Assembly: GCF_001543285.1 (NCBI RefSeq)
Contig: NZ_CP014164.1
Location: 1,302,001-1,366,000 of the forward strand
From: Aerococcus viridans
GTDB lineage: Bacteria; Bacillota; Bacilli; Lactobacillales; Aerococcaceae
Direction: 5' to 3'
DNA length: 64,000 bases
Part shown: positions 1-64,000 of the stretch, piece by piece
How the letters are laid out: every line of letters starts with the position of its first letter
How positions within the stretch are numbered: the first letter of the stretch is position 1
Notes under the pieces: generated by a model
Database searches by the model: none
What the model was told of the DNA's origin: nothing
What the model saw: the letters and a program-made list of their open reading frames with translations, nothing else
Translations under genes and position numbers: made by a program

Positions 1-934
1 CACCAATTGACACCGTAATCTTTAAAGGCTCGCCCTCTTCACTAAATAGCGGCATTTCAGCAATCCTTTCATGGATAGATTCGGCTAAATCCAGCGTTTT
101 TTGTCCAGTACAGTCAAAGACTAAACTCACGAATTCTTCCCCACCATACCGGTAACAATCGAATAAATCGGACTTTAAATTATTTAACACGGTGCCTATT
201 TCTTCCAGTGCCTTATCGCCCACAAGATGACCATAGGTATCATTTAACTTTTTGAAATTATCAATATCAAGAACTAATAGGGAATAGGAATCATTATTTT
301 CTGAAATTTTCCTAAGGTCTTCTTCTAATTTTCGGGCGTTATAGAGGGCCGTTAGGCTGTCGTGCACTGAGGATTGGTATAGTTTGTCTAGATCGTTGGT
401 GAATTGGTAGGAAACGTATATGAATAACAATGACAAAACAGCCAACAATAGGTAAGCTGAGAATATTTGGAAGGGATCTTCTAATCGAATAGAGGATAAC
501 GGCACAGTAATGACAATAGCCATAATCACTAAGAAACATAGTTGGAAGAACTCTGAATGTTTGGCTTTAATACGGTCAAAGACACCTAAACTGAGCAAAA
601 TATAGGCTAAGGCGATTAAGAGGTTTAAACTGGACAAGGTTAGGTCGCCAAAGAAAAAACGACAAATCGCAACCAAGACTATTGTCGGATGGGCAATTTC
701 CTTATCCAAATACACCATGGTATAGGCGAATAGCGCCGGCCTGAAGTCAAAACGCACACCTTCAAAGATAAAGGATGACATCATCAAGCAAATACCCGCT
801 GCCGTTTGTAAGCCAATAAAGAGGTTACGGTTGTTGATTGGATTTCGTCTTTTCTCAATACTATATCGCCAGCGCCAAACAAAATAAATATCCATAAAAA
901 TAATTGCCATATTTGCTAAGACATTTACAATCAT
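1..934 (-). CDS. Membrane-anchored GGDEF (diguanylate cyclase-type) protein, 3' end outside window
   Basis: The frame stays open from the ATG at 934 to the window edge, so about 311 residues are seen and the C-terminus is missing. Residues 1-175 are hydrophobic with several membrane spans, resembling the five-to-six-helix sensor regions that precede GGDEF domains. The GGDEF domain starts near residue 190 (DSLTALYNAR), carries the metal-site segment LVLDIDNFKKLNDTYGH and the active-site loop GGEEF at about 264-268. GGDEF domains make cyclic di-GMP from two GTP; GGEEF is an accepted active variant. The start is fixed by AGGAGG a few bases upstream. It is transcribed alone, away from the DUF2207 operon. 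Signal and output are unknown. Confidence 0.9.
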   Translation of the reverse strand, partial: MIVNVLANMAIIFMDIYFVWRWRYSIEKRRNPINNRNLFIGLQTAAGICLMMSSFIFEGVRFDFRPALFAYTMVYLDKEIAHPTIVLVAICRFFFGDLTLSSLNLLIALAYILLSLGVFDRIKAKHSEFFQLCFLVIMAIVITVPLSSIRLEDPFQIFSAYLLLAVLSLLFIYVSYQFTNDLDKLYQSSVHDSLTALYNARKLEEDLRKISENNDSYSLLVLDIDNFKKLNDTYGHLVGDKALEEIGTVLNNLKSDLFDCYRYGGEEFVSLVFDCTGQKTLDLAESIHERIAEMPLFSEEGEPLKITVSIG

Positions 935-1226
935 GCTATCCTCCTATATTCATTAATGTGTATAATATTCCTAATTCAAAATATTACCTTAAAATTTTTA
1001 TTTAGTCCTGTCTTCACACGAAAACTCATTCCACTAAATATATCACAATTGGTCGGTTGGAAAAAACTAAAATACTTTTCATGAGAGAAAACTCTTGGAA
1101 ATTTATCCATTCCTTAATTATTAGACATTCATTTTTTAATTTGGCTAAACCTTACACTTAATTAAGGATAATAAGTTATATTATTGGAAATCCTGGTATG
1201 AATGTTTGAAATTATTCGTAAATAAA
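935..1226. other. Gene-free AT-rich stretch
   Basis: About 290 bases without a convincing reading frame between the GGDEF gene start and the terminator of the DUF2207 operon. It must hold the promoter of the GGDEF gene, but I cannot single out one -35/-10 pair with confidence. Confidence 0.6.
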
Positions 1227-1258
1227 AAAGCCAACTAAAACAAGTCTAGTTGGCTAAT
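1227..1258 (-). terminator. Rho-independent terminator of the lemA-DUF2207 operon
   Basis: AGCCAACTA and TAGTTGGCT pair as a 9-bp stem around a 9-nt loop. On the minus strand the stem is followed by TTTTTTATTT, placing it just behind the DUF2207 stop. Confidence 0.85.
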
Positions 1259-1290
1259 ACAATTATTGTTCGCATTTATATTGTGACAGA

Positions 1291-3108
1291 CTAGCGAACA
1301 CCGCCGCCGCCACCTCCACCGAAGGAACCACCACCACCACCAAAGCTGGTACCGCCCCCTCCACCAGATGATGAAGAAGCTGTTGCAGCGCTATGACCGT
1401 CTGAATAAGATCTGTTAAGCATTGAACCATAGTATGCGTAGTAGAAGAATGGTGCATCTGAGTAAGTTGAGATTTCAGCATATTCAGGATAAATCTTACG
1501 GAATTCTTCTTCCACTTCATCAGCAATACCAAAAGCACCCGCATAAATCATTAATTCATCCCATAAGGCAACTTCATTGGTTTGACGCTCATTTAGTAAT
1601 GAGAAGTCTAACAGATAGTTTTTGAATTTCACGATATTATCGCGTAACTCAAAGCCTTTATCTGTATAAGCGACACCTGCCACTTCATGGGCGATATCTA
1701 AGTCGCTTTTTTCACGACGTGATTTGGCTGTTAAGCCGACAAAAGTGTAACCATTTTCTTCCAAATAATCTGATGAATAAGAATCTAAGGCTCGTTCATA
1801 GGCCTCAATTTTCTTGTAATTCTTTTCGATATATTTAGAGAAGGCTTTTTGTTCAACACGGCCGTCTTTTTGAGCAACACGTTGCATCAATTTAAACAAT
1901 CGTGCTGATGGGCCGGTTGGCGCCTTGTCTGATTGAACATAGATAACAGCTTGATCTTTCGATCTTAGGATGCCATCAATTTCTTCTTCACGCACTGTGA
2001 TATAACCATTTTTTACCAGGTATAATATCCCTGCCGTCATATAGTTTTGCCGCAATTCACTCTTGTTATCGATTAATTGGGATAAAATCACATAAAGTTG
2101 GAATACATCTTCAGTTGGCGCTTCACGGTAATATTCTCCTTGCGTACGTTTTTCCATAGTTTTCATGGTTGGATAATACTCTCGGTATTTCCGTTGGTTA
2201 GAAGCATATTGAGAGATCCCCCAAATACCCGCACCCAGTCCACCAATACCAGCAGCTGCTGCTAAACCAAGGATGACCTTAGTAGATGTTGAGGTTGAGG
2301 TATCGGCTTCACTTGCCCCATCCATTTCTTGAATATCTTCATAAGTGGCATCAGGATTATAGTCTTCATAGTTATACGATGACCCTTCGAATGCTTGCTC
2401 TACAAATGAATCAAAGCTTCTATCTTCAATCACGAAGTCAGTTGGATAGGTGCCATCTGGAATACGCAAAAGAATCGTTACATAGTTGTTGGAACCTAAT
2501 GGCTCTGTAGATGCCGTCTGAACGACACCATCGCTTGTGATATCAATATTACCGTTGAAACCAAATCCCCAAATACGGTTATCATCATAATTCATCGTTT
2601 GTACATCTGAGGAAATTTCCACAGACACAGCTTTGGGAGATGGTGACAAGTCGGAGTTAATAAACTGCCAATAGACCATTTGATCCGTTGATGTTTGTAT
2701 AACAAAATTTGAAATCTCATATGACAACTCGTATGTATGTTGGCCGTATTCAGTAATCCCCCAATTCAGTTCATTCGTGTTTTGCCCATAGGTACCTGCT
2801 TTTTGGTCAAAACTATCATCAATATCCCATGATGACTGTTCTTCCATAGGCTGTCCATCCATTGAAACTGTAAAGTTAGAGATGTCCTGAACGTCTTCAA
2901 GATTCATACCTTTATAAATCTCAGTTCCCTCATCAGTATTCATGTCCCAAGTTTCATGGATTAAGGCTGATCCATCAGATTGTAAAGTTACATCTACATC
3001 GATCGAATTAATCTCATTCGCCAATACTGATTGGGGTGCTACCCAAAATAAAACCAACGCACCAAAGGCTATGATCATCTCAATAGCTTTTTGATGTGTT
3101 TTTACCAT
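1291..3108 (-). CDS. DUF2207 family membrane protein with Gly-rich tail
   Basis: 605 residues. An N-terminal signal/anchor (about 8-30, ending near SVLANE) is followed by a beta-rich extracellular DUF2207-type domain (about 31-230), a low-complexity Ser/Thr linker, one membrane span at about 275-297 and a cytoplasmic helical domain. The last 35 residues are almost all Gly and Ser, as is common at the end of DUF2207 and TPM-domain proteins. The ATG overlaps the last codons of the upstream lemA gene (ATGGTAA), with the ribosome site inside lemA. The DUF2207-LemA pair is widely conserved in Firmicutes; a cell-envelope role is assumed, but the biochemical function is not established. Confidence 0.88.
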   Translation of the reverse strand: MVKTHQKAIEMIIAFGALVLFWVAPQSVLANEINSIDVDVTLQSDGSALIHETWDMNTDEGTEIYKGMNLEDVQDISNFTVSMDGQPMEEQSSWDIDDSFDQKAGTYGQNTNELNWGITEYGQHTYELSYEISNFVIQTSTDQMVYWQFINSDLSPSPKAVSVEISSDVQTMNYDDNRIWGFGFNGNIDITSDGVVQTASTEPLGSNNYVTILLRIPDGTYPTDFVIEDRSFDSFVEQAFEGSSYNYEDYNPDATYEDIQEMDGASEADTSTSTSTKVILGLAAAAGIGGLGAGIWGISQYASNQRKYREYYPTMKTMEKRTQGEYYREAPTEDVFQLYVILSQLIDNKSELRQNYMTAGILYLVKNGYITVREEEIDGILRSKDQAVIYVQSDKAPTGPSARLFKLMQRVAQKDGRVEQKAFSKYIEKNYKKIEAYERALDSYSSDYLEENGYTFVGLTAKSRREKSDLDIAHEVAGVAYTDKGFELRDNIVKFKNYLLDFSLLNERQTNEVALWDELMIYAGAFGIADEVEEEFRKIYPEYAEISTYSDAPFFYYAYYGSMLNRSYSDGHSAATASSSSGGGGGTSFGGGGGSFGGGGGGGVR

Positions 3109-3644
3109 TGTGGCATCTCCGCTTTTTCTGCTGAATTTTCGAAGTATTCTTCCGGTGTAAATCCTGTAAATCCAGCAATAACAGAATTCGGGAAAGTTTT
3201 AATTAAACGATTGTATTTAGTAACAGTGTCATTAAAGACCATACGTGACTGACGTACATTGTTTTCATAAGTATTTACAGAATTCATTGTTGATTGGTAA
3301 ACGTCCGAAGCTTTTAAATTCGGATATTGTTCCACTACTACATCAATTGAACGTAATGCACGGTTGAAAGCTGCATCATCTTTTTCCACATCACTAACAG
3401 AGGAGTTACGTGATACATTCGAACGTGATTCAACGATTTTAGTTAAGGTATCGTGTTCATGTGTTTGATATTGTTTGGTTGCTGAAATCAAATTGGTTAA
3501 GGCATCCCAACGAGATTCTACTTGTGCTGCAATTTGCGCCATGGCATTTGATACCATTTCTTTGGAACGTACGAAGTTATTGTAGGCTCCAATCCCCCAC
3601 ACAACTAATATAACGATTATAGCAATGACAATAATCCATACCAT
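3102..3644 (-). CDS. lemA: LemA family protein
   Basis: 180 residues: one N-terminal membrane helix (about 2-20, MVWIIVIAIIVILVVWG) and a long helical cytoplasmic domain with the LemA hallmarks YNNFVRSKEMVSNAMAQI and YPNLKA, ending in FTPEEYF. The ATG at 3644 is preferred over the TTG three codons upstream because it lies nine bases after AAGGAG. It is first in a two-gene operon and overlaps the DUF2207 gene by seven bases. LemA proteins are membrane-associated scaffolds of uncertain function; the family assignment is firm. Confidence 0.93.
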   Translation of the reverse strand: MVWIIVIAIIVILVVWGIGAYNNFVRSKEMVSNAMAQIAAQVESRWDALTNLISATKQYQTHEHDTLTKIVESRSNVSRNSSVSDVEKDDAAFNRALRSIDVVVEQYPNLKASDVYQSTMNSVNTYENNVRQSRMVFNDTVTKYNRLIKTFPNSVIAGFTGFTPEEYFENSAEKAEMPQW

Positions 3645-3726
3645 AATATCCAACTCCTTCTCTTTTTATATTCTAATTATACTTTAAATGTCATCGTCAA
3701 TAAAGCGATACCATCGGGCATTGTAT

Positions 3727-3772
3727 AAAAAAGAGAGATAAAGTACTATATTGACATACTTACATCTCTCAA
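3727..3772 (-). terminator. Terminator behind the FAH-family gene
   Basis: GAGAGAT and ATCTCTC pair across a long loop; on the minus strand TTTTTTATA follows. It ends the trmO-FAH unit just before the lemA operon. Confidence 0.7.
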
Positions 3773-3789
3773 ATTTCTATATATTTCTC

Positions 3790-4683
3790 TTATCCTTCTA
3801 TTTCAAAGCTATTGGTTAAACGATCTAATCCTTCAATTTCAATCGAAATTTCATCGCCTGTTTTAAGCCAGTCTTGTTGACCTTCTGGATAACCTAATAC
3901 TACCCCTGAAGGTGTACCTGTTAAGATGATATCCCCTGCCTGTAAGGTCATGTATTCAGAGATATAAGACACAATCTCAGCTACCTTGAAAATCATTTGC
4001 TTGGTACTAGCTGATTGAACTTCTGCACCATTACGGTATGTCTTAATGACTAAATTGTTGATGTCCACTTCATCTTTTGTTGTTAAATAGGGACCAACGG
4101 GTGCAGATAAATCGTTTGTTTTACCAAGTAACCATTGACCTGATTTAAACTGTAAGTCACGAACGGATACATCATTGGCTATAGAATAGCCAAATACGGC
4201 ATCTAGGGCCTCGGAATGAGAAATGTTTTTAACTGTTTTGCCAATTACGACTACTAATTCCCCTTCATAATCGAATTGTTCGCCGTGTTTATTCAATGGG
4301 ATGACCTGATGATGGCTGGCTAAGGCGTTATTAAATTTTGAAAATAACACGGGTTCTTCTGGATCATCAGAGATTTTTGATTCACTCACATGGTCATGAT
4401 AATTTAAGCCTACACAAATTATCTTCTCAGGATTATGGATAACAGGCGCATAGACAATGGTGTCCGCATCCACAAAGTTCACTTCATGGGCGTGGTGGGT
4501 ATAGTAGTCTAGAATTTGTTGAATACGGTCCTTGTAGGCCCCTTCAATAATGGCCTTCAGTTGGTTTGGGACTTGGATACCTAATGTTTCACTTGCTTCT
4601 CTGATGTCGATAATCCCTAAGTCACTCAGGATACCGACTTGAATGTCATTTGAATTTGCCGGGAAATATTGAATAAATTTCAT
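3790..4683 (-). CDS. Fumarylacetoacetate hydrolase (FAH) family protein
   Basis: 297 residues with the FAH fold in the C-terminal two thirds: KIICVGLNYHDHVSES, the metal-binding Glu pair in DYEGELVVVIG, the Asp of NDVSVRDLQ, the Lys segment and ILTGTPSGV near the end. The N-terminal ~70 residues are the usual extra domain. Family members cleave C-C bonds or decarboxylate acylpyruvates and related acids; many bacterial copies act as oxaloacetate decarboxylase/acylpyruvase, and the substrate here cannot be told from sequence. The ATG at 4683 sits six bases after AGGAGG; the in-frame TTG two codons earlier overlaps that site. It follows trmO closely, probably in one transcript. Confidence 0.88.
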   Translation of the reverse strand: MKFIQYFPANSNDIQVGILSDLGIIDIREASETLGIQVPNQLKAIIEGAYKDRIQQILDYYTHHAHEVNFVDADTIVYAPVIHNPEKIICVGLNYHDHVSESKISDDPEEPVLFSKFNNALASHHQVIPLNKHGEQFDYEGELVVVIGKTVKNISHSEALDAVFGYSIANDVSVRDLQFKSGQWLLGKTNDLSAPVGPYLTTKDEVDINNLVIKTYRNGAEVQSASTKQMIFKVAEIVSYISEYMTLQAGDIILTGTPSGVVLGYPEGQQDWLKTGDEISIEIEGLDRLTNSFEIEG

Positions 4684-4693
4684 CGTCAACCTC

Positions 4694-5377
4694 CTATGAT
4701 TCTGCCTGTTCAGTGATTTTTACTACCCTTAAAATACCACTTTTGACTGTAAAATGTACATCATAAGCATCAAAACGCATGCCGTAAATTTTATCAGGAT
4801 TATCTTGGGTTCTAGGTCTCGGGTCTTGAGCTAAAACGGCTTGCAGTTGGGTAAGTAAATATTCTGGTAACCCCGCAGTCACCGCTTCAGGCATATCGAC
4901 TGTCAATGGGCGCCACGCTACTTCATCTGTAAAACCAGCCCTAGCTTCTTCATGGATGTCTGTTTTGACATAGGGTTTGATATCTAAAATAGGTGTTTTA
5001 TCCATTAAATCAACACCAGATACTTCTAAAGACACTTTTCCAGCCCCATCGATATGAACTTTTTCTAATTTCACTGAAGACAGGCCGATAGGATTTGGTC
5101 GGTACGGCGACCTTGAAGCAAAGACACCTACCCGTTCATTCCCACCCAAACGAGGCGGTCTGACAGTTGCTTTGTTGGCCCGACCCTTTTGTGCTGAAAA
5201 ATACCAAACTAACCACAAGTAATCAAAGGATTCAATCCCTTTAAAATATTCAATTTGATTGTAAGGTGGATAAAATTGAACCATGCCCTTTACTTGTGGC
5301 ACAACCATACTTTGTCTAGGTATACCGAATTTTTCAACAAAAGCCGTTTCTATCCAACCTATAGGTGCTACTTCCAT
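4694..5377 (-). CDS. trmO: tRNA (N6-threonylcarbamoyladenosine37-N6)-methyltransferase TrmO
   Basis: 227 residues. The N-terminal TsaA/UPF0066 domain has the family landmarks GIPRQ, FDYLWLVWYF, VRPPRLGGNERVGVFASR and SPYRPNPIGLS, which form the S-adenosylmethionine site; VDLMDKTPILDIKPYV is the second hallmark. A C-terminal ~70-residue domain follows, as in full-length TrmO. The enzyme methylates t6A37 in tRNAs reading ACY codons. The ATG at 5377 lies six bases behind GGAGG. It is divergent from the SAP-like gene and ten bases ahead of the FAH gene. Confidence 0.92.
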   Translation of the reverse strand: MEVAPIGWIETAFVEKFGIPRQSMVVPQVKGMVQFYPPYNQIEYFKGIESFDYLWLVWYFSAQKGRANKATVRPPRLGGNERVGVFASRSPYRPNPIGLSSVKLEKVHIDGAGKVSLEVSGVDLMDKTPILDIKPYVKTDIHEEARAGFTDEVAWRPLTVDMPEAVTAGLPEYLLTQLQAVLAQDPRPRTQDNPDKIYGMRFDAYDVHFTVKSGILRVVKITEQAES

Positions 5378-5455
5378 TTGCAACCTCCATGCGCTTTCTT
5401 ATTTCTACTTTATTTTAATTGATTACAATACTAGATGGCACTTTCCTCAATATAC

Positions 5456-5484
5456 TTGTGTAAGTTTCCTTCGCAAACTATACT
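5456..5484 (+). promoter_or_regulatory. Sigma-70-type promoter for the SAP-like gene
   Basis: TTGTGT, a 17-base spacer and TATACT, ending 34 bases ahead of the ATG at 5519. Confidence 0.65.
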
Positions 5485-5518
5485 AAGATTAAAGAGAAAC
5501 ATGACAAAAGGAGATTTT

Positions 5519-6070
5519 ATGGCCAACTTAGATACGATAAAAAAACTTTATCAAGATTACCCTGAAATGCCCTATATCAATCCAGATCGTGATTTCGATA
5601 CCTTTATGGATAAACTGGATGTTCAAAAAGAACATCTAGTCCCTAAACGAAATATGGAACGGACGGAAGAAGGCTTATTACCTGGTCACATTATTTTATT
5701 ATGGCGTCTTGATTTGGGGACTTTTTCAACTGAATCAGCTATCCCTCGCTATTTTGAGTACATTTACGGTATTCATGCCTTAGATGCCTTGGACAATTTT
5801 ATTGAAGAAGGTCTAGCTTACCAAATGTCAGCCAAGGAAACTTTGTACTTAGTGAATGCCGGGACTTTGAAAAAAATTCTTAAAAATGCTGGCTTATCGG
5901 GCTATTCTTCTATGAAGAAAGATGAATTGGTGAAATATGTGCAAGATCAAATCAGTGAAGAAGATTTAGCACCGCAAATGCCTATGATCGCTTATCAAAC
6001 AACTGAACGCGGTCATGAACTGGTTGAAAAATACGATGATATTATTCAACGTCATGGACCTAAAGGTTAA
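5519..6070 (+). CDS. Conserved hypothetical protein with a SAP-like helical motif
   Basis: 183 residues, soluble, acidic, no signal. The stretch at about 110-150 (LVNAGTLKKILKNAGL, then MKKDELVKYVQDQI) looks like a SAP-type helix-extended loop-helix motif, which in other proteins binds nucleic acid; the rest has no recognised domain. The ATG at 5519 follows AAAAGGAG at optimal distance; an ATG six codons upstream overlaps that site. It has its own promoter and a strong terminator, so it is a single-gene unit. No function is assigned. Confidence 0.75.
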   Translation: MANLDTIKKLYQDYPEMPYINPDRDFDTFMDKLDVQKEHLVPKRNMERTEEGLLPGHIILLWRLDLGTFSTESAIPRYFEYIYGIHALDALDNFIEEGLAYQMSAKETLYLVNAGTLKKILKNAGLSGYSSMKKDELVKYVQDQISEEDLAPQMPMIAYQTTERGHELVEKYDDIIQRHGPKG

Positions 6071-6081
6071 ACTTGTATATC

Positions 6082-6112
6082 AAGAGCTGTGATGATGTCA
6101 CAGCTCTTTTTG
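6082..6112. terminator. Terminator between convergent genes
   Basis: Perfect 11-bp stem AAGAGCTGTGA/TCACAGCTCTT with a 5-nt loop and TTTTT on the plus strand. It ends the SAP-like gene and can also serve the convergent exonuclease gene. Confidence 0.88.
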
Positions 6113-6131
6113 CATCCTCATTGCGTTAGCC

Positions 6132-7076
6132 CTACTCCATTTCCAAGAGTTGTTTGAAAATTTTTTCCGAAATAATTTTAATTTTTTCGCCGCGATTAGC
6201 GTATTCTTCAGCTTTTTTAAATTTACTTGTTTTCTTCTGCTTATTTAAATCAGATTGTGAGACAATAAGGTAATCTGTCTTAAGGGTCACTGACTTACCT
6301 AAAATAGCCCCCTTATTCAAACTAGCTTGCATGGCTTCTTCACGGGACATATTATCTAAGTCCCCTGAAAAAACAATAGTCTTATTAAATAAGGGATGCA
6401 TAGGATTAAAGTCACTTGTTTCTGCCTTTAAGTCCTCCACTTTAATTTGTTTTGGATAGGCACGGCGGTAGAAATCATTCTTGAAGTCTTGTTCACTTTG
6501 ATAGACTTGCTTAGCTTGGTTGAAGAGTTGGTTGTACACTTCCACCGTAATATAGCAGTCTGTTAATCCCCGGTGAGCGCCCTCGTATGAAATGCCGTAG
6601 AATTGGGCCATAGTCCCCAATTTATGGTTGGGTGTTTCTGTTACTAATTTACGAGCGATGGTTAGCACGTCCAGGTAGTCGTTTCTCACGGGGAAATTAT
6701 AAAGGTTTACTGCGGTATCATAAATAAAGCTCAAGTCGAAGTTGACATTGTAGCCTAAAATGATATCTTCTTGGATGAAATCTAAGAATTCGGGTATAGC
6801 CTGTTCAATTGGCGGTGCGGTCATGACCATATGATTGGATATGCCAGTTAAATTGGTGATAAATCCTGAAATTGGTCGGTTAGGTTGGACCAAGGTTGAA
6901 AAAGTCCGGTCCATCTGGTGGTCACGAATCCGAATAGCTGATAATTCTAAAATTTCGTCGTTACTTGGTTTTAAGCCGGTTGTTTCGATATCGATCATGA
7001 CATAATCTTTTGGAAAACCGATGATTGACTTGCCCATATGCGGTCGTTGTTGACCAGATCTTCTATTGTAAGCCAT
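6132..7076 (-). CDS. DnaQ-family 3'-5' exonuclease with C-terminal BRCT domain
   Basis: 314 residues. Residues about 25-190 form a DEDD exonuclease: ExoI YVMIDIETTGL (metal Asp/Glu), ExoII ILGYNVNFDLSFI and ExoIII with AHRGLTDCYITVEV (His-x4-Asp, the DEDDh type). A BRCT-like domain at about 225-314 (LFNKTIVFSGDLDNMSREEA and KTDYLIVS) resembles that of DNA ligase. This architecture is common in Firmicutes and is distinct from the PolC exonuclease; a DNA repair or proofreading-like role is inferred. The start is preceded by GGAAGTG. Divergent from the DUF188 gene. Confidence 0.88.
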   Translation of the reverse strand: MAYNRRSGQQRPHMGKSIIGFPKDYVMIDIETTGLKPSNDEILELSAIRIRDHQMDRTFSTLVQPNRPISGFITNLTGISNHMVMTAPPIEQAIPEFLDFIQEDIILGYNVNFDLSFIYDTAVNLYNFPVRNDYLDVLTIARKLVTETPNHKLGTMAQFYGISYEGAHRGLTDCYITVEVYNQLFNQAKQVYQSEQDFKNDFYRRAYPKQIKVEDLKAETSDFNPMHPLFNKTIVFSGDLDNMSREEAMQASLNKGAILGKSVTLKTDYLIVSQSDLNKQKKTSKFKKAEEYANRGEKIKIISEKIFKQLLEME

Positions 7077-7186
7077 ACTGCCACTTCCTTATTTACGAGT
7101 GTTTTTACACCTTAATTGCGCATTATTCTTATACACTATATTATACGTTTTATTTTCCATTAGTTAATGATAGAAAGGATGTTTTG

Positions 7187-7630
7187 ATGAAAATATTTAT
7201 CGACGGTGATGGTAGTCCCACTAAACAAGAATCTATTCAATTAGCGAAAAAATACGATTTACCAGTCGTTTTAGTAACCTCGATTGACCATTTTTCAAAA
7301 AAGCCAGTCGCTGACCACGTGGAAACAGTCTATGTGGAAAGAGGCGCTGATTCGGCTGATTTTAAGATTCTATCCATGATTAGCGCCGGGGATATTGTGG
7401 TCACCCAAGATTACGGTCTAGCATCATTAGCCCTGGCAAAAGCGACGGTCATCCACCATTCTGGCATGGTCTATACCGTCATGAATATCGACCAATTGCT
7501 TCGCCAGCGGTACGAAAGCCAGCAGATGCGAAAGGCCAAGATGCGGACTAAGGGTCCTAAACCCTTTACGGCAAAAGACCGTCAGCATTTTATTCAAGTC
7601 CTAGACGAAATAATCCAAGACCGCCTCTAA
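7187..7630 (+). CDS. DUF188 (YaiI/YqxD) family protein
   Basis: 147 residues beginning MKIFIDGDGSP, with DIVVTQDYGLASLAL and the C-terminal FTAKDR segment typical of the UPF0178/YaiI family. Family members have a PIN-like fold with conserved Asp residues, so a nuclease-type activity is suspected but unproven. The ATG at 7187 follows GAAAGGATG; the frame is open further upstream, but without a ribosome site. It ends four bases before the convergent DUF503 gene. Confidence 0.9.
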   Translation: MKIFIDGDGSPTKQESIQLAKKYDLPVVLVTSIDHFSKKPVADHVETVYVERGADSADFKILSMISAGDIVVTQDYGLASLALAKATVIHHSGMVYTVMNIDQLLRQRYESQQMRKAKMRTKGPKPFTAKDRQHFIQVLDEIIQDRL

Positions 7631-7634
7631 AAAG

Positions 7635-7910
7635 CTATTCATACCAATCTTGTTGGAGGACTTCAATGGGATAATTGGCTTCACAAAAGTCGACAGCTTG
7701 ATTGAGCATCTTTTCCGCAAAGGCATATGAATTTGACACAATACCCATGCCAAGAATAGCCTGGTTGATGACGTCTTGATCTCCTGTTTCAGCGACTGAA
7801 ACACCGTATTTGGCAGATACTTTTTTCATCATACTTTGTAGAATGCGGCGTTTGTCTTTCAGCGAATCGCTAGCAAATGTAAATGTAATTTCCAATCCCA
7901 GTAAAATCAT
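7635..7910 (-). CDS. DUF503 (YlxP) family protein
   Basis: 91 residues with the family signature SLKDKRRILQSMMKKV, AETGDQD and a ferredoxin-like length. In many Firmicutes ylxP lies in the nusA-infB-rbfA operon and its product has been linked to ribosome maturation; here it stands alone, tail to tail with the DUF188 gene. Function is not settled. Confidence 0.9.
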   Translation of the reverse strand: MILLGLEITFTFASDSLKDKRRILQSMMKKVSAKYGVSVAETGDQDVINQAILGMGIVSNSYAFAEKMLNQAVDFCEANYPIEVLQQDWYE

Positions 7911-7967
7911 GTCAAAACCTACCCCTTTTTCCTAAATTCTCTCATACTATTTTCTAGTGTCAACTTT

Positions 7968-7996
7968 TTGATTTAAAAGAATTTATGCCTTATAGT
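7968..7996 (+). promoter_or_regulatory. Promoter of the 2-hydroxyacid dehydrogenase gene
   Basis: TTGATT, 17-base spacer, TATAGT; about 46 bases ahead of the ATG at 8043. Confidence 0.7.
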
Positions 7997-8042
7997 GAAT
8001 GTATGAATCGATTGTATAATTAAATGTTGAAAGGAAGATTCT

Positions 8043-9002
8043 ATGAAGATTGCTTTACTAGAACCATTACGCGTACCAGAAGCCCGCATTAAAGAACTGG
8101 CCCAACCGCTGATTGACGCTGGTCATGAATTTACCTATTACCCTGACAAAACGACTCACCCAAATGAACTTTATGAACGCTCTAAGGATGCGGATATTGT
8201 GATGATTGCCAATAATCCCTACCCCGCTGAAGTGATCGATCGTTTAGAAAATACAAAATTTATCAATGTGGCTTTTACTGGTTTCGACCATGTTGATAGT
8301 AAAGCGAGTAAGGATAACGGTATCGCCATTGCCAATGCATCTGGTTATGCAACAACAGCGGTTGCTGAATTGGCTTTAGGTTTGACTTTAGACCTATTCC
8401 GCGCCATCACAAAGGGGAACGACGACATTCGTAATGCCAACTTCCAAGGTCCCTTCCAAGGGCGTGAAATCAAAGGAAAAACGGTTGGTATCGTCGGTAC
8501 TGGTCATATTGGCCTTGAAACGGCCAAATTATTTAAAGCGTTCGGTGCTGATTTAATCGGATACAACCGATCTGAAAAGCAAGAAGCCAAAGACTTAGGC
8601 GTGGAATTAGTTGAACTGGATGAATTATTACAAAGGGCAGATATTGTTTCAGTTCATTTGCCTTTAAATGATGAAACAAGACACTTGTTAAATAAAGACA
8701 AATTAAGCTTGATGAAAGAATCTGCTGTGATCATTAACGTTGCCCGCGGGCCGATAATTGATGATTCAGCCTTAGCAGACTTATTGAATGAAGGCAAAAT
8801 AGCCGGCGCTGGGATTGACGTCTTTGACGGTGAACCGCCATTGCCTGCTGACTACCCATTATTATCGGCTAAGAATGCTATTTTGACACCACATGTTGGT
8901 TTCTTATCTGACGAAGCCATGGAATTAAGAGCGCAAATTGCTTTTGAAAACACCAAAGCATTTATCGACGGTAAACCACAAAACATCGTTCAAGAAGCCT
9001 AG
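8043..9002 (+). CDS. D-isomer-specific 2-hydroxyacid dehydrogenase (NAD-dependent)
   Basis: 319 residues, the usual length. The NAD-binding Rossmann loop is GIVGTGHIGLETAKLF at about 149-164; downstream are the catalytic Arg in VINVARGPIIDDSAL, the Glu in DVFDGEPPLP and the catalytic His in LTPHVGFLS, the complete Arg-Glu-His triad. Enzymes of this family reduce 2-oxoacids to D-2-hydroxyacids (lactate, glycerate, 2-hydroxyisocaproate, phosphoglycerate). The substrate is not evident: the ACT domain of SerA is absent and the sequence is closer to glyoxylate/hydroxypyruvate-type enzymes. Single-gene unit with its own promoter and terminator. Confidence 0.9.
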   Translation: MKIALLEPLRVPEARIKELAQPLIDAGHEFTYYPDKTTHPNELYERSKDADIVMIANNPYPAEVIDRLENTKFINVAFTGFDHVDSKASKDNGIAIANASGYATTAVAELALGLTLDLFRAITKGNDDIRNANFQGPFQGREIKGKTVGIVGTGHIGLETAKLFKAFGADLIGYNRSEKQEAKDLGVELVELDELLQRADIVSVHLPLNDETRHLLNKDKLSLMKESAVIINVARGPIIDDSALADLLNEGKIAGAGIDVFDGEPPLPADYPLLSAKNAILTPHVGFLSDEAMELRAQIAFENTKAFIDGKPQNIVQEA

Positions 9003-9020
9003 TTTCCATCAACTTAAATC

Positions 9021-9063
9021 AAAAAAATCCAGGTTACCCGGTTAAAGGTGCCTGGATTTTTCG
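9021..9063. terminator. Terminator shared by convergent genes
   Basis: AAAATCCAGG and CCTGGATTTT form a 10-bp stem flanked by A-rich and T-rich tracts on either side, working in both directions between the dehydrogenase and the amino-acid transporter. Confidence 0.85.
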
Positions 9064-9082
9064 TATGATCAACGTTTATTTA

Positions 9083-11266
9083 TTAGCGTGTAGTTCTTGA
9101 ACCTACATAACGTTTTTCAATATAGTTTGATAGTTTAGTTAGAATCGTAATGATGATGATGTACATCAAACCAACAATCAACCACATGCTACCTGATTGG
9201 TAAGTGCGGGCGATGATGATACGACCTGTTTGCGTCAATTCTACGATACCAATTACGGATAGGATTGACGTATCTTTTAAGGTAATAACGAACTGGTTAA
9301 TGAATGACGGTACCATCACTTTTACTGCCTGTGGCAAAATGATGTGACGCATTGTTTGACCGTTTGTTAAACCTAGACTTCGGGCTGCTTCAGTTTGACC
9401 TGTGTCGATGGCTTGGATACCGCCACGAACGATTTCACCCATGTATGCTGCCGCATTTAGTGAAAGGGTTAAAATACCCGCCAAGTTACTTGAAATGGTA
9501 ATGTTAAACATTTGCGGAATACCGAAGTAGATGAAGAATGACATTACAATTAGTGGTAAACCACGCATGATGTCAATATATACTGTCGCAATCCCTGATA
9601 GCACAACGTTACCACTTGTACGCATCAATCCTAAGAAAATACCTAAGATTGTCGCAATTACTAATGATACGATAGCTAAATAAACAGTTGTGCCTAAACC
9701 AGATAATAAGGCCGGGAAGTTGTTGGCTAGTTGAGTTAAGAAGCCGTTAGAAGAACTTGTTTCGCCCTCTTCAGAATCACCTAAGTATTTACCAACGATT
9801 TCGTCGTACTCGCCAGATTCTTGAATAGCTGCTAGTCCGTCATTAAACATTTGTAGTAATTCTTGGTTTTCACCAGCTAAAACAGCAAAGCCATAAGATA
9901 CAGGTTCTAATTGGTCACCAATAACTTTAAGGTTTAAACCACCAGAGTTAATCGCGTAAGCCATTACTGGATAATCTTCTACCGCTGCCGCTGAGTTACC
10001 AGAAATAACATCTTGGTACATGTTAGAAGAGTCATCAAATGTCGTTACAGTAAAACCGTATTCGTCGGCCATTGATTGGGCAATTGTTGCCCCTTGTGTA
10101 CCAGTTTTAACGGCAACATTTTGTCCTTCTAAGTCTTCGTATGATTCAATATCTGAATCCGCCAAAACAGCGAATGTTGTCCCTGAATCAAAATATGGTT
10201 CTGAGAAATCAAAAGTTTGTTTACGTTCTTCTGTAATTGACATACCAGCGATTACGGCATCTGCTTGTTGGGTCTCAACCGCTTGAACCGCCGCATCAAA
10301 GCCTAATGGTTTCAGCTCGTAGTTGAAACCTTGGTTAGCTGCGATAGCATCCAATAATTCAACATCGATCCCAGTGAAGTCACCATTTTCGTCTACGAAT
10401 TCAAATGGTGCAAAAGTTGTATCGGTTGCAATTGTGTAAGTTTCACCTGAACCAGCTGCTGGTGTTTCTGATGAAGAAGATGTTTCTTCTTGACTAGCAC
10501 CGTATTTAGCTAAAATGTCATCATATTCACCTGAAGCCTTGATGTTTTCAAGACCGGCGTTGAACATTTCAAGTAATTCAGCATTTTGGCCACGTAGTAC
10601 AGCAAATCCATAAGGCGCTTCTTCAAAATTGTCACCAATGAATCGTAAGTTTAAACCACCTGATTCGATTGCGTAACCCATTACTGGATAATCTTCTACC
10701 GCTGCTGCTGAGTTACCAGAAATAACATCTTGGTACATGTTTGGCGAATCATCGAAAGTATTCACTGTAAAACCGTATTGGTCCGCTAAGTCGGCTGCGA
10801 TGGTTGCCCCTTGCGTTCCTGTTTTGACAGCAACAGATTGACCTTCTAAATCTTCTAATGATTGGTATTCAGAATCTTCCAATACCGCAAAAGCAGTACC
10901 TGATTCATAATATGGTTCTGAGAAGTCAAAGGTTTGTTTACGTTCTTCAGTAATTGACATACCAGCGATTACCGCGTCTGCTTGACCTGTTTCAACAGCT
11001 TGAACCGCTGCATCGAAACCTAATGAACGTAATTCATAATCGAATCCTTGGTCTTCAGCGATTGCTGCTAAAATATCTACATCGATCCCAACAAATTCAC
11101 CTGAATCATCTACGAATTCAAAAGGTGCAAAAGTTGTATCAGTTGCAATAATATAAGTTTCGCCATTACCTGTTTCAGTTGCTTCAACTTTACCAGGTGC
11201 GATTGAAAATAATAGAGTAAGTAAACTTACAATAAATACGGAAAATGATAGCTTTATATGCTTCAT
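9083..11266 (-). CDS. Amino-acid ABC transporter: two fused substrate-binding domains plus permease (GlnP-like)
   Basis: About 727 residues. A signal sequence (1-30) is followed by two tandem family-3 solute-binding domains (about 35-265 and 278-505), each with DTTFAPFEFVD, EERKQTFDFSEPY and GTQGATIA, separated by a Ser/Glu/Thr linker; a permease domain follows (about 520-725) with the EAA-type loop EAARSLGLTNGQTMRHIILPQA. This is the architecture known from lactococcal GlnP, which imports glutamine/glutamate using two binding domains per chain. The two domains are close copies, so they arose by internal duplication. The partner ATPase (GlnQ) is not adjacent. The ATG at 11266 has GAGGG nine bases upstream. 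Confidence 0.92.
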   Translation of the reverse strand: MKHIKLSFSVFIVSLLTLLFSIAPGKVEATETGNGETYIIATDTTFAPFEFVDDSGEFVGIDVDILAAIAEDQGFDYELRSLGFDAAVQAVETGQADAVIAGMSITEERKQTFDFSEPYYESGTAFAVLEDSEYQSLEDLEGQSVAVKTGTQGATIAADLADQYGFTVNTFDDSPNMYQDVISGNSAAAVEDYPVMGYAIESGGLNLRFIGDNFEEAPYGFAVLRGQNAELLEMFNAGLENIKASGEYDDILAKYGASQEETSSSSETPAAGSGETYTIATDTTFAPFEFVDENGDFTGIDVELLDAIAANQGFNYELKPLGFDAAVQAVETQQADAVIAGMSITEERKQTFDFSEPYFDSGTTFAVLADSDIESYEDLEGQNVAVKTGTQGATIAQSMADEYGFTVTTFDDSSNMYQDVISGNSAAAVEDYPVMAYAINSGGLNLKVIGDQLEPVSYGFAVLAGENQELLQMFNDGLAAIQESGEYDEIVGKYLGDSEEGETSSSNGFLTQLANNFPALLSGLGTTVYLAIVSLVIATILGIFLGLMRTSGNVVLSGIATVYIDIMRGLPLIVMSFFIYFGIPQMFNITISSNLAGILTLSLNAAAYMGEIVRGGIQAIDTGQTEAARSLGLTNGQTMRHIILPQAVKVMVPSFINQFVITLKDTSILSVIGIVELTQTGRIIIARTYQSGSMWLIVGLMYIIIITILTKLSNYIEKRYVGSRTTR

Positions 11267-11540
11267 CACGGCTTTCCCTCACTTCTTTCTTTAAATGTTT
11301 TTAATGCTTTCACAAGATAGTTACAAGTATACCTTGAAATTATCAAAAAAGGAAAGGAAATATCACGCAAAATGTCAGATTTTCTCACACACGCAGATCA
11401 AACCTGTCTATTTACTCACACGTCTCATTTTGTTTTACCCAATCGCTTTTTTTCGCAAAATAAACATAGATGTGTAAAATAGGATTAAATCATAGAATTA
11501 AATCGAAGGATGAAAATATAAAAGAAAGTGATGTTGTATT

Positions 11541-12032
11541 ATGGCAAAAGCTAAAAAAACCAATGTACTCCGTAAATTAGACCAACAAAAAATTCCCTAT
11601 ACAGAAATGACTCTTCCTGAAGATTCCACACCACATTCCAGTGAAGAAGTTGCTGAAGTACTTGGCATTAATCCAGACCAACAATTTAAAACGCTAGTCA
11701 CACATGGAAAATCGAAAAAACATTATGTCTTCCTAGTCCCTGTTAACCATGAGTTAGACCTAAAATTAGCCGCCGCTGCCGTTGGCGAGAAGAATATTCA
11801 TATGATTGCCCAAAAAGACCTTGAACCCTTAACTGGCTACATTCACGGTGGGTGTTCTCCGATTGGTATGAAGAAGGCCTTCCCAACCGTTATTGATGCC
11901 ACCGCTCAAAATTATAAGACCATTATTTTTTCAGCCGGAAAACGCGGATTCTTAGTTGAAGCACCCGTTAATGAATTGGGAAAAGTAATTGCCCAATTAG
12001 ATTTTGCCGACATTATAGCCAAAAAAAACTAG
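11541..12032 (+). CDS. ybaK: Cys-tRNA(Pro)/Cys-tRNA(Cys) deacylase YbaK/EbsC
   Basis: 163 residues of the YbaK/EbsC family: the conserved Lys in QFKTLVTHG, the GGCSPIGMKKAFP loop (conserved Gly-x-x-Ser/Pro) and the C-terminal GKRGFLVEAPVNEL. Members hydrolyse mischarged Cys-tRNA(Pro) in trans with prolyl-tRNA synthetase. A monocistronic gene with its own terminator. Confidence 0.93.
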   Translation: MAKAKKTNVLRKLDQQKIPYTEMTLPEDSTPHSSEEVAEVLGINPDQQFKTLVTHGKSKKHYVFLVPVNHELDLKLAAAAVGEKNIHMIAQKDLEPLTGYIHGGCSPIGMKKAFPTVIDATAQNYKTIIFSAGKRGFLVEAPVNELGKVIAQLDFADIIAKKN

Positions 12033-12057
12033 CCAAGAGAAAACTGGCTAGTTTTTC
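12026..12057. terminator. Terminator of ybaK and yccF
   Basis: AAACTAGCC/GGCTAGTTT stem with T5; the stem starts inside the last ybaK codons and serves the convergent yccF gene too. Confidence 0.85.
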
Positions 12058-12071
12058 CTATGTCTATACTA

Positions 12072-12464
12072 CTATCTTATATCCATGTAAAGTGTATTTG
12101 ACGGCACAATTCGTGCACCAAACGGTACAAGCGATAGTACGGCTAGTTTAAAGTGTTGTTTGGCGAATGGGATACCGATAATGGTAATGGCTAAAATAAC
12201 CCCCGTAAATAGGTGCATGGCTGCTAATTCTAGACCACCAAAGATTAACCATAGAATATTCCATAGCAAGCTACCAAAGCCACTTTCCCCACGGACAACG
12301 TCTTTACCAAATGGCATTAATGATAATTTGGCCATTTTGAAACATTGTAGGCCTACGGGAATACCAACAATCGTGAGGCACCATAGACTGCCGATAAAGA
12401 ACCAAGAGATGGCAGAAATAAGCCCACCAAAAATCATCCAAATTAAATTTCCTAAACAACCCAT
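12072..12464 (-). CDS. yccF: YccF domain membrane protein
   Basis: 130 residues made of two similar halves, each with a hydrophobic pair of helices and the repeat IxIxGIPxxxQxFKxAxLSLxPFG (seen as TIVGIPVGLQCFKMAKLSLM and TIIGIPFAKQHFKLAVLSLV). This internal duplication is the YccF signature. Inner-membrane protein of unknown function. Single gene; stop shared with the bidirectional terminator zone. Confidence 0.9.
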   Translation of the reverse strand: MGCLGNLIWMIFGGLISAISWFFIGSLWCLTIVGIPVGLQCFKMAKLSLMPFGKDVVRGESGFGSLLWNILWLIFGGLELAAMHLFTGVILAITIIGIPFAKQHFKLAVLSLVPFGARIVPSNTLYMDIR

Positions 12465-12635
12465 GGGCGTTCATCCTTTCATTTTCGTTTTCAATAGTTT
12501 ATGGTTATAATATAACATAGATAAGTTTACTAGCCATCCGTCTTACGATGTAATCTTTAAGTTAAAAGTAATTGTAAGCGCTATATAACCGTCTACAAAA
12601 GCTCGCTAGTAACAAATGCCAATTGGAGGATTTAC

Positions 12636-13446
12636 ATGACAGATATTAAATTAATTGCCATTGATATGGACCACACCTTGCTAAATGACAATGGACAGCT
12701 TCCTGAGAACTTTACAGACCAGGTACATGCCTTAAAAGAAAAAGGCATCCAGGTGGCCATCGCATCCGGACGACCACTTTATACTCTGGCAGATATGTTC
12801 AGTCATATTGAAGATGATTTGATTTTCGTATCTGATAATGGTGCTGCCATCACCAAACAAGGAGAACAATTATTTAATTCAATTATCCAACCAGATGACT
12901 ACCGCAAATTGATGGCCTTTACCCTTGATCAAAATGAAGCAACTGGTATCCCTATCTTGTGTGCCCTAGACGCAGCCTATATTCCAAAAGCCCATGACCA
13001 GTATGATCAAGTCTACCGGACTTTCTATACCAATATTCACTATTCCGACGACTTTGCGTCAGTGGATGCTGTTGCTAACAAGTTTACAGTGTATACACCA
13101 AATAACGATGCTGTTGACCAATATGCGGACATTTACGGCCCGGCTTTAAGCAAGCAATTTTCTGCCACAACATCTGGTAAAGAGTGGATTGATATTATGA
13201 ACAAAAATATCGATAAAGGCCAAGGCATGTACCAACTGAGCAACTTACTCAATATCACCACTGACCAAATGATGGCTTTTGGTGATAACTATAATGACAT
13301 TGAAATGTTGGCTGCTGTGAAAATATTCATATGCCATGGAAAATGCCCATGACGATGTTAAAGCACAAGCTAATTTTATCGCCCCATCTAATAACGATCT
13401 AGGTGTATCAAAAGTCATTCAAGACTTGTTAGACGGTAACTTATGA
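12636..13446 (+). pseudogene. Cof-type HAD phosphatase, frameshifted near the 3' end
   Basis: The first 228 residues are a normal Cof/HAD-IIB phosphatase: motif I DMDHTLLND, motif II AIASGRP, cap domain, motif III Lys (DKGQGMYQLS) and motif IV FGDNYNDIEM. At 13320-13323 a run of four A shifts the frame and ends the protein at 13352. With three A the frame continues VKYSYAMENAHDDVKAQA and on to a natural stop at 13446 just before the terminator. Either a real one-base insertion or a sequence error; the catalytic motifs are all upstream of the shift, so the truncated product might keep some activity. Confidence 0.85.
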
Positions 13447-13456
13447 AAATAAAATA

Positions 13457-13508
13457 AAAACACAGAAAGCAGTTGAACCTCACTCGGTCAGCCATTTTCT
13501 GTGTTTTT
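13457..13508 (+). terminator. Terminator behind the HAD gene
   Basis: AACACAGAAA pairs with TTTTCTGTGTT, followed by a T run; located 11 bases after the restored stop codon of the frameshifted HAD gene. Confidence 0.75.
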
Positions 13509-13527
13509 TCCTCTGTTTTGTTCTTCC

Positions 13528-13680
13528 TTATTCACCTGAAAACATCTACGAAATGACGTAAGGGCCTTTAAACCTCCCGAAGATTTCAGACCATTGTGTT
13601 ACTTTGGTCCCTAATTTTTCATAAAAATTCAGCACTTCTTTTGAATGGGCAAAAATCAACTACGGGACAACTTGAACCAT
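13528..13680 (-). pseudogene. Remnant of a VOC/PhnB-like glyoxalase-fold gene
   Basis: Reading leftward from an ATG at 13680, preceded by GGAG, gives MVQVVP, a stop, LIFAHSKEVLNFYEKLG and TKVTQWSEIFG, a second stop and a few more codons. The pattern PYLIF..(S)KEALEFYE is the start of PhnB-like VOC proteins, so the stop (TAG) has replaced the Tyr codon. Only the first third of a gene is left. Confidence 0.6.
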
Positions 13681-13778
13681 CCAACCGCTCCTTTTTGAAA
13701 CTGACTGTAAAGTATCTTTAAACACTTATAGTATATAGCGGAATCCAGCCCAAGTCCCCTGATAACCATTTTACACAA

Positions 13779-13856
13779 GAAAAAAGAGCAATCTTCACTT
13801 AAGCTAAGACTCTCTCGATAGAAAGAACCGCAGTAAGCTGGTGATTGCCCTTTTTT
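13779..13856. terminator. Long hairpin with terminator ends
   Basis: The ends, AAAAAAGAGCAATC and GATTGCCCTTTTTT, are nearly complementary, so a stem of about 14 bp (one mismatch) closes a 50-nt interior that contains further short pairings. It lies just behind the HAD gene on the minus strand and can act in both directions. Confidence 0.6.
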
Positions 13857-13861
13857 AAATA

Positions 13862-14638
13862 TTAATCAAACAAACCTAATTGTTCACAGGCTTTATAAAT
13901 GCCGTCATTCCAGACCTCAGAAGTGATAATATCTGCAGTTTTCTTGACGTTATCGGTCCCATTACCCATTGCAACTGAGGTGCCAACCTTGGCCAACATT
14001 TCAAGATCGTTGTCGGCGTCACCGAAGGCATAAGTTTGTGAAATATCCATATTCAATATCTCAAGAACCCTGTCAATCCCATTAGCTTTAGACACGTCGA
14101 ATGGATAGATATCCAAATGAGTCGGCCCCGTTTGAACGACTTTCAATTCAGTTAACCAGTCGCTCACAGTCCGGATATTTTCAGTGGTTACGAGCATTTG
14201 AAGGACGTGTTCAGGATATTCACTATCATCCACAATCTTAAATGGTTCACCGTAATCCCTGGCATGAAAGACATTTGGTAGTAAATGAAGTCCTTTCTTG
14301 GTGTCAAAAAAGCCTGGCACATCGCGAGAACGCATCTCGTCAATCGTACGTTCAACTAGTGCTTGGTCAATATAGTTTTGATAAACAAGGTCATTTTCGA
14401 TATGAACTGCCTGACCATTTGAAGTGATAAATGAATCAATCTTCAATAAGTCACCCAAGTCCTGAGCCCGGTTCTTCCAGCGACCTGTTGCAATAATTGG
14501 TAGCACGCCATTGGCTTTTAACTTTTCAATGGCAAGGTAGGTTGACTCAGGAACCTTTTGTTCAATGGGTAAATGGTACTTGCTTGAGTCAAATAAGGTA
14601 CCGTCAATATCAAAAAATGCCACTCGTTCAATCTTCAT
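13862..14638 (-). CDS. Cof-type HAD-IIB family phosphatase
   Basis: 258 residues. Motif I FFDIDGTLFDS at about 7-17, motif II PIIATGRW, the C2-type cap, the motif III Lys (SKANGIDRVLE) and motif IV AFGDADNDLEMLAKVG. Members dephosphorylate sugar phosphates, nucleotides or flavin precursors; substrate unknown. The ATG at 14638 follows AGGAGG; an extension of 24 codons upstream is open but has no ribosome site. It is the last gene of an operon with the RpiR regulator and a Gfo/Idh oxidoreductase, suggesting a sugar-derivative substrate. Confidence 0.9.
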   Translation of the reverse strand: MKIERVAFFDIDGTLFDSSKYHLPIEQKVPESTYLAIEKLKANGVLPIIATGRWKNRAQDLGDLLKIDSFITSNGQAVHIENDLVYQNYIDQALVERTIDEMRSRDVPGFFDTKKGLHLLPNVFHARDYGEPFKIVDDSEYPEHVLQMLVTTENIRTVSDWLTELKVVQTGPTHLDIYPFDVSKANGIDRVLEILNMDISQTYAFGDADNDLEMLAKVGTSVAMGNGTDNVKKTADIITSEVWNDGIYKACEQLGLFD

Positions 14639-14713
14639 AGAAGAGCCTCCTGTAATTTTCTTACTTTCATTATAGCAGTTTACGCTTTCATTTGATCTGA
14701 GTGATTGCATTTA

Positions 14714-15661
14714 CTAAAATATTTCTGCTTTCAATTGATCAATAATGGCTGCGAATTTCTTAGTATCCGCTATTGGCATCCGGTTGCTTTCTAATCTACC
14801 TGCTTTTAGATTGGCATGGACATGGGTAATTTCACCATAAAAATCATCGACAATATTCAAAATTTCATTGTTTGTGACCCTATCGGCTACAATTAAGTCA
14901 AATTTAGTTGGTCGGTGGAAGTCATAAAGCACAATTTCCCCTTTACTTCCTGAAATCACTGCTTTTGCGTCTGTTAATCGGTCAAAACCTGATTCTAGCA
15001 CTGCTTCCTTACCGTTCACGTCAAATACCGCATTCACGTATACTTCTACTTGACTATCATGTAACTTGTAATCCAAGTTTTTCAGGACAAATTCACCTGG
15101 CAAGAAGTCTTCTAGTAAGGCAGCGTTATAGACACCCATATCTAGTAAACAGCCACCTTGATCTTTTTCAAAATGGTAAGAAGCATTGGACTCATCGAAA
15201 TTTCGGCATAAAGAAGTGGTTACCGTATGGACTTCCCCAATTTCACCTTGTGCAACCAATTCTTTCACCGCTTGATAAGCAGGGGTAAAGCGACTCTTCA
15301 TGGCTTCCATAAAGAAAACGGGTTTAGCATCTAAAGCTGCTTCAATTTTTGAAACTTCAGCTTGATTCATAGTCGCTGGTTTTTCACAAAGAATGGCTTT
15401 GCCTGCTTGGATGGCTTTCAAGACCCATTCCAAATGGTATTTATGCGGTAAAGCAATGTAGACCGCGTCCACTTGGTTGTCGTCCAATAATTCTTGGTAA
15501 GACCCATAAGCCTTTTCACATGGATGGTTAGCTTTGAAAGCTTCAGCCTTTTCAATCGTCCGGTTGGCAACTGCGTATAATTCACCGTCAGTTACCTCCT
15601 CTAGACTATCCGCAAAACGGTTGGCGATATTTCCTGCGCCGATAATTCCCCACTTAATCAT
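14714..15661 (-). CDS. Gfo/Idh/MocA family NAD(P)-dependent oxidoreductase
   Basis: 315 residues. Rossmann start WGIIGAGNIANRFADSL, the family hallmark AILCEKPATMN (the catalytic Lys of EKP) at about 93-103, and a C-terminal alpha/beta domain beginning EAMKSRFTPAY. These enzymes oxidise or epimerise sugars, inositols and aminosugars. The start codon overlaps the stop of the rpiR gene by eight bases, with AGAGGAG upstream, so the two are translationally coupled. One of three family members within 4 kb. Confidence 0.9.
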   Translation of the reverse strand: MIKWGIIGAGNIANRFADSLEEVTDGELYAVANRTIEKAEAFKANHPCEKAYGSYQELLDDNQVDAVYIALPHKYHLEWVLKAIQAGKAILCEKPATMNQAEVSKIEAALDAKPVFFMEAMKSRFTPAYQAVKELVAQGEIGEVHTVTTSLCRNFDESNASYHFEKDQGGCLLDMGVYNAALLEDFLPGEFVLKNLDYKLHDSQVEVYVNAVFDVNGKEAVLESGFDRLTDAKAVISGSKGEIVLYDFHRPTKFDLIVADRVTNNEILNIVDDFYGEITHVHANLKAGRLESNRMPIADTKKFAAIIDQLKAEIF

Positions 15662-16517
15662 CTAATGCTCCTCTCTGGATTCGCGTAAACTTCTTGGCAA
15701 TTTGTTCGTTATTTTTCTTGTAATTGGTCATAAAAATCATGGCAAATAAAACATTAAAAATATATTCAATGGCAATTTGCGAAGAGAAAGTTCCTATTTT
15801 CAAGGAGTCTGACCGCTCCAAATCAACAGTTGTCAGCCAATGGTCAGTCATCCCCGCTAAAACTTTAGCGTCTAGGGACGAAATCAAAATAGTTGGCACA
15901 CTTTCAGCTTTCAAAATCTCAATAAATTGCTGGTACTTGACTGAATCCGCCCGGTAAGAGGTAAAAATGGCACAGTCTGTCCTTGTAATATTGGACGCCA
16001 CCCAAGCCTCATCCGCGTATTCTTCCGCTATCACAATGAAAATCCCTAATTTAGCCAGTTTATTCTGAAAAGATCGGGCTGAAATTTGCGTGTCACCTTT
16101 GGCAAAAATAAATATCCGCTTGGCATCTAGCATAGTTTTCACACAGGCTTCAAAAGTCTGTTCATCAAAATTGGCTTGCATAGCTTCAATCGTTTGCTTG
16201 GTCAAACTAGCCATTTTGTCGGCAATATCACTAGTCGAATCTTCCGGTACGAAGGGAAAATTGGCATCCACTGCCCCTTCTTTGAACCGGTCCTGCTGGG
16301 CATAGGCAATTAAAGCCACCCGGAAATCCCTGAAACCTTCATAACCTAGCTTTTGGGTAAATCGAACAATCGCTGAATGTGAGGTATAAGTTTTAGTCGC
16401 CAAGTCCCTTAAATTAAACTGGCTGGTCGCTAAGGGATTGCTCAAAATATAAGCCGCAATTCGCTTTTCATTGGGCGTAAATTTTTGGTCATTTTTAAGT
16501 GCTTGCACTAAATGCAT
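15654..16517 (-). CDS. MurR/RpiR family transcriptional regulator
   Basis: 287 residues. Residues 1-77 are the HTH_6 domain (FTPNEKRIAAYILSNP, TKTYTSHSAIVRFTQKLGYEG FRDFR); about 120-260 is a SIS phosphosugar-binding domain, which senses sugar phosphates. It heads an operon with an oxidoreductase and a HAD phosphatase and faces two further Gfo/Idh genes across a 214-base divergent region, the likely site of its operator. GAAGGTGAG precedes the ATG. The inducer cannot be named from sequence. Confidence 0.92.
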   Translation of the reverse strand: MHLVQALKNDQKFTPNEKRIAAYILSNPLATSQFNLRDLATKTYTSHSAIVRFTQKLGYEGFRDFRVALIAYAQQDRFKEGAVDANFPFVPEDSTSDIADKMASLTKQTIEAMQANFDEQTFEACVKTMLDAKRIFIFAKGDTQISARSFQNKLAKLGIFIVIAEEYADEAWVASNITRTDCAIFTSYRADSVKYQQFIEILKAESVPTILISSLDAKVLAGMTDHWLTTVDLERSDSLKIGTFSSQIAIEYIFNVLFAMIFMTNYKKNNEQIAKKFTRIQRGALDD

Positions 16518-16731
16518 TTTCTCACCTTCTCCTGAAAGGGTTTTCTACTCATAACATTGTACGCTATCTGCTTGAAAATTGGTATGGAGGATATCTTTTT
16601 GGTCAAAATGTTCAAAAACCCCCTTTCATTCGACACCTTCCTGGCAGTTACTACCAGAATAACCAAATCGCTATCATTTTCCCATCAATACAGCTATATT
16701 TAAGACAAATACATTTATGGAGGTTATGTTC

Positions 16732-17745
16732 ATGTTAAACATTGCTTATATCGGAAACGGTAAATCCACCAACCGCTACCACCTACCCTTTTCTAGCCGC
16801 CTACCGGAAATTGTCAACATTCAAACAATTTACTCACGGTCTGGGAAAAGTGCTTGGCCAGCCCTTGAAGGCGTCAATTACACGAGTAACCTAGATGATA
16901 TCTACAAGGATGAAGCCATCAACCTAGTTGTTATCACCACACCTAACCCTACCCACTATGATTTAGCCAAACAAACTCTTGAAGCCGGTAAAAATGTATT
17001 GGTTGAAAAACCATTTGCGGAAACTCGTGACCAAGCCAAAGAATTATTCGACTTAGCCAAAGAAAAAGGCCTATTCATCCAATGCTACCAAAATCGTCGC
17101 TACGATTCTGACTTCCTAACTACGCAAAAAGTCATCGAATCTGGTGTCCTTGGTGATTTGATCGATGTTGAAATTCACTACGATCGCTATAACCCTGAAT
17201 TTTCAGAAAATTCAACTTATAGTTTAATCGATTCCTATACATACGGTCTAGGGTCTCATTCCCTAGACCAAGCCATTTCTTACTTCGGTATGCCTGACGA
17301 TGTCCACTTCGACACCCGTCAAATTCTTGGTTCCGGCAAATTAAACGACTACTTCGATTTTGATTTAAACTACGGCAATTTAAAAGTGGCAGTAGCCGGG
17401 TCATTAATGCGGTTTGAAGCCAGACCATCTTTTGCCATTTACGGAAAAAAAGGTGTCTTCATCAAGCAAACAAAAGACCGTCAAGAAGACCACTTGAAAT
17501 TAAACTACACACCTGATGAACCTGGTTTTGGACAAGACTTGCCTGAACATTACGGGACTTTAACCTACCTAGATGACAATGGCGTCTACCATAAGGAAGC
17601 GGTTGTTTCTGAAGTTGGCGATTATCGTCAAGTTTACCGCGATATTTATGAAACCATTATTAACGGCAAAGAGAAAGTCGTGAAAGATGAAGAAACATTG
17701 TTAGTGATGCAAATTATGGAAGACGGACAAGTCGATTTACATTAA
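16732..17745 (+). CDS. Gfo/Idh/MocA family oxidoreductase
   Basis: 337 residues. Starts MLNIAYIGNGKSTNRYHLPF, with VVITTPNPTHYDLA and the hallmark NVLVEKPFAETRDQA; C-terminal domain has DRYNPEF and the LGSHSLDQAISYFG motif typical of YvaA/YhhX-like scyllo-inositol dehydrogenase relatives. The ATG at 16732 lies eight bases after GGAGG; an earlier ATG overlaps this site. It is divergent from the rpiR operon and 29 bases ahead of another family member, so the pair is co-transcribed. Substrate unknown. Confidence 0.9.
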   Translation: MLNIAYIGNGKSTNRYHLPFSSRLPEIVNIQTIYSRSGKSAWPALEGVNYTSNLDDIYKDEAINLVVITTPNPTHYDLAKQTLEAGKNVLVEKPFAETRDQAKELFDLAKEKGLFIQCYQNRRYDSDFLTTQKVIESGVLGDLIDVEIHYDRYNPEFSENSTYSLIDSYTYGLGSHSLDQAISYFGMPDDVHFDTRQILGSGKLNDYFDFDLNYGNLKVAVAGSLMRFEARPSFAIYGKKGVFIKQTKDRQEDHLKLNYTPDEPGFGQDLPEHYGTLTYLDDNGVYHKEAVVSEVGDYRQVYRDIYETIINGKEKVVKDEETLLVMQIMEDGQVDLH

Positions 17746-17774
17746 TTTTGACCCACTAAAGAAAGGAAATGAAT

Positions 17775-18749
17775 ATGAAATTAGGAATATTAGGTGCTGG
17801 TAAGATTGTCGTAGATTTCCTGTCAATGGTCCACGATATTCCAACTATAGAATTGGTTGCCCTTTTGTCATCTGAAAGATCTTTGGCTAAAAACCAAGCG
17901 ATGGCGGACGACCACGGAATCAACCATGTTTTCACGGACCTAGACGCCCTATTAGCTAGCGATATCGATACCATCTACGTAGCCTTGCCTAACCATTTGC
18001 ATTATGAATTTGCGAAAAAGGCACTCTCAGCCAATAAAAACGTAATTTGTGAGAAGCCATTCACCTTAAACTTGGCAGAACTGGAAGAACTGGAAGCCAT
18101 CGCTCTGGAAAAAGATTTGGTATTAGTAGAAGCGATTACCAACCAACACTTCCAAAACTTCAAAGCATTAAAAGCAGATTTAACTAAACTAGGGACTATT
18201 AAAATCGTTGAAGCCAACTACTCACAATATTCAAGCCGGTATGATGCTTTTATGGACGGTGAGATTTTACCAGCCTTTGATCCAAAAAAAGCTGGTGGTG
18301 CCTTGATGGACATCAACATTTATAACGTCCATCTCTTAGTCGGCCTATTCGGTGCGCCGAAATCAGCCACCTATTATGCCAATGTAGATCGGGGAATCGA
18401 TACATCAGGCATGTTGATCATGGATTTTGAAGATTTTAAAGCGGTCTGCATCGGGTCAAAAGATACCGACGCCCCAATTAAATCAACCATTCAAGGACGA
18501 AACGGTGCCTTAATTATCGATGGCCCAACCAATTCATTGGCTTCTTATGATTTGGCCTTGCGCGGAGGGTCTTCACAGACAACCGACAAACGAATTCACA
18601 ACCACCGCATGTATGAAGAATTTGTTGAATTTGAAGACATCATCCGTACTCACGATATGGACCGGGTTAAAGCAAACTTAGCCCACTCTAAGGCGGTTAT
18701 GGCAGTCATTGACCAAGCACTTGCTTCAGCAGATCTACAACTAGGATAA
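17775..18749 (+). CDS. Gfo/Idh/MocA family oxidoreductase
   Basis: 324 residues. Rossmann start KLGILGAGKIVVDFLSM, substrate loop TIYVALPNHLHYEFA, hallmark NVICEKPFTLNLAEL and C-terminal domain with GGALMDINIYNVHLLVGLFG. More similar in pattern to the minus-strand family member at 14714-15661 (both have DMGVYN/DINIYN) than to its direct neighbour. The ATG at 17775 is seven bases behind AAGGA. Second gene of a two-gene unit closed by a strong terminator. Confidence 0.9.
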   Translation: MKLGILGAGKIVVDFLSMVHDIPTIELVALLSSERSLAKNQAMADDHGINHVFTDLDALLASDIDTIYVALPNHLHYEFAKKALSANKNVICEKPFTLNLAELEELEAIALEKDLVLVEAITNQHFQNFKALKADLTKLGTIKIVEANYSQYSSRYDAFMDGEILPAFDPKKAGGALMDINIYNVHLLVGLFGAPKSATYYANVDRGIDTSGMLIMDFEDFKAVCIGSKDTDAPIKSTIQGRNGALIIDGPTNSLASYDLALRGGSSQTTDKRIHNHRMYEEFVEFEDIIRTHDMDRVKANLAHSKAVMAVIDQALASADLQLG

Positions 18750-18769
18750 TAACCACTAAAGTATACGAC

Positions 18770-18812
18770 AAAAGCCTATGGCATCCACGATGGGGACCAT
18801 AGGCTTTTCCTT
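18770..18812. terminator. Bidirectional terminator between Gfo/Idh and GDPD genes
   Basis: AAAAGCCTATGG and CCATAGGCTTTT form a 12-bp perfect stem with an A tract before and T tract after it, serving the two convergent transcripts. Confidence 0.88.
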
Positions 18813-18818
18813 TGTAAA

Positions 18819-19556
18819 TTATTTTGATGCGTTTAAAGTTTCTAGTCCTAAGACCACATCATCGGTAATAATATTGGTTACTTTAGCATTAATTAGTTTT
18901 TCCATATCTTCAGATCGGTTTACTGTATAGGTGTTAATCCCGATATTGTTGGCTGCAAGATTGTCAAAATCTTCTGACTCTAAAGTCATGAAGAATGGGT
19001 GATAAAATTCATGCTCGTGACTAGTCGAATAATCACCTGGTTTCAAAATGCCACTCATCGTTAAAAGACCCGTTTTTAAGGCCGAATTTACCTTTTTGGC
19101 TTCATTCATGGTGTGGTGTTGGAAGGAAGATAAGACTACTCGATCAATTAGGTCATATTGTTGAATCAGGTCATTCACCTTTTCAACTAGACCATCATAA
19201 CGGAAAATATTGGTTTTTAATTCAATATTGACCATGATGTCCAAGGGTTGGAACCACTTGAAAAATTCTTCGAGTGTTGGAATTTGAATGTCTTCATTTT
19301 CTTCAACTTGTCCTTGGAATTTGCCATAAAAATAGAAGGTTTTTAATTCCGCTAAGGTCATGTCCTTGATAAAGCCCGTGCCATTTGACGTCCGGTCAAT
19401 GGTTTCATCGTGACAAATCACGACCTGTTCATCGCTCGTTAATTGAACATCAAGCTCAATACCCGTAATATTAAACTTAGCTGCTTCTTTAAAAGCTAGC
19501 ATGGTATTTTCAGGGAATAACTTTGAATAGCCTCGGTGGGCAATAATGCCAGTCAT
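18819..19556 (-). CDS. Glycerophosphodiester phosphodiesterase (GDPD)
   Basis: 245 residues. Catalytic start GIIAHRGYSKLFPENTMLAF (His-Arg and Glu), metal site ELDVQLTSDEQVVICHDETIDRTSNG and C-terminal NTYTVN. It hydrolyses glycerophosphodiesters such as glycerophosphocholine or glycerophosphoglycerol to glycerol-3-phosphate plus an alcohol. No signal peptide is visible, so it acts in the cytoplasm on imported diesters. It is the last gene of the Ugp-like ABC operon, which supports that substrate class for the transporter. Confidence 0.93.
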   Translation of the reverse strand: MTGIIAHRGYSKLFPENTMLAFKEAAKFNITGIELDVQLTSDEQVVICHDETIDRTSNGTGFIKDMTLAELKTFYFYGKFQGQVEENEDIQIPTLEEFFKWFQPLDIMVNIELKTNIFRYDGLVEKVNDLIQQYDLIDRVVLSSFQHHTMNEAKKVNSALKTGLLTMSGILKPGDYSTSHEHEFYHPFFMTLESEDFDNLAANNIGINTYTVNRSEDMEKLINAKVTNIITDDVVLGLETLNASK

Positions 19557-19567
19557 AGGTTCACTCC

Positions 19568-20692
19568 TTATTCTTCGTGGTAACGACGGTTTAAAATTGA
19601 ATTACCTGTAGTTTTATCAAATAAGTATGCTTTATTTATATCAATTTGTAGATACACATCAGCATGTGTTGGCACTCTTCTTGCTGGACTTAAGCGCGCT
19701 GTCATTTCACGTTCTGAAGAATGGAAATCAAAGTAGACGAAGGTATCTGCTCCCACTTGTTCAACATTTTTAGTTTGCACTAAAATAGTCTGGTTATCAA
19801 AACGGTCATTCTTATATTCAAAGTGCTCTGGGCGTAACCCAATTTGAATTTCTTGACCAGTTGCTTCTACTAAAATGTTATCCTGCATCTCTTGAGCTAA
19901 TGGGAAGATTTCCTCGCTTGATTCAATTGCTATACCATTTTCCGTTTTCACTAAACGACCGTTTATTAAGTTCATTTGTGGACTGCCAATGAATTCCGCA
20001 ACAAAACGGTTTACTGGATTATTGTATAAGTTTTCTGGTGTATCAAATTGTTCAACGCGACCAGCATTTAAGACTGCAATACGTGTCCCCATTGTCATCG
20101 CTTCGGTTTGGTCATGTGTGACATAGATGAAGGTAGTTTGTAATTGACGGTGCAATTCAACGATTTCAGAACGCATCGATACACGTAATTTCGCATCCAG
20201 GTTTGATAGTGGTTCATCTAACAAGAAGACTTTTGGATTACGTACCATCGCACGACCTAAAGCCACACGCTGACGTTGTCCACCAGATAAGGCACCTGGC
20301 TTCTTGTCTAAGTATTCAGTTAGTTGTAGTGGTCTCGATACTTCTTCAACTTTTGCATAACGTTCTTTTTTCGAAATACCTTCCATTTTCATTGCGAAGG
20401 CAATATTGTCACGAACATTCATATGTGGGTATAAGGCGTATGATTGGAAAACCATCGCGATGTCACGGTCTTTTGCAGGTACGTTGTTGACAACCTCATC
20501 ACCAATACGTAATTCCCCTTCAGAAATAGTTTCTAATCCTGCGATCATACGTAGGGTAGTCGATTTGCCGCAACCAGATGGTCCTACAAATACAATAAAT
20601 TCTTTATCTTCGATGTCTAAATCGATATTATGGATTGCTTTAAATTCATCTTCATAAATTTTACCGACTTTATTTAATTGAACTTTTGCCAT
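19568..20692 (-). CDS. ugpC: ABC transporter ATP-binding protein, UgpC/MsmK type
   Basis: 374 residues. Walker A GPSGCGKSTTLRMIAG, Q-loop VFQSYALYPHM, signature LSGGQRQRVALGRA, Walker B VFLLDEPLSNLDAKLR, H-loop THDQTEAMT, then the C-terminal TOBE regulatory domain (about 235-374). Such CUT1-family ATPases energise carbohydrate or glycerol-3-phosphate import and are often shared between systems. The ATG follows GGAGG. It lies between the permease and the GDPD gene. Confidence 0.92.
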   Translation of the reverse strand: MAKVQLNKVGKIYEDEFKAIHNIDLDIEDKEFIVFVGPSGCGKSTTLRMIAGLETISEGELRIGDEVVNNVPAKDRDIAMVFQSYALYPHMNVRDNIAFAMKMEGISKKERYAKVEEVSRPLQLTEYLDKKPGALSGGQRQRVALGRAMVRNPKVFLLDEPLSNLDAKLRVSMRSEIVELHRQLQTTFIYVTHDQTEAMTMGTRIAVLNAGRVEQFDTPENLYNNPVNRFVAEFIGSPQMNLINGRLVKTENGIAIESSEEIFPLAQEMQDNILVEATGQEIQIGLRPEHFEYKNDRFDNQTILVQTKNVEQVGADTFVYFDFHSSEREMTARLSPARRVPTHADVYLQIDINKAYLFDKTTGNSILNRRYHEE

Positions 20693-20704
20693 TTTATCCT
20701 CCTA

Positions 20705-21592
20705 TTAACCTTTCACTGCCCCTGCAGTTAAACCTTTAACCATGTTCTTAGATCCGATAACGAAGATGGCTAGACTAGGTATCATTGAAATAATAACACC
20801 CGCTACCATTAAAACTAATGATTGTGAGTCTACACTATTCAACATTGAAATCCCAATTTGAACAGTTCGCGCATTATCGTTATTCGTTACTAGTAACGGC
20901 CACATATACATGTTCCAACCTGCAAGGAATGACTGAACGGCCATTGAACCAAGCGTTGGTCTCAGTAATGGAAACATAATTTCAAATACAAATCGTAAAT
21001 CTTTACACCCATCCATTTTAGCTGCTTCATAAATTTCATAAGGGAAGTTTTGTAGCGCTTGTGTACATAAAAAGATGTTAAATGCTGAAGCCATAAATGG
21101 CAGGATCAACACAATAATTGAATCATTTAAGCCCCAACCAGATACCATCAAGAATTGAGAGATAATTACCGCTTCACCTGGTACCATCATGGTAGAAAGG
21201 ATTATGGCATACACTAATTTACTGCCTTTGAAATTTACAAATCTGAAAGCAAAACCGGCTAATAAGGATGTCAGAATCTGCAATAAGGTAACAGATGTTG
21301 CTACGATAATTGAGTTGACGATATAACGACCTAAAGGGGCGATATCAAAAACTTGAACGAAGTTTGTTAACGTTGGGTTTTGCGGGAATAGAATTGAATT
21401 TGGATCATATAATTCAGCTGATGGTTTCAAGGCCATTAATACGGCATAAATTAAAGGAAACATCATAAAAAGCCACATGATAACGTTAAGGACAATTACG
21501 CCTATTCGTTGAACGCTTTGCTGCATCAAATATTTTTGATCTTGTTTATTACGGTTAGTGACTGCTGTTGAAATTGCATGCGTGCTGGCCAT
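20705..21592 (-). CDS. ugpE: ABC transporter permease, UgpE type
   Basis: 295 residues, six predicted membrane spans, with the coupling-helix EAA motif EAAKMDGCKDLRFVFEIMFP near residue 195. CUT1-family inner permease subunit. Its ATG overlaps the stop of the upstream permease gene in TAATG, so translation is coupled. Confidence 0.9.
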   Translation of the reverse strand: MASTHAISTAVTNRNKQDQKYLMQQSVQRIGVIVLNVIMWLFMMFPLIYAVLMALKPSAELYDPNSILFPQNPTLTNFVQVFDIAPLGRYIVNSIIVATSVTLLQILTSLLAGFAFRFVNFKGSKLVYAIILSTMMVPGEAVIISQFLMVSGWGLNDSIIVLILPFMASAFNIFLCTQALQNFPYEIYEAAKMDGCKDLRFVFEIMFPLLRPTLGSMAVQSFLAGWNMYMWPLLVTNNDNARTVQIGISMLNSVDSQSLVLMVAGVIISMIPSLAIFVIGSKNMVKGLTAGAVKG

Positions 21593-22485
21593 TATTTATT
21601 ACTCCTTCCTCGAATGATGAACATGATAATAGTTAAAATCATAATGATGACGAATAAAACAACTGATTCTGCTGAGGCAAATCCATACCGGTAATTCATA
21701 AAGGCATTCTTGTAAATATCGTAAACAATTACGTTCGTTGCTTCACCTGGACCTCCTTTAGTCAAGATATTGATTTGACCGAAACCTTGGAAGGCGTTAA
21801 TCACATTGGTTACAATAACAAAGAAGAAAGTTGGCCCTAATGAAGGAATGGTAATATTGATAAATTTTTGAAAACCGTTGGCACCATCAATTGAGGCACT
21901 TTCATATAAAGAATCATCAATACTCGCTAATCCAGAAGAGAAATATAAAAAGTTCATCCCTGAATTTAACCAGCCAGTTAAAATCCCTACAACTACAAGA
22001 GACCATGCCGGATGAGTTAAAAGGTTCTGATTAGTGCCGATTAACTTGTTTACAATCCCTACCGTCGGGTTTAACATGACTTGGAAAATCATTGCCATAC
22101 CTGCAGATGCAATAGCCATTGGCATCGCATACGAGGTAGAGAAAAATCTAATCCCAGGAAATGACCGTTGACATAGCATAGCCGCTATTAGTCCGACTGT
22201 CACACCAAAAAGTACAACAATCAAAACAAACTGGAATGATACTATCATAGAGTTCCAGAATGATTTACTGGCAAATAATTCAGCATAGTTTCTCAATCCA
22301 AGAAACTGAGACATTTGACCGAAAGAATCTGTTAGATATAGCGAACGGAAAATCGTTTGGATAAAAGGCCAAAACATAAATATTGTTAAAACTAACAAAG
22401 CTGGTAACAAGTACATATAAGGTTGGATTCGTTCACCCAAGGTCTTCTTCGCTTTAATGATTACAATTTCATCTGTACGTTCCAA
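21592..22485 (-). CDS. ugpA: ABC transporter permease, UgpA type
   Basis: 297 residues from a TTG start at 22485, which sits seven bases behind GGAG; the frame is open 18 codons further up, through the hairpin, without a ribosome site, so the longer form is unlikely. Six membrane spans and the coupling motif ESASIDGANGFQKFINITIP near residue 205. CUT1-family permease partner of the next gene. The N-terminal ERTDEIVIIKAKKTLGERI is cytoplasmic. Confidence 0.9.
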   Translation of the reverse strand: MERTDEIVIIKAKKTLGERIQPYMYLLPALLVLTIFMFWPFIQTIFRSLYLTDSFGQMSQFLGLRNYAELFASKSFWNSMIVSFQFVLIVVLFGVTVGLIAAMLCQRSFPGIRFFSTSYAMPMAIASAGMAMIFQVMLNPTVGIVNKLIGTNQNLLTHPAWSLVVVGILTGWLNSGMNFLYFSSGLASIDDSLYESASIDGANGFQKFINITIPSLGPTFFFVIVTNVINAFQGFGQINILTKGGPGEATNVIVYDIYKNAFMNYRYGFASAESVVLFVIIMILTIIMFIIRGRSNK

Positions 22486-22507
22486 AATTGTGCTCCTTTC
22501 AAAATAT

Positions 22508-22538
22508 AAAACAGCCGGAAAAAGCTTCCGGCTGTACA
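22508..22538 (-). terminator. Intra-operon hairpin between binding-protein and permease genes
   Basis: ACAGCCGGAA/TTCCGGCTGT is a perfect 10-bp stem with a 5-nt loop, followed on the minus strand by TTTATATTTT. It starts 15 bases after the binding-protein stop and would give partial termination or 3'-end protection, so that more binding protein than permease is made. Confidence 0.75.
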
Positions 22539-22549
22539 AAGTCTAAATC

Positions 22550-23896
22550 TTATTGATTCGTCGCATTGTAGTTCTCAAGCGCTGCATTTGTTTGATCAGC
22601 CATATTTTGAACTGCCTCTTCTGCAGTGATTTCATCATTTAATAGACGCTCTAATTCTGCTTCGAAATACATACGTGCTTCTTGGTTTACACCAGATAAA
22701 GCACCTTGATCTTCAGGTGTTGCATCATGTAATTGGTCAATCGCTGTTTGGAATTGAGGGAATTCTGCTAGGTTATCTTTGAATACTTGCTCGCCGTTTG
22801 CATTCTTGTTAACTGGGAAGTAACCCGTGTCTGCATTCCATTGTGCTTGAACTTCAGGTGTTACTAGGTATTGCATGAAGTCCCAAGTAGCATCTTTCTT
22901 AGCTTCGTCTTCAGATTCGATCATCCATAGAGACGCACCACCGATTGAAACCCCACCTTCATCTTCCGCAGATAGTGCTGGGAAGTATGCCGTACCCACT
23001 TCGAAACGACCGTCAACTTCTGTTAAGATTTGGCGTAATGTTGCTGTTGAAGCTAAAGTGATTGCTGATTGACCTGAAACAAATTCAGCTTGTCCACCTG
23101 TACGTCCTACGTTAGGTGCAACACCTTCGTCCTGAGCTTTTTTCCAAGTCTCTAAGGCACGTAACATGCTACCGTTTTGGTCAAATACAACTTCTGTTGG
23201 TGTAGCTTCACGGCCGTTACCATTGTTATACATATCTTCTTCAGTTTTGTTGATGAATTGCTCGATGTACCAACCATAGATAGTTAATGACATTGGCATT
23301 TCAACGCCTGCTTCAGTTAATTGTGGTGAAATTTCAATAATTTCTTCAAATGTAGTTGGTACTTCTTCGATACCAGCTTGCTCAAATAGGTCCGCATTGT
23401 AGTACATTAACGGTGTAGATGAGTTGAATGGCATAGAGTATAAAGTATCATCTTTCGTATAGTAAGCTAATAAGTTTTCTTCTAAGTCACCTAATTCAAA
23501 TCCAGATTCGTCAACGTAATCCTGAACAGGTACTGTTAAACCTGAGTCGATCATGAATGTCATCCCTTGTTCAAATACTTGAACTAAGTCGGCACCAACA
23601 TCAGAACCAGAGGCAGATGAACGTAATTTTGTTAATGTTTCATCATAAGTTCCTTGATATTGCGCATTGACGAAAACTTCATCTTGCGACTCGTTATATT
23701 GGTCAACGATTTTTTGTAGTGCTTCACCAGTAGACCCACCCATACCATGCCAGAATACTAATTCAGTTTCGCCCTCTGCAGCACCAGTAGATGAGTTAGA
23801 TGATTCAGAACCTGCACTAGCATTTCCACATGCAGCTAATAATGCAGCTGATAATAACCCCACACCAAAGCGCATAATATTCTTGTTAAATTTCAT
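22550..23896 (-). CDS. ugpB: Extracellular solute-binding lipoprotein, UgpB type
   Basis: 448 residues. Signal peptide with lipobox LLAACGNASAG (lipidated Cys near residue 23), Ser/Glu-rich linker, then a family-1 binding fold starting ELVFWHGMGGSTGEALQKIV, which resembles glycerol-3-phosphate-binding UgpB (FWHAMGG-like motif), and SIGGASLWMI near residue 325. First gene of the operon binding protein-UgpA-UgpE-UgpC-GDPD. Substrate inferred to be glycerol-3-phosphate or a glycerophosphodiester from the GDPD neighbour; another carbohydrate cannot be excluded. Confidence 0.88.
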   Translation of the reverse strand: MKFNKNIMRFGVGLLSAALLAACGNASAGSESSNSSTGAAEGETELVFWHGMGGSTGEALQKIVDQYNESQDEVFVNAQYQGTYDETLTKLRSSASGSDVGADLVQVFEQGMTFMIDSGLTVPVQDYVDESGFELGDLEENLLAYYTKDDTLYSMPFNSSTPLMYYNADLFEQAGIEEVPTTFEEIIEISPQLTEAGVEMPMSLTIYGWYIEQFINKTEEDMYNNGNGREATPTEVVFDQNGSMLRALETWKKAQDEGVAPNVGRTGGQAEFVSGQSAITLASTATLRQILTEVDGRFEVGTAYFPALSAEDEGGVSIGGASLWMIESEDEAKKDATWDFMQYLVTPEVQAQWNADTGYFPVNKNANGEQVFKDNLAEFPQFQTAIDQLHDATPEDQGALSGVNQEARMYFEAELERLLNDEITAEEAVQNMADQTNAALENYNATNQ

Positions 23897-24308
23897 TATC
23901 CTTATTTCCTCCCGAAAATTGATCTCAAATTTTTAACTCCGCTATTTATCTTAAACTACCAATATTAACTTCCAATCAATTTTCAGTATTAGTTTTGAAA
24001 ATAATCAGTAAAGTCTTTAATTCGAAATTTTTACACTTATTTGACTTTTTATATTTATAAAAAACGATAAAAAGCCTTTTATTATCAACTAAATAAAGGC
24101 AAATATACCGCTATACCAACTTTGATAAATATATTTTGTGTAAAGATTGTATATATATCTTTACAATTTCACGCCATAAATGGGTATTTTTAAACCGTCA
24201 AATGGCTTATTGTTTATGCTAAAGTCATTCTTATATGTTTATACTTTAATTTTTAAGCGTATTTAGATTACTATATAAGAAATTAATGATGTAGGAGGAT
24301 GGTCATTT
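23897..24308. promoter_or_regulatory. Divergent control region of the ugp operon and the GNAT gene
   Basis: A 412-base AT-rich gene-free stretch. Two structures stand out. At 24074-24100, GCCTTTTATT pairs with AATAAAGGC; read on the minus strand it is followed by TTTTTATC, a terminator-like hairpin upstream of ugpB. At 24140-24164, GTAAAGAT and ATCTTTAC form an inverted repeat with a 9-nt centre, a candidate operator. Promoters cannot be assigned securely in such AT-rich sequence. Confidence 0.5.
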
Positions 24309-24821
24309 ATGGCACGATTACAGCAATGCACCCTAGCCGATGTAGATGAGTTAAGAGCTGTCTCAATCGAAACTTATACGGACACTTTTGGGGAATTTAA
24401 TTCGGATGAAAATATGCGGATTTACTTGGAGGATGCCTATAATCGAAGCAAATTAGTAGCAGAATTAGAAACCGCCAATAGTCAATTCTTCTTTTTGAAG
24501 GAGAATAATGAAACTATGGGTTATCTTAAATTGAATGTGGGCGAAGCACAGTCAGAATATAAGGGCGACAATCTTCTTGAAGTCGAAAGGATTTATGTGC
24601 GAACAGCTTTTCTACGCCACGGATATGGCACAAAATTAATTCAAGCTGCTGAAGAAATTGCACGTAGTCTAGGTGTGGCTGGTATTTGGTTGGGCGTATG
24701 GGAACATAATCAACGCGCACTTAATTTTTACAGCAAAATGGGCTTTCGCCATATTAGTCAACATTCCTTCTTCATGGCAGACGACGAACAAATAGACTTG
24801 ATTTATTATAAAGAATTATAA
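24309..24821 (+). CDS. GNAT family N-acetyltransferase
   Basis: 170 residues of the Gcn5-related fold: N-terminal LADVDELRAVSIETYTDTFG, acetyl-CoA loop VRTAFLRHGYGTKLIQAA (the R/Q-x-x-G-x-G/A motif) and C-terminal HNQRALNFYSKMGFRHI. The N-terminal ETYTDTFG segment is typical of spermine/spermidine-acetyltransferase-like (PaiA) members, so a polyamine substrate is possible but unproven. AGGAGGATGG precedes the ATG. Monocistronic. Confidence 0.88.
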   Translation: MARLQQCTLADVDELRAVSIETYTDTFGEFNSDENMRIYLEDAYNRSKLVAELETANSQFFFLKENNETMGYLKLNVGEAQSEYKGDNLLEVERIYVRTAFLRHGYGTKLIQAAEEIARSLGVAGIWLGVWEHNQRALNFYSKMGFRHISQHSFFMADDEQIDLIYYKEL

Positions 24822-24907
24822 GACACAAAAATCCCCAGACAGTATAGGGGACCCTAAATGTTAGTCTAAATTTTGGCTCTTCGTCAAATAGGACTGATGA
24901 GTAATAT

Positions 24908-24942
24908 CTGCCAGGTAATCATTAGATTGCCTGGTTTTTTAT
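24908..24942 (+). terminator. Terminator-like hairpin
   Basis: CCAGGTAATC/GATTGCCTGG is a 10-bp stem (one wobble) with loop ATTA and a following T6, about 90 bases behind the GNAT gene. Confidence 0.75.
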
Positions 24943-24996
24943 ATACTCTTTTCCATTATTCATTTTTATCTTTATACTATGCTTTTGGAGCAGCCC

Positions 24997-25155
24997 TTAG
25001 GCTGCTTGTACTACCGATATTTCATTTAGATATAGCTTGTTCGTCATTAATATTCTAGTTCTAAAATTTTGGAAGTTTCGGTATCCATAGGCTGTCCGTT
25101 TTAAGACCTTAATATTATTATTCAAAGTGATTTGGGATTTAGGCATGATATTGGA
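24997..25155 (-). pseudogene. C-terminal relic of an ISL3-family transposase
   Basis: Leftward translation from about 25155 reads NNNIKVLKRTAYGYRNF then QNFRTRILMTNKLYLNE to a stop at 24997. This matches the C-terminal block of the intact ISL3 transposase in this window (NNKIKLIKRTGFGYSNFHHL, RARILVQFKLN) with diverged residues, so it comes from a different, older element. A possible terminal repeat (GGCTCTTCGTCAAATAGGAC, near 24875) lies beyond the C-terminal end. The rest of the gene is gone. Confidence 0.75.
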
Positions 25156-25274
25156 CTAAAGGTTCAAATTTTAGTGAAACTTAGGCTTCAATTTTGAAAC
25201 TTTGGGTATCAAAAAGGGCATAACACACTGTCATACCTTTCTTAAACTTATTAAAATGAATGTTTATAATCTTA

Positions 25275-25748
25275 CTAATGGTCCTTATATACCTCAATTG
25301 ATGATGTTAAGTTTTCTTCATAATTTTTAGACATTAAATCCAAGTACATAACATCTAAAACAAAAATCATCGCCGTATAGGTACCAATCGACTCAACATT
25401 AAAAACATGATTCTTATCATCAATCACAATATATTCATGACATATTTCTTTAAGCGTTACTGATTTGCGACCACCAATTTTTATGATGTGAATCCCATTT
25501 CTACGTTGGTTTAATCGATCTTTTTCCGAGATTTCCTTTATCAATGTCATACGCAAATCGCTATAGCCCGACAAGTCTAGTCTTTGAAATAATCGTAAAA
25601 CGGTTGCCTTACTCGTATAAGAATTACTACCCAATTCAGTTGCAGTCAAATTTTGAATTTTTGTAGGATTTTTTAAAATATAATCTGCAATCTGTCGTTT
25701 GGAATTGGTAAAACCTTCTTTGCTTTCTAATCTTTCTAATAACATCAT
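25275..25748 (-). CDS. Shortened RpiR-family regulator (HTH domain, most of SIS domain missing)
   Basis: 157 residues instead of about 280. The first 80 are an intact HTH_6 domain (NSKRQIADYILKNPTKIQ, TSKATVLRLFQRLDLSGYSD). The normal linker and phosphosugar-binding SIS domain are reduced to a C-terminal piece (TYTAMIFVLDVMYLDLMSKN) that resembles the last SIS helix. The frame remains open, so the loss looks like an in-frame internal deletion. It may bind DNA without responding to sugar phosphate, or be a decaying gene. An IS relic lies directly behind it. Confidence 0.7.
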   Translation of the reverse strand: MMLLERLESKEGFTNSKRQIADYILKNPTKIQNLTATELGSNSYTSKATVLRLFQRLDLSGYSDLRMTLIKEISEKDRLNQRRNGIHIIKIGGRKSVTLKEICHEYIVIDDKNHVFNVESIGTYTAMIFVLDVMYLDLMSKNYEENLTSSIEVYKDH

Positions 25749-25869
25749 AAATTTCCTGCAAAATATGTATCACTTTTAATATTCATCTTATTAAAAAGTT
25801 TGCAATAACACTAAATTTATCATCGGCTATTAAATTTTAAAATTTTTCATATTTGAATATATTTGGCAT

Positions 25870-25913
25870 CCTTGACCTAGGTCAAGGTAGAAACGCTTAC
25901 TAGAATCTATACT
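25870..25913 (+). promoter_or_regulatory. FNR-type operator and promoter of the ohr gene
   Basis: CCTTGACCTAGGTCAAGG (25870-25887) is a perfect 18-bp palindrome whose core TTGAC-N4-GTCAA is close to the FNR/FLP box TTGAT-N4-ATCAA. The -10 is TATACT (25908-25913), giving a start near 25920 and placing the centre of the palindrome close to -41.5, the classical position for Crp/Fnr class II activation. No good -35 hexamer exists at normal spacing, as expected for an activated promoter. The Crp/Fnr gene is directly downstream. Confidence 0.75.
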
Positions 25914-25943
25914 AAAGTTATCAAACGAAAAGGAGTGTTCAAT

Positions 25944-26390
25944 ATGTCTGATTATCAAAAAATTTACGAAACAGAAGCTACAAATACAGGTGGTCGTGAT
26001 GGTTTTAGCTATTTAGAAGATGGCTCTTATGAAGTAAAAATTACTACCCCTAAAGAAATGGGGGGTTCTGGAGCTGGCCAAAACCCTGAGCAATTGTTTG
26101 CTTTAGGTTATAGCGCTTGTTTTCACGGTGCTTTAGAAATTGTTAAAGGTCAACACAAAGTGCGTGAAGATTCACAAGTTACAAATATTGTGCGCCTATA
26201 CAAGAAACCTGATGCTGTAGACTTCCAATTAGCTGTAGAAATTACTGTTGCTATTCGTGACCTTGACACTTTAGAAGTTCAAAAATTAGCGGACGAAGCA
26301 CACAAGGTTTGCCCTTACTCTAAAGCAGTTAGCGATTCAATTGAAGTAACTGTTCGCGCAGTAAATTACGACGCTAGCAAAGAAAAATAA
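25944..26390 (+). CDS. ohr: Organic hydroperoxide resistance protein, Ohr/OsmC family
   Basis: 148 residues. Starts MSDYQKIYETEATNTGGRDG; the two redox Cys are in GYSACFHGAL (about residue 54) and KVCPYSKAV (about 118), and the N-terminal Arg (GGRDG) is the third catalytic group. Ohr reduces organic and fatty-acid hydroperoxides in the cytoplasm using dihydrolipoamide. The ATG at 25944 follows AAAGGAG. It precedes a Crp/Fnr regulator instead of the usual MarR-type OhrR, and its promoter holds an FNR-type box. Confidence 0.93.
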   Translation: MSDYQKIYETEATNTGGRDGFSYLEDGSYEVKITTPKEMGGSGAGQNPEQLFALGYSACFHGALEIVKGQHKVREDSQVTNIVRLYKKPDAVDFQLAVEITVAIRDLDTLEVQKLADEAHKVCPYSKAVSDSIEVTVRAVNYDASKEK

Positions 26391-26415
26391 GCTTAAATTG
26401 CACACAACTCTCAAT

Positions 26416-26456
26416 AAACGTTCACTAGCAATTCAAAACTAGTGGACGTTTTACTG
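26416..26456 (+). terminator. Terminator of ohr
   Basis: AAACGTTCACTAG and CTAGTGGACGTTT form a 13-bp stem with one mismatch, followed by TTTTA; the promoter of the downstream regulator (TATAAT at 26460) comes immediately after. Confidence 0.75.
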
Positions 26457-26488
26457 TGCTATAATATATTAAGAAAGGATCGGTGGAT

Positions 26489-27202
26489 ATGAAAAAGACA
26501 ATTGATTTTACAAAATATCATCATTGTGTCAGTACAATGCCCTTATTTCAAGGATTAATCGTTGAAGATATCCAATCAATCCAAAACTACATTACTGAAA
26601 AAAATGTTTCGGCAGGAAAATTAGTTTACGCTGCAGGCGAAAAGTTGCAATCACTCTACCTAATACAAGAAGGCCAGTTAAAAGTTTATCGCCTAGCTGC
26701 ATCAGGAAAGGAACAATTGATTCGCATACTACAACAAGGTGATTTTGTAGGGGAAATGTCATTATTTGAGGAACGTCATTATGACTATTATATTGAAGCA
26801 ACTCAGCCTAGCAAGCTATGTGCCATTAAAAAAGACGATTTTGAACAAGTTTTATTAGCCCATCCACAAATAGCTATCGAACTTTTAGGTGAAATGGCCC
26901 GCCGTCTTGATGATGCCGAACAGCAAACGACTGGCATAACTACAAGCTCGACGAAAGCGCGATTGATTCAATACTTATTGCATATGAGTGAAAAACAAGA
27001 TTCTTTAAAAGTAAAATTAGCAACAACCAAGAAAGCTACGGCTTCGTATCTTGGAATGTCACCAGAAACTTTTAGTCGTTGCTTATCTAAATTAACTAAG
27101 GACCAACTTATTTCGCAACCACGTCCAAATATTATTGAAATACTAGATAAAAATGCGCTAGAATTCGCATTACTTGATGAAAGCATCGAAGCAAATGAAT
27201 AA
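26489..27202 (+). CDS. Crp/Fnr family transcriptional regulator
   Basis: 237 residues. Cyclic-nucleotide-binding-type beta barrel at about 15-130 (VYAAGEKLQSLYLIQEGQLK, GDFVGEMSLFEE), dimerisation helix about 135-160 and an HTH_Crp domain about 165-225. The recognition helix SPETFSRCLSKL carries the E-x-x-S-R pattern that in FNR relatives reads TTGA half-sites, matching the palindrome in front of ohr. No N-terminal Fe-S Cys cluster is seen (one Cys, HHCVST), so it is not a classical oxygen-sensing FNR; the ArcR/FLP-like group is closer. ATG 26489 (nine bases after AAAGGA) is preferred over GTG 26483. Confidence 0.88.
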   Translation: MKKTIDFTKYHHCVSTMPLFQGLIVEDIQSIQNYITEKNVSAGKLVYAAGEKLQSLYLIQEGQLKVYRLAASGKEQLIRILQQGDFVGEMSLFEERHYDYYIEATQPSKLCAIKKDDFEQVLLAHPQIAIELLGEMARRLDDAEQQTTGITTSSTKARLIQYLLHMSEKQDSLKVKLATTKKATASYLGMSPETFSRCLSKLTKDQLISQPRPNIIEILDKNALEFALLDESIEANE

Positions 27203-27212
27203 TATTTTATTA

Positions 27213-27246
27213 TAAAGTAACAGATTAATTGCTGTTACTTTTTTTG
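27213..27246 (+). terminator. Terminator of the crp/fnr gene
   Basis: AAAGTAACAG/CTGTTACTTT, perfect 10-bp stem with T-rich tail. Confidence 0.85.
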
Positions 27247-27435
27247 TCGCTCTAATAAGCTAATCCATAGAAACTACCAGCTAAAATATTTGTTTAACTA
27301 CTTGTGAATATGCTCTTACCCTACTGTTTATAAAACTTTAATCTCCTATGTCGAATGACGCAAAAATATGTCCTAAATCTATTGACTTTTAAAAAAAGTT
27401 CATAATTTGATAACCTTGAAAAGTTTTTAAGCTTA

Positions 27436-28541
27436 AATTGTCAAATTAAGTGCAACACAGTTTTATAAAAGATTTCATAAGGTGTTTTCCAATTCAAACA
27501 TTTTTTGGGACGTGTATTTAATTTCGTTGCCCAACCTTGTATCTCTTCATCAGTTGCATCTGTCAAATCAACACCTTTCGGTGAGTACTCTCTAAGGAGT
27601 CCATTTGTATTCTCATTAGATCCTCTTTGCCAAGGGGCATGAGGATCTGGAAAATAAATTTGCGTATTATTTAATTCCTCAGTCAATCGGGCGTGTTGAC
27701 TGAATTCTTTACCACGGTCAGGTGTAATGGTTTTACAAAAATCAGAATCAATACCTTGTAGTAATTTAATCATTTGGTCAACTACCGGCTTAGAAGCTTT
27801 CTTCTCAGATTTACCGATTAGTAATAACCTAGATTTTCTATCAACTAGCGTTACTAAGCACGCTTTACCAGTTTGACCTGCAACTGTATCTGCTTCCCAA
27901 TGACCAATCTCAGTTCGTTCATTAGCGCTATCAGGTCGTTCATGAATCGTATTGGAGATAGGGATCTTTCCTCTTCTCTCTACGTGATTTTTAGAATGGC
28001 GTGTTTTACCTCTGTGTCTTAATTTACGGATAGCGCCTCGATTACCGGTTGATAAACCAGGCTCATCGAAGTCGCCACGATAAATTGCACGATAGATAGT
28101 ATTATAACTGATTTTATTTTTGGCATTTTCAAGGTTCAAACGACCAGAAATTTGTTCTGGAGACCATTGTTCGTTGAGAAATAGTCGTTTGACCAACTGG
28201 AAAATAGAGTCTTTATCTAGCGTGCGATGTCTGCCACATAGTTGTTTTCTACGTTTATACTCTCCATGAGCAGTTGACGGTGAATAACTGCCATCCTTGT
28301 TTGAATTACGATGTAATTCTCTTGAGATAGTCGATTTAGAACGGTCCAGGGTCTCGGATATATGCCCGATAGTTTCGCCTTGTTCATACATTAGGAATAT
28401 TGTTTCTCGCTCATTCATGGTAAGATGTGTGTATGGATTCATAGTTTTCTCCTTCTAATAGTTGGTTGGTACATCTATTTTATAGGAAAACTATGGATCT
28501 TTTTTTATTTTATTATTGTTGTTGCACTTAAATTGTAAATT
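27436..28541 (-). mobile_element. IS30-family insertion sequence
   Basis: One full-length IS30-type transposase gene flanked by imperfect terminal repeats: left 27436-27457 and right 28520-28541, sharing the core TTAAGTGCAACA plus AATT and CAA with three mismatches in 22. The left repeat overlaps the transposase stop codon. No convincing target duplication is visible, so exact ends are uncertain by a few bases and an adjacent deletion is possible. Confidence 0.85.
27441..28442 (-). CDS. IS30 family transposase
   Basis: 333 residues. N-terminal helix-turn-helix (MNERETIFLMYEQGETIGHI, DRSKSTISRELHRN), then the catalytic core with Asp185 (HWEADTVAG), Asp242 (TPDRGKEFSQH) and Glu277 (RGSNENTNGLLREY), the complete DDE triad at normal spacing. 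Ends KKCLNWKTPYEIF, as in all IS30 enzymes. AAGGAG precedes the ATG. It looks intact and probably active. Confidence 0.97.
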   Translation of the reverse strand: MNPYTHLTMNERETIFLMYEQGETIGHISETLDRSKSTISRELHRNSNKDGSYSPSTAHGEYKRRKQLCGRHRTLDKDSIFQLVKRLFLNEQWSPEQISGRLNLENAKNKISYNTIYRAIYRGDFDEPGLSTGNRGAIRKLRHRGKTRHSKNHVERRGKIPISNTIHERPDSANERTEIGHWEADTVAGQTGKACLVTLVDRKSRLLLIGKSEKKASKPVVDQMIKLLQGIDSDFCKTITPDRGKEFSQHARLTEELNNTQIYFPDPHAPWQRGSNENTNGLLREYSPKGVDLTDATDEEIQGWATKLNTRPKKCLNWKTPYEIFYKTVLHLI

Positions 28542-28705
28542 CGTCAGATATTAAAATTTTGAATATTAATTGATAGGCCCTATATGTATTTCCAACTAAA
28601 GCCCAAATTAGTAGTGTTGTAATGAAACCGTTGAAGTTAAATTCAATAGCCGATACTCAACCAATGAAATATGCAACTGTCACGAATGACCAATATAGAA
28701 ACTTC
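28542..28705. other. Short stretch without recognised gene between IS30 and the XRE gene
   Basis: Together with the IS30 right end this covers about 260 bases. It is AT-rich, without a supported frame. It may contain the joint left by loss of the left part of the neighbouring prophage. Confidence 0.4.
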
Positions 28706-28927
28706 TTACTGTCGTGATTCATCTTTCTCATCCTCTCTTAATTCATTTATCTCTACTCCTAATGCATCTGCTAGTCTAAATGATGCTTGCAGCCCTAAGT
28801 TCTTTCTTTCACCACTTGCCACCCTATATAATTGCGAGTGATTAATTTTACTTTCTTGAGATATTTGATGTATGGTTCGGTCTGTATTATTAATATAATC
28901 AATTAAACATTCTTGTATCCTACTCAT
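28706..28927 (-). CDS. Small XRE-family HTH regulator
   Basis: 73 residues, essentially only a Cro/CI-type helix-turn-helix (ISQESKINHSQLYRVASGER, then LADALGVEINELRED). The ATG at 28927 follows GGAGG; four codons upstream are also open. Divergent from the 70-residue Cys protein, with a 31-bp dyad symmetry directly upstream that is a probable autoregulatory operator. Confidence 0.85.
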   Translation of the reverse strand: MSRIQECLIDYINNTDRTIHQISQESKINHSQLYRVASGERKNLGLQASFRLADALGVEINELREDEKDESRQ

Positions 28928-28938
28928 TACTACCTCCA

Positions 28939-29000
28939 TATAGTTGTAGATAACTTATCCACAACTATATGTTGTGTTATTTGTCATATGATGTTATAAT
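28939..29000. promoter_or_regulatory. Operator dyad and promoter between the XRE gene and the small Cys protein gene
   Basis: 28939-28969 is a 31-bp dyad: TATAGTTGT-A-GATA, centre ACT, TATC-C-ACAACTATA, with one mismatch pair in 14-base arms. Just to its right is a strong plus-strand promoter, TTGTGT (28972-28977), 17-base spacer, TATAAT (28995-29000). A hairpin with stem TCCCC/GGGGGA lies in the leader near 29040-29062. Confidence 0.75.
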
Positions 29001-29107
29001 CTTTATGACAATTAATTACTTAGAAAATGGTGATCCAACTCCCCGTGCTGGGGGACCATATATAGATTTTTGATGTCAAAATAAAAATGAAAGTGAGGTG
29101 AATAAAT

Positions 29108-29320
29108 ATGCCATACTACTTATGTAATAAAGATGTTGATAATAAAGGAAGACATGAAGTTCATACTAGAGATTGCTCTTTTAAACCTTCTGTTTCTAAT
29201 TCAGTTGATTTTGGTTACTTTTCAAATTGCCAAGAAGCAATTAAGGCTATGAAGAGTGCGAACCCAAATCATGAATTTGATGGTTGTTATTATTGTTCTA
29301 ATGCATGCCATAAAGGTTAA
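29108..29320 (+). CDS. Small conserved Cys-rich protein
   Basis: 70 residues: MPYYLCNKDVDNKGRHEVHT, then a Cys/His pattern with RDCSF, FSNCQEAIKAM and GCYYCSNACHKG near the C-terminus. I recognise a widespread family of small hypothetical proteins with a conserved HEVH..C, C, GC.YC...CH arrangement; the paired Cys and His suggest a metal-binding site, but no function is known. Good ribosome site (AAAGTGAGGTG). The stop overlaps the end of the convergent prophage gene by three bases. Confidence 0.8.
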   Translation: MPYYLCNKDVDNKGRHEVHTRDCSFKPSVSNSVDFGYFSNCQEAIKAMKSANPNHEFDGCYYCSNACHKG

Positions 29321-29529
29321 TGATCACGCAAAACTTGTCTTCGATACATCTCATCTTGAAATCGTATGATTTCTTGCAACTTATCAACTTGGTCAAAGCT
29401 AGAATGTCCATTCACCAATTTAGAATGAAATTTTAGTAGATCTAACTTGATACTATGTTTTTTACCTTTCACTCGCCCTACTACCAATCATGTGGTAAAT
29501 AGTGCGAGTGTTTTTATTTTCTTTTTCAT
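29317..29529 (-). pseudogene. Small phage membrane protein gene interrupted by an in-frame TGA
   Basis: From ATG 29529, which follows GAGGAT and overlaps the upstream stop, the frame reads MKKKIKTLALFTT, TGA, LVVGRVKGKKHSIKLDLLK and on for 70 codons to TAA at 29317. With TGG in place of TGA it would be a single N-terminal membrane helix (LALFTTWLVVG) plus a charged tail, a common type of small phage protein. The TGA lies in the loop of a hairpin (CACTCGC/GCGAGTG outside, TACCA/TGGTA inside). A separate start at GTG 29472 could give a 51-residue soluble piece. Confidence 0.6.
29469..29516 (+). terminator. Plus-strand terminator overlapping the minus-strand phage gene
   Basis: CACTCGC/GCGAGTG closes a hairpin that also contains TACCA/TGGTA, followed on the plus strand by TTTTTATTTTC. 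It could end transcription of the small Cys protein gene about 150 bases upstream. Confidence 0.6.
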
Positions 29530-29530
29530 A

Positions 29531-29698
29531 CTAAATCCTCTCTTCTAAATACTTCTTATTTACTTTTCCACGTATTGTGATTTTGCCTTTTGCTGCTAAT
29601 TCATCATTCAGTGATTTGATAATCTTATAAGCATGTGCTTGACTACATTCAAATATTTTCATGATGTCTTTGACGTTGTAGAATTCAGGCATTTCCAT
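29531..29698 (-). CDS. Small HTH protein, excisionase-like
   Basis: 55 residues: MEMPEFYNVKDIMKIFECSQ, AHAYKIIKSLNDELAAKGKI, then TIRGKVNKKYLEERI. This is the winged-helix/MerR-like layout of small DNA-binding proteins found next to phage and ICE repressors in Firmicutes (excisionase or AlpA type): FYNVKDIMKIF...AYKIIKSLN as the helix-turn-helix, RGKVNKKYLEER as wing and end. The ATG lies inside the end of the Cro-like gene (14-base overlap), AAGGTG upstream, so it is translationally coupled. Directional control of the integrase at the other end of the island is an inference. Confidence 0.75.
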   Translation of the reverse strand: MEMPEFYNVKDIMKIFECSQAHAYKIIKSLNDELAAKGKITIRGKVNKKYLEERI

Positions 29699-29894
29699 TT
29701 GTATCACCTTCTTCCAGAATATCTTCTATTGAAACTCCCAGATATTGAGCGACCCTGTATAACGTTATCGAATAAGGAGTCACCTTGTTCCACTTGGAAA
29801 TTTGTCCATTTGATAATTCAAGGTCTTTTTCAATTCGATAAACGCTAACACCTTTCTCTTCAGCTATTTCTTTAATAGTGTCGTATAAATCCAC
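29685..29894 (-). CDS. Phage Cro-like XRE regulator
   Basis: 69 residues: MDLYDTIKEIAEEKGVSVYR, IEKDLELSNGQISKWNKVTP and VAQYLGVSIEDILEEGD. A single Cro/CI helix-turn-helix. It diverges from a longer repressor with the same fold and nearly the same recognition helix (SNGQISKWN versus SNGSISKWN), the arrangement of a phage genetic switch. Leading gene of a leftward operon with the excisionase-like gene. Confidence 0.85.
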   Translation of the reverse strand: MDLYDTIKEIAEEKGVSVYRIEKDLELSNGQISKWNKVTPYSITLYRVAQYLGVSIEDILEEGDTNGNA

Positions 29895-29932
29895 TTTCTC
29901 ACCATCTTCTCACGGAATAAAATATATAAATA

Positions 29933-30130
29933 TTGACATATAACAGAATATATTCTATTATATAAGTGTGATAAATAACCCCACCGAATTCGCACAGGAA
30001 TCCGGAGGAGTAACGACTTAACCGCTCTACCAAAGCGAATTTAGCCGTCTGTATTTGTGTACTTCTCAGGTACAAATACATATTATCACAGAATATATTC
30101 TATTGAAATAATAATATCAGAATAAATTCG
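29933..30130. promoter_or_regulatory. Phage switch region: promoter, three operators and a folded leader
   Basis: A plus-strand promoter TTGACA (29933-29938), 17-base spacer, TATTAT (29956-29961) has the palindrome AGAATATATTCT (29945-29956) between its boxes. The same palindrome, within ACAGAATATATTCTATT, recurs at 30090-30101, and a decayed copy AGAATAAATTCG is at 30119-30130 next to the ribosome site of the repressor gene. Between the operators, GAATTCGC (29986-29993) can pair with GCGAATTT (30035-30042), CGCT/AGCG form a D-arm-like hairpin (30023-30037), and GTATTTG/CAAATAC (30051-30079) forms another hairpin. Confidence 0.75.
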
Positions 30131-30139
30131 GAGGGTAAT

Positions 30140-30445
30140 ATGAGAATTTATGATAAAGTCAAAGACCTTGCTAAAGCAAGAAATATTTCTATTGCAGAAT
30201 TAGAAAGGCGTTTAGAATTATCGAATGGATCTATTTCTAAGTGGAATACATATATGCCAAACACTGAACCACTTCTAAAAGTGGCAAATTTTTTTGGTGT
30301 TTCTACTGATGAATTATTAGATAATGTCGATACCTCTAAAGAGAAATCACAAGGTTTACTAGCAGCACACATTGCTGATGATGTTACGCCTGAGGAAATG
30401 GAGGAGATACTAGACTATATTAATTACATTAAATCGAAAAGGTAG
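30140..30445 (+). CDS. Phage CI-like XRE repressor
   Basis: 101 residues: HTH at about 1-65 (LEARRL-type helix pair LAKARNISIAELERRLELSN, GSISKWN, VANFFGVSTDELLDN) and a C-terminal tail with VTPEEMEEILDYINYIKSKR, the region that in related proteins multimerises and is targeted by ImmA-type proteases. AGGGTAAT precedes the ATG, overlapped by the third operator copy. It leads a rightward lysogeny operon towards the integrase. Much shorter than lambda CI and without an autocleavage domain, so induction would depend on the next gene. Confidence 0.88.
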   Translation: MRIYDKVKDLAKARNISIAELERRLELSNGSISKWNTYMPNTEPLLKVANFFGVSTDELLDNVDTSKEKSQGLLAAHIADDVTPEEMEEILDYINYIKSKR

Positions 30446-30474
30446 GGGATTATACTGAATGAGTTAGAAAAATT

Positions 30475-30843
30475 ATGTCAAAGTATGACAATTTTGAATA
30501 TATTTTTAAAGATGATATGCCCCTAAAGTTATTTGGTTATATTGATAATGAAACAATTTATATAAATAATAAAATTTCTTATGAAGATAAATTAGCGACT
30601 TTAATGGAAGAAATTGGACATTATCATATGACGGTTGGGGATATTGTAGACTACTCAGATATGAAAGAGAAATACAAAGCAAGATTATGGAGTTATGAGC
30701 AATTAATATCTGTTGATAAATTAAAGAAATATCGACATTCTTTTGATCCTGTTCATGATTATGAAATAGCTGAAGATTTCGGATTACCAGTTAACATAGT
30801 TGTTGACGCGATTAGAATGTACGTTGTGAAGGATAAGATTTAG
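30475..30843 (+). CDS. ImmA/IrrE (DUF955) family metallopeptidase-like protein
   Basis: 122 residues with LMEEIGHYHMTVGDI, the phage variant of the ImmA zinc motif (first His replaced by Glu), and a C-terminal RLWSYEQLI...EDFGLPVNIV segment typical of the family. ImmA of ICEBs1 cuts its cognate repressor. The ATG at 30475 has no clear ribosome site; the adjacent frame just upstream reads LNELEKL, the usual family N-terminus, so the start may have been damaged by a small shift. Second gene of the lysogeny operon. Confidence 0.8.
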   Translation: MSKYDNFEYIFKDDMPLKLFGYIDNETIYINNKISYEDKLATLMEEIGHYHMTVGDIVDYSDMKEKYKARLWSYEQLISVDKLKKYRHSFDPVHDYEIAEDFGLPVNIVVDAIRMYVVKDKI

Positions 30844-30858
30844 GGAGGATAAATAGAA

Positions 30859-31236
30859 ATGTCGAGAAAAACATATGAACCAAAAACAGAAAACTTTAAT
30901 GCTAGATCGAACTCAATTGTGGATTTGGCTGACTTAGATTTACAGGAACGTGATTATGTAGAACGTAAAGTGTCAAATGATGCTAAGAAACCACTTGTAG
31001 CCTGGTTATTATGGTTCTTTTTAGCTAGTTTTGGAGGTCATAGATTTTACTTTGGAAAAATTGGTTCAGGGTTTGGGATGATTGCTGTGACGCTGTTTCT
31101 ATCTAGTTGGATGTTTGGAATTCCAACAATTATTTGGTTCATATATGATGCATTCCAAATTAATAAATGGCTAGAACAAAGTAGAGAGAATGTTCGTGAA
31201 GATGCAGTCAGAACAGTGTTGTTGATGAGAAAATAA
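30859..31236 (+). CDS. TM2 domain protein
   Basis: 125 residues. A charged cytoplasmic N-terminus of about 45 residues, then the TM2 domain: KPLVAWLLWFFLASFGGHRF, YFGKIGSGFGM and the second helix LFLSSWMFGIPTIIWFIYDAF, with the conserved GGHRFY and D-F motif between the two membrane spans. TM2 proteins are common in phage lysogeny modules and bacterial genomes; their role is unknown. GGGAGG precedes the ATG. Confidence 0.88.
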   Translation: MSRKTYEPKTENFNARSNSIVDLADLDLQERDYVERKVSNDAKKPLVAWLLWFFLASFGGHRFYFGKIGSGFGMIAVTLFLSSWMFGIPTIIWFIYDAFQINKWLEQSRENVREDAVRTVLLMRK

Positions 31237-31239
31237 AAA

Positions 31240-31277
31240 CAAAAAAAAGCCCTACCAGTCGGTTAGATTGGTAGGAC
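31240..31277. terminator. Hairpin terminator behind the TM2 gene
   Basis: CCTACCAGTC/GATTGGTAGG, 10-bp stem with one wobble. The longer T tract (TTTTTTTTG) is on the minus strand; on the plus strand only ACGTTTATT follows, so rightward termination is probably partial. Confidence 0.6.
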
Positions 31278-31322
31278 GTTTATTGGTTAAATATATTATA
31301 TCATATAGGAGGAGTTTTGATT

Positions 31323-31904
31323 ATGAAGAAATTGGTTTTAGTTGGTTTATCTGTGTTTGCGTTAGCTGCTTGTGGGGCTAATGAATCTGAAAGTGCTGAA
31401 GAATCATCTACTTCAACTAGCCAAGAGGTAAGTGTTTCTGAAGAAAGCAGTACTGAAAGTGTAGCACCTGAAGAAACGACTTCTTCAGAATGGACGTTTG
31501 ATGGCACTGTTGCAGAAATTGAGGATGTAAAAGTAGAAATCACTGATTATCATGTTATTCCTATTGGAGAACCAGGTAATGAATATGGTGAGTCACCAGT
31601 AATTGCTTTTTGGTACGATGCAACTAATAAGTCTGGAGATGATATCAATGCAATGTCAGCATGGATGGCTATTTTTACGGCAGTTCAAGACAATGACCCA
31701 AATGTTATAAATGAATTGGAAGTTGCTTCTTTACCTGATGAACAATACTTAGATAGTCAGATGGAAACAATTAAAGAAGGTGGAACAGTTTCTAACGCTT
31801 GGGGATATTACTTAACTGATGAAACTACACCAGTAACCCTAATTGCCACTCAAGGCATTATGGGCGAAGAAATTGGCCAACACAATTTTGAAATAGCGGA
31901 ATAG
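31323..31904 (+). CDS. DUF5067-type lipoprotein
   Basis: 193 residues. Signal peptide with lipobox LAACGANE (Cys near 18), a Ser/Glu-rich spacer (about 20-55), and a beta-sandwich domain starting VEITDYHVIPIGEPGNEYG and VIAFWYDATNKSGDD, typical of DUF5067 proteins. GGAGGAG precedes the ATG at 31323. In streptococcal phage TP-J34 a lipoprotein between integrase and repressor (Ltp) blocks DNA injection of other phages; the position here is the same, so superinfection exclusion is a reasonable hypothesis, not a sequence-based finding. Confidence 0.85.
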   Translation: MKKLVLVGLSVFALAACGANESESAEESSTSTSQEVSVSEESSTESVAPEETTSSEWTFDGTVAEIEDVKVEITDYHVIPIGEPGNEYGESPVIAFWYDATNKSGDDINAMSAWMAIFTAVQDNDPNVINELEVASLPDEQYLDSQMETIKEGGTVSNAWGYYLTDETTPVTLIATQGIMGEEIGQHNFEIAE

Positions 31905-31993
31905 CATATAGCAAAAAGACATCAGCCTATTCTTGGTCAGAGTAGGTGATCTCAAAGTTGTAAATTTAATATAGCGTAATTGGGAGGAATCAA

Positions 31994-32908
31994 ATGAAAG
32001 ACTATATTTATTTAGATACTGAGTTACTTAATTCAAACTTAGCTCAAGCATATGAAGGACTACCCATAAAATCATCTAATGAAGAACAACTTTCTAATAA
32101 CAATTCTACTACATCTAATCATGATGTACATGGAGATGTAAGCGTAATGCCGGCCGGGGTAGGAACTTCATTTGGAGGAAAGATTAGTAATAGCGAATCT
32201 GAAGGTTTAACCGAGAGTCAAAAAGACGTATTAGAAAGTGCGTTTCATGATTATGCGGTCGACTTATTAATCGAAAAATTTAGTTCCAATGATGATTTAG
32301 TATCAAATAAATCCGAGTTGAAAGTTGGAGATATGTTTCAATTATCTGGAAATTTTAAAATAATTGATTTCGAATATCTTGCACAGGTTTCAGATATAAC
32401 TGAAATTGAAGGCATTATTAACCCTGAACAAACAGAGTTTTATCAAATACAAGCTCAAATTAATTTGCTGTACAAGCAAAAAGGCAAAAATAATATTACA
32501 CGTATTAAACAGTTAGAAAAACAAAGAGATGGTCTACTTGAAAAATTTTCTGAAAGTACTACCCCTTTTAAAATCATCAATGACTTAAGTGAATTCTCAA
32601 AAAAATTGTATCCTGAAACTATAATATTTAAAATGGACAACTTAATTATCTTACTTGATAAAAAATACTTAAGAAATAATGTTAGTCAAATTAATGCACT
32701 ATCCTTTTCTAATAGAAAGGCAGTCATTTTAGGATTAACTATCTCAAAAGTAGACTCTGTATGGAGCCAAGATAAAAAAATAGAAGATATTCAACCAAAT
32801 AACATTGGTTCAATTCCTTCTATAATTTCTGATATTATTCTATCGTCATTTGATTTAATTAGTGTTAATGACTACTACGTTAAGCCTATTGCTGTTTACT
32901 TCGAATAA
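31994..32908 (+). CDS. Prophage cargo protein, DUF6414-like
   Basis: 304 residues, soluble. The N-terminus KDYIYLDTELLNSNLAQAYE resembles the DUF6414 family start (YxD...LNSxLAQ); residues about 25-75 are Ser/Asn/Gly-rich with a GVGTSFGGKIS segment, and a coiled-coil-like stretch (QIQAQINLLYKQKGK, then QLEKQRDGLLEKF) lies at about 155-185. The C-terminal half is beta-rich and unassigned. GGGAGG precedes the ATG. Located in the lysogeny operon between repressor and integrase, where accessory genes such as phage-exclusion factors usually sit. Function unknown; family assignment from memory and tentative. Confidence 0.7.
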   Translation: MKDYIYLDTELLNSNLAQAYEGLPIKSSNEEQLSNNNSTTSNHDVHGDVSVMPAGVGTSFGGKISNSESEGLTESQKDVLESAFHDYAVDLLIEKFSSNDDLVSNKSELKVGDMFQLSGNFKIIDFEYLAQVSDITEIEGIINPEQTEFYQIQAQINLLYKQKGKNNITRIKQLEKQRDGLLEKFSESTTPFKIINDLSEFSKKLYPETIIFKMDNLIILLDKKYLRNNVSQINALSFSNRKAVILGLTISKVDSVWSQDKKIEDIQPNNIGSIPSIISDIILSSFDLISVNDYYVKPIAVYFE

Positions 32909-33065
32909 TTGATAATTTTTTATCATTATTTTCTCGCATTCTCTCGAGACGAATCTTTTTGTTATCCATCTCTATAGTATTTTTTTCTTTGAATAATTTA
33001 TGTTCCTTACTTTTGTGAATATAGTCTTTGCGCATCTGCTTATAAATACTTTTTCCGGATAACAT
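32886..33065 (-). CDS. Small basic coiled-coil-type phage protein
   Basis: 59 residues, about one third Lys/Arg: MLSGKSIYKQMRKDYIHKSK and many charged residues, ending KKLSIIRSKQQ; predicted to be one long helix. The ATG at 33065 follows GAGGTG. It reads against the lysogeny operon and overlaps the end of the DUF6414-like gene by 23 bases. Small proteins of this kind occur beside phage integrases; no function is known. Confidence 0.6.
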   Translation of the reverse strand: MLSGKSIYKQMRKDYIHKSKEHKLFKEKNTIEMDNKKIRLERMRENNDKKLSIIRSKQQ

Positions 33066-33100
33066 AAGATTCACCTCTTTCAATTGAATTATAGCATAAA

Positions 33101-33144
33101 AATAAAAAACACCCCACTCTCCTATCTTGGCGGACAGAGAGTGA
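33101..33144 (-). terminator. Hairpin upstream of the integrase gene
   Basis: CACTCTC/GAGAGTG stem; on the minus strand it continues GGGGTGTTTTTTATTTTT, a terminator pattern that would stop leftward transcription from the integrase side. Confidence 0.6.
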
Positions 33145-33225
33145 GGTTACTGAAGTTTTAACAAAATGCACTAAGTGTATGCTTTTTGTGTACCTGCATT
33201 TTACCACAGACAGGAGGAAAATTGT

Positions 33226-34341
33226 ATGCCAGCTTATAAAGATAAGAACACTGGAAAATGGTATTTCAGTATCAGATACCAAGATGATTTCGGTGCAAAT
33301 AAGCGTAAAGTCAGACGTGGATTCAAAACCAAGAAACTAGCCCTTGAAGCTGAACGAGAATTTATGAATAAAGAAACTGGTGAAATTGACATGACGTTCA
33401 ATTCACTAACAGAAATTTATCTTGACGATATGTCTCATAGACTAAGAGAATCTACAATGGACAACAAACGGAGTATCATTAATAGTAAGATAACACCCCT
33501 TATAGGTGACACAAAACTTTCAAAAATAAATGAACGAACAATTCGCAAATGGCAAAATCAAATTTTAAGTTTGAAAGATGATAATGGTAAGCTATTTTCC
33601 CAAACTTACATTAAAACGATTAATAATCAAATGTCCGCAATTCTGAATTATGCAGTCAAATACTACGGCTTGGAATCAAACCCCATCCATACGATTGGAT
33701 CAATAGGTAAGAAACACGCGGATGAAAAGAATTATTGGTCATTAGAACAGTTTAACAAAGCAATGGCATATTATGATTTTAGAGATTCTCAAACGACTTA
33801 TAGTTTTCCCACCTTACAATATAGATTTGCTTTCCACTTATTATTTTTCACAGGTATAAGAGTTGGTGAGTTACTAGCCTTATCTGCTAACGATTTTGAT
33901 TATACAAATAAGATATTAACGATTAACAAATCTTATCAGCGGTTACGTGGGAAAGACGTAATCAACCGACCTAAAACAGACACATCAATCAGAGATATAA
34001 CTATTCCGCAATTTATATTAGATATGCTTGATACCTACTTAGAAACCTTATATGATTATCAACCTGACGATAGAATTTTTCCAAACGTGAGAAAAGATAC
34101 TCTAGCTAAGCAGCTTCAAATGATTTCTAAACACACAGACTTGCCAAGAATACAAGTCCATGATTTAAGACATAGCCACGCTAGTTTACTAATTAAACAA
34201 GGCATTAACTTTAAGGTCATTCAGCAACGCTTAGGTCATAAAGATATTCAAACTACTTTAAACACATACTCACACCTTTGGAGCTCTGCTCACCAAGAAG
34301 TAGCCGAATTACTAAATGGTATCAATATGGTATCAGAGTAA
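33226..34341 (+). CDS. int: Site-specific tyrosine integrase
   Basis: 371 residues. N-terminal AP2-like arm-binding domain (MPAYKDKNTGKWYFSIRYQD, about 1-50), SAM-like core-binding domain (about 55-165) and catalytic domain with Arg212 (TGIRVGELLAL), His312 and Arg315 (HDLRHSHASLL), His338 (LGHKDIQTT) and the nucleophile Tyr348 (NTYSHLW): complete. The ATG at 33226 follows AGGAGG. The gene ends 54 bases from the 3' end of guaA, a known integration hotspot for tyrosine-integrase elements, so guaA is the probable attB. The integrase looks functional although the rest of the prophage is missing. Confidence 0.95.
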   Translation: MPAYKDKNTGKWYFSIRYQDDFGANKRKVRRGFKTKKLALEAEREFMNKETGEIDMTFNSLTEIYLDDMSHRLRESTMDNKRSIINSKITPLIGDTKLSKINERTIRKWQNQILSLKDDNGKLFSQTYIKTINNQMSAILNYAVKYYGLESNPIHTIGSIGKKHADEKNYWSLEQFNKAMAYYDFRDSQTTYSFPTLQYRFAFHLLFFTGIRVGELLALSANDFDYTNKILTINKSYQRLRGKDVINRPKTDTSIRDITIPQFILDMLDTYLETLYDYQPDDRIFPNVRKDTLAKQLQMISKHTDLPRIQVHDLRHSHASLLIKQGINFKVIQQRLGHKDIQTTLNTYSHLWSSAHQEVAELLNGINMVSE

Positions 34342-34396
34342 AAAATAAGACCCTACAAACACTGTTAAACCAATGCTAGTAAGGTCTTTTATTTTT
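34342..34396. terminator. Terminator between int and guaA
   Basis: AAAAATAAGACC and GGTCTTTTATTTTT pair across about 30 bases, giving a bidirectional terminator for the convergent int and guaA transcripts. Its right arm touches the guaA stop codon, in the presumed attachment site. Confidence 0.75.
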
Positions 34397-35954
34397 ATTC
34401 CCACTCGATTGTTGCAGGTGGCTTGCTCGTAATGTCTAAGACTACGCGGTTGATGTGTGCACATTCGTTTACGATACGTTTAGAAATGGTGTCTAATACG
34501 TCGTAAGGGATGCGTGCCCATTCAGATGTCATACCGTCGATTGAGGTTACGGCACGTATACCAATTGTGTATTCGTAAGTACGCTCGTCACCCATTACCC
34601 CTACTGATTTGAAACCAGGTAGGACTGTAAAGTATTGCCAGATGTCGCCTTCTAGACCTTGTTTTCTAATTTCATCACGTAAGATGAAGTCAGATTCACG
34701 AACGACTTCTAGTTTTTCAGGTGTTACTTCACCGATAATACGGATAGCTAAACCTGGCCCTGGGAACGGTTGGCGCCAAACGATTTTATCTGGCATACCT
34801 AGTTCTGTCCCTACTGCACGTACTTCATCTTTAAATAAGGTATTTAAAGGTTCGATCAATGAGAAAGTCATGTCTTCTGGTAAGCCACCAACGTTATGGT
34901 GAGACTTGATGGTTTGCGCTGTATCTGTACCTGACTCAATAACGTCTGTGTATAAAGTACCTTGCGCTAAATAATCAACGTCTTTAATTTTTTGCGCTTC
35001 GTCATCAAATACGTAAACAAATTCGTTACCGATAATTTTACGTTTACGTTCTGGGTCAGATACGCCTGCTAATTTGCTTAGGAAGCGGTCTTCAGCATCT
35101 ACTTTGATGATGTTTAAACCAAATTTACCACCTAGTGTTTCCATTACTTCTTCCGCTTCGTTTTTACGTAATAAACCGTGGTCTACGAAGATACAAGTTA
35201 ATTGGTCACCAATGGCTTTTTGTAATAATACACCAACAACAGATGAGTCTACCCCGCCAGAAAGGCCAAGTAATACTTTACCTTCGCCAACTAATTCACG
35301 AATTTCTTGGATTTTAATGTCGATGAATTTTTCCATCGTCCATGATCCTTCTGCACCACAGATGTCGAAGACGAAGTTGCGTAACATGTCGTTACCGTGA
35401 ACTGATGCGCGTACTTCTGGGTGGAATTGGAAACCGTAAAATTGTTTTTCTGTGTTTTCAAAGGCTGCTACTGGACTGTGTTCACCGCGGGCAGTGACTT
35501 CAAATCCTGCTGGAATTTCTTCGATACGGTCAGAATGGCTCATTAAAACCAATTCTTCTGCCTCTAATCCTTTAAAAATGGCTGAATCTGTCTTGTCAAT
35601 GAATAATGGTTGTTGACCATATTCACGTTTATCAGATCGAGCGACTACCCCACCATTTTTAAATGTCATTAATTGCATACCATAGCAAATCCCTAAAACT
35701 GGGATACCTAAATCAAATACGGCTTCATCGATTGAAAAAGCACCGTCTGCATACACTGACATTGGACCACCAGATAGGATGATTCCTTTAACATTACCTT
35801 TCGCCATGATTTCGTCAGCTGTTAGTTTATGTGATAATAGTTCTGAATAAACGCCTAACTCACGAATACGACGGGTAATCAATTGGTTATATTGACTACC
35901 GTAATCAAGTACAATGATTTTTTCAATATCTTGCATTGATTGTTGGACACTCAT
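34395..35954 (-). CDS. guaA: GMP synthase (glutamine-hydrolysing)
   Basis: 519 residues. Class I glutamine amidotransferase domain (about 12-200): nucleophile Cys in GICYGMQLM, His-x-Glu in GFQFHPEV; then the ATP-pyrophosphatase domain with P-loop [11 protein letters not shown] and the C-terminal GMP-synthase dimer domain ending ATIEWE. Converts XMP, glutamine and ATP to GMP. The ATG at 35954 follows AAGGAAGTG; nine more codons upstream are open. The gene is intact although an integrase element abuts its 3' end, as expected when integration restores the coding end. Confidence 0.97.
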
Positions 35955-36038
35955 GTTTTCACTTCCTTTTTCGAATTTCATCTTTATTCTAGCATTTAAT
36001 ATTTGTGATTACTAGGAATTTATCAATGATAATGAAAT

Positions 36039-36063
36039 ATTGTTCGGAATCTACCCGGACAAT
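36039..36063. promoter_or_regulatory. Inverted pair of PurR boxes between guaA and mvk
   Basis: Minus strand ATTCCGAACAAT (36039-36050) matches the Firmicute PurBox (CCGAAC followed by A/T); 36055-36063 holds a second, one-mismatch copy CCGGACAAT on the plus strand. The intact box lies about 65 bases upstream of a probable guaA start (-10 TAGAAT near 35988), the distance used by PurR as an activator in lactococci. Confidence 0.65.
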
Positions 36064-36157
36064 TTTTAATAATTTGCTAAATTTATATTTAATTCGTTTT
36101 CAAAGGTGTTGGCCTCTGTAAATATTGTATATAATAGAACAGAATAGGAGTGAAAGT

Positions 36158-37156
36158 ATGAAAAAAGCGACTGGTAAAGCCAACGGGAAAATCATTGTTA
36201 TAGGTGAACATGCCGTGGTTCATGGGTATCCATCTGTAGCCCTACCCTTCCATGCGGTAGAAATGACAGTGACCATTGAACAGATCCAAACCAATGCTTA
36301 TTTGGTGAGTGACCTATATGAAGGACCACTCCACCAAGCACCATCTGATTTACAGAACTTGCTAGCTGTTTATGACCAATTGCGGGCGGATTTAATGACC
36401 CAAAACCAGCGTCACTGGCTGATCAATATCCACTCATCTATACCTGCTGAGCGTGGTATGGGTTCTTCAGCAGCTATGGCAACAGCTTTGGTCCGCGCTT
36501 TCTACAATTACTATGACCTCCCCCTTACAGAAGACCAACTATTAAAATACGTAGACTTATCTGAAAAAATTAGTCACGGCAATCCGTCTGGTTTGGATGC
36601 ACGCGTAGCTGGTCTTGGTGTCCCTTTGATTTATCAAAAAAATCAACCAATGACGATTGTTCATTTTGAAACCCCTTATTGGTTGGTTGTTGCAGATACT
36701 GGTATTCATGGTAACACTAAAAATGCGGTATCAGATGTGGCAGCTGGTTTGAATTCAGCTTTTATTACCCGCCGACAAGCTGTTGAACATAACTTGCGTC
36801 AGCTTGGTGAAGCTGCTACGCGCTTCATTGATTTAGTTGAATTAGATTCTGCCAAAATGGCCAATGACCAGTGGTTTACGGCTATTTGTCGCACATTTAA
36901 GGAAGCCCACAAGCATTTGCGGGCTTTACAGGTATCCAGCCCCGAACTTGAGGCCGGCGTGACTTTTGCGGAAGCGAATGGGGCCGGCGCAGCCAAGCTA
37001 ACTGGTGGTGGCCGTGGCGGTTGCTATTTCGCCTTGTGTGACAGCAAGGACAAGGCTGCCCTTTTGGCTAAAGCTTTAAAAACAGAAAATATGGCGGTAG
37101 CGAGCTGGGTGGTGCCTTTTAAATCATCACCTTTAGATGATAATGTCGGCGAATAG
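36158..37156 (+). CDS. mvk: Mevalonate kinase
   Basis: 332 residues of the GHMP kinase family: KIIVIGEHAVVHGYPSVALP (motif 1), the ATP loop PAERGMGSSAAMATALVRAF (motif 2) and the C-terminal GAGAAKLTGGGRGGCYFAL (motif 3), with the mevalonate-kinase SHGNPSGLDARVA segment. Phosphorylates mevalonate at C5. ATG 36158 follows AGGAGTG. First gene of the mvk-mvaD-mvaK2-fni operon; TATAAT at about 36130 probably belongs to its promoter. Confidence 0.96.
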   Translation: MKKATGKANGKIIVIGEHAVVHGYPSVALPFHAVEMTVTIEQIQTNAYLVSDLYEGPLHQAPSDLQNLLAVYDQLRADLMTQNQRHWLINIHSSIPAERGMGSSAAMATALVRAFYNYYDLPLTEDQLLKYVDLSEKISHGNPSGLDARVAGLGVPLIYQKNQPMTIVHFETPYWLVVADTGIHGNTKNAVSDVAAGLNSAFITRRQAVEHNLRQLGEAATRFIDLVELDSAKMANDQWFTAICRTFKEAHKHLRALQVSSPELEAGVTFAEANGAGAAKLTGGGRGGCYFALCDSKDKAALLAKALKTENMAVASWVVPFKSSPLDDNVGE

Positions 37157-37218
37157 TGGGCGTAATCTGTAGAAATCGGTTATAATAGGGAAAGAAAATT
37201 TTTTGAGGGAGAATCGAG

Positions 37219-38232
37219 ATGTCAGTTTTTCAAGGCGCTTACCGGGCGCACACCAATATTGCATTAATTAAATATTGGGGTAAGGCGAATAAGGACCTGT
37301 TTATCCCCACTACATCTAGTTTGTCGCTCACTTTAGACGCTTTGTATACAGACACGCGCGTGACGTTTTCAAATGAATTGGATGCGGATATTTTTTATTT
37401 AAATAATCAATTGCGAAATGAGGCAGAGACTGCGAAAATTAGCAAGTTTTTAGATATGTTTAGACAAGAAGCTGGCGTAGACTTGCGGGCTAAAGTAGAA
37501 AGTGTCAATCATGTGCCTACTGCGGCAGGCTTGGCTTCTTCTTCATCGGCATTTTCGGCCTTAGCGGCGGCTACTAGACAGGCTTTGAATTTAGAAGATC
37601 AAATTTCTGACCAGGCCCTATCAACATTTGCACGACAGGGCTCTGGATCAGCAACCCGGTCCATTTTCGGTGGCTTTGTTGAATGGCAAAAAGGGACGAC
37701 CAATGAAAACTCTATGGCAGTTGAAATTGACGACGCCAGTTGGGATGTTGGCATGGTCATTATGGCCATTAATACCGCTGAGAAACGGGTTTCTTCTCGT
37801 GAAGGGATGGCCCATACCATGCAGACGTCCCCTTTCTACCCTGAATGGGTCCGTCAAAACATGATCGATTTAGAACGGATTAAAGCGGCCATTGCCAAGC
37901 AAGATTTTCAATTGATGGGTGAAATCGCTGAAGCCAACGCCATGCGGATGCATGCAACAACTATGGCTTCTGATCCGTCATTCACCTATTTCGAACCTGA
38001 TACCATTAAAGCCATTCAAGCAGTCCAAGATTTACGCGCGACTGGTGTGTTGGCTTACTATACAATTGACGCTGGACCGAACGTGAAAGTTTTATGTAAA
38101 GCGAGCCAGATGGACGAGGTGGAAGCCTTTTTTGCAGAACGGTTTAAAGATATGAACTTTATCCAAACAACTGCTGGACCTGGGATTAAACCCTTAGATA
38201 GATGGGAGTATGACGATGGCGCAATCTTATAA
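37219..38232 (+). CDS. mvaD: Diphosphomevalonate decarboxylase
   Basis: 337 residues. GHMP fold with AHTNIALIKYWGKAN (start motif), HVPTAAGLASSSSAFSAL (phosphate loop) and GSGSATRSIFGGFVEW (catalytic region), TIDAGPNVKVL near the C-terminus. ATP-dependent decarboxylation of mevalonate diphosphate to isopentenyl diphosphate. Good ribosome site GAGGGAG. Overlaps the next gene by 17 bases. Confidence 0.96.
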   Translation: MSVFQGAYRAHTNIALIKYWGKANKDLFIPTTSSLSLTLDALYTDTRVTFSNELDADIFYLNNQLRNEAETAKISKFLDMFRQEAGVDLRAKVESVNHVPTAAGLASSSSAFSALAAATRQALNLEDQISDQALSTFARQGSGSATRSIFGGFVEWQKGTTNENSMAVEIDDASWDVGMVIMAINTAEKRVSSREGMAHTMQTSPFYPEWVRQNMIDLERIKAAIAKQDFQLMGEIAEANAMRMHATTMASDPSFTYFEPDTIKAIQAVQDLRATGVLAYYTIDAGPNVKVLCKASQMDEVEAFFAERFKDMNFIQTTAGPGIKPLDRWEYDDGAIL

Positions 38233-39400
38233 TGATAGCACGATAATCCATACGAATAACGATACAGACGCCATCAAGGTGGCCGTACCGGGGAAATTAT
38301 TCCTTGCGGGCGAATATGCAGTGGTGAGTTCTGGCCAAGCTGCCTTATTAACGACTGTTGACGCCTTCTTACACCTCACTTTAGAGGTAAATTCTGGGCA
38401 AAATGGCTACTTAATCACCAACCAGGCTGACCATCCAATTGCTTGGACCTACGACGTCAATGGACAAGTCGTTTCTAACGACCCAGAAGCTGGAGAATTC
38501 CCACTAATTTGGCAAGCCTTGCAAACTGTGACGGCATATGCGGAAGCAACCGGCATGAAATCGGCAGCGACACCAGATTACTTTGATTTGAAAATTCAGT
38601 CTGACTTGGACGCGGCTGACGGGACTAAATATGGTTTAGGATCATCTGGTGCCATCTCAGTGGCTGTCGTTTCAGCCTTATTGAAATTCTACAAATTAGA
38701 CCAGGATATTACGGAATCGCAGTGGGTCTACCGGGTCTTTAAACTGGTCGCAATTACCCAAGCGCAATTGGGTATGGTAGGATCACTTGGAGATGTCGCA
38801 GCCAGCACCCAAACTGGTGTCATCTACTACCAAAACTTTGACCGGGAATGGTTTGACCAACAAGCCAAGTCAACTGGACAAGAAATCCATGCTTTAATCG
38901 AAGAATTTTGGCCCGAGTTGATGATTGAACAATTGCCCGTTGACCCAGACTGGACTTTATCCCTAGTTTGGTCTAAAGAAAAAGCATCGACTGAAGACTT
39001 ATTAAAAATGGTAGCCCACCATATTTCTGAACGAGAACTAGAAGAAGTCATGACCAGTTTTAAACAATTGGCCAAACGGCAAGTTTTAATGGCTAAGGCA
39101 GCCATCCAAATGAATGAATGGTCTTTATTCAAATCAGCGATTAAAGATAATTTCGACAATATTTTAACCTATACCCAAACATTGAATAAGCCTTATTTGA
39201 CCAAGTCCTTTAAGAAAGCATTGAAGTTAGTCACATCAGAAAAAACCGTCGCCAAAATTTCTGGGGCGGGAGCTGGAGACTGCGCCTACGCAATTTCTAG
39301 TCAAGCTGATGAGGCCAGAGCCATCCAAGGCTTATGGCGAGAAAACGACCTAGTCGTTCTTCCCTTCGCTTTCTGGCAAAGAAATGAACAGGAGAGATAG
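38216..39400 (+). CDS. mvaK2: Phosphomevalonate kinase
   Basis: 394 residues. GHMP kinase with VAVPGKLFLAGEYAVVSSGQ, GTKYGLGSSGAISVAVVSAL and KISGAGAGDCAYAIS. The ATG at 38216 lies seven bases after GGGAG inside the end of mvaD; the ATG two codons earlier is too close to that site. Makes mevalonate-5-diphosphate, the substrate of MvaD. Ends one base before the start of fni. Confidence 0.95.
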   Translation: MAQSYNDSTIIHTNNDTDAIKVAVPGKLFLAGEYAVVSSGQAALLTTVDAFLHLTLEVNSGQNGYLITNQADHPIAWTYDVNGQVVSNDPEAGEFPLIWQALQTVTAYAEATGMKSAATPDYFDLKIQSDLDAADGTKYGLGSSGAISVAVVSALLKFYKLDQDITESQWVYRVFKLVAITQAQLGMVGSLGDVAASTQTGVIYYQNFDREWFDQQAKSTGQEIHALIEEFWPELMIEQLPVDPDWTLSLVWSKEKASTEDLLKMVAHHISERELEEVMTSFKQLAKRQVLMAKAAIQMNEWSLFKSAIKDNFDNILTYTQTLNKPYLTKSFKKALKLVTSEKTVAKISGAGAGDCAYAISSQADEARAIQGLWRENDLVVLPFAFWQRNEQER

Positions 39401-39401
39401 T

Positions 39402-40451
39402 ATGAACCGTAAAGATGCCCACGTGCACAATGCTGAAATGCAATACCAAACAGCGCCAACCGATTTTGAATCTGTCCGCTTTGTCCACCCATCCCTGTCC
39501 CACCAAGAATTCAATAATATCGACTTGTCGACCACTTTGTTTAAGCAACAGTTTGACCGTCCTTTCTATATTAATGCTATGACTGGTGGGTCTGAATGGA
39601 CCAAAAAAATTAATGGTATGTTCGCTGAAGTGGCTCGTGAATGTCATTTACCAATGGCTTCAGGATCCGTTTCTGCAGCCTTAAAAGACCCTTCTGTAGC
39701 AGATTCTTTTACCATTATTCGTGATGTAAATCCCAATGGTTTCTTGATGGCCAATGTCGGCGCTGATAAGACCTTAGAGGATGCCAAAAGAGCAGTCGAT
39801 TTATTAGACGCTGATGCCTTACAAATTCACTTGAATACGGCTCAAGAAATTGTCATGCCTGAAGGCGACCGTGATTTCAGAAAACTAGAAGATAATATCG
39901 TCGCTATCGTTGAAAAATTAGACCGTCCTGTCATGGTCAAGGAAGTTGGCTTTGGTATGTCATACCAAACCATGCACCACCTACAAAGTCTAGGCGTCAA
40001 TACCATCGATGTCTCAGGTACTGGTGGAACGAATTTCGCTAAAATCGAAAACGCCCGCCGTGAACACCAAGAGTTCGCCTACATGGCTGACTGGGGTCAA
40101 TCAACCGTTATTTCATTATTAGAGGCACAACCTTTGATGAGCCAGACGGCCATCGTTGCTTCTGGTGGGATTAAAGACCCCATGCAAATGATGAAGGCCC
40201 TTGCCCTAGGCGCATCTGCCGTTGGTATGTCAGGTCAATTCCTGCATTCGGTCCTTGGTGAAGGCGTAGACGCTACGATTGAAATGGTTAAGTCTTACGA
40301 CGAACAATTGCGCTTGTTGATGATGGTATTGGACTGCCAAAACCTGAACGAACTGCGTGACACAGACTTAATGATTACCGGCAAACCTGCCGAATGGTCA
40401 AGACTCCGCCGAATCAATATCGAATACTTCGCCTCAAGAAGCCAGAATTAA
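39402..40451 (+). CDS. fni: Isopentenyl-diphosphate delta-isomerase, type 2 (FMN-dependent)
   Basis: 349 residues. Type-2 signature: RKDAHVHNAEMQYQ, FYINAMTGGSEWTKKIN, MASGSVSAALKDP, VMVKEVGFGMS, IDVSGTGGTNFAKIE and IVASGGIKDPMQMMKALALG (FMN phosphate loop). Interconverts IPP and DMAPP, completing the mevalonate route. The ATG at 39402 follows AGGAGA. Unrelated to the zinc-dependent type 1 enzyme. Confidence 0.96.
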   Translation: MNRKDAHVHNAEMQYQTAPTDFESVRFVHPSLSHQEFNNIDLSTTLFKQQFDRPFYINAMTGGSEWTKKINGMFAEVARECHLPMASGSVSAALKDPSVADSFTIIRDVNPNGFLMANVGADKTLEDAKRAVDLLDADALQIHLNTAQEIVMPEGDRDFRKLEDNIVAIVEKLDRPVMVKEVGFGMSYQTMHHLQSLGVNTIDVSGTGGTNFAKIENARREHQEFAYMADWGQSTVISLLEAQPLMSQTAIVASGGIKDPMQMMKALALGASAVGMSGQFLHSVLGEGVDATIEMVKSYDEQLRLLMMVLDCQNLNELRDTDLMITGKPAEWSRLRRINIEYFASRSQN

Positions 40452-40466
40452 GATAAGGATGTGAAA

Positions 40467-40556
40467 AATGTCGTTTAGACTCGTAACAGTGGAAGAAATA
40501 AATGTAGTGATGGTACATCACGCAACTTATTTCTGAAGTGGCACGAGTCTGACATT
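40467..40556 (+). repeat. Single copy of the structured repeat found in tandem at 58.7 kb
   Basis: Nested stems AATGTC/GACATT, AGACTCGT/ACGAGTCT, AGAAATAA/TTATTTCT and GTGATG/CATCAC, with the family-conserved CAGTGGAAG on the 5' side and CTGAAGTGG on the 3' side and GCAA in the inner loop. Same fold and conserved bases as the copies at 58679-59024, but different stem sequences and no GGGT/ACCC closing stem. Located 16 bases behind fni. Confidence 0.8.
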
Positions 40557-40632
40557 TTGAGCTCGACTACAAGGTGCGAGAGCCCCTTTATAAAAATGCG
40601 ATACAAATATCACTTCAATTTAAATAATCACC

Positions 40633-40670
40633 AAAAAGTGCCCAATCAACAGGAGGAGGCACTTTTTTTG
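40633..40670 (+). terminator. Terminator of the mevalonate operon
   Basis: AAAAAGTGCC/GGCACTTTTT perfect stem with T7 tail, 180 bases behind fni, so the structured repeat would be part of the operon's 3' untranslated region. Confidence 0.85.
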
Positions 40671-40787
40671 CATGCACCTTTTTATTAGGCTGCCCATATT
40701 TATATCAGCCGAGCCGAAACAAAAGGGCTACTTTCACCCCCTACAATTTTAGACAAAGGATTGTTGGATTTAGCCAAATGACGAGAG

Positions 40788-40819
40788 TAAAAAAGACCAT
40801 GGCCCTCGAGTCACGGTCT
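40788..40819 (-). terminator. Terminator of the leftward azlCD unit
   Basis: AGACCGTGACTCGAGGGCCATGGTCT-type hairpin (AGACC/GGTCT) followed on the minus strand by TTTTTTACTC. Confidence 0.7.
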
Positions 40820-40857
40820 GAGGCTAGCTTGGAATCGCTATACCCTTTTTCAAAAAA

Positions 40858-41169
40858 TTATAAGAAGATGTATAAAATGGCGATAGTGCCGACGCCGGCG
40901 ATGATGGTTTTGATGATGTCTTTAAACCGGTAGGCGACGAACAAGGACACGAGTGCTGGTATCAGTTTGATGTTCTCCAGTGGGTTGAGGTTGAAGTGGC
41001 TTTCCCAGAAAAATATGTCGGTGAAAATCATTGCGGTAAAAATGATAACGGGTAGGTAAGCCATTGTTTTGTATACCATTGGAGAAATTTTGCTGTTACG
41101 CATAACGAGTGCTGGTACGACGCGCATGGCGGTGCACAGTAAGCCGAGTGTTACTACGAATAATGTCAT
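40858..41169 (-). CDS. azlD: AzlD family branched-chain amino-acid exporter subunit
   Basis: 103 residues, four predicted helices, with VVPALVMRNSKISPMVYKTM and ALVSLFVAYRFKDI, the AzlD pattern. Small partner of AzlC in export of branched-chain amino acids. Ten bases behind azlC. Confidence 0.92.
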   Translation of the reverse strand: MTLFVVTLGLLCTAMRVVPALVMRNSKISPMVYKTMAYLPVIIFTAMIFTDIFFWESHFNLNPLENIKLIPALVSLFVAYRFKDIIKTIIAGVGTIAILYIFL

Positions 41170-41179
41170 GATACCCCTC

Positions 41180-41890
41180 CTATGTTACACGGTTATTTTC
41201 TTGACGTTTTAAGAAATAGAATACGACCGATAAGGCGATGGCTGTGGCCATAATAATCACATAAGATGATTGGAAAATAGTCATCAAGATGACGGCAATC
41301 ACACCGGTGAATAGCATGGTGTTGAGCATCATGCGGTTATTTAGGTTCGGGACAAGAATGCCGATAAACATAGCAACCATGACAAAGTTTGAAATGACAT
41401 CAGGAATTTGAATGAAGAAACCAAACAAGGCACCTGAAGCGGTAAATAGGATCCAGGAAGTCCATGTTGCAGTGGCGACGAATAAGGCATCGTTAATGGC
41501 CCATGGTTTCTGTGGATTGTTATCCTGCAGTTTTAATATATTGATGGCGTAAGATTCGTCTGCTGTCATGTAGCCTAACCAAGCGACCTTAAAATTGGGC
41601 GCTTGGTTTAAGTATGGGCCAAAAGACACACTATACAAGGCTTGGCGGGAACTTAATAATAGTACTGAGATAAATACTTCCATTACACCAGCATTTTGTG
41701 CAATCAGGGCTGCTGCCACAAATTGCGAGGAGCCCCCAAACACTAGACTGGACATCAGCACAACCTGCCACCAGGTTAAGCCGGCATCAGCGAGTAGTAA
41801 CCCACAAGCTAAACCAACTGGTAGATACGCCACGATAATAGGGATTGATAGCTTGATTCGTTCGGACTTAGCGTCCACTGTTTCTTCCAT
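41180..41890 (-). CDS. azlC: AzlC family branched-chain amino-acid permease
   Basis: 236 residues, about eight membrane spans; conserved LAYLPVGLACGLLLADAGLT-type start, MSSLVFGGSSQFVAAALI and the DESYAIN loop. Large subunit of the AzlCD exporter. The ATG at 41890 follows GGGAGG; 11 further open codons upstream contain that site. Located 39 bases behind the double-ATPase gene, possibly in the same transcript. Confidence 0.93.
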   Translation of the reverse strand: MEETVDAKSERIKLSIPIIVAYLPVGLACGLLLADAGLTWWQVVLMSSLVFGGSSQFVAAALIAQNAGVMEVFISVLLLSSRQALYSVSFGPYLNQAPNFKVAWLGYMTADESYAINILKLQDNNPQKPWAINDALFVATATWTSWILFTASGALFGFFIQIPDVISNFVMVAMFIGILVPNLNNRMMLNTMLFTGVIAVILMTIFQSSYVIIMATAIALSVVFYFLKRQENNRVT

Positions 41891-41929
41891 TAAACACCCT
41901 CCCTTATGTTTGATTAAAGTCACACCTAA

Positions 41930-43606
41930 CTAACGGTTAACTTCTCTATGATAATCCATAAATTTTTTGATGAAATTGTAAGGATCGATTAAACCGATTT
42001 GACGGGCAAAGATATATAAATTTGATTCCCGTAAGAAGGCTCTCTGGATTAAACGGTAATCCGTGGCGATTCGAATAGGTTGGGTATCCGCGATTAATTC
42101 GCCCTCGGATAACACCCAAGCATGACGAGTAAATTCTAATACTAGGTCCGTGTTATGGGTGTTGATGATAATCGCAATTTCTTGTTCTTGGTTAATTTGA
42201 TATAGGTACTGCATGAATTCATTATAATGATGGTAGTCTTGGCCTTCAGAAGGCTCGTCAATAATTAATAGTGATGGCTTGTTGATTAAGGCAGACGACA
42301 ACATAATTCGTTTTTGTTGGCCAAAGGATAACTGGCCAATTCGTAGTTCAGCAGCATAAATCAAACCCGTTCGTTTTAAGGAATCTCGAATGACTTCTTC
42401 TGCTTCTTCCGCGGAGTAATTACAATTAGCGGCAATCCCATTCAGATAGTCTTTCACAGTGAAATCCAGGATGGATTGATCGATATTTTGTTGGATATAG
42501 ACTGTTTCCTGCTTCATTTGACATAGGTTATCGTCAGTGACTTCTTCACCTAACCAAGTCATCGTGCCCGAATCCGGGCGGATGTTTCCGTCCATCATTT
42601 GACCCAGCGTGGACTTACCCGACCCATTTTTCCCGACAATGGCAATCATGTCACCCTTGAAAACTTGAGTGGAAATATTGCGCAAGGTGGGCCGGTCCCG
42701 CCATGGATAAGTGTAGGATACATTATCAAGGGTCAGAATGGATTCATCACTACGTTTTTGGACGAAATTTGGTACGGTCATCAGCCAGGATTCAATGGTT
42801 CGTTTTAGGTCTGGACCATGTATATAATTGACATTTGATATGTTACGGACCTTTTCTAAAGGATAGCCGGTATAGCGAATCGCCGATACATAGGATGGCT
42901 CGCCAATACCTAAACTGTTCAGAATATTCCGTTTTAATAATTTCTCTGAATCCCCATCAAAAATAACCCGACCTTCGGAAAGAACAATGACGCGGTCAAC
43001 TGGACGGTATAAAACTTCTTCAATCCGGTAATCAACCATGACAATCGTCGCGTCAGTATTATGGTGAATATCATCTACTAAATCGATGAAAATTTGCCCA
43101 GCGCGGGGTGCTAAGTTCGCTAAAGGCTCATCAAAAATAAAGACGGATTGCTCATAGTTGACGTTATTGACAAAATTTTGAATGTCTCTTTGTCCTTCTG
43201 AAAGACGCTCTATACTTGTATCTGCTTCGGTTGGGTGTTCAAGGATACGGTGCTTTAATTCTTCCGAAAAATTAGGGATATAATCACTTGACCGCTTGCG
43301 CTTGCCGTTTTCTTCTAGGGTTTCCTCCAAGTGATGGTCGACCGCATCAGCCATAGCTGTTGCGTCCATAGTTTCCATTTCTAGGTCGAAATTGATAATC
43401 TCTCCTTCAATAGTCCCTTGAAATTCGTCGGTCGCTAATTTTCCACGTAGGGCGCGTACTAGGGTGGATTTACCTGAGGCATTAGCCCCGATGATCAACA
43501 CTTTTTCACCGCGATAGAATGTTAGATTGATATTTTTCAATGCCCGTCTACCTGCACCCTCGTAGGTAAACGACATATTTTTAAATTGTATCCAAGGATT
43601 GGACAT
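41930..43606 (-). CDS. ABC transporter ATP-binding protein with two nucleotide-binding domains
   Basis: 558 residues, no membrane span. Domain 1 (about 5-260): Walker A GANASGKSTL, signature RLSEGQRDIQ, Walker B VFIFDEPLANLAPRAG. Domain 2 (about 290-530): GKNGSGKSTLGQ, QLSFGQQKRIM, LLIIDEPSEGQD. Both resemble the CbiO/EcfA ATPases of energy-coupling factor transporters (YkoD-like duplicated form) more than ABC-F translation factors, whose signature and linker differ. No EcfT or substrate-binding S subunit is adjacent. Which transporter it energises is unknown. Confidence 0.8.
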   Translation of the reverse strand: MSNPWIQFKNMSFTYEGAGRRALKNINLTFYRGEKVLIIGANASGKSTLVRALRGKLATDEFQGTIEGEIINFDLEMETMDATAMADAVDHHLEETLEENGKRKRSSDYIPNFSEELKHRILEHPTEADTSIERLSEGQRDIQNFVNNVNYEQSVFIFDEPLANLAPRAGQIFIDLVDDIHHNTDATIVMVDYRIEEVLYRPVDRVIVLSEGRVIFDGDSEKLLKRNILNSLGIGEPSYVSAIRYTGYPLEKVRNISNVNYIHGPDLKRTIESWLMTVPNFVQKRSDESILTLDNVSYTYPWRDRPTLRNISTQVFKGDMIAIVGKNGSGKSTLGQMMDGNIRPDSGTMTWLGEEVTDDNLCQMKQETVYIQQNIDQSILDFTVKDYLNGIAANCNYSAEEAEEVIRDSLKRTGLIYAAELRIGQLSFGQQKRIMLSSALINKPSLLIIDEPSEGQDYHHYNEFMQYLYQINQEQEIAIIINTHNTDLVLEFTRHAWVLSEGELIADTQPIRIATDYRLIQRAFLRESNLYIFARQIGLIDPYNFIKKFMDYHREVNR

Positions 43607-43678
43607 AAATCCATGCCCCTTTCAATAATATTTACGTGCGAATGGTTATATGAATCCTATCAAATAGCTGGCGAATCC

Positions 43679-44614
43679 CTAATTGCCGAAAGCAGCATCC
43701 ACTGTATCGTATTTAGACCGTTTACCTAAAATACGCACTTCTGGTTCTAGGGCTACCTTATTCAGGTCCCAAATCACTTCTTGAATATGGTGGATCATGT
43801 TAATATAGTCAGTTGCCGTAGCACCACCCACGTTGATGATGAAACCAGCATGTTTTTTCGAAATTTGTGCACCACCAATAGTGTAGCCTTGTAATCCAGC
43901 TTCCTGGATCAGTTTCCCTGTAAAATGGCCTTCTGGTCGCTTGAAAACAGATCCGCATGATGGATACTCTAACGGTTGCTTGGATTCACGAAGGTAAGTC
44001 AGCTCATCCATTTTAGCTAAAATGGATTTTAGGTCGCCCTTCTTCAATTTAAAACGGGCTTCAACCACAATGTCACCTGTTTCTTGTAGGTCAGAATGTC
44101 GGTAAGAGAGATTTAGATCTTCGTTCTTCAAAGTGTACATACGTCCAGCTTTTGTGACCACGTCCACTTCAACTAGGACTTCAGAAATTTCGCCGCCATA
44201 TGCACCTGCGTTCATATACACAGCGCCACCAGTGGATCCTGGGATACCACAAGCGAATTCAAAACCAGTCAAGCCTTCAGCACCTGCCGAACGACTCACA
44301 TCGATGATTTTAGAGCCAGCGCCAGCTTTAATGTGCGTACCGTCAATTTGGATATGATCCATTTCAGTCAGCATCAAGACAACTCCTGACACACCTTCAT
44401 CTGAAATGATTACGTTTGACGAATTACCAAGAACTAAAATTGGTTCGTGGGCTTTATTGGCAAAACGAACAAGTGCTTGGATTTCTTCTGGGGTCTCTGG
44501 GAAAATTAAAACATCCGCTGGTCCACCCGTTTTTGTATAGGTATAGTTATTTAATGGTTCGTTGAATTTTATCGTTGATTGGGGAAATGCTTTACGCAAA
44601 TCGTTTAAAAACAT
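43679..44614 (-). CDS. murB: UDP-N-acetylmuramate dehydrogenase
   Basis: 311 residues, type II MurB length. FAD-binding domain with NYTYTKTGGPADV, LVLGNSSNVIISD and GFEFACGIPGSTGGAVYMNAG; catalytic Ser in YPSCGSVFKRP and the C-terminal GGAQISKKHAGFIIN. Reduces UDP-GlcNAc-enolpyruvate to UDP-MurNAc with NADPH. Monocistronic on the minus strand. Confidence 0.96.
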   Translation of the reverse strand: MFLNDLRKAFPQSTIKFNEPLNNYTYTKTGGPADVLIFPETPEEIQALVRFANKAHEPILVLGNSSNVIISDEGVSGVVLMLTEMDHIQIDGTHIKAGAGSKIIDVSRSAGAEGLTGFEFACGIPGSTGGAVYMNAGAYGGEISEVLVEVDVVTKAGRMYTLKNEDLNLSYRHSDLQETGDIVVEARFKLKKGDLKSILAKMDELTYLRESKQPLEYPSCGSVFKRPEGHFTGKLIQEAGLQGYTIGGAQISKKHAGFIINVGGATATDYINMIHHIQEVIWDLNKVALEPEVRILGKRSKYDTVDAAFGN

Positions 44615-44759
44615 GGTAAATTACCCTTCCTGGTAATATATTTAGCAATAATAAAAAAACAGCAAAAATTGCTGATAAACTGCTAGTTAAATCTAATTCA
44701 TAATAACATATTTTAACGCATTTTTACATTAGGTTAAAGGGTTTGTGTGGCAGATTCGT

Positions 44760-44788
44760 TAACATTCTCTTAAAAACGTGTTATAGTA
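44760..44788 (+). promoter_or_regulatory. Promoter of the small membrane protein gene
   Basis: TTAACA, 17-base spacer, TATAGT; 53 bases upstream of the ATG at 44842. Confidence 0.7.
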
Positions 44789-44841
44789 TTATTTTAATTA
44801 GTGACAAATTGTCCCAACCTTTAATACGAAAGGACCTCTCT

Positions 44842-45081
44842 ATGAATAAAATCAGACAAAATGCCTTAATGATGCTCGCTTTAACCTTTATCTACGCAGG
44901 TTTGCAGATTGCCCGTCCTGCAGCGGACTTAGCTTGGTCAAACATCTCACTATCAATCATTATTCCAATTATTGCCATGGTTTTCGCCTTTAATGAAAAA
45001 GACAATAAATGGCGTTGGTCCCTTGTAACAATTGAAGTCATGCTATTAATTGTAATGATCGCTATGGCCATTCTAAAGTAG
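44842..45081 (+). CDS. Small membrane protein of unknown function
   Basis: 79 residues with three hydrophobic segments (about 8-24, 32-48 and 58-77) and a short polar loop FNEKDNKWRW between the last two. ATG 44842 follows GAAAGGA; 33 more open codons upstream precede the promoter and are not used. It has its own promoter and a strong terminator. No family is recognised. Confidence 0.75.
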   Translation: MNKIRQNALMMLALTFIYAGLQIARPAADLAWSNISLSIIIPIIAMVFAFNEKDNKWRWSLVTIEVMLLIVMIAMAILK

Positions 45082-45092
45082 TATATGAATTT

Positions 45093-45128
45093 TAAAAGGT
45101 CGAGACTGAAATGGTCTCGACCTTTTTG
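45093..45128. terminator. Bidirectional terminator
   Basis: AAAAGGTCGAGAC/GTCTCGACCTTTT, 13-bp perfect stem between the small membrane protein gene and the convergent GNAT gene. Confidence 0.9.
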
Positions 45129-45141
45129 CTATGCGATATAC

Positions 45142-45681
45142 TTATGCTTGGTCTTGGTTTTCGACTGCTAAGCCCATCATGACTAAATCATGGAAGGCAT
45201 TATCATGATAAATCCCTTTAGGGGTTACACCAATTTCTTCAAAACCAAATTTTTCATACAAGCCAATGGCCCGCATATTATCTTTAGATACTTCTAAACG
45301 TAAGTAACGTAAGATATCATTTTCTGTTGCCCAGTCAATCATATCTTCCATCATGACACGGGATAAACCCAGTCCCCAGAATCGACGTAGGATGGAAATG
45401 CCTAGTTCACCCATATGTGCCACTTTAGCATGTTGTTCTGCCCCAATGCTTGCAACACCAATAATATCATCCCCTAATCGTGCAATTAATACACGATTAT
45501 TCAACACTTCTTGTAAAGATTTCAAATAACGGGTTTCTTGTTCTTGGTTAATCCCTAAGCCTTCTTCACCGAATGAAAGGAAGTCAGTTTCGCTACCCAC
45601 TTCCTTGTAGAAGTCTAATAAGGCTTTTGCATCTTTAGGCATAGCATCTGCTAGCGTAATTTCTAATTGTTCTTTTTTCAT
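45142..45681 (-). CDS. GNAT family N-acetyltransferase
   Basis: 179 residues: LADAMPKDAKALLDFYKEVG at the start, acetyl-CoA region ISILRRFWGLGLSRVMMEDMI and C-terminal NMRAIGLYEKFGFEEIGVTP. Resembles RimI/RimL-type acetyltransferases of Lactobacillales. It follows tsaE by 47 bases, and pta, tsaE and a GNAT gene often cluster in lactobacilli. Substrate unknown. Confidence 0.88.
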   Translation of the reverse strand: MKKEQLEITLADAMPKDAKALLDFYKEVGSETDFLSFGEEGLGINQEQETRYLKSLQEVLNNRVLIARLGDDIIGVASIGAEQHAKVAHMGELGISILRRFWGLGLSRVMMEDMIDWATENDILRYLRLEVSKDNMRAIGLYEKFGFEEIGVTPKGIYHDNAFHDLVMMGLAVENQDQA

Positions 45682-45728
45682 ATTGTCTCAATCCTTCTAT
45701 GTGACTACTCGTAAAATTGGCTGTTAGC

Positions 45729-46196
45729 TTAAGCGAGGTCAGCCACTACCCCATCATACAATGCTTGTCCACGCGGGCCTTCATAGGTTAAGGTTACCTC
45801 ACGACTGGTTTCAGAACTTGCAGTTAAGGTTATCCAAAGATAATCTTTAGGTAAATCTTCAGCTACAAATTGAGGCCATTCGATAATGGTCACCCCATCG
45901 CCGTTAAGATAATCTTCTAAACCGACACTATCTGAGCCTGTTTCTTCTAATCGATACGCATCCATGTGGTATAAAGGGATGTCGTTGTCTTCATATTCGC
46001 GAATAATCGTGTAAGTCGGGCTTTTAATGGCTTGATCAATACCTAAAGCCTTGGCAAAGTATTTGGTGAAAGTGGTTTTGCCCGCTCCTAAATTGCCTTC
46101 CAAGCAAATAATGTCCCCTGCTTCCACTTGGTTGGCTAATTTTTGGGCAAAAACATCTGTATCAGCCTCACTCGCCCATTCAATTGTATAAGTCAT
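45729..46196 (-). CDS. tsaE: tRNA threonylcarbamoyladenosine biosynthesis ATPase TsaE
   Basis: 155 residues. Walker A LEGNLGAGKTTFTKYFAKAL, switch region SPTYTIIREY and DAYRLEETGSD, Walker B VTIIEWPQ: the full TsaE pattern. It acts with TsaB and TsaD in forming t6A37 of tRNA, the base that TrmO (4694-5377) methylates further. GAAGGTG precedes the ATG. Confidence 0.96.
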   Translation of the reverse strand: MTYTIEWASEADTDVFAQKLANQVEAGDIICLEGNLGAGKTTFTKYFAKALGIDQAIKSPTYTIIREYEDNDIPLYHMDAYRLEETGSDSVGLEDYLNGDGVTIIEWPQFVAEDLPKDYLWITLTASSETSREVTLTYEGPRGQALYDGVVADLA

Positions 46197-46228
46197 ATGA
46201 CACCTTCTCTCCCTTATAATATCTCCAC

Positions 46229-46432
46229 TTACTTTACTAAAAAATCAAAAAGACTACAAGATTCAAGCATTCTTTCTTCATTTTTCAAAGCTGTTTCGAT
46301 GTTAATCTCCCTTTCCCATTGAATAAATTTGAGACATGTTTTTGACTGAAACCCATCCTTTTGGCAAATGCTCCTTGAGACATATCCATGTTAACCATTA
46401 ATACCTTACGCCTTTCTACTGGAGGTGTCACT
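46229..46432 (-). pseudogene. Decayed HigA-like antitoxin gene
   Basis: Leftward translation gives VERRKVLMVNMDMSQGAFAK and RMGFSQKHVSNLFNGKG, an XRE helix-turn-helix of HigA type. A frameshift in the GGGAAAGGGAG run near 46310 then moves the frame to INIETALKNEERMLES, the segment that follows in HigA proteins. Product cannot be made intact. It directly follows the toxin relic. Confidence 0.7.
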
Positions 46433-46690
46433 TTGCACCATATTTTTCCGATATCAACCTAAATGGCTGTATAATATCCTTGTTGTATTGGTCTTTTCTA
46501 TTCCCTTTTAATAGATGAAAGTGCCCAAACTATTTTTGATTTCTTTGACACTACCAACCGTTTTTAATTCTCTGATTCTACGCATCAGTACCATAACAAA
46601 CTCATCACCTTGGACGCAGGTTGCCTTCGCATGATTCGTGCAAACCTGTTCGATCAATGGGTTTTTGTATCTTAAATCCAGAATATTACC
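46433..46690 (-). pseudogene. Decayed HigB/RelE-like toxin gene
   Basis: Leftward frames read ILDLRYKNPLIEQVCTNHAK, VMVLMRRIRELKTVGSVKEI, and after a one-base shift near 46515 FHLLKGNRKDQYNKD and QPFRLISEKYG. The KLKGNRKxQ(F/Y)..DL..PYRLIFE end is the HigB toxin signature. No in-frame start is left. Order toxin then antitoxin is that of higBA loci. Confidence 0.7.
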
Positions 46691-46785
46691 CCATGCCTAT
46701 GTTATCTTACCCCCATTATAAAATAAAGCCTCCTAGAGATTGGAATATTTTAACCTATTAGGTAAAAAATATTTTCCTCTTCCCA

Positions 46786-46824
46786 TACAAAAAGAGAAAC
46801 AGCAAAAAAAGCCATTCCTCTTTC
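46786..46824 (-). terminator. Original pta terminator, now separated from pta by the ISL3 element
   Basis: AAAGAGAAACAGC and GCCATTCCTCTTT pair over 13 positions when G-U pairs are allowed on the minus strand, followed there by TTTTTG. Removing the IS and one copy of the target duplication places it about 30 bases behind the pta stop codon. Confidence 0.7.
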
Positions 46825-46842
46825 AATATTGCTTTATTTATT

Positions 46843-47190
46843 GGTTCTTTTACAAATAGTGTTGGTAAATAATTTCAAAGCACACGAATACGTTTTTTAG
46901 TTTTTAATAATAATTAAGAAATCAATAAAGTTAAAGCCATGCACGCTGTGATGTGTTTGGCTTTTTACTTGCCTTTAGGCAAGGGAAGTGACCAATGAGA
47001 TAACATTTCTAACAAATGGTGTTTTATCCTTCAGTGTACGTTCCTTAAAAGCCGTGGCACCAATGAGAGCCAAGGTCTCTCTACTTTGAAATCGAGCCTT
47101 AGTCTCGATTTCATGCTTGTTCACGGCTAAGGACGTATACTTTCAGTCCTCTTTATTCTCTTTATTCAAAAATATACCACTATCCCTGGG
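46843..47190. other. Non-coding left arm of the ISL3 element
   Basis: 348 bases between the left inverted repeat and the transposase stop. Contains hairpin TTGCC/GGCAA near 46970-46986 and the large folded element at 47033-47141; no reading frame is supported. Confidence 0.7.
47033..47141 (+). ncRNA. Candidate structured RNA inside the ISL3 element
   Basis: A closing stem of 20 bp in three blocks: AGTGTACGT/ACGTATACT, CCTTA/TAAGG and GCCGTG/CACGGC. It encloses two hairpins: GAGAG/CTCTC (47065-47081) and GAAATCGAG/CTCGATTTC (47088-47112), each with a 7-nt loop, CCAAGGT and CCTTAGT. AAGG of the first loop is complementary to CCTT of the second, so a loop-loop contact is possible. The only non-Watson-Crick pair in the stem is G-U on the plus strand (A-C on the minus), which favours the strand opposite to the transposase mRNA. 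Confidence 0.55.
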
Positions 47191-48531
47191 TTAACTTGCT
47201 ATCCCCTCAAATGTATATGGTTTAGGATTGGATGGTTTGTAATTTAATTTGAATTGGACTAAAATTCTTGCACGTAAATGATGGAAGTTCGAATATCCAA
47301 AACCTGTTCGTTTAATTAATTTAATTTTATTGTTAATACCTTCGGTAGGACCATTTGATACAGTATATTTTAAGGCGTTGTGTATATAAGGCAAGAATTT
47401 GACTAATGTTTTGATGGTTCTTCTCGTACGACTTGGCAAAGTGTGGTTCTTAGTCCCATGTAAGATTTCATTAAAAATATTGATATCATGAGTTGAAATG
47501 GCATATTTTAATTCATTCATCAGGGTATAAGTAACTAAAAGTTCGTGTGAGATACTCAAAAGATAATCAACAATACGTTGTTCTGATATTGCTTCACCAA
47601 ATTGACGAACATAATGTGTATCCGTGAAATTTAAATCTTCAGCATTCTTTAACAACAATTTCCATTGTTTTTTGAGTTTTTTGTAGTCCGATGGACGGCT
47701 TGTTTTGATAGCATTCATCACTTTAATACGAATAGAATTGATTGTTTCATTCAACAGCTTTACTATATGGAATCGATCAATGACAATCTTCGCATTAGGG
47801 AAACATGTGCGAATGACCTCTAGATAAGGTGTATATAAATCAATCGAAACTGTCTTCACGCTGTTTCGGGCAGTCCAGGTAAAAGAAGAAAAGTAATCGA
47901 TGAGCGACGCTTGTTTTCTATCAACGACAATATCAATTAGCCTTCTATTATGCGTGTCCACAAGGACAGCACTCATTGCATTGGCTACACGATTAGTCGA
48001 TTTAAACTCATCTACACCGAGGTGATTCGGGAGATAATTTCCCTTAGGTGATAGTCCCATACTTGCTTTCATTAAAGTTCTGGCCACTGTTGGAGAAGAG
48101 ACATGATAACGTTTAGCGATTAACCGCATAGATTGCGTTTCAATCAATTCGGAGCTAATTTGACTTTTAATGGTTTTAGAAATACAGCAAAATTTTTCAA
48201 CTAATGGTGTTTCAGCGATAAAAGTTTGTGCACAGTGTTTACAATAAAAGCGTTGCTTCTGTAATTTAAGTAAAACAGGATTAGTAGCTGTGTTCGGTAA
48301 TCTAATGATAGCTGGTTTAAAGCCATGTTTGATGATATCTTGATTACCAGTATTCTTTACACCACAGTGCATACAAGCCTTAGGCTTGTACGTAAGAACC
48401 CCATGTAAAACGAAATGATTTATTTCATGATACTTTTCAAGTGGCAACAGATGCATAGATTTTGGTATTGTAATATCGATATTATTGTCGAAAATACCGC
48501 AGAGTTGTTTTATAATAGATGTATGGGACAT
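47191..48531 (-). CDS. ISL3 family transposase
   Basis: 446 residues from ATG 48531 (behind AAGGAAAG). N-terminal zinc-finger-like region (CMHCGVKNTGN, RFYCKHCAQTFIAETPLV), helix-turn-helix (IAKRYHVSSPTVARTL), catalytic domain beginning LPNHLGVDEFKST, with Asp in VSIDLYTPYLEVI and PNAKIVIDRFHIVKLLN, and the C-terminal SNGPTEGINNKIKLIKRTGF block with the last catalytic Glu. All family motifs are intact. Confidence 0.97.
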   Translation of the reverse strand: MSHTSIIKQLCGIFDNNIDITIPKSMHLLPLEKYHEINHFVLHGVLTYKPKACMHCGVKNTGNQDIIKHGFKPAIIRLPNTATNPVLLKLQKQRFYCKHCAQTFIAETPLVEKFCCISKTIKSQISSELIETQSMRLIAKRYHVSSPTVARTLMKASMGLSPKGNYLPNHLGVDEFKSTNRVANAMSAVLVDTHNRRLIDIVVDRKQASLIDYFSSFTWTARNSVKTVSIDLYTPYLEVIRTCFPNAKIVIDRFHIVKLLNETINSIRIKVMNAIKTSRPSDYKKLKKQWKLLLKNAEDLNFTDTHYVRQFGEAISEQRIVDYLLSISHELLVTYTLMNELKYAISTHDINIFNEILHGTKNHTLPSRTRRTIKTLVKFLPYIHNALKYTVSNGPTEGINNKIKLIKRTGFGYSNFHHLRARILVQFKLNYKPSNPKPYTFEGIAS

Positions 48532-48672
48532 GATCTTTCCTTCTTTCTGTATTCGTCGTAGTTTACATGCATTAAGGATATCATGTCCTTTTTGCGTACA
48601 CAAAAATAGTGTCAATGAGATTCAACATGAAATCTCACCAACACTATTTATTATAGAACCTATTTATTCGCT

Positions 48673-49656
48673 CTAATCATCTAAGATGGCTTGGTTAGCT
48701 GTGATGATAGCTAACTTGTAAACATCTTCTTCTACACAACCACGTGAAAGGTCTGAAATAGGTTTCGCCATACCTTGTAAGATTGGGCCGATTGCTTCAA
48801 AGTTACCCAAACGTTGTGCAATCTTGTAGCCAATGTTACCTGATTGGATTTCTGGGAATACAAATACTGTTGCTTGACCAGCAACGTTTGAATCTGGTGC
48901 TTTTTGTTTTGCTACTGCTTCTACAAAAGCCGCATCAAATTGTAATTCACCGTCAATTTCAAATTGTGGTGCTTTTTCTTTCGCAAGACGTGTTGCTTCA
49001 GCAACTTTCTCTTGCTCTGGGGATTTTGCTGACCCTTTAGTTGAGAAGCTTAATAAAGCAACTTTTGGATCAATGTCAAACATCGCAGCTGTTTTAGCAG
49101 ATTCAACGGCAATTTCAGCTAAACCTTCTGCATCCGGGTTAATGTTGATTGCACAGTCAGAGAATAAGTATTTCTCTTGATCTCGGCCACGCAACATGAT
49201 GAAGGCACCTGATGTAGATTTAACGCCTGGTTTTGTTTTAATAATTTGTAAGGCTGGACGAACTGTGTCACCTGTTGAATGACGGGCACCTGATACTAAG
49301 GCATCACATAGACCGTGGTATACCAACATCGTACCGAAGTAGTTTTTATCGCGTAAAATTTTACGTGCTTGTTCTTCAGTAGCTTTACCTTTACGGCGTT
49401 CAACAAAAGCTTCAACCATTTCGTCGAATGCATCGTAGTTGTTTGGATCAATAACTTCAATTTTATTGATATCAAAGCCACGATCATGCGCGATTGCTTT
49501 TAATTCTTCTGGGTTACCTAATAAAACCGGTTCAAGAATCCCTTCAGCTTTCAAACGCACAACAGCTCCTAGAATACGCTCATCATACCCTTCTGGGAAA
49601 ACGACACGCACATTTTTATCTTGGATCTTGGCCTTTAAGCTATCAAACATATCCAT
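48673..49656 (-). CDS. pta: Phosphate acetyltransferase
   Basis: 327 residues, the short Pta form. VVFPEGYDERILGAVVRL at the start, catalytic segment VSGARHSTGDTVRPALQIIK, ARDQEKYLFSDCAININPD-like motif and SFSTKGSAKSPEQEKV; ends GCVEEDVYKLAIITANQAIL. Interconverts acetyl-CoA and acetyl phosphate for ATP formation with acetate kinase. ATG 49656 lies ten bases after AGGAGG; the alternative ATG at 49665 is too close to it. The ISL3 insertion begins 12 bases behind the stop codon. Confidence 0.95.
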   Translation of the reverse strand: MDMFDSLKAKIQDKNVRVVFPEGYDERILGAVVRLKAEGILEPVLLGNPEELKAIAHDRGFDINKIEVIDPNNYDAFDEMVEAFVERRKGKATEEQARKILRDKNYFGTMLVYHGLCDALVSGARHSTGDTVRPALQIIKTKPGVKSTSGAFIMLRGRDQEKYLFSDCAININPDAEGLAEIAVESAKTAAMFDIDPKVALLSFSTKGSAKSPEQEKVAEATRLAKEKAPQFEIDGELQFDAAFVEAVAKQKAPDSNVAGQATVFVFPEIQSGNIGYKIAQRLGNFEAIGPILQGMAKPISDLSRGCVEEDVYKLAIITANQAILDD

Positions 49657-49813
49657 TTTTAACATTCCTCCTCAGAAATTTAAAACGCTTACTATCCTTA
49701 TTTTACACAATTCCGAAACATTTGTCATAACAAATACTGCAAAGATGTGCCGACATTACATAGCAGACGCTCAATCAATTATTCGCCCAATTTTGAACGC
49801 AAATATGCTGTTT

Positions 49814-51298
49814 TTAATACAAAATCGTTTTCGTTATTTGGTCAGCAAAGTCTGCGTATTTTTGATACATCAAAAATTTTTCTTTGTATTTGTCAGCCAT
49901 TTGTCCATCTGGCGTTTTAGTTGTAAATGACAAGTCTTGCCATAAGTTAGGCCCTTCTACAAGCACACCGGCCCCAATCAAGCTTGCATCGTCATTTGAA
50001 ACATATTGCAAGGTTATCCCCATAATATTTGCGATCCATTGCCCTATTTTAGGGTCCTTAAATATTTTTCCGTTTACCTGAATCATTTTTTGTTCTAAAT
50101 CAACGGTCTTAAAGACCATATCCACCACTTGGCGAATTTCAAAAAAGACCCCTTCAAAGACAGCTTTAGCCATATCCAACTGGCTCGTGTGCCCTTGAAT
50201 CCCTTTAAATTCAGCTTGTAAGTAGGCATTCCAATACGGCGCTCTTTCTCCGTTTAAGAATGGCAAGAAATAAGGGCCGCTAGCTGAAAAATCATGTACC
50301 AAAAGCGTGGCTAACATATCTGAAAAAGATTCCCCTCTAGCCCTAAAGCCAAATTGTTGATGACACCAGTCTAATGCGTTGCCGGCGTTATTAACTGGCC
50401 CACCGACGATATAATGGGGTTGGTCGTCCGCGATATAGGTGAAAATCCGGCCACTTTCATGCAAGGACAATTGGTCAGTTAAGGTCCGGACAGCTGCTGA
50501 GGTCCCAAAAGATAAAACGAATGGGCTAAGTTCATGGTCCCCTTGAATGGCGTAGGCTAAATTAGATAGGTTGGCCAAGGCGCCGTCAGTTGATCCTGAT
50601 AGTATGTGGAAGTTATCAGCTAACCCTAAGGCCTTGATAAAGTTAGTTTTTACAGGCAATTCTTTGGTTGAATCGACTAATTTCGGCAATTGGTTTTCAG
50701 TCAGGCCGACCACCTTTAGTAAGTCTTTTGACCAAGTATTTTGGGCTAAATTCATCAGCCCCATAGCAGATGCCGTTGCCCTATCAATCACAAATTCTCC
50801 CGTTAACTGACGGATAATATAGGCCTTGATGTCCATAAATACGACTGTTTCATCTGTAAATAATGCCGGACGGTCCTGGTTTAGATAAGCTAATTTCACA
50901 AACGGGTTCATGGCATGGATTGGCGTCCCTGATTCAGCGAAAAAGGCGGCCGCTAGACCTGATGCTTGCATTTCCTGCGCCACATGCTTGGCCCGCAAAT
51001 CTGCCCAAGTCATGGTGTTTTGCATAATGTCACCTGCTTCATTCATTGCAAGCAAAGCATGCATTTGGCTTGAAAATATTAAAGTGTTGACCCAGGGGTA
51101 CTTGGCTTGCATTGCTTTAAGTAAATCCACGAATTGTTGGAAAACGACTAGCGGATCGCTTTCATGCTTGCCCTCGCTATCTCGTTGAATGTAATTGCGG
51201 GCTTCCATAGTATCCAATACCCGGTATGGGGTTTCCATCAAGGCAAATTTTAAGTTGGTGGTGCCAAGGTCGGCGACGAAATATTGAAAGTATTGCAT
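49814..51298 (-). CDS. gntK: FGGY family carbohydrate kinase, probably gluconokinase
   Basis: 494 residues. ATP-binding start VADLGTTNLKFALME, SSQMHALLAMNEAGD, MTWADLRA (substrate-binding W-x-D-x-R), DIKAYIIRQLTGEFVID, the phosphate loop GSTDGALANLSN, FGTSAAVR and the FGGY C-terminal signature region. The MTWADLRA and GEFVIDRATASAMGL segments fit gluconokinases better than glycerol or xylulose kinases. No permease or 6-phosphogluconate dehydrogenase lies next to it. AGGAATT precedes the ATG. Confidence 0.82.
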   Translation of the reverse strand: MQYFQYFVADLGTTNLKFALMETPYRVLDTMEARNYIQRDSEGKHESDPLVVFQQFVDLLKAMQAKYPWVNTLIFSSQMHALLAMNEAGDIMQNTMTWADLRAKHVAQEMQASGLAAAFFAESGTPIHAMNPFVKLAYLNQDRPALFTDETVVFMDIKAYIIRQLTGEFVIDRATASAMGLMNLAQNTWSKDLLKVVGLTENQLPKLVDSTKELPVKTNFIKALGLADNFHILSGSTDGALANLSNLAYAIQGDHELSPFVLSFGTSAAVRTLTDQLSLHESGRIFTYIADDQPHYIVGGPVNNAGNALDWCHQQFGFRARGESFSDMLATLLVHDFSASGPYFLPFLNGERAPYWNAYLQAEFKGIQGHTSQLDMAKAVFEGVFFEIRQVVDMVFKTVDLEQKMIQVNGKIFKDPKIGQWIANIMGITLQYVSNDDASLIGAGVLVEGPNLWQDLSFTTKTPDGQMADKYKEKFLMYQKYADFADQITKTILY

Positions 51299-51397
51299 GA
51301 TAATTCCTACTTTCTAAATGCATTTATTTTCTTCTGGAAAAAGCTTGATTATCGAAAGCGATTTTTCAAAAGGCATACGATACCTCTATTTAACCAC

Positions 51398-51448
51398 AAA
51401 AACGCAATGAAGCCACGATTAAAGTTAACCGGACGTCATTGCGCTTGT
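51398..51448 (-). terminator. Terminator of pheST
   Basis: CGCAATGA/TCATTGCG stem, followed on the minus strand by TTTTTG, 30 bases behind the pheT stop. Confidence 0.75.
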
Positions 51449-51479
51449 GCTAGTTTATTCAAGTGTTCTCAGCTAAATA

Positions 51480-53909
51480 CTAACGGATTTCAGCTGATAA
51501 TTCGTTTGTTAACGCTTCAGTGATACGAGCAACATCATTCGTTACTTCTTCATCTGTTAAAGTGGCTTGTGGGTTCAAGTATTTCAAGCTGTAAGCAAGT
51601 GATTTCTTACCATCTTCAATATTTTCACCTTGATAAACATCAAAGATTTCGATATCGACTAAGATGCCACCTTTAGAAGCTTTTTGAATAGTTTTCACAA
51701 CATCCGCATTCGATACTTGGTCAGACACAAGGAAAGCGATATCCCGGTCAGAACCAGGGAATTTAGGGATTGTTGATTGTTTCACATCTACTTTTGGTAA
51801 GGCGTAAATTTCATCTAATGAAATTTCAAATACCAAGGTATCTTTCAAGTCATGTTTGTCAGCAACACTTGGGTGTAATTGCCCAATGTAACCTAATTCA
51901 ACACGTTCGTCAGATTGACCAACTGCATAAATTTTGGCGGTACGGCCTGGATGCATATCTGCCAATTCAGACGTTGCTTCAAATGTTACGGCCACATCAA
52001 GGTTGAATGAATCTAAAATGCTTTCAACTACACCCTTCATGTCGTAGAAATCAACAGCTTTCGCTTGGTGACTCCAAGTTTTCGCTTGTGCGTTACCTGT
52101 CCAAACAGCAGCTAAATGTGTTTCATCAACGGGTAGGTCAGCGTCGGCCCATTTGAAGACACGGCCTGATTCAAAAATAGCGACATCAGAAGTTTTACGG
52201 GCTACATTGTATTGAACAATTTCAAGTAAGGCACTTAAAAGATTTGTCCGCATGAAACGACGGTCATCTGACATTGGGAAGTCAAGCGCAACTGGTTTCG
52301 CGTTCGCCATTTCCAATACCGTTTGATTGTCCCCAATTAATGAGTAAGCAATCACTTGGTTAAACCCTTCAGCCAACATTTGATTATTGGTACGACGTTT
52401 GAAAGCTTGCCAGTCAGTAAGTCCCATATTTTGTGCGTTAACAGCCGGTAAGCGAGAAGGAATTTTATCATAACCATAAATTCGTGCAATTTCTTCAACT
52501 AAGTCAGCTTGAATGCTAATATCCCAGCGACGAGATGGTACAGAAACAGTGAATTCGTCGCCGTTACCCGCTACTTCAAATTGTAATTGCTTGAAGATTT
52601 GTTGGATGTCTTCATAAGATAAGTCCATCCCCAAACGTTTGTTAACGTAAGCTAGGCTAGTGGTGACTTGAACTGGGGTTAAGTCGATGGCAGATACACG
52701 TTCAGAGCCTTCTACCACTTCACCCTTGGCTAAGTCAGCAATCATTTCAGCTGCAAATGCACCTGATTCAGCAACTGTTGCCTTGTTAATACCACGTTCA
52801 TTACGCATAGATGATTCAGAATGCAAGCCATTACGACGAGCCGTCTTACGAATATGGATTGGTTCAAAGTTGGCTGCTTCAATCAATACATTTGTTGTAT
52901 TTTCATCGATTTCAGTATCTAACCCACCCATGACACCAGCTAATGCAATTGGTTTTTCACCATCAGTAATGACGATATCTGAATCTAGTAAGGGACGGTC
53001 CACTTCATCAAGCGTGACGATCCGTTCGCCCTCTTTAGCTAGACGCGTTTCGATTACCTTATGGTCTAATTTATCATAGTCAAAGGCATGTAATGGTTGG
53101 CCATTTGCTAGTAAAACGTAGTTAGTGATATCTACTACGTTATTAATTGGACGGATGCCAGCAGCCATTAATCGTAATTGTAGCCATAATGGTGAAGGTT
53201 CAACAGTGACATTTCTCACCAAGAAAGCATTGTACTCAGGCACTAATTCAGTGTCTGCAACTTTCAAGTCAATCGCACCTGCTAAATCTTTACCCTCATA
53301 TTTGGTGATATCTGTGTAGTCAAAGTTTGGTTGACGGTTGTAAACAGCCGCTAATTCCCAAGCTACACCACGCATAGAGAAGGCATCTGCACGGTTTGGT
53401 GTAATATCTAATTCAATGATTGGGTCATCTAATTTTAGGTATTCTACAATATCCATACCAGCTGGTGCTTCTTCAGGTAAGACCATAATGCCGTCAGCGT
53501 ATTCTTTAGGAACGACACTGTTTGAGAAACCAATTTCTTCAAGTGAACAAATCATCCCTTGAGAAACTACACCACGCATTTTACCTTTTTTAATTTTCAC
53601 ATTACCCGCAATACGAGAGTTTGGTAAGGCAACGATCACCTTTTGACCTGCAGCCACATTTGGCGCACCGCAGACAATTTGGAAAGGCTCATCTTCGCCC
53701 ACTTCAACAGTCGTAATCGACAGGTGGTCAGAATCTGGATGTGGTTCGCAAGTTAATACGTGGCCCACAACAATTTTCTTCAAGCCAGTACCTAAGGCAT
53801 TCACGCCGTCAACCTCAATACCAGTACGTGACATACGTTCCCCAATATCTTGCGGATTCAAGTCAGCAAGATCGATAAATTCATTTAACCAATTATATGA
53901 TACTTTCAT
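51480..53909 (-). CDS. pheT: Phenylalanine-tRNA ligase beta subunit
   Basis: 809 residues, the normal length. N-terminal EMAP/OB tRNA-binding domain (about 40-150, VGHVLTCEPHPDSDHLSI), B3/B4 editing domain (ELDITPNRADAFSMRGVAWE, B3_4), B5 domain, catalytic-like core (DLVEEIARIYGYDKIPS, RRFMRTNLLSALLEIVQYN) and C-terminal FDX-ACB domain (FPGSDRDIAFLV). Forms the alpha2beta2 enzyme with PheS. Seven bases behind pheS. Confidence 0.97.
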   Translation of the reverse strand: MKVSYNWLNEFIDLADLNPQDIGERMSRTGIEVDGVNALGTGLKKIVVGHVLTCEPHPDSDHLSITTVEVGEDEPFQIVCGAPNVAAGQKVIVALPNSRIAGNVKIKKGKMRGVVSQGMICSLEEIGFSNSVVPKEYADGIMVLPEEAPAGMDIVEYLKLDDPIIELDITPNRADAFSMRGVAWELAAVYNRQPNFDYTDITKYEGKDLAGAIDLKVADTELVPEYNAFLVRNVTVEPSPLWLQLRLMAAGIRPINNVVDITNYVLLANGQPLHAFDYDKLDHKVIETRLAKEGERIVTLDEVDRPLLDSDIVITDGEKPIALAGVMGGLDTEIDENTTNVLIEAANFEPIHIRKTARRNGLHSESSMRNERGINKATVAESGAFAAEMIADLAKGEVVEGSERVSAIDLTPVQVTTSLAYVNKRLGMDLSYEDIQQIFKQLQFEVAGNGDEFTVSVPSRRWDISIQADLVEEIARIYGYDKIPSRLPAVNAQNMGLTDWQAFKRRTNNQMLAEGFNQVIAYSLIGDNQTVLEMANAKPVALDFPMSDDRRFMRTNLLSALLEIVQYNVARKTSDVAIFESGRVFKWADADLPVDETHLAAVWTGNAQAKTWSHQAKAVDFYDMKGVVESILDSFNLDVAVTFEATSELADMHPGRTAKIYAVGQSDERVELGYIGQLHPSVADKHDLKDTLVFEISLDEIYALPKVDVKQSTIPKFPGSDRDIAFLVSDQVSNADVVKTIQKASKGGILVDIEIFDVYQGENIEDGKKSLAYSLKYLNPQATLTDEEVTNDVARITEALTNELSAEIR

Positions 53910-53915
53910 TTATTG

Positions 53916-54962
53916 CTACCCCTCTTCCGTAAATTGTTTTAAGAATCGTAAATCATTTTGGTAAAAATGACGAATATCATCAATACCATATTTCAACATA
54001 GCCACACGGTCAGGTCCTAAACCAAAGGCAAAACCAGTGTATTCAGTAGAATCAATACCAGCCATCTCAAGTACTGAAGGATGCACCATACCACCACCTA
54101 GGATTTCAATCCAACCAGATTGTTTACAGATGTTACAGCCAGCGCCACCACATTTGAAACAAGTAACATCAATTTCAACAGATGGCTCAGTGAATGGGAA
54201 ATAAGACGGACGTAAACGCACTTCAGTTTCTTCCCCAAACATATGACGGGCAAACAATTCTAAAGTCCCTTTTAAGTCAGCAAGTGACACATTACGGTCA
54301 ACAACCAAACCTTCAATTTGATGGAATTGGTGTGAATGCGTCGCGTCATCATCATCACGGCGGTATACTTTACCAGGTGAGATCATTTTTAATGGGCCCG
54401 CCTCAAAGTCGTGGGCGTCCATCGCACGTGCTTGTACTGGTGACGTATGGGTACGTAATAAGACCTCGTCGTTTATGTAGAAAGTATCTTGCATGTCACG
54501 CGCTGGGTGGTCTTTCGGTAAGTTCATGCGTTCAAAGTTATAGAAATCAGATTCAATTTCAGGCCCTTCAACCACTTCGTAACCCATGGAAATAAACAAG
54601 TCTTCAATTTCTTCCATGACTTGTGTCAGAACGTGCTTAGTTCCTGTTGTTGGTTTTTCACCAGGTAAAGTAACGTCAATTGCTTCCGCTTGTAATTGGG
54701 CTTCTAAAGCTGCTGCAGAAAGTAAGGTTTCTTTTTCGCTTAACTTGCCCTCAGCTTTTGCTTTCAATTCATTGGCGTAAGCACCAACTTTTGGACGCTC
54801 TTCTGCTGATAAATCACGCATACCGCGTAGGGCTTCCGTAATAGGACCCTTTTTCCCTAAATATTTCACACGAACAGCTTTAATATCAGCTAGTGATTGT
54901 GCTGTATCAATTTCTTCCATGATTTGGTTTTCAATGGCTTTTAAATCATCGATAATTTGCAT
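53916..54962 (-). CDS. pheS: Phenylalanine-tRNA ligase alpha subunit
   Basis: 348 residues. N-terminal coiled coil (about 1-85), class II core: motif 1 region [20 protein letters not shown], motif 2 [25 protein letters not shown], Cys-rich loop [20 protein letters not shown] and motif 3 [14 protein letters not shown]. Controlled by the Phe T-box upstream. Confidence 0.98.
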
Positions 54963-55024
54963 TTTTCCATCTCCTGACTTTTATCCTTTTATGAGTGTTC
55001 CTAAAAATGAGTAACTAGACCAAC

Positions 55025-55280
55025 AAAAAAAGGTCTTTCATCCCCCTAAAAAAAGGGACGAAAGACCGTGGTACCACCCTGATTCCGGTATAGTTAGTCC
55101 ATACCAGCACTCATTGATCGTTTTAACGGGTCGACCGGACCTGCTTTCAAATAGCACAGCTATTCTCCCGCAAGCCTACTCAAGAAGTGAAAATATTTTA
55201 ACTATGTAGGTAAGATTCCCAGCGCCACTTACTCTCTAGACTACATATTGTTAAAAATTGTCTTCTGTTAATGTAATTTC
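55025..55280 (-). promoter_or_regulatory. T-box riboswitch leader of pheST
   Basis: The invariant T-box sequence AGGGTGGTACCACGG is on the minus strand at 55066-55080. It is followed by a terminator hairpin, GGTCTTTCGTCCC/GGGGATGAAAGACC, and T7 (55025-55069); the T-box can instead pair in an antiterminator. The upstream part (55085-55270) contains the stem I region with AGAGAGTAAGTGG and GCTGGGAATC; a TTC Phe codon occurs in the TTTTCACTTC stretch, the probable specifier. Uncharged tRNA(Phe) would allow read-through. Confidence 0.95.
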
Positions 55281-55287
55281 TCTTTAT

Positions 55288-55315
55288 ATTTTAGCGTTTT
55301 CGGCCGTTTTGTCAA
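55288..55315 (-). promoter_or_regulatory. Promoter of the T-box-pheST transcript
   Basis: Minus-strand TTGACA (55315-55310), 16-base spacer, TAAAAT (55293-55288), just behind the hxlR stop, so pheST is transcribed independently. Confidence 0.75.
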
Positions 55316-55317
55316 CC

Positions 55318-55662
55318 TTATTCGGCTAGCTCAACCCATTCATCTGCCCAACGATGTAAATTGTTGAAGATTTTTTGTAAGTCTTGGCCTTTTTCTGTCA
55401 ATGTATAAACCGTGACGATATGACCATTCGTTTCTGACTCTTCTTTCTGCACAATACCTTCTTCAGTTAATTCCCGTAATCTTTCAATTAATACACGGTC
55501 GGAGATACCGTTAATTGAGTCACGTAATTGACCGAATCTTAGTGGTGTTGCCAGTAATACTTCAATAATTAAGCTGTTCCATTTTTTACCAATCACTTTG
55601 CAAGCATGTTCCATCTTACTACACATTACCGGTAAGTCTGCTTGTTTAATGGTAATTTCCAT
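55318..55662 (-). CDS. HxlR family transcriptional regulator
   Basis: 114 residues: winged helix with MCSKMEHACKVIGKKWNSLI (the conserved Cys and GxKW motif), LRFGQLRDSINGISDRVLIE and RLRELTEEGIV. HxlR proteins respond to electrophiles or oxidants through the N-terminal Cys. The ATG at 55662 is used with GAGGAG ten bases upstream, inside the end of the HD gene (17-base overlap), so the two are coupled. Confidence 0.9.
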   Translation of the reverse strand: MEITIKQADLPVMCSKMEHACKVIGKKWNSLIIEVLLATPLRFGQLRDSINGISDRVLIERLRELTEEGIVQKEESETNGHIVTVYTLTEKGQDLQKIFNNLHRWADEWVELAE

Positions 55663-56281
55663 CTTGATCAATCTCCTCTTGCGTTTCTACTAATTCTTCC
55701 TTTTCTTCTAATGAGACATCTTTACTACTTGTGGCAGCAAGCGCTGGAATAACCAATTTACCGACGAAGTTCCTAAAAGATTTCATCATTTGTCTCTGTG
55801 ATAAGTTGGCTAAACTCGGTTTTACAAAGTCTTCAGTTGCAATATATTTATCCACGAAAGTGATCACATAGGACTCTTTGTAGCGAGGAAAATGTGGGGT
55901 TGCGAGCCACATGTGTTTTAAAATGATATCTTCTTCAACAGATGATAAATCCGTCACTACCCGAGCATTCATTAAGGCAATTTTAGGATGGTTCCTAAGA
56001 TGAGACCCTTTAGAAAAAGTGACTTCCCCTGGTCTATAATAAAATAAATCATGTAGTAAACCGGCACGTGCACAAGCCTTGTAATTCCAACCTAGCGCCT
56101 TAGCCACTTTATAGGCCATATAAGATACTAGATAAGAATGGGTCAAGCGATTGCCGTGGACATGTTGCTTAAAATAAGCCAAGTCCGTAACGAAGGGATG
56201 ATCCTTAATATCCGCTATGATTTGCATATACTCTTGATCGTCTTCCCAAAAATAATGTGCTTGCGCTGTCACGTTCATCAC
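55646..56281 (-). CDS. HD domain phosphohydrolase
   Basis: About 211 residues. HD-superfamily metal ligands: HGNRLTHSYLVSYMAYKVAK, RAGLLHDLFYYRP (the HD pair), NHPKIALMNARV and the late Asp in ITFVDKYIATED. The segment around LLHDLFYY resembles the YdhJ/HDIG group of unknown nucleotide or phosphate-ester substrates. The start is uncertain: GTG 56281, ATG 56278 or GTG 56272; AAGGG is best spaced for the last. Operon with hxlR. Confidence 0.85.
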   Translation of the reverse strand: MMNVTAQAHYFWEDDQEYMQIIADIKDHPFVTDLAYFKQHVHGNRLTHSYLVSYMAYKVAKALGWNYKACARAGLLHDLFYYRPGEVTFSKGSHLRNHPKIALMNARVVTDLSSVEEDIILKHMWLATPHFPRYKESYVITFVDKYIATEDFVKPSLANLSQRQMMKSFRNFVGKLVIPALAATSSKDVSLEEKEELVETQEEIDQDGNYH

Positions 56282-56390
56282 CCTTTTCCAACAAAATTCA
56301 CTACTTTCAATTGATTTCTACATGCTAACTTAATGCATTGCAAGGCTTGCGGCAAATACAATCATGTCTTGCCATTGAGAAGAAAATGAT

Positions 56391-57185
56391 TTAGTCTTGG
56401 ATGGGAAATTGATACATGACTATCGCCCCAGCAACTGCAACATTCAAAGATTCAGCTGAACCAGACATGGGGATATATAAAGCCGCATCTGCTAATTGAC
56501 TAGTTGTTTGACTTACACCGTTACCTTCATTTCCCATAACCAAGGCCCATTTCCCTTTCGATTTTAAATCAAAGGCGTTACTTGCTTTCGCTTGGTTGTT
56601 TAGTTCTGTTGTTGTAATAAAATAGCCAGCCTCTTGTAATTGTGGAATGACTTCTACCAAGTCAACCTCATAAGTATTCACTGCAAAATGACTACCTTGC
56701 ATAGATCTAAGTACCTTATCATTATATAAGTCAACCGTACCCAATCCTAATAAGACATCACGGTAACCAAAGGCGTCCGCTGTTCGGATTAAGGTGCCTA
56801 AGTTTCCAGGATCTTGCACTTGATCTAAAATCAGTAAGCCTTTTGTCAATTGGTCAATATCCAAAGACTTAGCTTGCGGTATGTTGGCTACTGCGAAGAT
56901 ATCTTGGTGGTGATCTGTTTGGCTTAGTGCCTTGGCCACTTCAGGTGTTACCTGTGTCAGCGGCAAATCAGCTTTTAAAGCTTGTATTTGCATCACATTT
57001 TGATGGCTACTTTCAGGCACATAGTAAATCATTTGAATCTCTGCATCCGCCTTGACGGCCATCTCTACAAGATGTGGCCCTTCCAGCAAATACTGGCCTG
57101 CTTTTTTGCGGCCTTTACGGGTAAAAAGTTTCTTTAATTCTTTAATCTGTTGATTTTGAACAGATGAAATTAAGCGTTCTACCAT
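56391..57185 (-). CDS. TrmH/SpoU family RNA 2'-O-methyltransferase
   Basis: 264 residues. N-terminal L30e-like substrate domain (about 1-95: ISSVQNQQIKELKKLFTRKG, YLLEGPHLVEMA) and SPOUT knot domain with motif I LILDQVQDPGNLGTLIRTAD, motif II ALVMGNEGNGVS and motif III IPMSGSAESLNVAVAGAIV. rRNA is the likely target, as for the YsgA/RlmB-like members that lie near pheST in many Firmicutes. Four bases after pepV on the same strand. Confidence 0.93.
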   Translation of the reverse strand: MVERLISSVQNQQIKELKKLFTRKGRKKAGQYLLEGPHLVEMAVKADAEIQMIYYVPESSHQNVMQIQALKADLPLTQVTPEVAKALSQTDHHQDIFAVANIPQAKSLDIDQLTKGLLILDQVQDPGNLGTLIRTADAFGYRDVLLGLGTVDLYNDKVLRSMQGSHFAVNTYEVDLVEVIPQLQEAGYFITTTELNNQAKASNAFDLKSKGKWALVMGNEGNGVSQTTSQLADAALYIPMSGSAESLNVAVAGAIVMYQFPIQD

Positions 57186-57189
57186 AGGT

Positions 57190-58593
57190 TTATGCGTTTT
57201 CTGGCTTAATCAATTCGTAAATGGCTTCAGCGTAAATAGCTGCTGATTTCATTAAGTCACGAACCGCAAAGAATTCATTGGCTTGGTGCATAGTGTCTAC
57301 TGAATCTGGGAATAATGCACCAAAGGCTACACCACGTTTGAGTAAACGGCCATAGGTTCCCCCACCGATTGAACGTTCTTGCCCTTTTTCGCCTGTTTGA
57401 TTTTCATAAACAGCTAGTAAAGTTTGCACCAAAGGATCATCTGCTGGTACGTAATGCGGTACTTTATTGGTTTTCGTACCATCTACAAAGCTGTAGTGGT
57501 AAGTTTCTCCGTGGGCCGCAAATGTTGCATCAATTTCACTGTATTCTTTACCACGTGGTACACGAATATTTAAGACAGTGTATAATTTGCCGTCTTCTTC
57601 GCCAACCAAACCTGGGTTTACAGTCACTTTACCCATAATTTCATCTTCATGGGCAATACCTAATTTTTCACCATTAAAGTCTAAATGTAATAGGTCACCT
57701 AAGAATTTCAATAGGTCATCTTGGGCTAAATCATCGTCTAATTGTAATAATAATTTAGATAAATATGTTGCCGCATTATATCCAACACTTGGATTCATTG
57801 CGTGAACGCCTTTACCTTCAACAGTAATTGCCGTTGCATCAGCGTCTGGACTTACAATGATTGTGATTTCTGGATTAGCTGCTTGGAAATCGGCAACGAT
57901 TTGGTTGACATCAGAGGTCAATCCAGTCACAACTGCATGTGCTTCACCCGGTACCATATTTTCACGAAGACCACTTTCAAATGAAAGTAATTTTTCAGAA
58001 CGACGGTCGAATATTAGCTTAGCTGAGTACATCCCTTTTTCCCCATTAATAATTGGGAAGTCCGCGTCTGGAGAGAAACCAAAATCTGGTTCTTCTTCTA
58101 CTTCGAAGTAACGGGTTACACCTTGCCATTCACTTTCTTCGTCAGTACCAACGATGAAACGAACACGTTTCTCAACTGGTAATCCTAATTCTTTGATGAC
58201 TTTCAAACCGTAGTAGGCAGCCATTAAAGGACCTTTATCGTCTGAAGCACCACGGGCATAGATGCGGTCGTTGATAATTTCGGGTTTGAATGGATCAGTA
58301 TCCCATTTATCGTCTACTGGAACAACGTCTACGTGGGCTAAAACACCAAGCGTTTCATCGCCTGTACCGAATTCAGCATGACCTGCAAGGTTATCGACGT
58401 TTTTAGTTGTGAAGCCATCGCGTTCAGCAATCTTCAAGAAAGTTTCTAATGCCTCTTTAGGGCCAGGTCCAACAGGTGCCTCTGCACTTGCTTTACTGTC
58501 GTCACGCACACTGTTTACGCTTAATAATGTAAATAAGTCATTGATTAAGTCATCTTTACGATTGTTGATTTCTTCTTGCCAATTAATTGTCAT
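57190..58593 (-). CDS. pepV: Dipeptidase PepV (M20 family)
   Basis: 467 residues. Metal ligands in LGVLAHVDVVPVDDKWDTDP, YARGASDDKGPLMAAYYGLK and GTDEESEWQGVTRYFE; lid domain about 190-390; C-terminal His in VDTMHQANEFFAVRD and GGTYGRLLKRGVAFG. Zinc dipeptidase of lactic acid bacteria with broad dipeptide specificity. No signal peptide: cytoplasmic. Confidence 0.95.
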   Translation of the reverse strand: MTINWQEEINNRKDDLINDLFTLLSVNSVRDDSKASAEAPVGPGPKEALETFLKIAERDGFTTKNVDNLAGHAEFGTGDETLGVLAHVDVVPVDDKWDTDPFKPEIINDRIYARGASDDKGPLMAAYYGLKVIKELGLPVEKRVRFIVGTDEESEWQGVTRYFEVEEEPDFGFSPDADFPIINGEKGMYSAKLIFDRRSEKLLSFESGLRENMVPGEAHAVVTGLTSDVNQIVADFQAANPEITIIVSPDADATAITVEGKGVHAMNPSVGYNAATYLSKLLLQLDDDLAQDDLLKFLGDLLHLDFNGEKLGIAHEDEIMGKVTVNPGLVGEEDGKLYTVLNIRVPRGKEYSEIDATFAAHGETYHYSFVDGTKTNKVPHYVPADDPLVQTLLAVYENQTGEKGQERSIGGGTYGRLLKRGVAFGALFPDSVDTMHQANEFFAVRDLMKSAAIYAEAIYELIKPENA

Positions 58594-58678
58594 TTAGAAT
58601 CCTCCTAGAATTTTATACATATCTATATTTTAGCACAGATTTGACGATAACTCACATAATACAACTAACAAATTGTAA

Positions 58679-58787
58679 GGGTGCGAGCTTTGGCGCTCAG
58701 GCAGGTAACACTGGAAGGAATATGCCGTAGCAAGTTTACTTGCTGCAAATATTCCTGAAGTGGAGACCGGACTGCCAAAGCGAACCC
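58679..58787 (+). repeat. Structured tandem repeat, copy A
   Basis: 109 nt. Closing stem GGGT/ACCC; stem 1 GCTTTGGC/GCCAAAGC; stem 2 GGCAG/CTGCC; stem 3 CACT/AGTG inside conserved CACTGGAAG and CTGAAGTGG; stem 4 AGGAATAT/ATATTCCT; inner hairpin AGCAAG-TTTA-CTTGCT separated from stem 4 by the loop GCCGT/GCAA. Lies 85 bases upstream of the pepV start. Confidence 0.85.
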
Positions 58788-58796
58788 AACTAAAAA

Positions 58797-58906
58797 GGGT
58801 GTGAGCGTCGACGCCGAGAAAGGAACCGTTGGAAGATGAAAGCAGTAGATGATACAGTCAGCTACAACTTCATCTGAAACGCAGTTGTTTCTGGAGACTC
58901 GAACCC
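58797..58906 (+). repeat. Structured tandem repeat, copy B
   Basis: 110 nt, 118 bases after copy A, with the same linker (ACTAAAAA). Stem 3 is CGTT/AACG here instead of CACT/AGTG, a compensated change; stem 2 is AGAAA/TTTCT with AAC/GTT; stem 4 is AGATGAA/TTCATCT, with GTAG/CTAC inside. TTGGAAG and CTGAAAC correspond to the conserved boxes of copies A and C. Confidence 0.8.
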
Positions 58907-58915
58907 GACTAAAAA

Positions 58916-59024
58916 GGGTGCGCGCTAGATTGCTCAGCTCAACAACACTGGAAGAATAGTGTCGTATCACACAAAGTGTGATGCAAACTATTTTGAAGTG
59001 GACTTGAGCTGATCTAGTGAACCC
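58916..59024 (+). repeat. Structured tandem repeat, copy C
   Basis: 109 nt, 119 bases after copy B. GGGT/ACCC; stem 1 CGCTAGAT/ATCTAGTG (one G-U); stem 2 CAGCTCAA/TTGAGCTG; CACTGGAAG and TGAAGTGGA boxes; stem 4 AGAATAGT/ACTATTTT (one G-U); hairpin ATCACAC/GTGTGAT behind the loop GTCGT/GCAA. The two G-U pairs would be A-C mismatches on the other strand, which supports the plus strand as the folded RNA. Confidence 0.85.
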
Positions 59025-59046
59025 GACGATAGTACAAAGTTAAAAA

Positions 59047-59165
59047 GGTATTGAGTTTATAGACTGCTTGTAGTTAGCCTTCTGCTAAAAAATAATTCGG
59101 CAAGTTTCGATAGTTAAGTGTAGGCACTTTTTGAAGTCAGATATATGCAGACAAGAACTCACCCC
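59047..59165 (+). repeat. Probable degenerate fourth copy of the structured repeat
   Basis: 119 nt at nearly the same spacing, with GGT/ACC and TGAGTT/AACTCA outer pairing, CTGC/GCAG further in, and TTTTGAAGT near the place of the 3' box. The inner stems do not pair well, so it is decayed or only loosely related. Confidence 0.4.
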
Positions 59166-59170
59166 CATCA

Positions 59171-59202
59171 AAAAAGCTAGGTGCATGACCTAGCTTCTTG
59201 AG
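59171..59202 (-). terminator. Terminator of the flippase-rsuA operon
   Basis: AAGCTAGGT/ACCTAGCTT with loop GCATG; TTTTTTGATG follows on the minus strand. Confidence 0.88.
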
Positions 59203-59205
59203 TGA

Positions 59206-59982
59206 TTATTCTGTGATGTTTAATGCTTTACCTTCGAAGATGGCGTCGTAGAGATCTTGATAGTCTACTTGAACGAATTCACCTTCTGTTAGGGCATCCG
59301 GTAGTATCAATTGCCCAATGCGTTGTCTATGTAATTGCACGACTTCACAATCAACTGCATGGAACATGCGCTTAACTTGGTGGTACTTACCTTCTGCAAT
59401 GACCACACGGGCTAAGGATTGGCCAGCTTCTTCGTCTACTTGGTCGATGAAGAGTTGTGCTGGCTTTGTTTTTTCACCTTGGCCAATGTCCAAGCCTTTT
59501 TCAAATTGGTCAATATGCTTGTCTGATAATAACCCATCAACAAGCACAGCGTATTCCTTTTCCACGTGTTTCTTAGGGGCCATTAAGGCATGGTTGAACT
59601 GGCCATCGTTAGTGATCAGTAGCAGACCTGTTGTGTCTTTGTCTAGGCGTCCAACTGGAAATGGTTGGTAGGTTAAGATCAGGTCTTCTGGTAACAGGTC
59701 AATCACAGTCTCCCACCGGTTGTCTTCGGTTGCAGATATCACGCCGTCTGGCTTGTGCATCATGATATAAACATAAGGTTCATAGACGAGTTCTTGACCA
59801 TCCACTTCCACCTTGTCCTCTGTTACATTGACTGGTTGATTGGGCTTCTTGGCTACAGAACCATTGACATAAATAGCGGATTTTTTGATTAAGGTCTTCA
59901 CATCACTCCGGCTATAAGGAGTCATGCTAGAGACAAATTTATCTAAACGTTGGGTGTTCTTCCCTGCCTTTTTATTTGTCAT
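59206..59982 (-). CDS. rsuA: 16S rRNA pseudouridine synthase, RsuA/RluB family
   Basis: 258 residues. S4 domain (RLDKFVSSMTPYSRSDVKTL, about 10-65), then the catalytic domain with FPVGRLDKDTTGLLLITNDG (catalytic Asp in GRLDKDT), HALMAPKKHVEKEYAVLVDG and GKYHQVKRMFHAVDCEV. Modifies U516 or a related site of the small-subunit rRNA. Starts inside the last codons of the upstream flippase gene (11-base overlap). Confidence 0.93.
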   Translation of the reverse strand: MTNKKAGKNTQRLDKFVSSMTPYSRSDVKTLIKKSAIYVNGSVAKKPNQPVNVTEDKVEVDGQELVYEPYVYIMMHKPDGVISATEDNRWETVIDLLPEDLILTYQPFPVGRLDKDTTGLLLITNDGQFNHALMAPKKHVEKEYAVLVDGLLSDKHIDQFEKGLDIGQGEKTKPAQLFIDQVDEEAGQSLARVVIAEGKYHQVKRMFHAVDCEVVQLHRQRIGQLILPDALTEGEFVQVDYQDLYDAIFEGKALNITE

Positions 59983-61792
59983 AGCGGCCCATTCCTAATT
60001 TCGCACGAAGCATTTTGGCCTTATCGCCAAGTAGTGTATCTAATAGTTTAAAGCGTAAACCACCAATGACATAAACCGCTACCCCAACACCAGCTACAAT
60101 CACGATTTGGACCACTTGGTGCACAAGTGATATTTCAGGTGATAAGATAGTGCGTCGTAAGAATTGGTTGACTAACCAAGTGGCAATACCCATAGCACCT
60201 GATAACAAAGCAATGCCCTTGATTTGGCCTAGAACTTCAACTACTGATAAGTTGATACGGACTTTTAGGCGCCACAAGTAGAATACAGCAATTCCGATAA
60301 AGGCTGTTCCTGTAGCTAATAAGGCACCTGAAGTGCTAAACATCGCTAGGAAAGGTGCTTGTAGGACCAATTTAAGTGTTACCCCAAGTAACATACCCAT
60401 AATAGCGTCTTTAAAGAAGGACATGGCTTGCAGCATGGCAACCAATACTGAAAAAAGCCCCATAGTCACAGCTACTGCTGCTGATAATTGTAATAGTGAG
60501 GTACCTAGTGGATCGTGGGTAAAGATGATCGCGTACAAGGGCTCAGCTAAAACCGCCATCCCGATTGCAGATGGGAACATGACTAGGGAGAATAATTTCA
60601 AGTTGTGGCCGATTAACCCTTTTGTTTCTGGAAAATCTTGTGTGGTATGTCGGTCAATACGTTTTGGCTGTGCTTTGTTTTCCAGCTTGGCCTCGATACC
60701 CCTTTTCTCTTCTGAATAGGTAGCTGAAATAACAGCGATGGATGTCGAACCGATGGCAACCGCTAGGGAAACGATGATGGTCACGAGTTTATTGGCGTTG
60801 GCACCGAAAATGGCGTATTCATTGATTAATTGATCATGTGAAAGATGAGAAACCCTTTCCATTATCGGCATATAGGTGTTGGTATCGACTAAACGGGATA
60901 GTTCGATTGCTGAACCGGAAACGATGAATGGAATAGCAATCATCACGATTTCGAGTAATAGATTTTTGGAAGAGACGTAGGTTTCTTCCTTAACCGCGTA
61001 CAATTCTTCTTCCTTATTGTAACCTTTGCGGTAGCGCATAAAGAAGAATACCAATGTGGCTAAGGCTGCTAGTGCCCCAACGAAGGCCGCAAATGTTGAG
61101 TGAGTTACAGCTTTGACCATTTCACCGTTATTGATCACACGGATGATGTAAACCGCCCCTAACATGTATAGGACACGTAAGATTTGTTCAGTAATTTGTG
61201 AAATCGCGGATGGCTTCATATCTTGGTGCCCTTGGAAGTAACCACGGATAACTGAAATTGTTGGTAGAACAACTAAAGCTGGCACCAAGGACCGAATAAC
61301 TAATACTACTGAATCGAAATCACGGGCTGGTGTTGATTGGGCCAAAATGGGTGCGAATGTCCAAAGTAGGACACCACCTACTAAACCAGTAACTGTCATC
61401 AAGGCTAGACCCGCCTTGAACAAGCGGTTGGCTGTTTTATAGTAGCCTCGTGCATTATAATAAGCCATTTGTTTAGCGATTGAATCTGGTACCCCGGCGA
61501 TTGTAATAGACAAGAAAATCGCGTAGTAACTATACCCAATATTGAACAAGGAATTGGCTTCATTGGCGATGTGCGGTTCACCCATCCATTTGTACCAAGG
61601 CATGATGTAAAGGACCCCTAAGATCCGTGACACCATTGAGGCAATGGTCATCCAAGATGCCCCAGCATTCATTTTTTCTTGTGCGCTGGCACTTGGTTTT
61701 CTAGGTGGCAGATCAAGTGGATCCACTTCTTCAGGTTGAATCACTTCTTCCACTTCATCAGTCCGATTTAAATTCGGATCGTCTATACCCAT
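59972..61792 (-). CDS. ytgP: MurJ/YtgP-type lipid II or polysaccharide flippase
   Basis: 606 residues, about 14 membrane spans after an acidic N-terminal tail of 40 residues with PLDLPPRKPSASAQEKMNAG. MOP-superfamily start GASWMTIASMVSRILGVLYI MPWY and MAYYNARGYYKTANRLFKAG. YtgP of Bacillus and streptococci is the MurJ-type lipid II flippase of peptidoglycan synthesis; a teichoic-acid or polysaccharide role is the alternative. Coupled with rsuA, an arrangement common in Lactobacillales. Confidence 0.88.
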   Translation of the reverse strand: MGIDDPNLNRTDEVEEVIQPEEVDPLDLPPRKPSASAQEKMNAGASWMTIASMVSRILGVLYIMPWYKWMGEPHIANEANSLFNIGYSYYAIFLSITIAGVPDSIAKQMAYYNARGYYKTANRLFKAGLALMTVTGLVGGVLLWTFAPILAQSTPARDFDSVVLVIRSLVPALVVLPTISVIRGYFQGHQDMKPSAISQITEQILRVLYMLGAVYIIRVINNGEMVKAVTHSTFAAFVGALAALATLVFFFMRYRKGYNKEEELYAVKEETYVSSKNLLLEIVMIAIPFIVSGSAIELSRLVDTNTYMPIMERVSHLSHDQLINEYAIFGANANKLVTIIVSLAVAIGSTSIAVISATYSEEKRGIEAKLENKAQPKRIDRHTTQDFPETKGLIGHNLKLFSLVMFPSAIGMAVLAEPLYAIIFTHDPLGTSLLQLSAAVAVTMGLFSVLVAMLQAMSFFKDAIMGMLLGVTLKLVLQAPFLAMFSTSGALLATGTAFIGIAVFYLWRLKVRINLSVVEVLGQIKGIALLSGAMGIATWLVNQFLRRTILSPEISLVHQVVQIVIVAGVGVAVYVIGGLRFKLLDTLLGDKAKMLRAKLGMGRYDK

Positions 61793-62130
61793 ATTTATTT
61801 AGCTCCTTATACAATAAATTTGATTTATTTCAATTTTTTATATTTATTTATCTTTGAAAAATACTTAGCTTTCATTTTATATAATACCTACCGTCATTTC
61901 AATCATCATCAGATTAAAAAGACCTTAAATTTTAAAAGAAAGGCTGTAAAATTTGGCCTTTTGGCAACTATATAGTAGGCCTATTATATCAGAAAATCTG
62001 AAGTTGAATTCACCAACTCGCCAACAATAGTGGCATGCGATATTACTAACAACTAACAGCTTCGACTACCTTCAATTTAAAAGGTAATGATAAGTAAAAC
62101 TTTAGTCGCAACAAATTAAACTTTCCAAAT
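61793..62130. other. Gene-free stretch upstream of the flippase gene
   Basis: About 340 AT-rich bases without a supported frame; must contain the flippase promoter. Weak palindromic stretches (for example AGTAGGCCTA near 61975) have no clear meaning. Confidence 0.5.
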
Positions 62131-62173
62131 AAAAACTGACAGTTATGTCGTCTACACAACTGCCAGTTTATGA
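62131..62173 (-). terminator. Terminator of the pyridoxamine kinase gene
   Basis: AAACTGACAGTTATGT and ACAACTGCCAGTTT form a long stem with few mismatches; TTTTTATTTGG follows on the minus strand. Confidence 0.8.
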
Positions 62174-62185
62174 TTTGTCTGAATG

Positions 62186-63049
62186 TTATTGTTGGTTAGC
62201 TTTTAATTTTGATACGAAGTTAGATAAGTCGCCTAAGAATAGTTCAAATTGTAAACCATTCATCATAACATCTGGATCATCTAATGATTTTTCGATAATT
62301 TTTGGAATGTAGTCCACAGCTAATTGGCTAGCCACTTTAACAGAAGCACCATTTGCTAATGCACCAACAAAGATTGAACCGAAGATATCACCAGTACCGT
62401 GGAATTTACCACCGATAAATGGTCCAGTTGCTAAACCTTTTTCACCAGTCTCTACGTCCAAGTAGTAAGCACCAGTTTGACTTTCACCGTCATATCCTGC
62501 ACCAGTTAATACAACTGAAGCATTGGTTTGTTTACGAACTAATGTTAAGAATTCGTCAATTTTTTCTTGTGGCCAGATACCTTCAGTGTAGTCCACACCA
62601 TACAAGAAGCTCGCTTCTGTTTGGTTAGGCATAATCACATCTGCCATCGCACATAAATTCAACATTTCTTTAGCATATTCTTCGTCAAAACCGTAGTAGA
62701 AGCTACCATTGTCAGCCATAACAGGATCAAGATAGAATTTTGCATCATCTTTTAATAATTTTGGCAATTCTTTCTCTAAAAACTTGATTTGGCGAACGCT
62801 ACCTAAGTAACCTACATATGCTGCATCAAATTTTAAGTCAAATGAGTGCCAATGATCCACGATTTTTTCCATTTCATCAGTTAAATCTAGAAATGTGAAT
62901 CCTTCAAATCCAGGCCCCGTATGTGTTGACAACAAGGCTGTTGGTAAAATAGTTCCTTGCAGGTGCATACTTGATAGAATAGGTAATGCCACTGTTGTAG
63001 AACATTTACCGAAACTAGAAGCATCGTGAATAATTAAAATATTTTTCAT
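62186..63049 (-). CDS. pdxK: Pyridoxamine/pyridoxal kinase (PdxK/PdxY-like)
   Basis: 287 residues of the ribokinase-like fold: NILIIHDASSFGKCSTTVAL start, LSTHTGPGFEGFTF, YVGYLGSVRQIKFL, FYLDPVMADNGSFYYGFDEE, MPNQTEASFLYGV and the anion hole with catalytic Asp in GGKFHGTGDIFGSIFVGAL. The HDASSFGKCS start and DPVMADNG are typical of PdxY-like enzymes rather than ThiD. ATG 63049 follows GGGAGATG. Monocistronic behind leuS. Confidence 0.88.
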   Translation of the reverse strand: MKNILIIHDASSFGKCSTTVALPILSSMHLQGTILPTALLSTHTGPGFEGFTFLDLTDEMEKIVDHWHSFDLKFDAAYVGYLGSVRQIKFLEKELPKLLKDDAKFYLDPVMADNGSFYYGFDEEYAKEMLNLCAMADVIMPNQTEASFLYGVDYTEGIWPQEKIDEFLTLVRKQTNASVVLTGAGYDGESQTGAYYLDVETGEKGLATGPFIGGKFHGTGDIFGSIFVGALANGASVKVASQLAVDYIPKIIEKSLDDPDVMMNGLQFELFLGDLSNFVSKLKANQQ

Positions 63050-63112
63050 GTAAAATTCATCTCCCATTAATTAAAACTAACCATATTATACACAAGACAG
63101 CTATGATGTCTA

Positions 63113-64000
63113 CTAATTTGCCACAATATTAACTAGTTTGTTTGGTACTACGATTTCTTTGCGAATTGTTTTACCAGCAATTGCTTCTTGCACTTTCTCG
63201 TTTGCATGGGCAATTTCTAACAATGCTTCTTTGGCACTATCATTAGGCACTTGTAATTTCGCTTTGATTTTACCATTCACTTGAACAACAATTTCGATTT
63301 CATCGTCAACGATCATCGCTGGATCAAATGTTGGCCAGTCTACGTATGAAATACCAGGTTCGTTTCCAACAATTACCCACATTTCTTCTGCTAAATGCGG
63401 CGCGATTGGAGCAATCAATTGAATAAAGCCTTTCACGTATTCATAGTATAGGCTTTCAGCCTTATTGGCTTCATTTACAAATACCATCATTTGAGAAATG
63501 GCTGTATTAAAGTGTAGGTTGTCAAAGTCTTCCGTAACTTTTTGAACAGTTTGGTGGTAAACTTTGTCTAATTCACCAGTGTTCATTGTCGTAATACGGT
63601 CACGCATTTTGCCATTTTCATCAACTAGTAAACGCCATACACGTTCTAGGAAACGACGAGAACCTTCAAGGCCATTCTCAGACCAAGCGATTGACGCATC
63701 TAGAGGACCCATGAACATTTCGTATAGACGTAAGGTATCTGCCCCGTATTGGTTGACTACATCGTCAGGATTTACAACGTTCCCTTTAGATTTAGACATT
63801 TTCTCATTACCTTCACCAAGAATCATCCCTTGGTTATAAAGTTTTTGGAATGGTTCTTCATTTGGTACTACACCTAAATCATACAAGAACATATTCCAAA
63901 AACGTGCATATAGTAAATGCAATACCGCATGCTCAGCCCCACCTATATACAAGTCCACATTGTACCAGTAGTCTAAAGCTTCTTTGGGAGCAAATTCATT
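63113..64000 (-). CDS. leuS: Leucyl-tRNA synthetase, C-terminal part (5' part outside window)
   Basis: About 296 residues are visible, open to the right edge of the window. The catalytic KMSKS loop is in [20 protein letters not shown], preceded by [20 protein letters not shown]; then the anticodon-binding helical domain and the C-terminal domain with [20 protein letters not shown] and [19 protein letters not shown] frame start at 63958 is only an internal GTG. Standard class I LeuRS end. Confidence 0.97.

Follow-up and report, generated by a model that had tools for sequence, protein, structure and literature searches.

The gap between pepV and rsuA in the stretch of Aerococcus DNA analysed here (64,000 nucleotides, hereafter the window) is filled by head-to-tail sequences of similar length whose stems differ from copy to copy while their loops stay alike. 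An earlier note, made from the letters alone, had taken them for three tandem structured repeats and a decayed fourth, that is, for a selected RNA of no known family read from the plus strand. One may therefore ask whether the array is such an RNA, and, if related copies lie elsewhere, which process places them and which process preserves their fold.

The array in the pepV-rsuA gap and its fold

Copies were scored with two covariance models: R1, built from the three array copies and one further copy of the window, and R2, built from 36 copies of the genome, 7 of the 43 having been omitted as decayed. The relevant features of the window are:

58676-58793, plus strand: copy A, of the subfamily with GCTTTGGC/GCCAAAGC; R2 116.5 bits; fold z -6.3
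58794-58912, plus strand: copy B, of the subfamily with tandem G-A in stem 1; R2 104 bits; fold z -2.0
58913-59030, plus strand: copy C; R2 107.5 bits; fold z -7.3; its orthologue in genome G018 differs at 3 of 118 sites
40454-40570, plus strand: single copy; R1 91.5 bits, R2 82.9 bits; fold z -4.9
59040-59165, no strand: the supposed decayed fourth copy, not a member of the family

Copies A and C and the single copy fold much more strongly than shuffled sequences, while the fold of copy B is weaker, with 9 of 200 shuffles equally good. Among these four copies a kept pair with both sides altered is seen at 24 of the 38 predicted pairs, and such compensated changes recur among the 36 copies of the genome. 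The three tandem copies of the earlier note are thus borne out, as are the stems that it quoted from them, but its fourth copy is not: shuffled versions of 59040-59175 fold as well as the stretch itself (z -0.27), and R2 with filters off gives nothing above noise in 59040-59165 (best score 2.0 bits, E 5.9). Part of this stretch is also present in the relative L043. The single copy is preceded by the stop codon of a 355-aa ORF (39384-40451), which NCBIfam names as IPP isomerase type 2, and is followed by a terminator-like hairpin. The array, on the other hand, is antisense to both neighbouring genes; on its strand no promoter-like site was found, nor, by the same hairpin script that was applied to all 30 arrays of the genome (see below), any terminator-like hairpin 3' of it, and it may be a silent relic. 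The lack of a known RNA family was confirmed, since at gathering score the window copies match none of 4227 Rfam families and the array alone gives chance matches only. The sole Rfam match in the window is a T-box leader (RF00230, 55051-55280, minus strand), which at 93.3 bits is barely over its gathering score.

The repeat unit of about 118 nt forms a 42-pair imperfect hairpin with conserved loops. From the 5' end inwards it consists of an outer stem, in which AG-GG-(U)-G faces C-CC-(GA)-CU, an internal loop YGA/GAA that contains tandem G-A, stem 1, a bulge on one side only, which ends before AG, stems 2 and 3, an internal loop GGA/GA (UGGAA...UGAA), stem 4, an internal loop GYM/AA, and stem 5 with a short loop. 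The outer stem is additional to the stems of the earlier note and was decided by covariation: at two of its pairs G-C has become A-U, in 8 and in 9 of the 36 copies. A first impression of a kink-turn in the outer stem was dropped, because the covarying pairs give a 3x3 internal loop with tandem G-A.

A statistical test of covariation, which the earlier note had proposed, supports this fold. In the 36 copies of the genome, 89.9% of 1492 cells are paired, both sides have changed in 33 of 42 pairs, compared with 25.0 in shuffles, and the score for covariation reaches 0.559 as against at most 0.128 with partners slid, the structure having been chosen on that same MAFFT alignment. Across many genera (96 matches, 90 of them distinct), 91.3% of 3577 cells are paired, compared with 55.4% in shuffles, and the score is 0.802 (at most 0.120 when slid), in an alignment that was fitted to the model and is therefore biased towards structure. 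Two further cross-genus counts carry little information: all 42 of 42 pairs show change on both sides, compared with 38.3 in shuffles, and 22 of 500 shuffles have at least as many pair types. Within eight subfamilies, which comprise 49 of 101 copies and inside which sublineages may remain, the rate of change at paired sites is half that at unpaired sites (145/4018 versus 124/1649), and 23 double changes keep the pair where about 0.6 doubles would be expected.

The same stems also tell which strand folds. In 101 copies from three Aerococcus genomes, 196 stem cells hold G-U and 61 hold A-C, although one pair that is mostly U-G supplies 47 of the former; single changes within the eight subfamilies gave 34 G-U and 9 A-C, and across genera the counts were 155 and 79. 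Since G-U exceeds A-C, the plus strand of the repeat unit is the folding strand, as had been argued from copy C. The simple reading is that the folded molecule is RNA, with single-stranded DNA of the same strand as the alternative.

A dispersed family at gene ends

That the genome is an Aerococcus agrees with its PepV, which has 97% identity to the protein of Aerococcus sp. UBA6277 and 88% to that of A. agrisoli. In its 2.2 Mb R1 finds 43 copies and R2 finds 44; the former make up 30 arrays on both strands (21 single, 5 double and 4 triple). The array of the window is real, yet what had been seen as a lone tandem array turns out to belong to a dispersed repeat with dozens of copies and mobile behaviour. 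The search of related genomes by covariance model, likewise proposed in the earlier note, found further copies in many genera. At E 0.001, and with the own genome counted, 35 of the family's 76 genomes contain members; of 395 genomes sampled from the order 49 have them, and of 398 sampled from the class four do, two belonging to the own genus and two to another family. In f2 and f8 the numbers are 10 of 18 and 5 of 29. These prevalences are lower bounds, as few candidates were scored per genome in the large searches. Copy number is uneven, with at least 136 in G037 and 88 in G039, while four congeners of the own genome, two of them only 85% complete, gave no match in the family search at E 0.001. 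The tandem spacing of about 118-127 nt recurs in other genomes. One clear member with the same loops was observed in each of L198 (1527-1639) and L199 (1575-1695), from 3.6-Mb genomes of another family of the class.

Searches of mobile replicons by blastn, which misses diverged copies, gave no match in phages to the window array or to the unit of genome G201 (described below), and none in plasmids to the window array or to the units of G356. In plasmids the G201 unit matched only CP127381.1, a record that carries rpoB, rplL and other chromosomal genes. This record, the 592-kb 'plasmid unnamed1' of A. tenax, has rpoB, rplJL, nusG and cysS aboard and resembles a piece of a chromosome. In two 50-kb stretches of it the model gave 16 matches at E 0.01, one of them partial, and 3 of the 16 start within 6 nt of, or slightly overlap, the annotated end of a CDS on the same strand, those of rplL, a sugar transferase and a metallophosphoesterase; its gene table is without RNA genes, so that missing RNA annotation there is uninformative. 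In viral contigs two sequence patterns had no match at all, and the three stretches that matched a third pattern are not members by the model, the two examined lying in coding DNA.

The copies have a preferred address. By an ORF heuristic, 23 of the 30 arrays have a gene upstream in the same direction, and in 18 the stop codon of this sense gene lies at most 6 nt from the first G of the element, a limit that was chosen after the distances were seen; uniform placing within the same gaps gives an expectation of 2.6 and a maximum of 9 in 20,000 draws. In some arrays the stop codon lies inside the element, which thus provides it. A terminator-like hairpin follows within 230 nt in 17 of the 18 stop-adjacent arrays, compared with one of the 12 others, among which is the window array. 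Similar placement is seen elsewhere: the distance is -8 to +10 nt of the stop for 11 of 18 arrays in G016 and 10 of 20 in G018, among the best matches listed and with loci that are partly the same. A sense gene lies upstream at 35 of 50 loci in other genomes, and 17 of the 50 are at -9 to +20 nt, as measured from the copy itself even if it was not the first in its array; in G201 the corresponding counts are 10 of 12 and 8 of 12.

The upstream genes are functionally unrelated. They include, by model, thrS, groEL, mscL, nadE, glmM and the gene of V-ATPase subunit D, among others, and, below model cut-offs, those of a cold-shock-like and a KH-domain-like protein, the latter in the own genome. The element is found 3' of groEL in two genera (by model in both) and 3' of proS in three (one by model, two by similar C-termini). 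A G201 unit also lies directly 3' of yhaM, the gene of a 3'-5' exoribonuclease (L121, 1001-1121).

Change in place and turnover of units

We compared copies of the own genome with their orthologues in G016 or G018, 24 pairs in all, some of which share loci and are therefore not independent; 21 were classed as the same copy in place and three, with more than 25 differences, as swapped for a different type. For the copies in place, divergence is 3.6% in the element (89 of 2477 sites), compared with 4.4% in the 250 nt before it, mostly coding DNA, and 9.2% in the 200 nt behind it, and several copies show 0-1 differences within loci of 89-93% identity. This low divergence could reflect either some role of the element at its site or homogenisation. 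Among the 45 single changes at paired columns, 29 break the pair, 13 keep it and three are at positions unpaired in both copies; 13 give G-U and 12 A-C, and the rate of change differs little between paired (58/1716) and unpaired sites (31/761). Three of six double changes keep the pair, where 0.6 doubles would be expected, all three in the three diverged copies that hold 54 of the 89 differences. The three swapped pairs, in contrast, contain 30 pair-keeping doubles. Compensation is thus found chiefly where one type has replaced another, in agreement with selection for propagation, the in-place sample being small and mixed. As for the claim of a selected RNA structure, it stands for the family, whose fold covaries, and may or may not hold for the window copies in particular: in G018 copies A and B are unchanged, and the few differences in copy C were given above.

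Signs of movement are seen in G201, a genome that we call Carnobacterium-like because YhaM there has 88% identity to a protein of Carnobacterium sp. It has 12 near-identical copies, nine of them equal in score over 121 nt. Every copy carries a tail of about 50 nt that ends in a terminator hairpin, so that the whole unit measures about 174 nt. The flanks of eight G201 loci were used to search the genus, and at all four of the eight that were compared in the congener G098 a native terminator hairpin stands in place of the unit; two of these four loci were compared in further congeners too, and hold no unit there. A-rich and T-rich tracts flank both the G201 unit and the native terminator of G098. 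By eye, no target duplication was found at these four sites or at the Aerococcus sites compared.

The Aerococcus sites are mostly old: in close relatives the corresponding place still holds the element or a truncated form of it, and none of the sites compared was cleanly free of the element, most retaining remnants. Arrays also gain, lose or swap units between orthologous sites, as at 1451411 and 1342454, where one genome has one full unit and the other at least two. In the pepV-rsuA gap of a more distant pair of relatives, homology appears to stop at the first bases of the element, and at the same position in the gap of L043 there is by reading an apparent remnant to which the family model gives no match. 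Mini-units of about 29 nt that resemble the outer stem alone (AGGGTGCGATAG...CGAGCTCAACTTCAC) also occur in arrays; they lie between or behind full units at G000:C1 ~1451320-1451410 (minus strand), where G018 seems to have gained a full unit between them. In G018 the flanks of the thrS array are about 11.7 kb apart (C1 ~336.8-348.5 kb), reflecting either a large gain there or a loss in the own genome. G009 contains a separate repeat of about 30-45 nt, with more than 30 occurrences among the matches listed (e.g. C34:2124-2163), which matches the stretch behind the array at G000:C1:730264.

Readings of the family and comparison with known repeats

We consider it somewhat probable (roughly 0.56) that the family consists of non-autonomous, probably mobile repeats that dock at 3' ends and need their fold in order to spread. 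This reading is based on the many copies and arrays and their uneven number among genomes, on the near-identical G201 units facing terminator-only sites in G098, on arrays that differ in the number and type of their units between orthologous sites, on the adjacency to stop codons with a terminator-like hairpin behind, and on covariation whose double changes are found within subfamilies and at swapped sites, next to unrelated upstream genes. Insertion would take place at the 5' foot of intrinsic terminators. Since the A-tract there would start just behind the stop codon and a terminator has a direction, both the sense orientation and the place at the stop codon would follow. The fold would be that of the RNA of a read-through 3' UTR, or of the same strand as single-stranded DNA, and a factor that reads the conserved loops would recognise it, so that lineages keeping their pairs would continue to spread, while resident copies would afterwards drift, be swapped or be deleted. 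Against such docking and spread one may hold that no target duplication was seen by eye and no clean empty site in Aerococcus, that divergence in place is low, that in-place compensation comes from a small sample, and that 12 of 30 arrays are not next to a stop codon; moreover, insertion at terminators joins two differing observations, as G201 units carry a terminator and Aerococcus units do not. In a bolder and rather improbable form of the same idea, the element would be SINE-like: a machine for reverse transcription or transposition would bind the fold of the 3'-UTR transcript and write the copy back at terminators behind stop codons. If this were true, an order of bacteria would carry an RNA-level parasite of mRNA ends.

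One may also consider a resident mRNA element that acts on the upstream gene, e.g. by blocking 3'-to-5' exonucleases, or as a site for processing or for an RNA chaperone. We regard this as possible but doubtful. The sense orientation, the location between stop codon and terminator-like hairpin, the better conservation of orthologous copies than of the DNA behind them, the slower change of paired sites within subfamilies and the recurrence at groEL and proS all agree with it, whereas the upstream genes are unrelated, single changes in place mostly break pairs, with G-U hardly exceeding A-C, paired and unpaired sites there change at similar rates, in some congeners no copies were found, and unit number varies at the same site. 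Furthermore, the first stem starts 0-6 nt past the stop codon, where a terminating ribosome would be expected to open it. If instead the folded strand acted as single-stranded DNA, with IS200/IS605-like or REP-type mobility and only incidental transcription, the strand-specific pairing would be expected as well, since single-stranded DNA tolerates G-T better than A-C, and the dispersed and tandem behaviour would fit; but a replication-strand mechanism would need neither the orientation that follows the genes nor the terminator-like hairpin, and the conserved G-A loops resemble motifs of RNA, so that we think this explanation unlikely. Spread without a dedicated machine, in which the shared A- and T-tracts of terminators recombine or gene-convert and carry copies along, would account for the tracts that flank the G201 unit as they do the native terminator of its congener, and for the exchange of units between orthologous arrays. 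It leaves the order-wide keeping of stems and loops unexplained, and appears very improbable.

No description of this repeat family was found in those parts of the literature that were available to us. With the structured RNAs of Rfam it shares a covariation-backed fold with conserved loops. REP sequences, the partners of the Y1 transposase RAYT, are palindromes of 20-40 nt, compared with 118 nt for the Aerococcus unit. Integron attC sites were considered for the place at stop codons and dropped, as synteny of the neighbouring genes is kept and the core motif appears to be absent from the ends; repeats of type III toxin-antitoxin systems were dropped on unit length. The closest lead, above all to the G201 unit, would be EFAR of Enterococcus faecalis, likened by architecture and not by sequence: these are reportedly modular elements, miniature in size (about 170 bp) and made of two stem-loops side by side, which are said to integrate into terminator-like stem-loops and to replace most of the target. 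The G201 unit, a 121-nt hairpin plus a terminator hairpin at sites where a congener has its native terminator, is similar. The Aerococcus unit, in contrast, is one 118-nt hairpin without a terminator, and units standing where a congener has a terminator were seen in G201 (four loci) and not in Aerococcus. EFAR is probably the same as the Efa-1 family, described, in the part of the source available, as 163 bp, intergenic and with a pair of adjacent stem-loops (PMC2267715); the accessible part of another source classes EFAR as MITEs of Enterococci (PMC3733652). In these accessible parts neither a covarying fold with conserved loops nor docking at stop codons is mentioned.

BOX elements of Streptococcus pneumoniae, as far as the available part of their description goes, are likewise small interspersed repeats with tandem middle units, a folded transcript and a frequent location at gene ends, 36 of 58 BOX-overlapping CDSs overlapping at the extreme 3' end and taking their stop from BOX (PMC3049150). 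However, they are boxA-boxB(n)-boxC composites whose terminal inverted repeats pair in duplexes, whereas in Aerococcus each unit is a full hairpin and whole units are in tandem. SPRITE and RUP of pneumococcus, and MITEs in general, in the portions of the sources at hand, are also small, non-coding, dispersed and hairpin-forming (PMC3049150, PMC2229807, PMC10969869), although, as distinct from SPRITE, the Aerococcus unit is not terminator-like. Like MITEs it is non-coding, dispersed and multi-copy (43-44 copies), but no target-site duplication was seen by eye at the G201/G098 and Aerococcus sites, and any terminal inverted repeat would be limited to the outer stem of 3-5 bp, which does covary.

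In bacteria, small interspersed repeats are commonly regarded as palindromes of DNA. A family with covarying stems, near-constant loops and a narrow address (stop codon, repeat, terminator) in many genera of one order makes it directly testable whether such repeats require a strand-specific fold to spread, and it offers studies of mRNA ends many natural 3' UTRs, some containing the element and some lacking it. It is this order-wide covarying fold, together with the place behind stop codons, that sets the Aerococcus repeat apart from the known small interspersed repeats.
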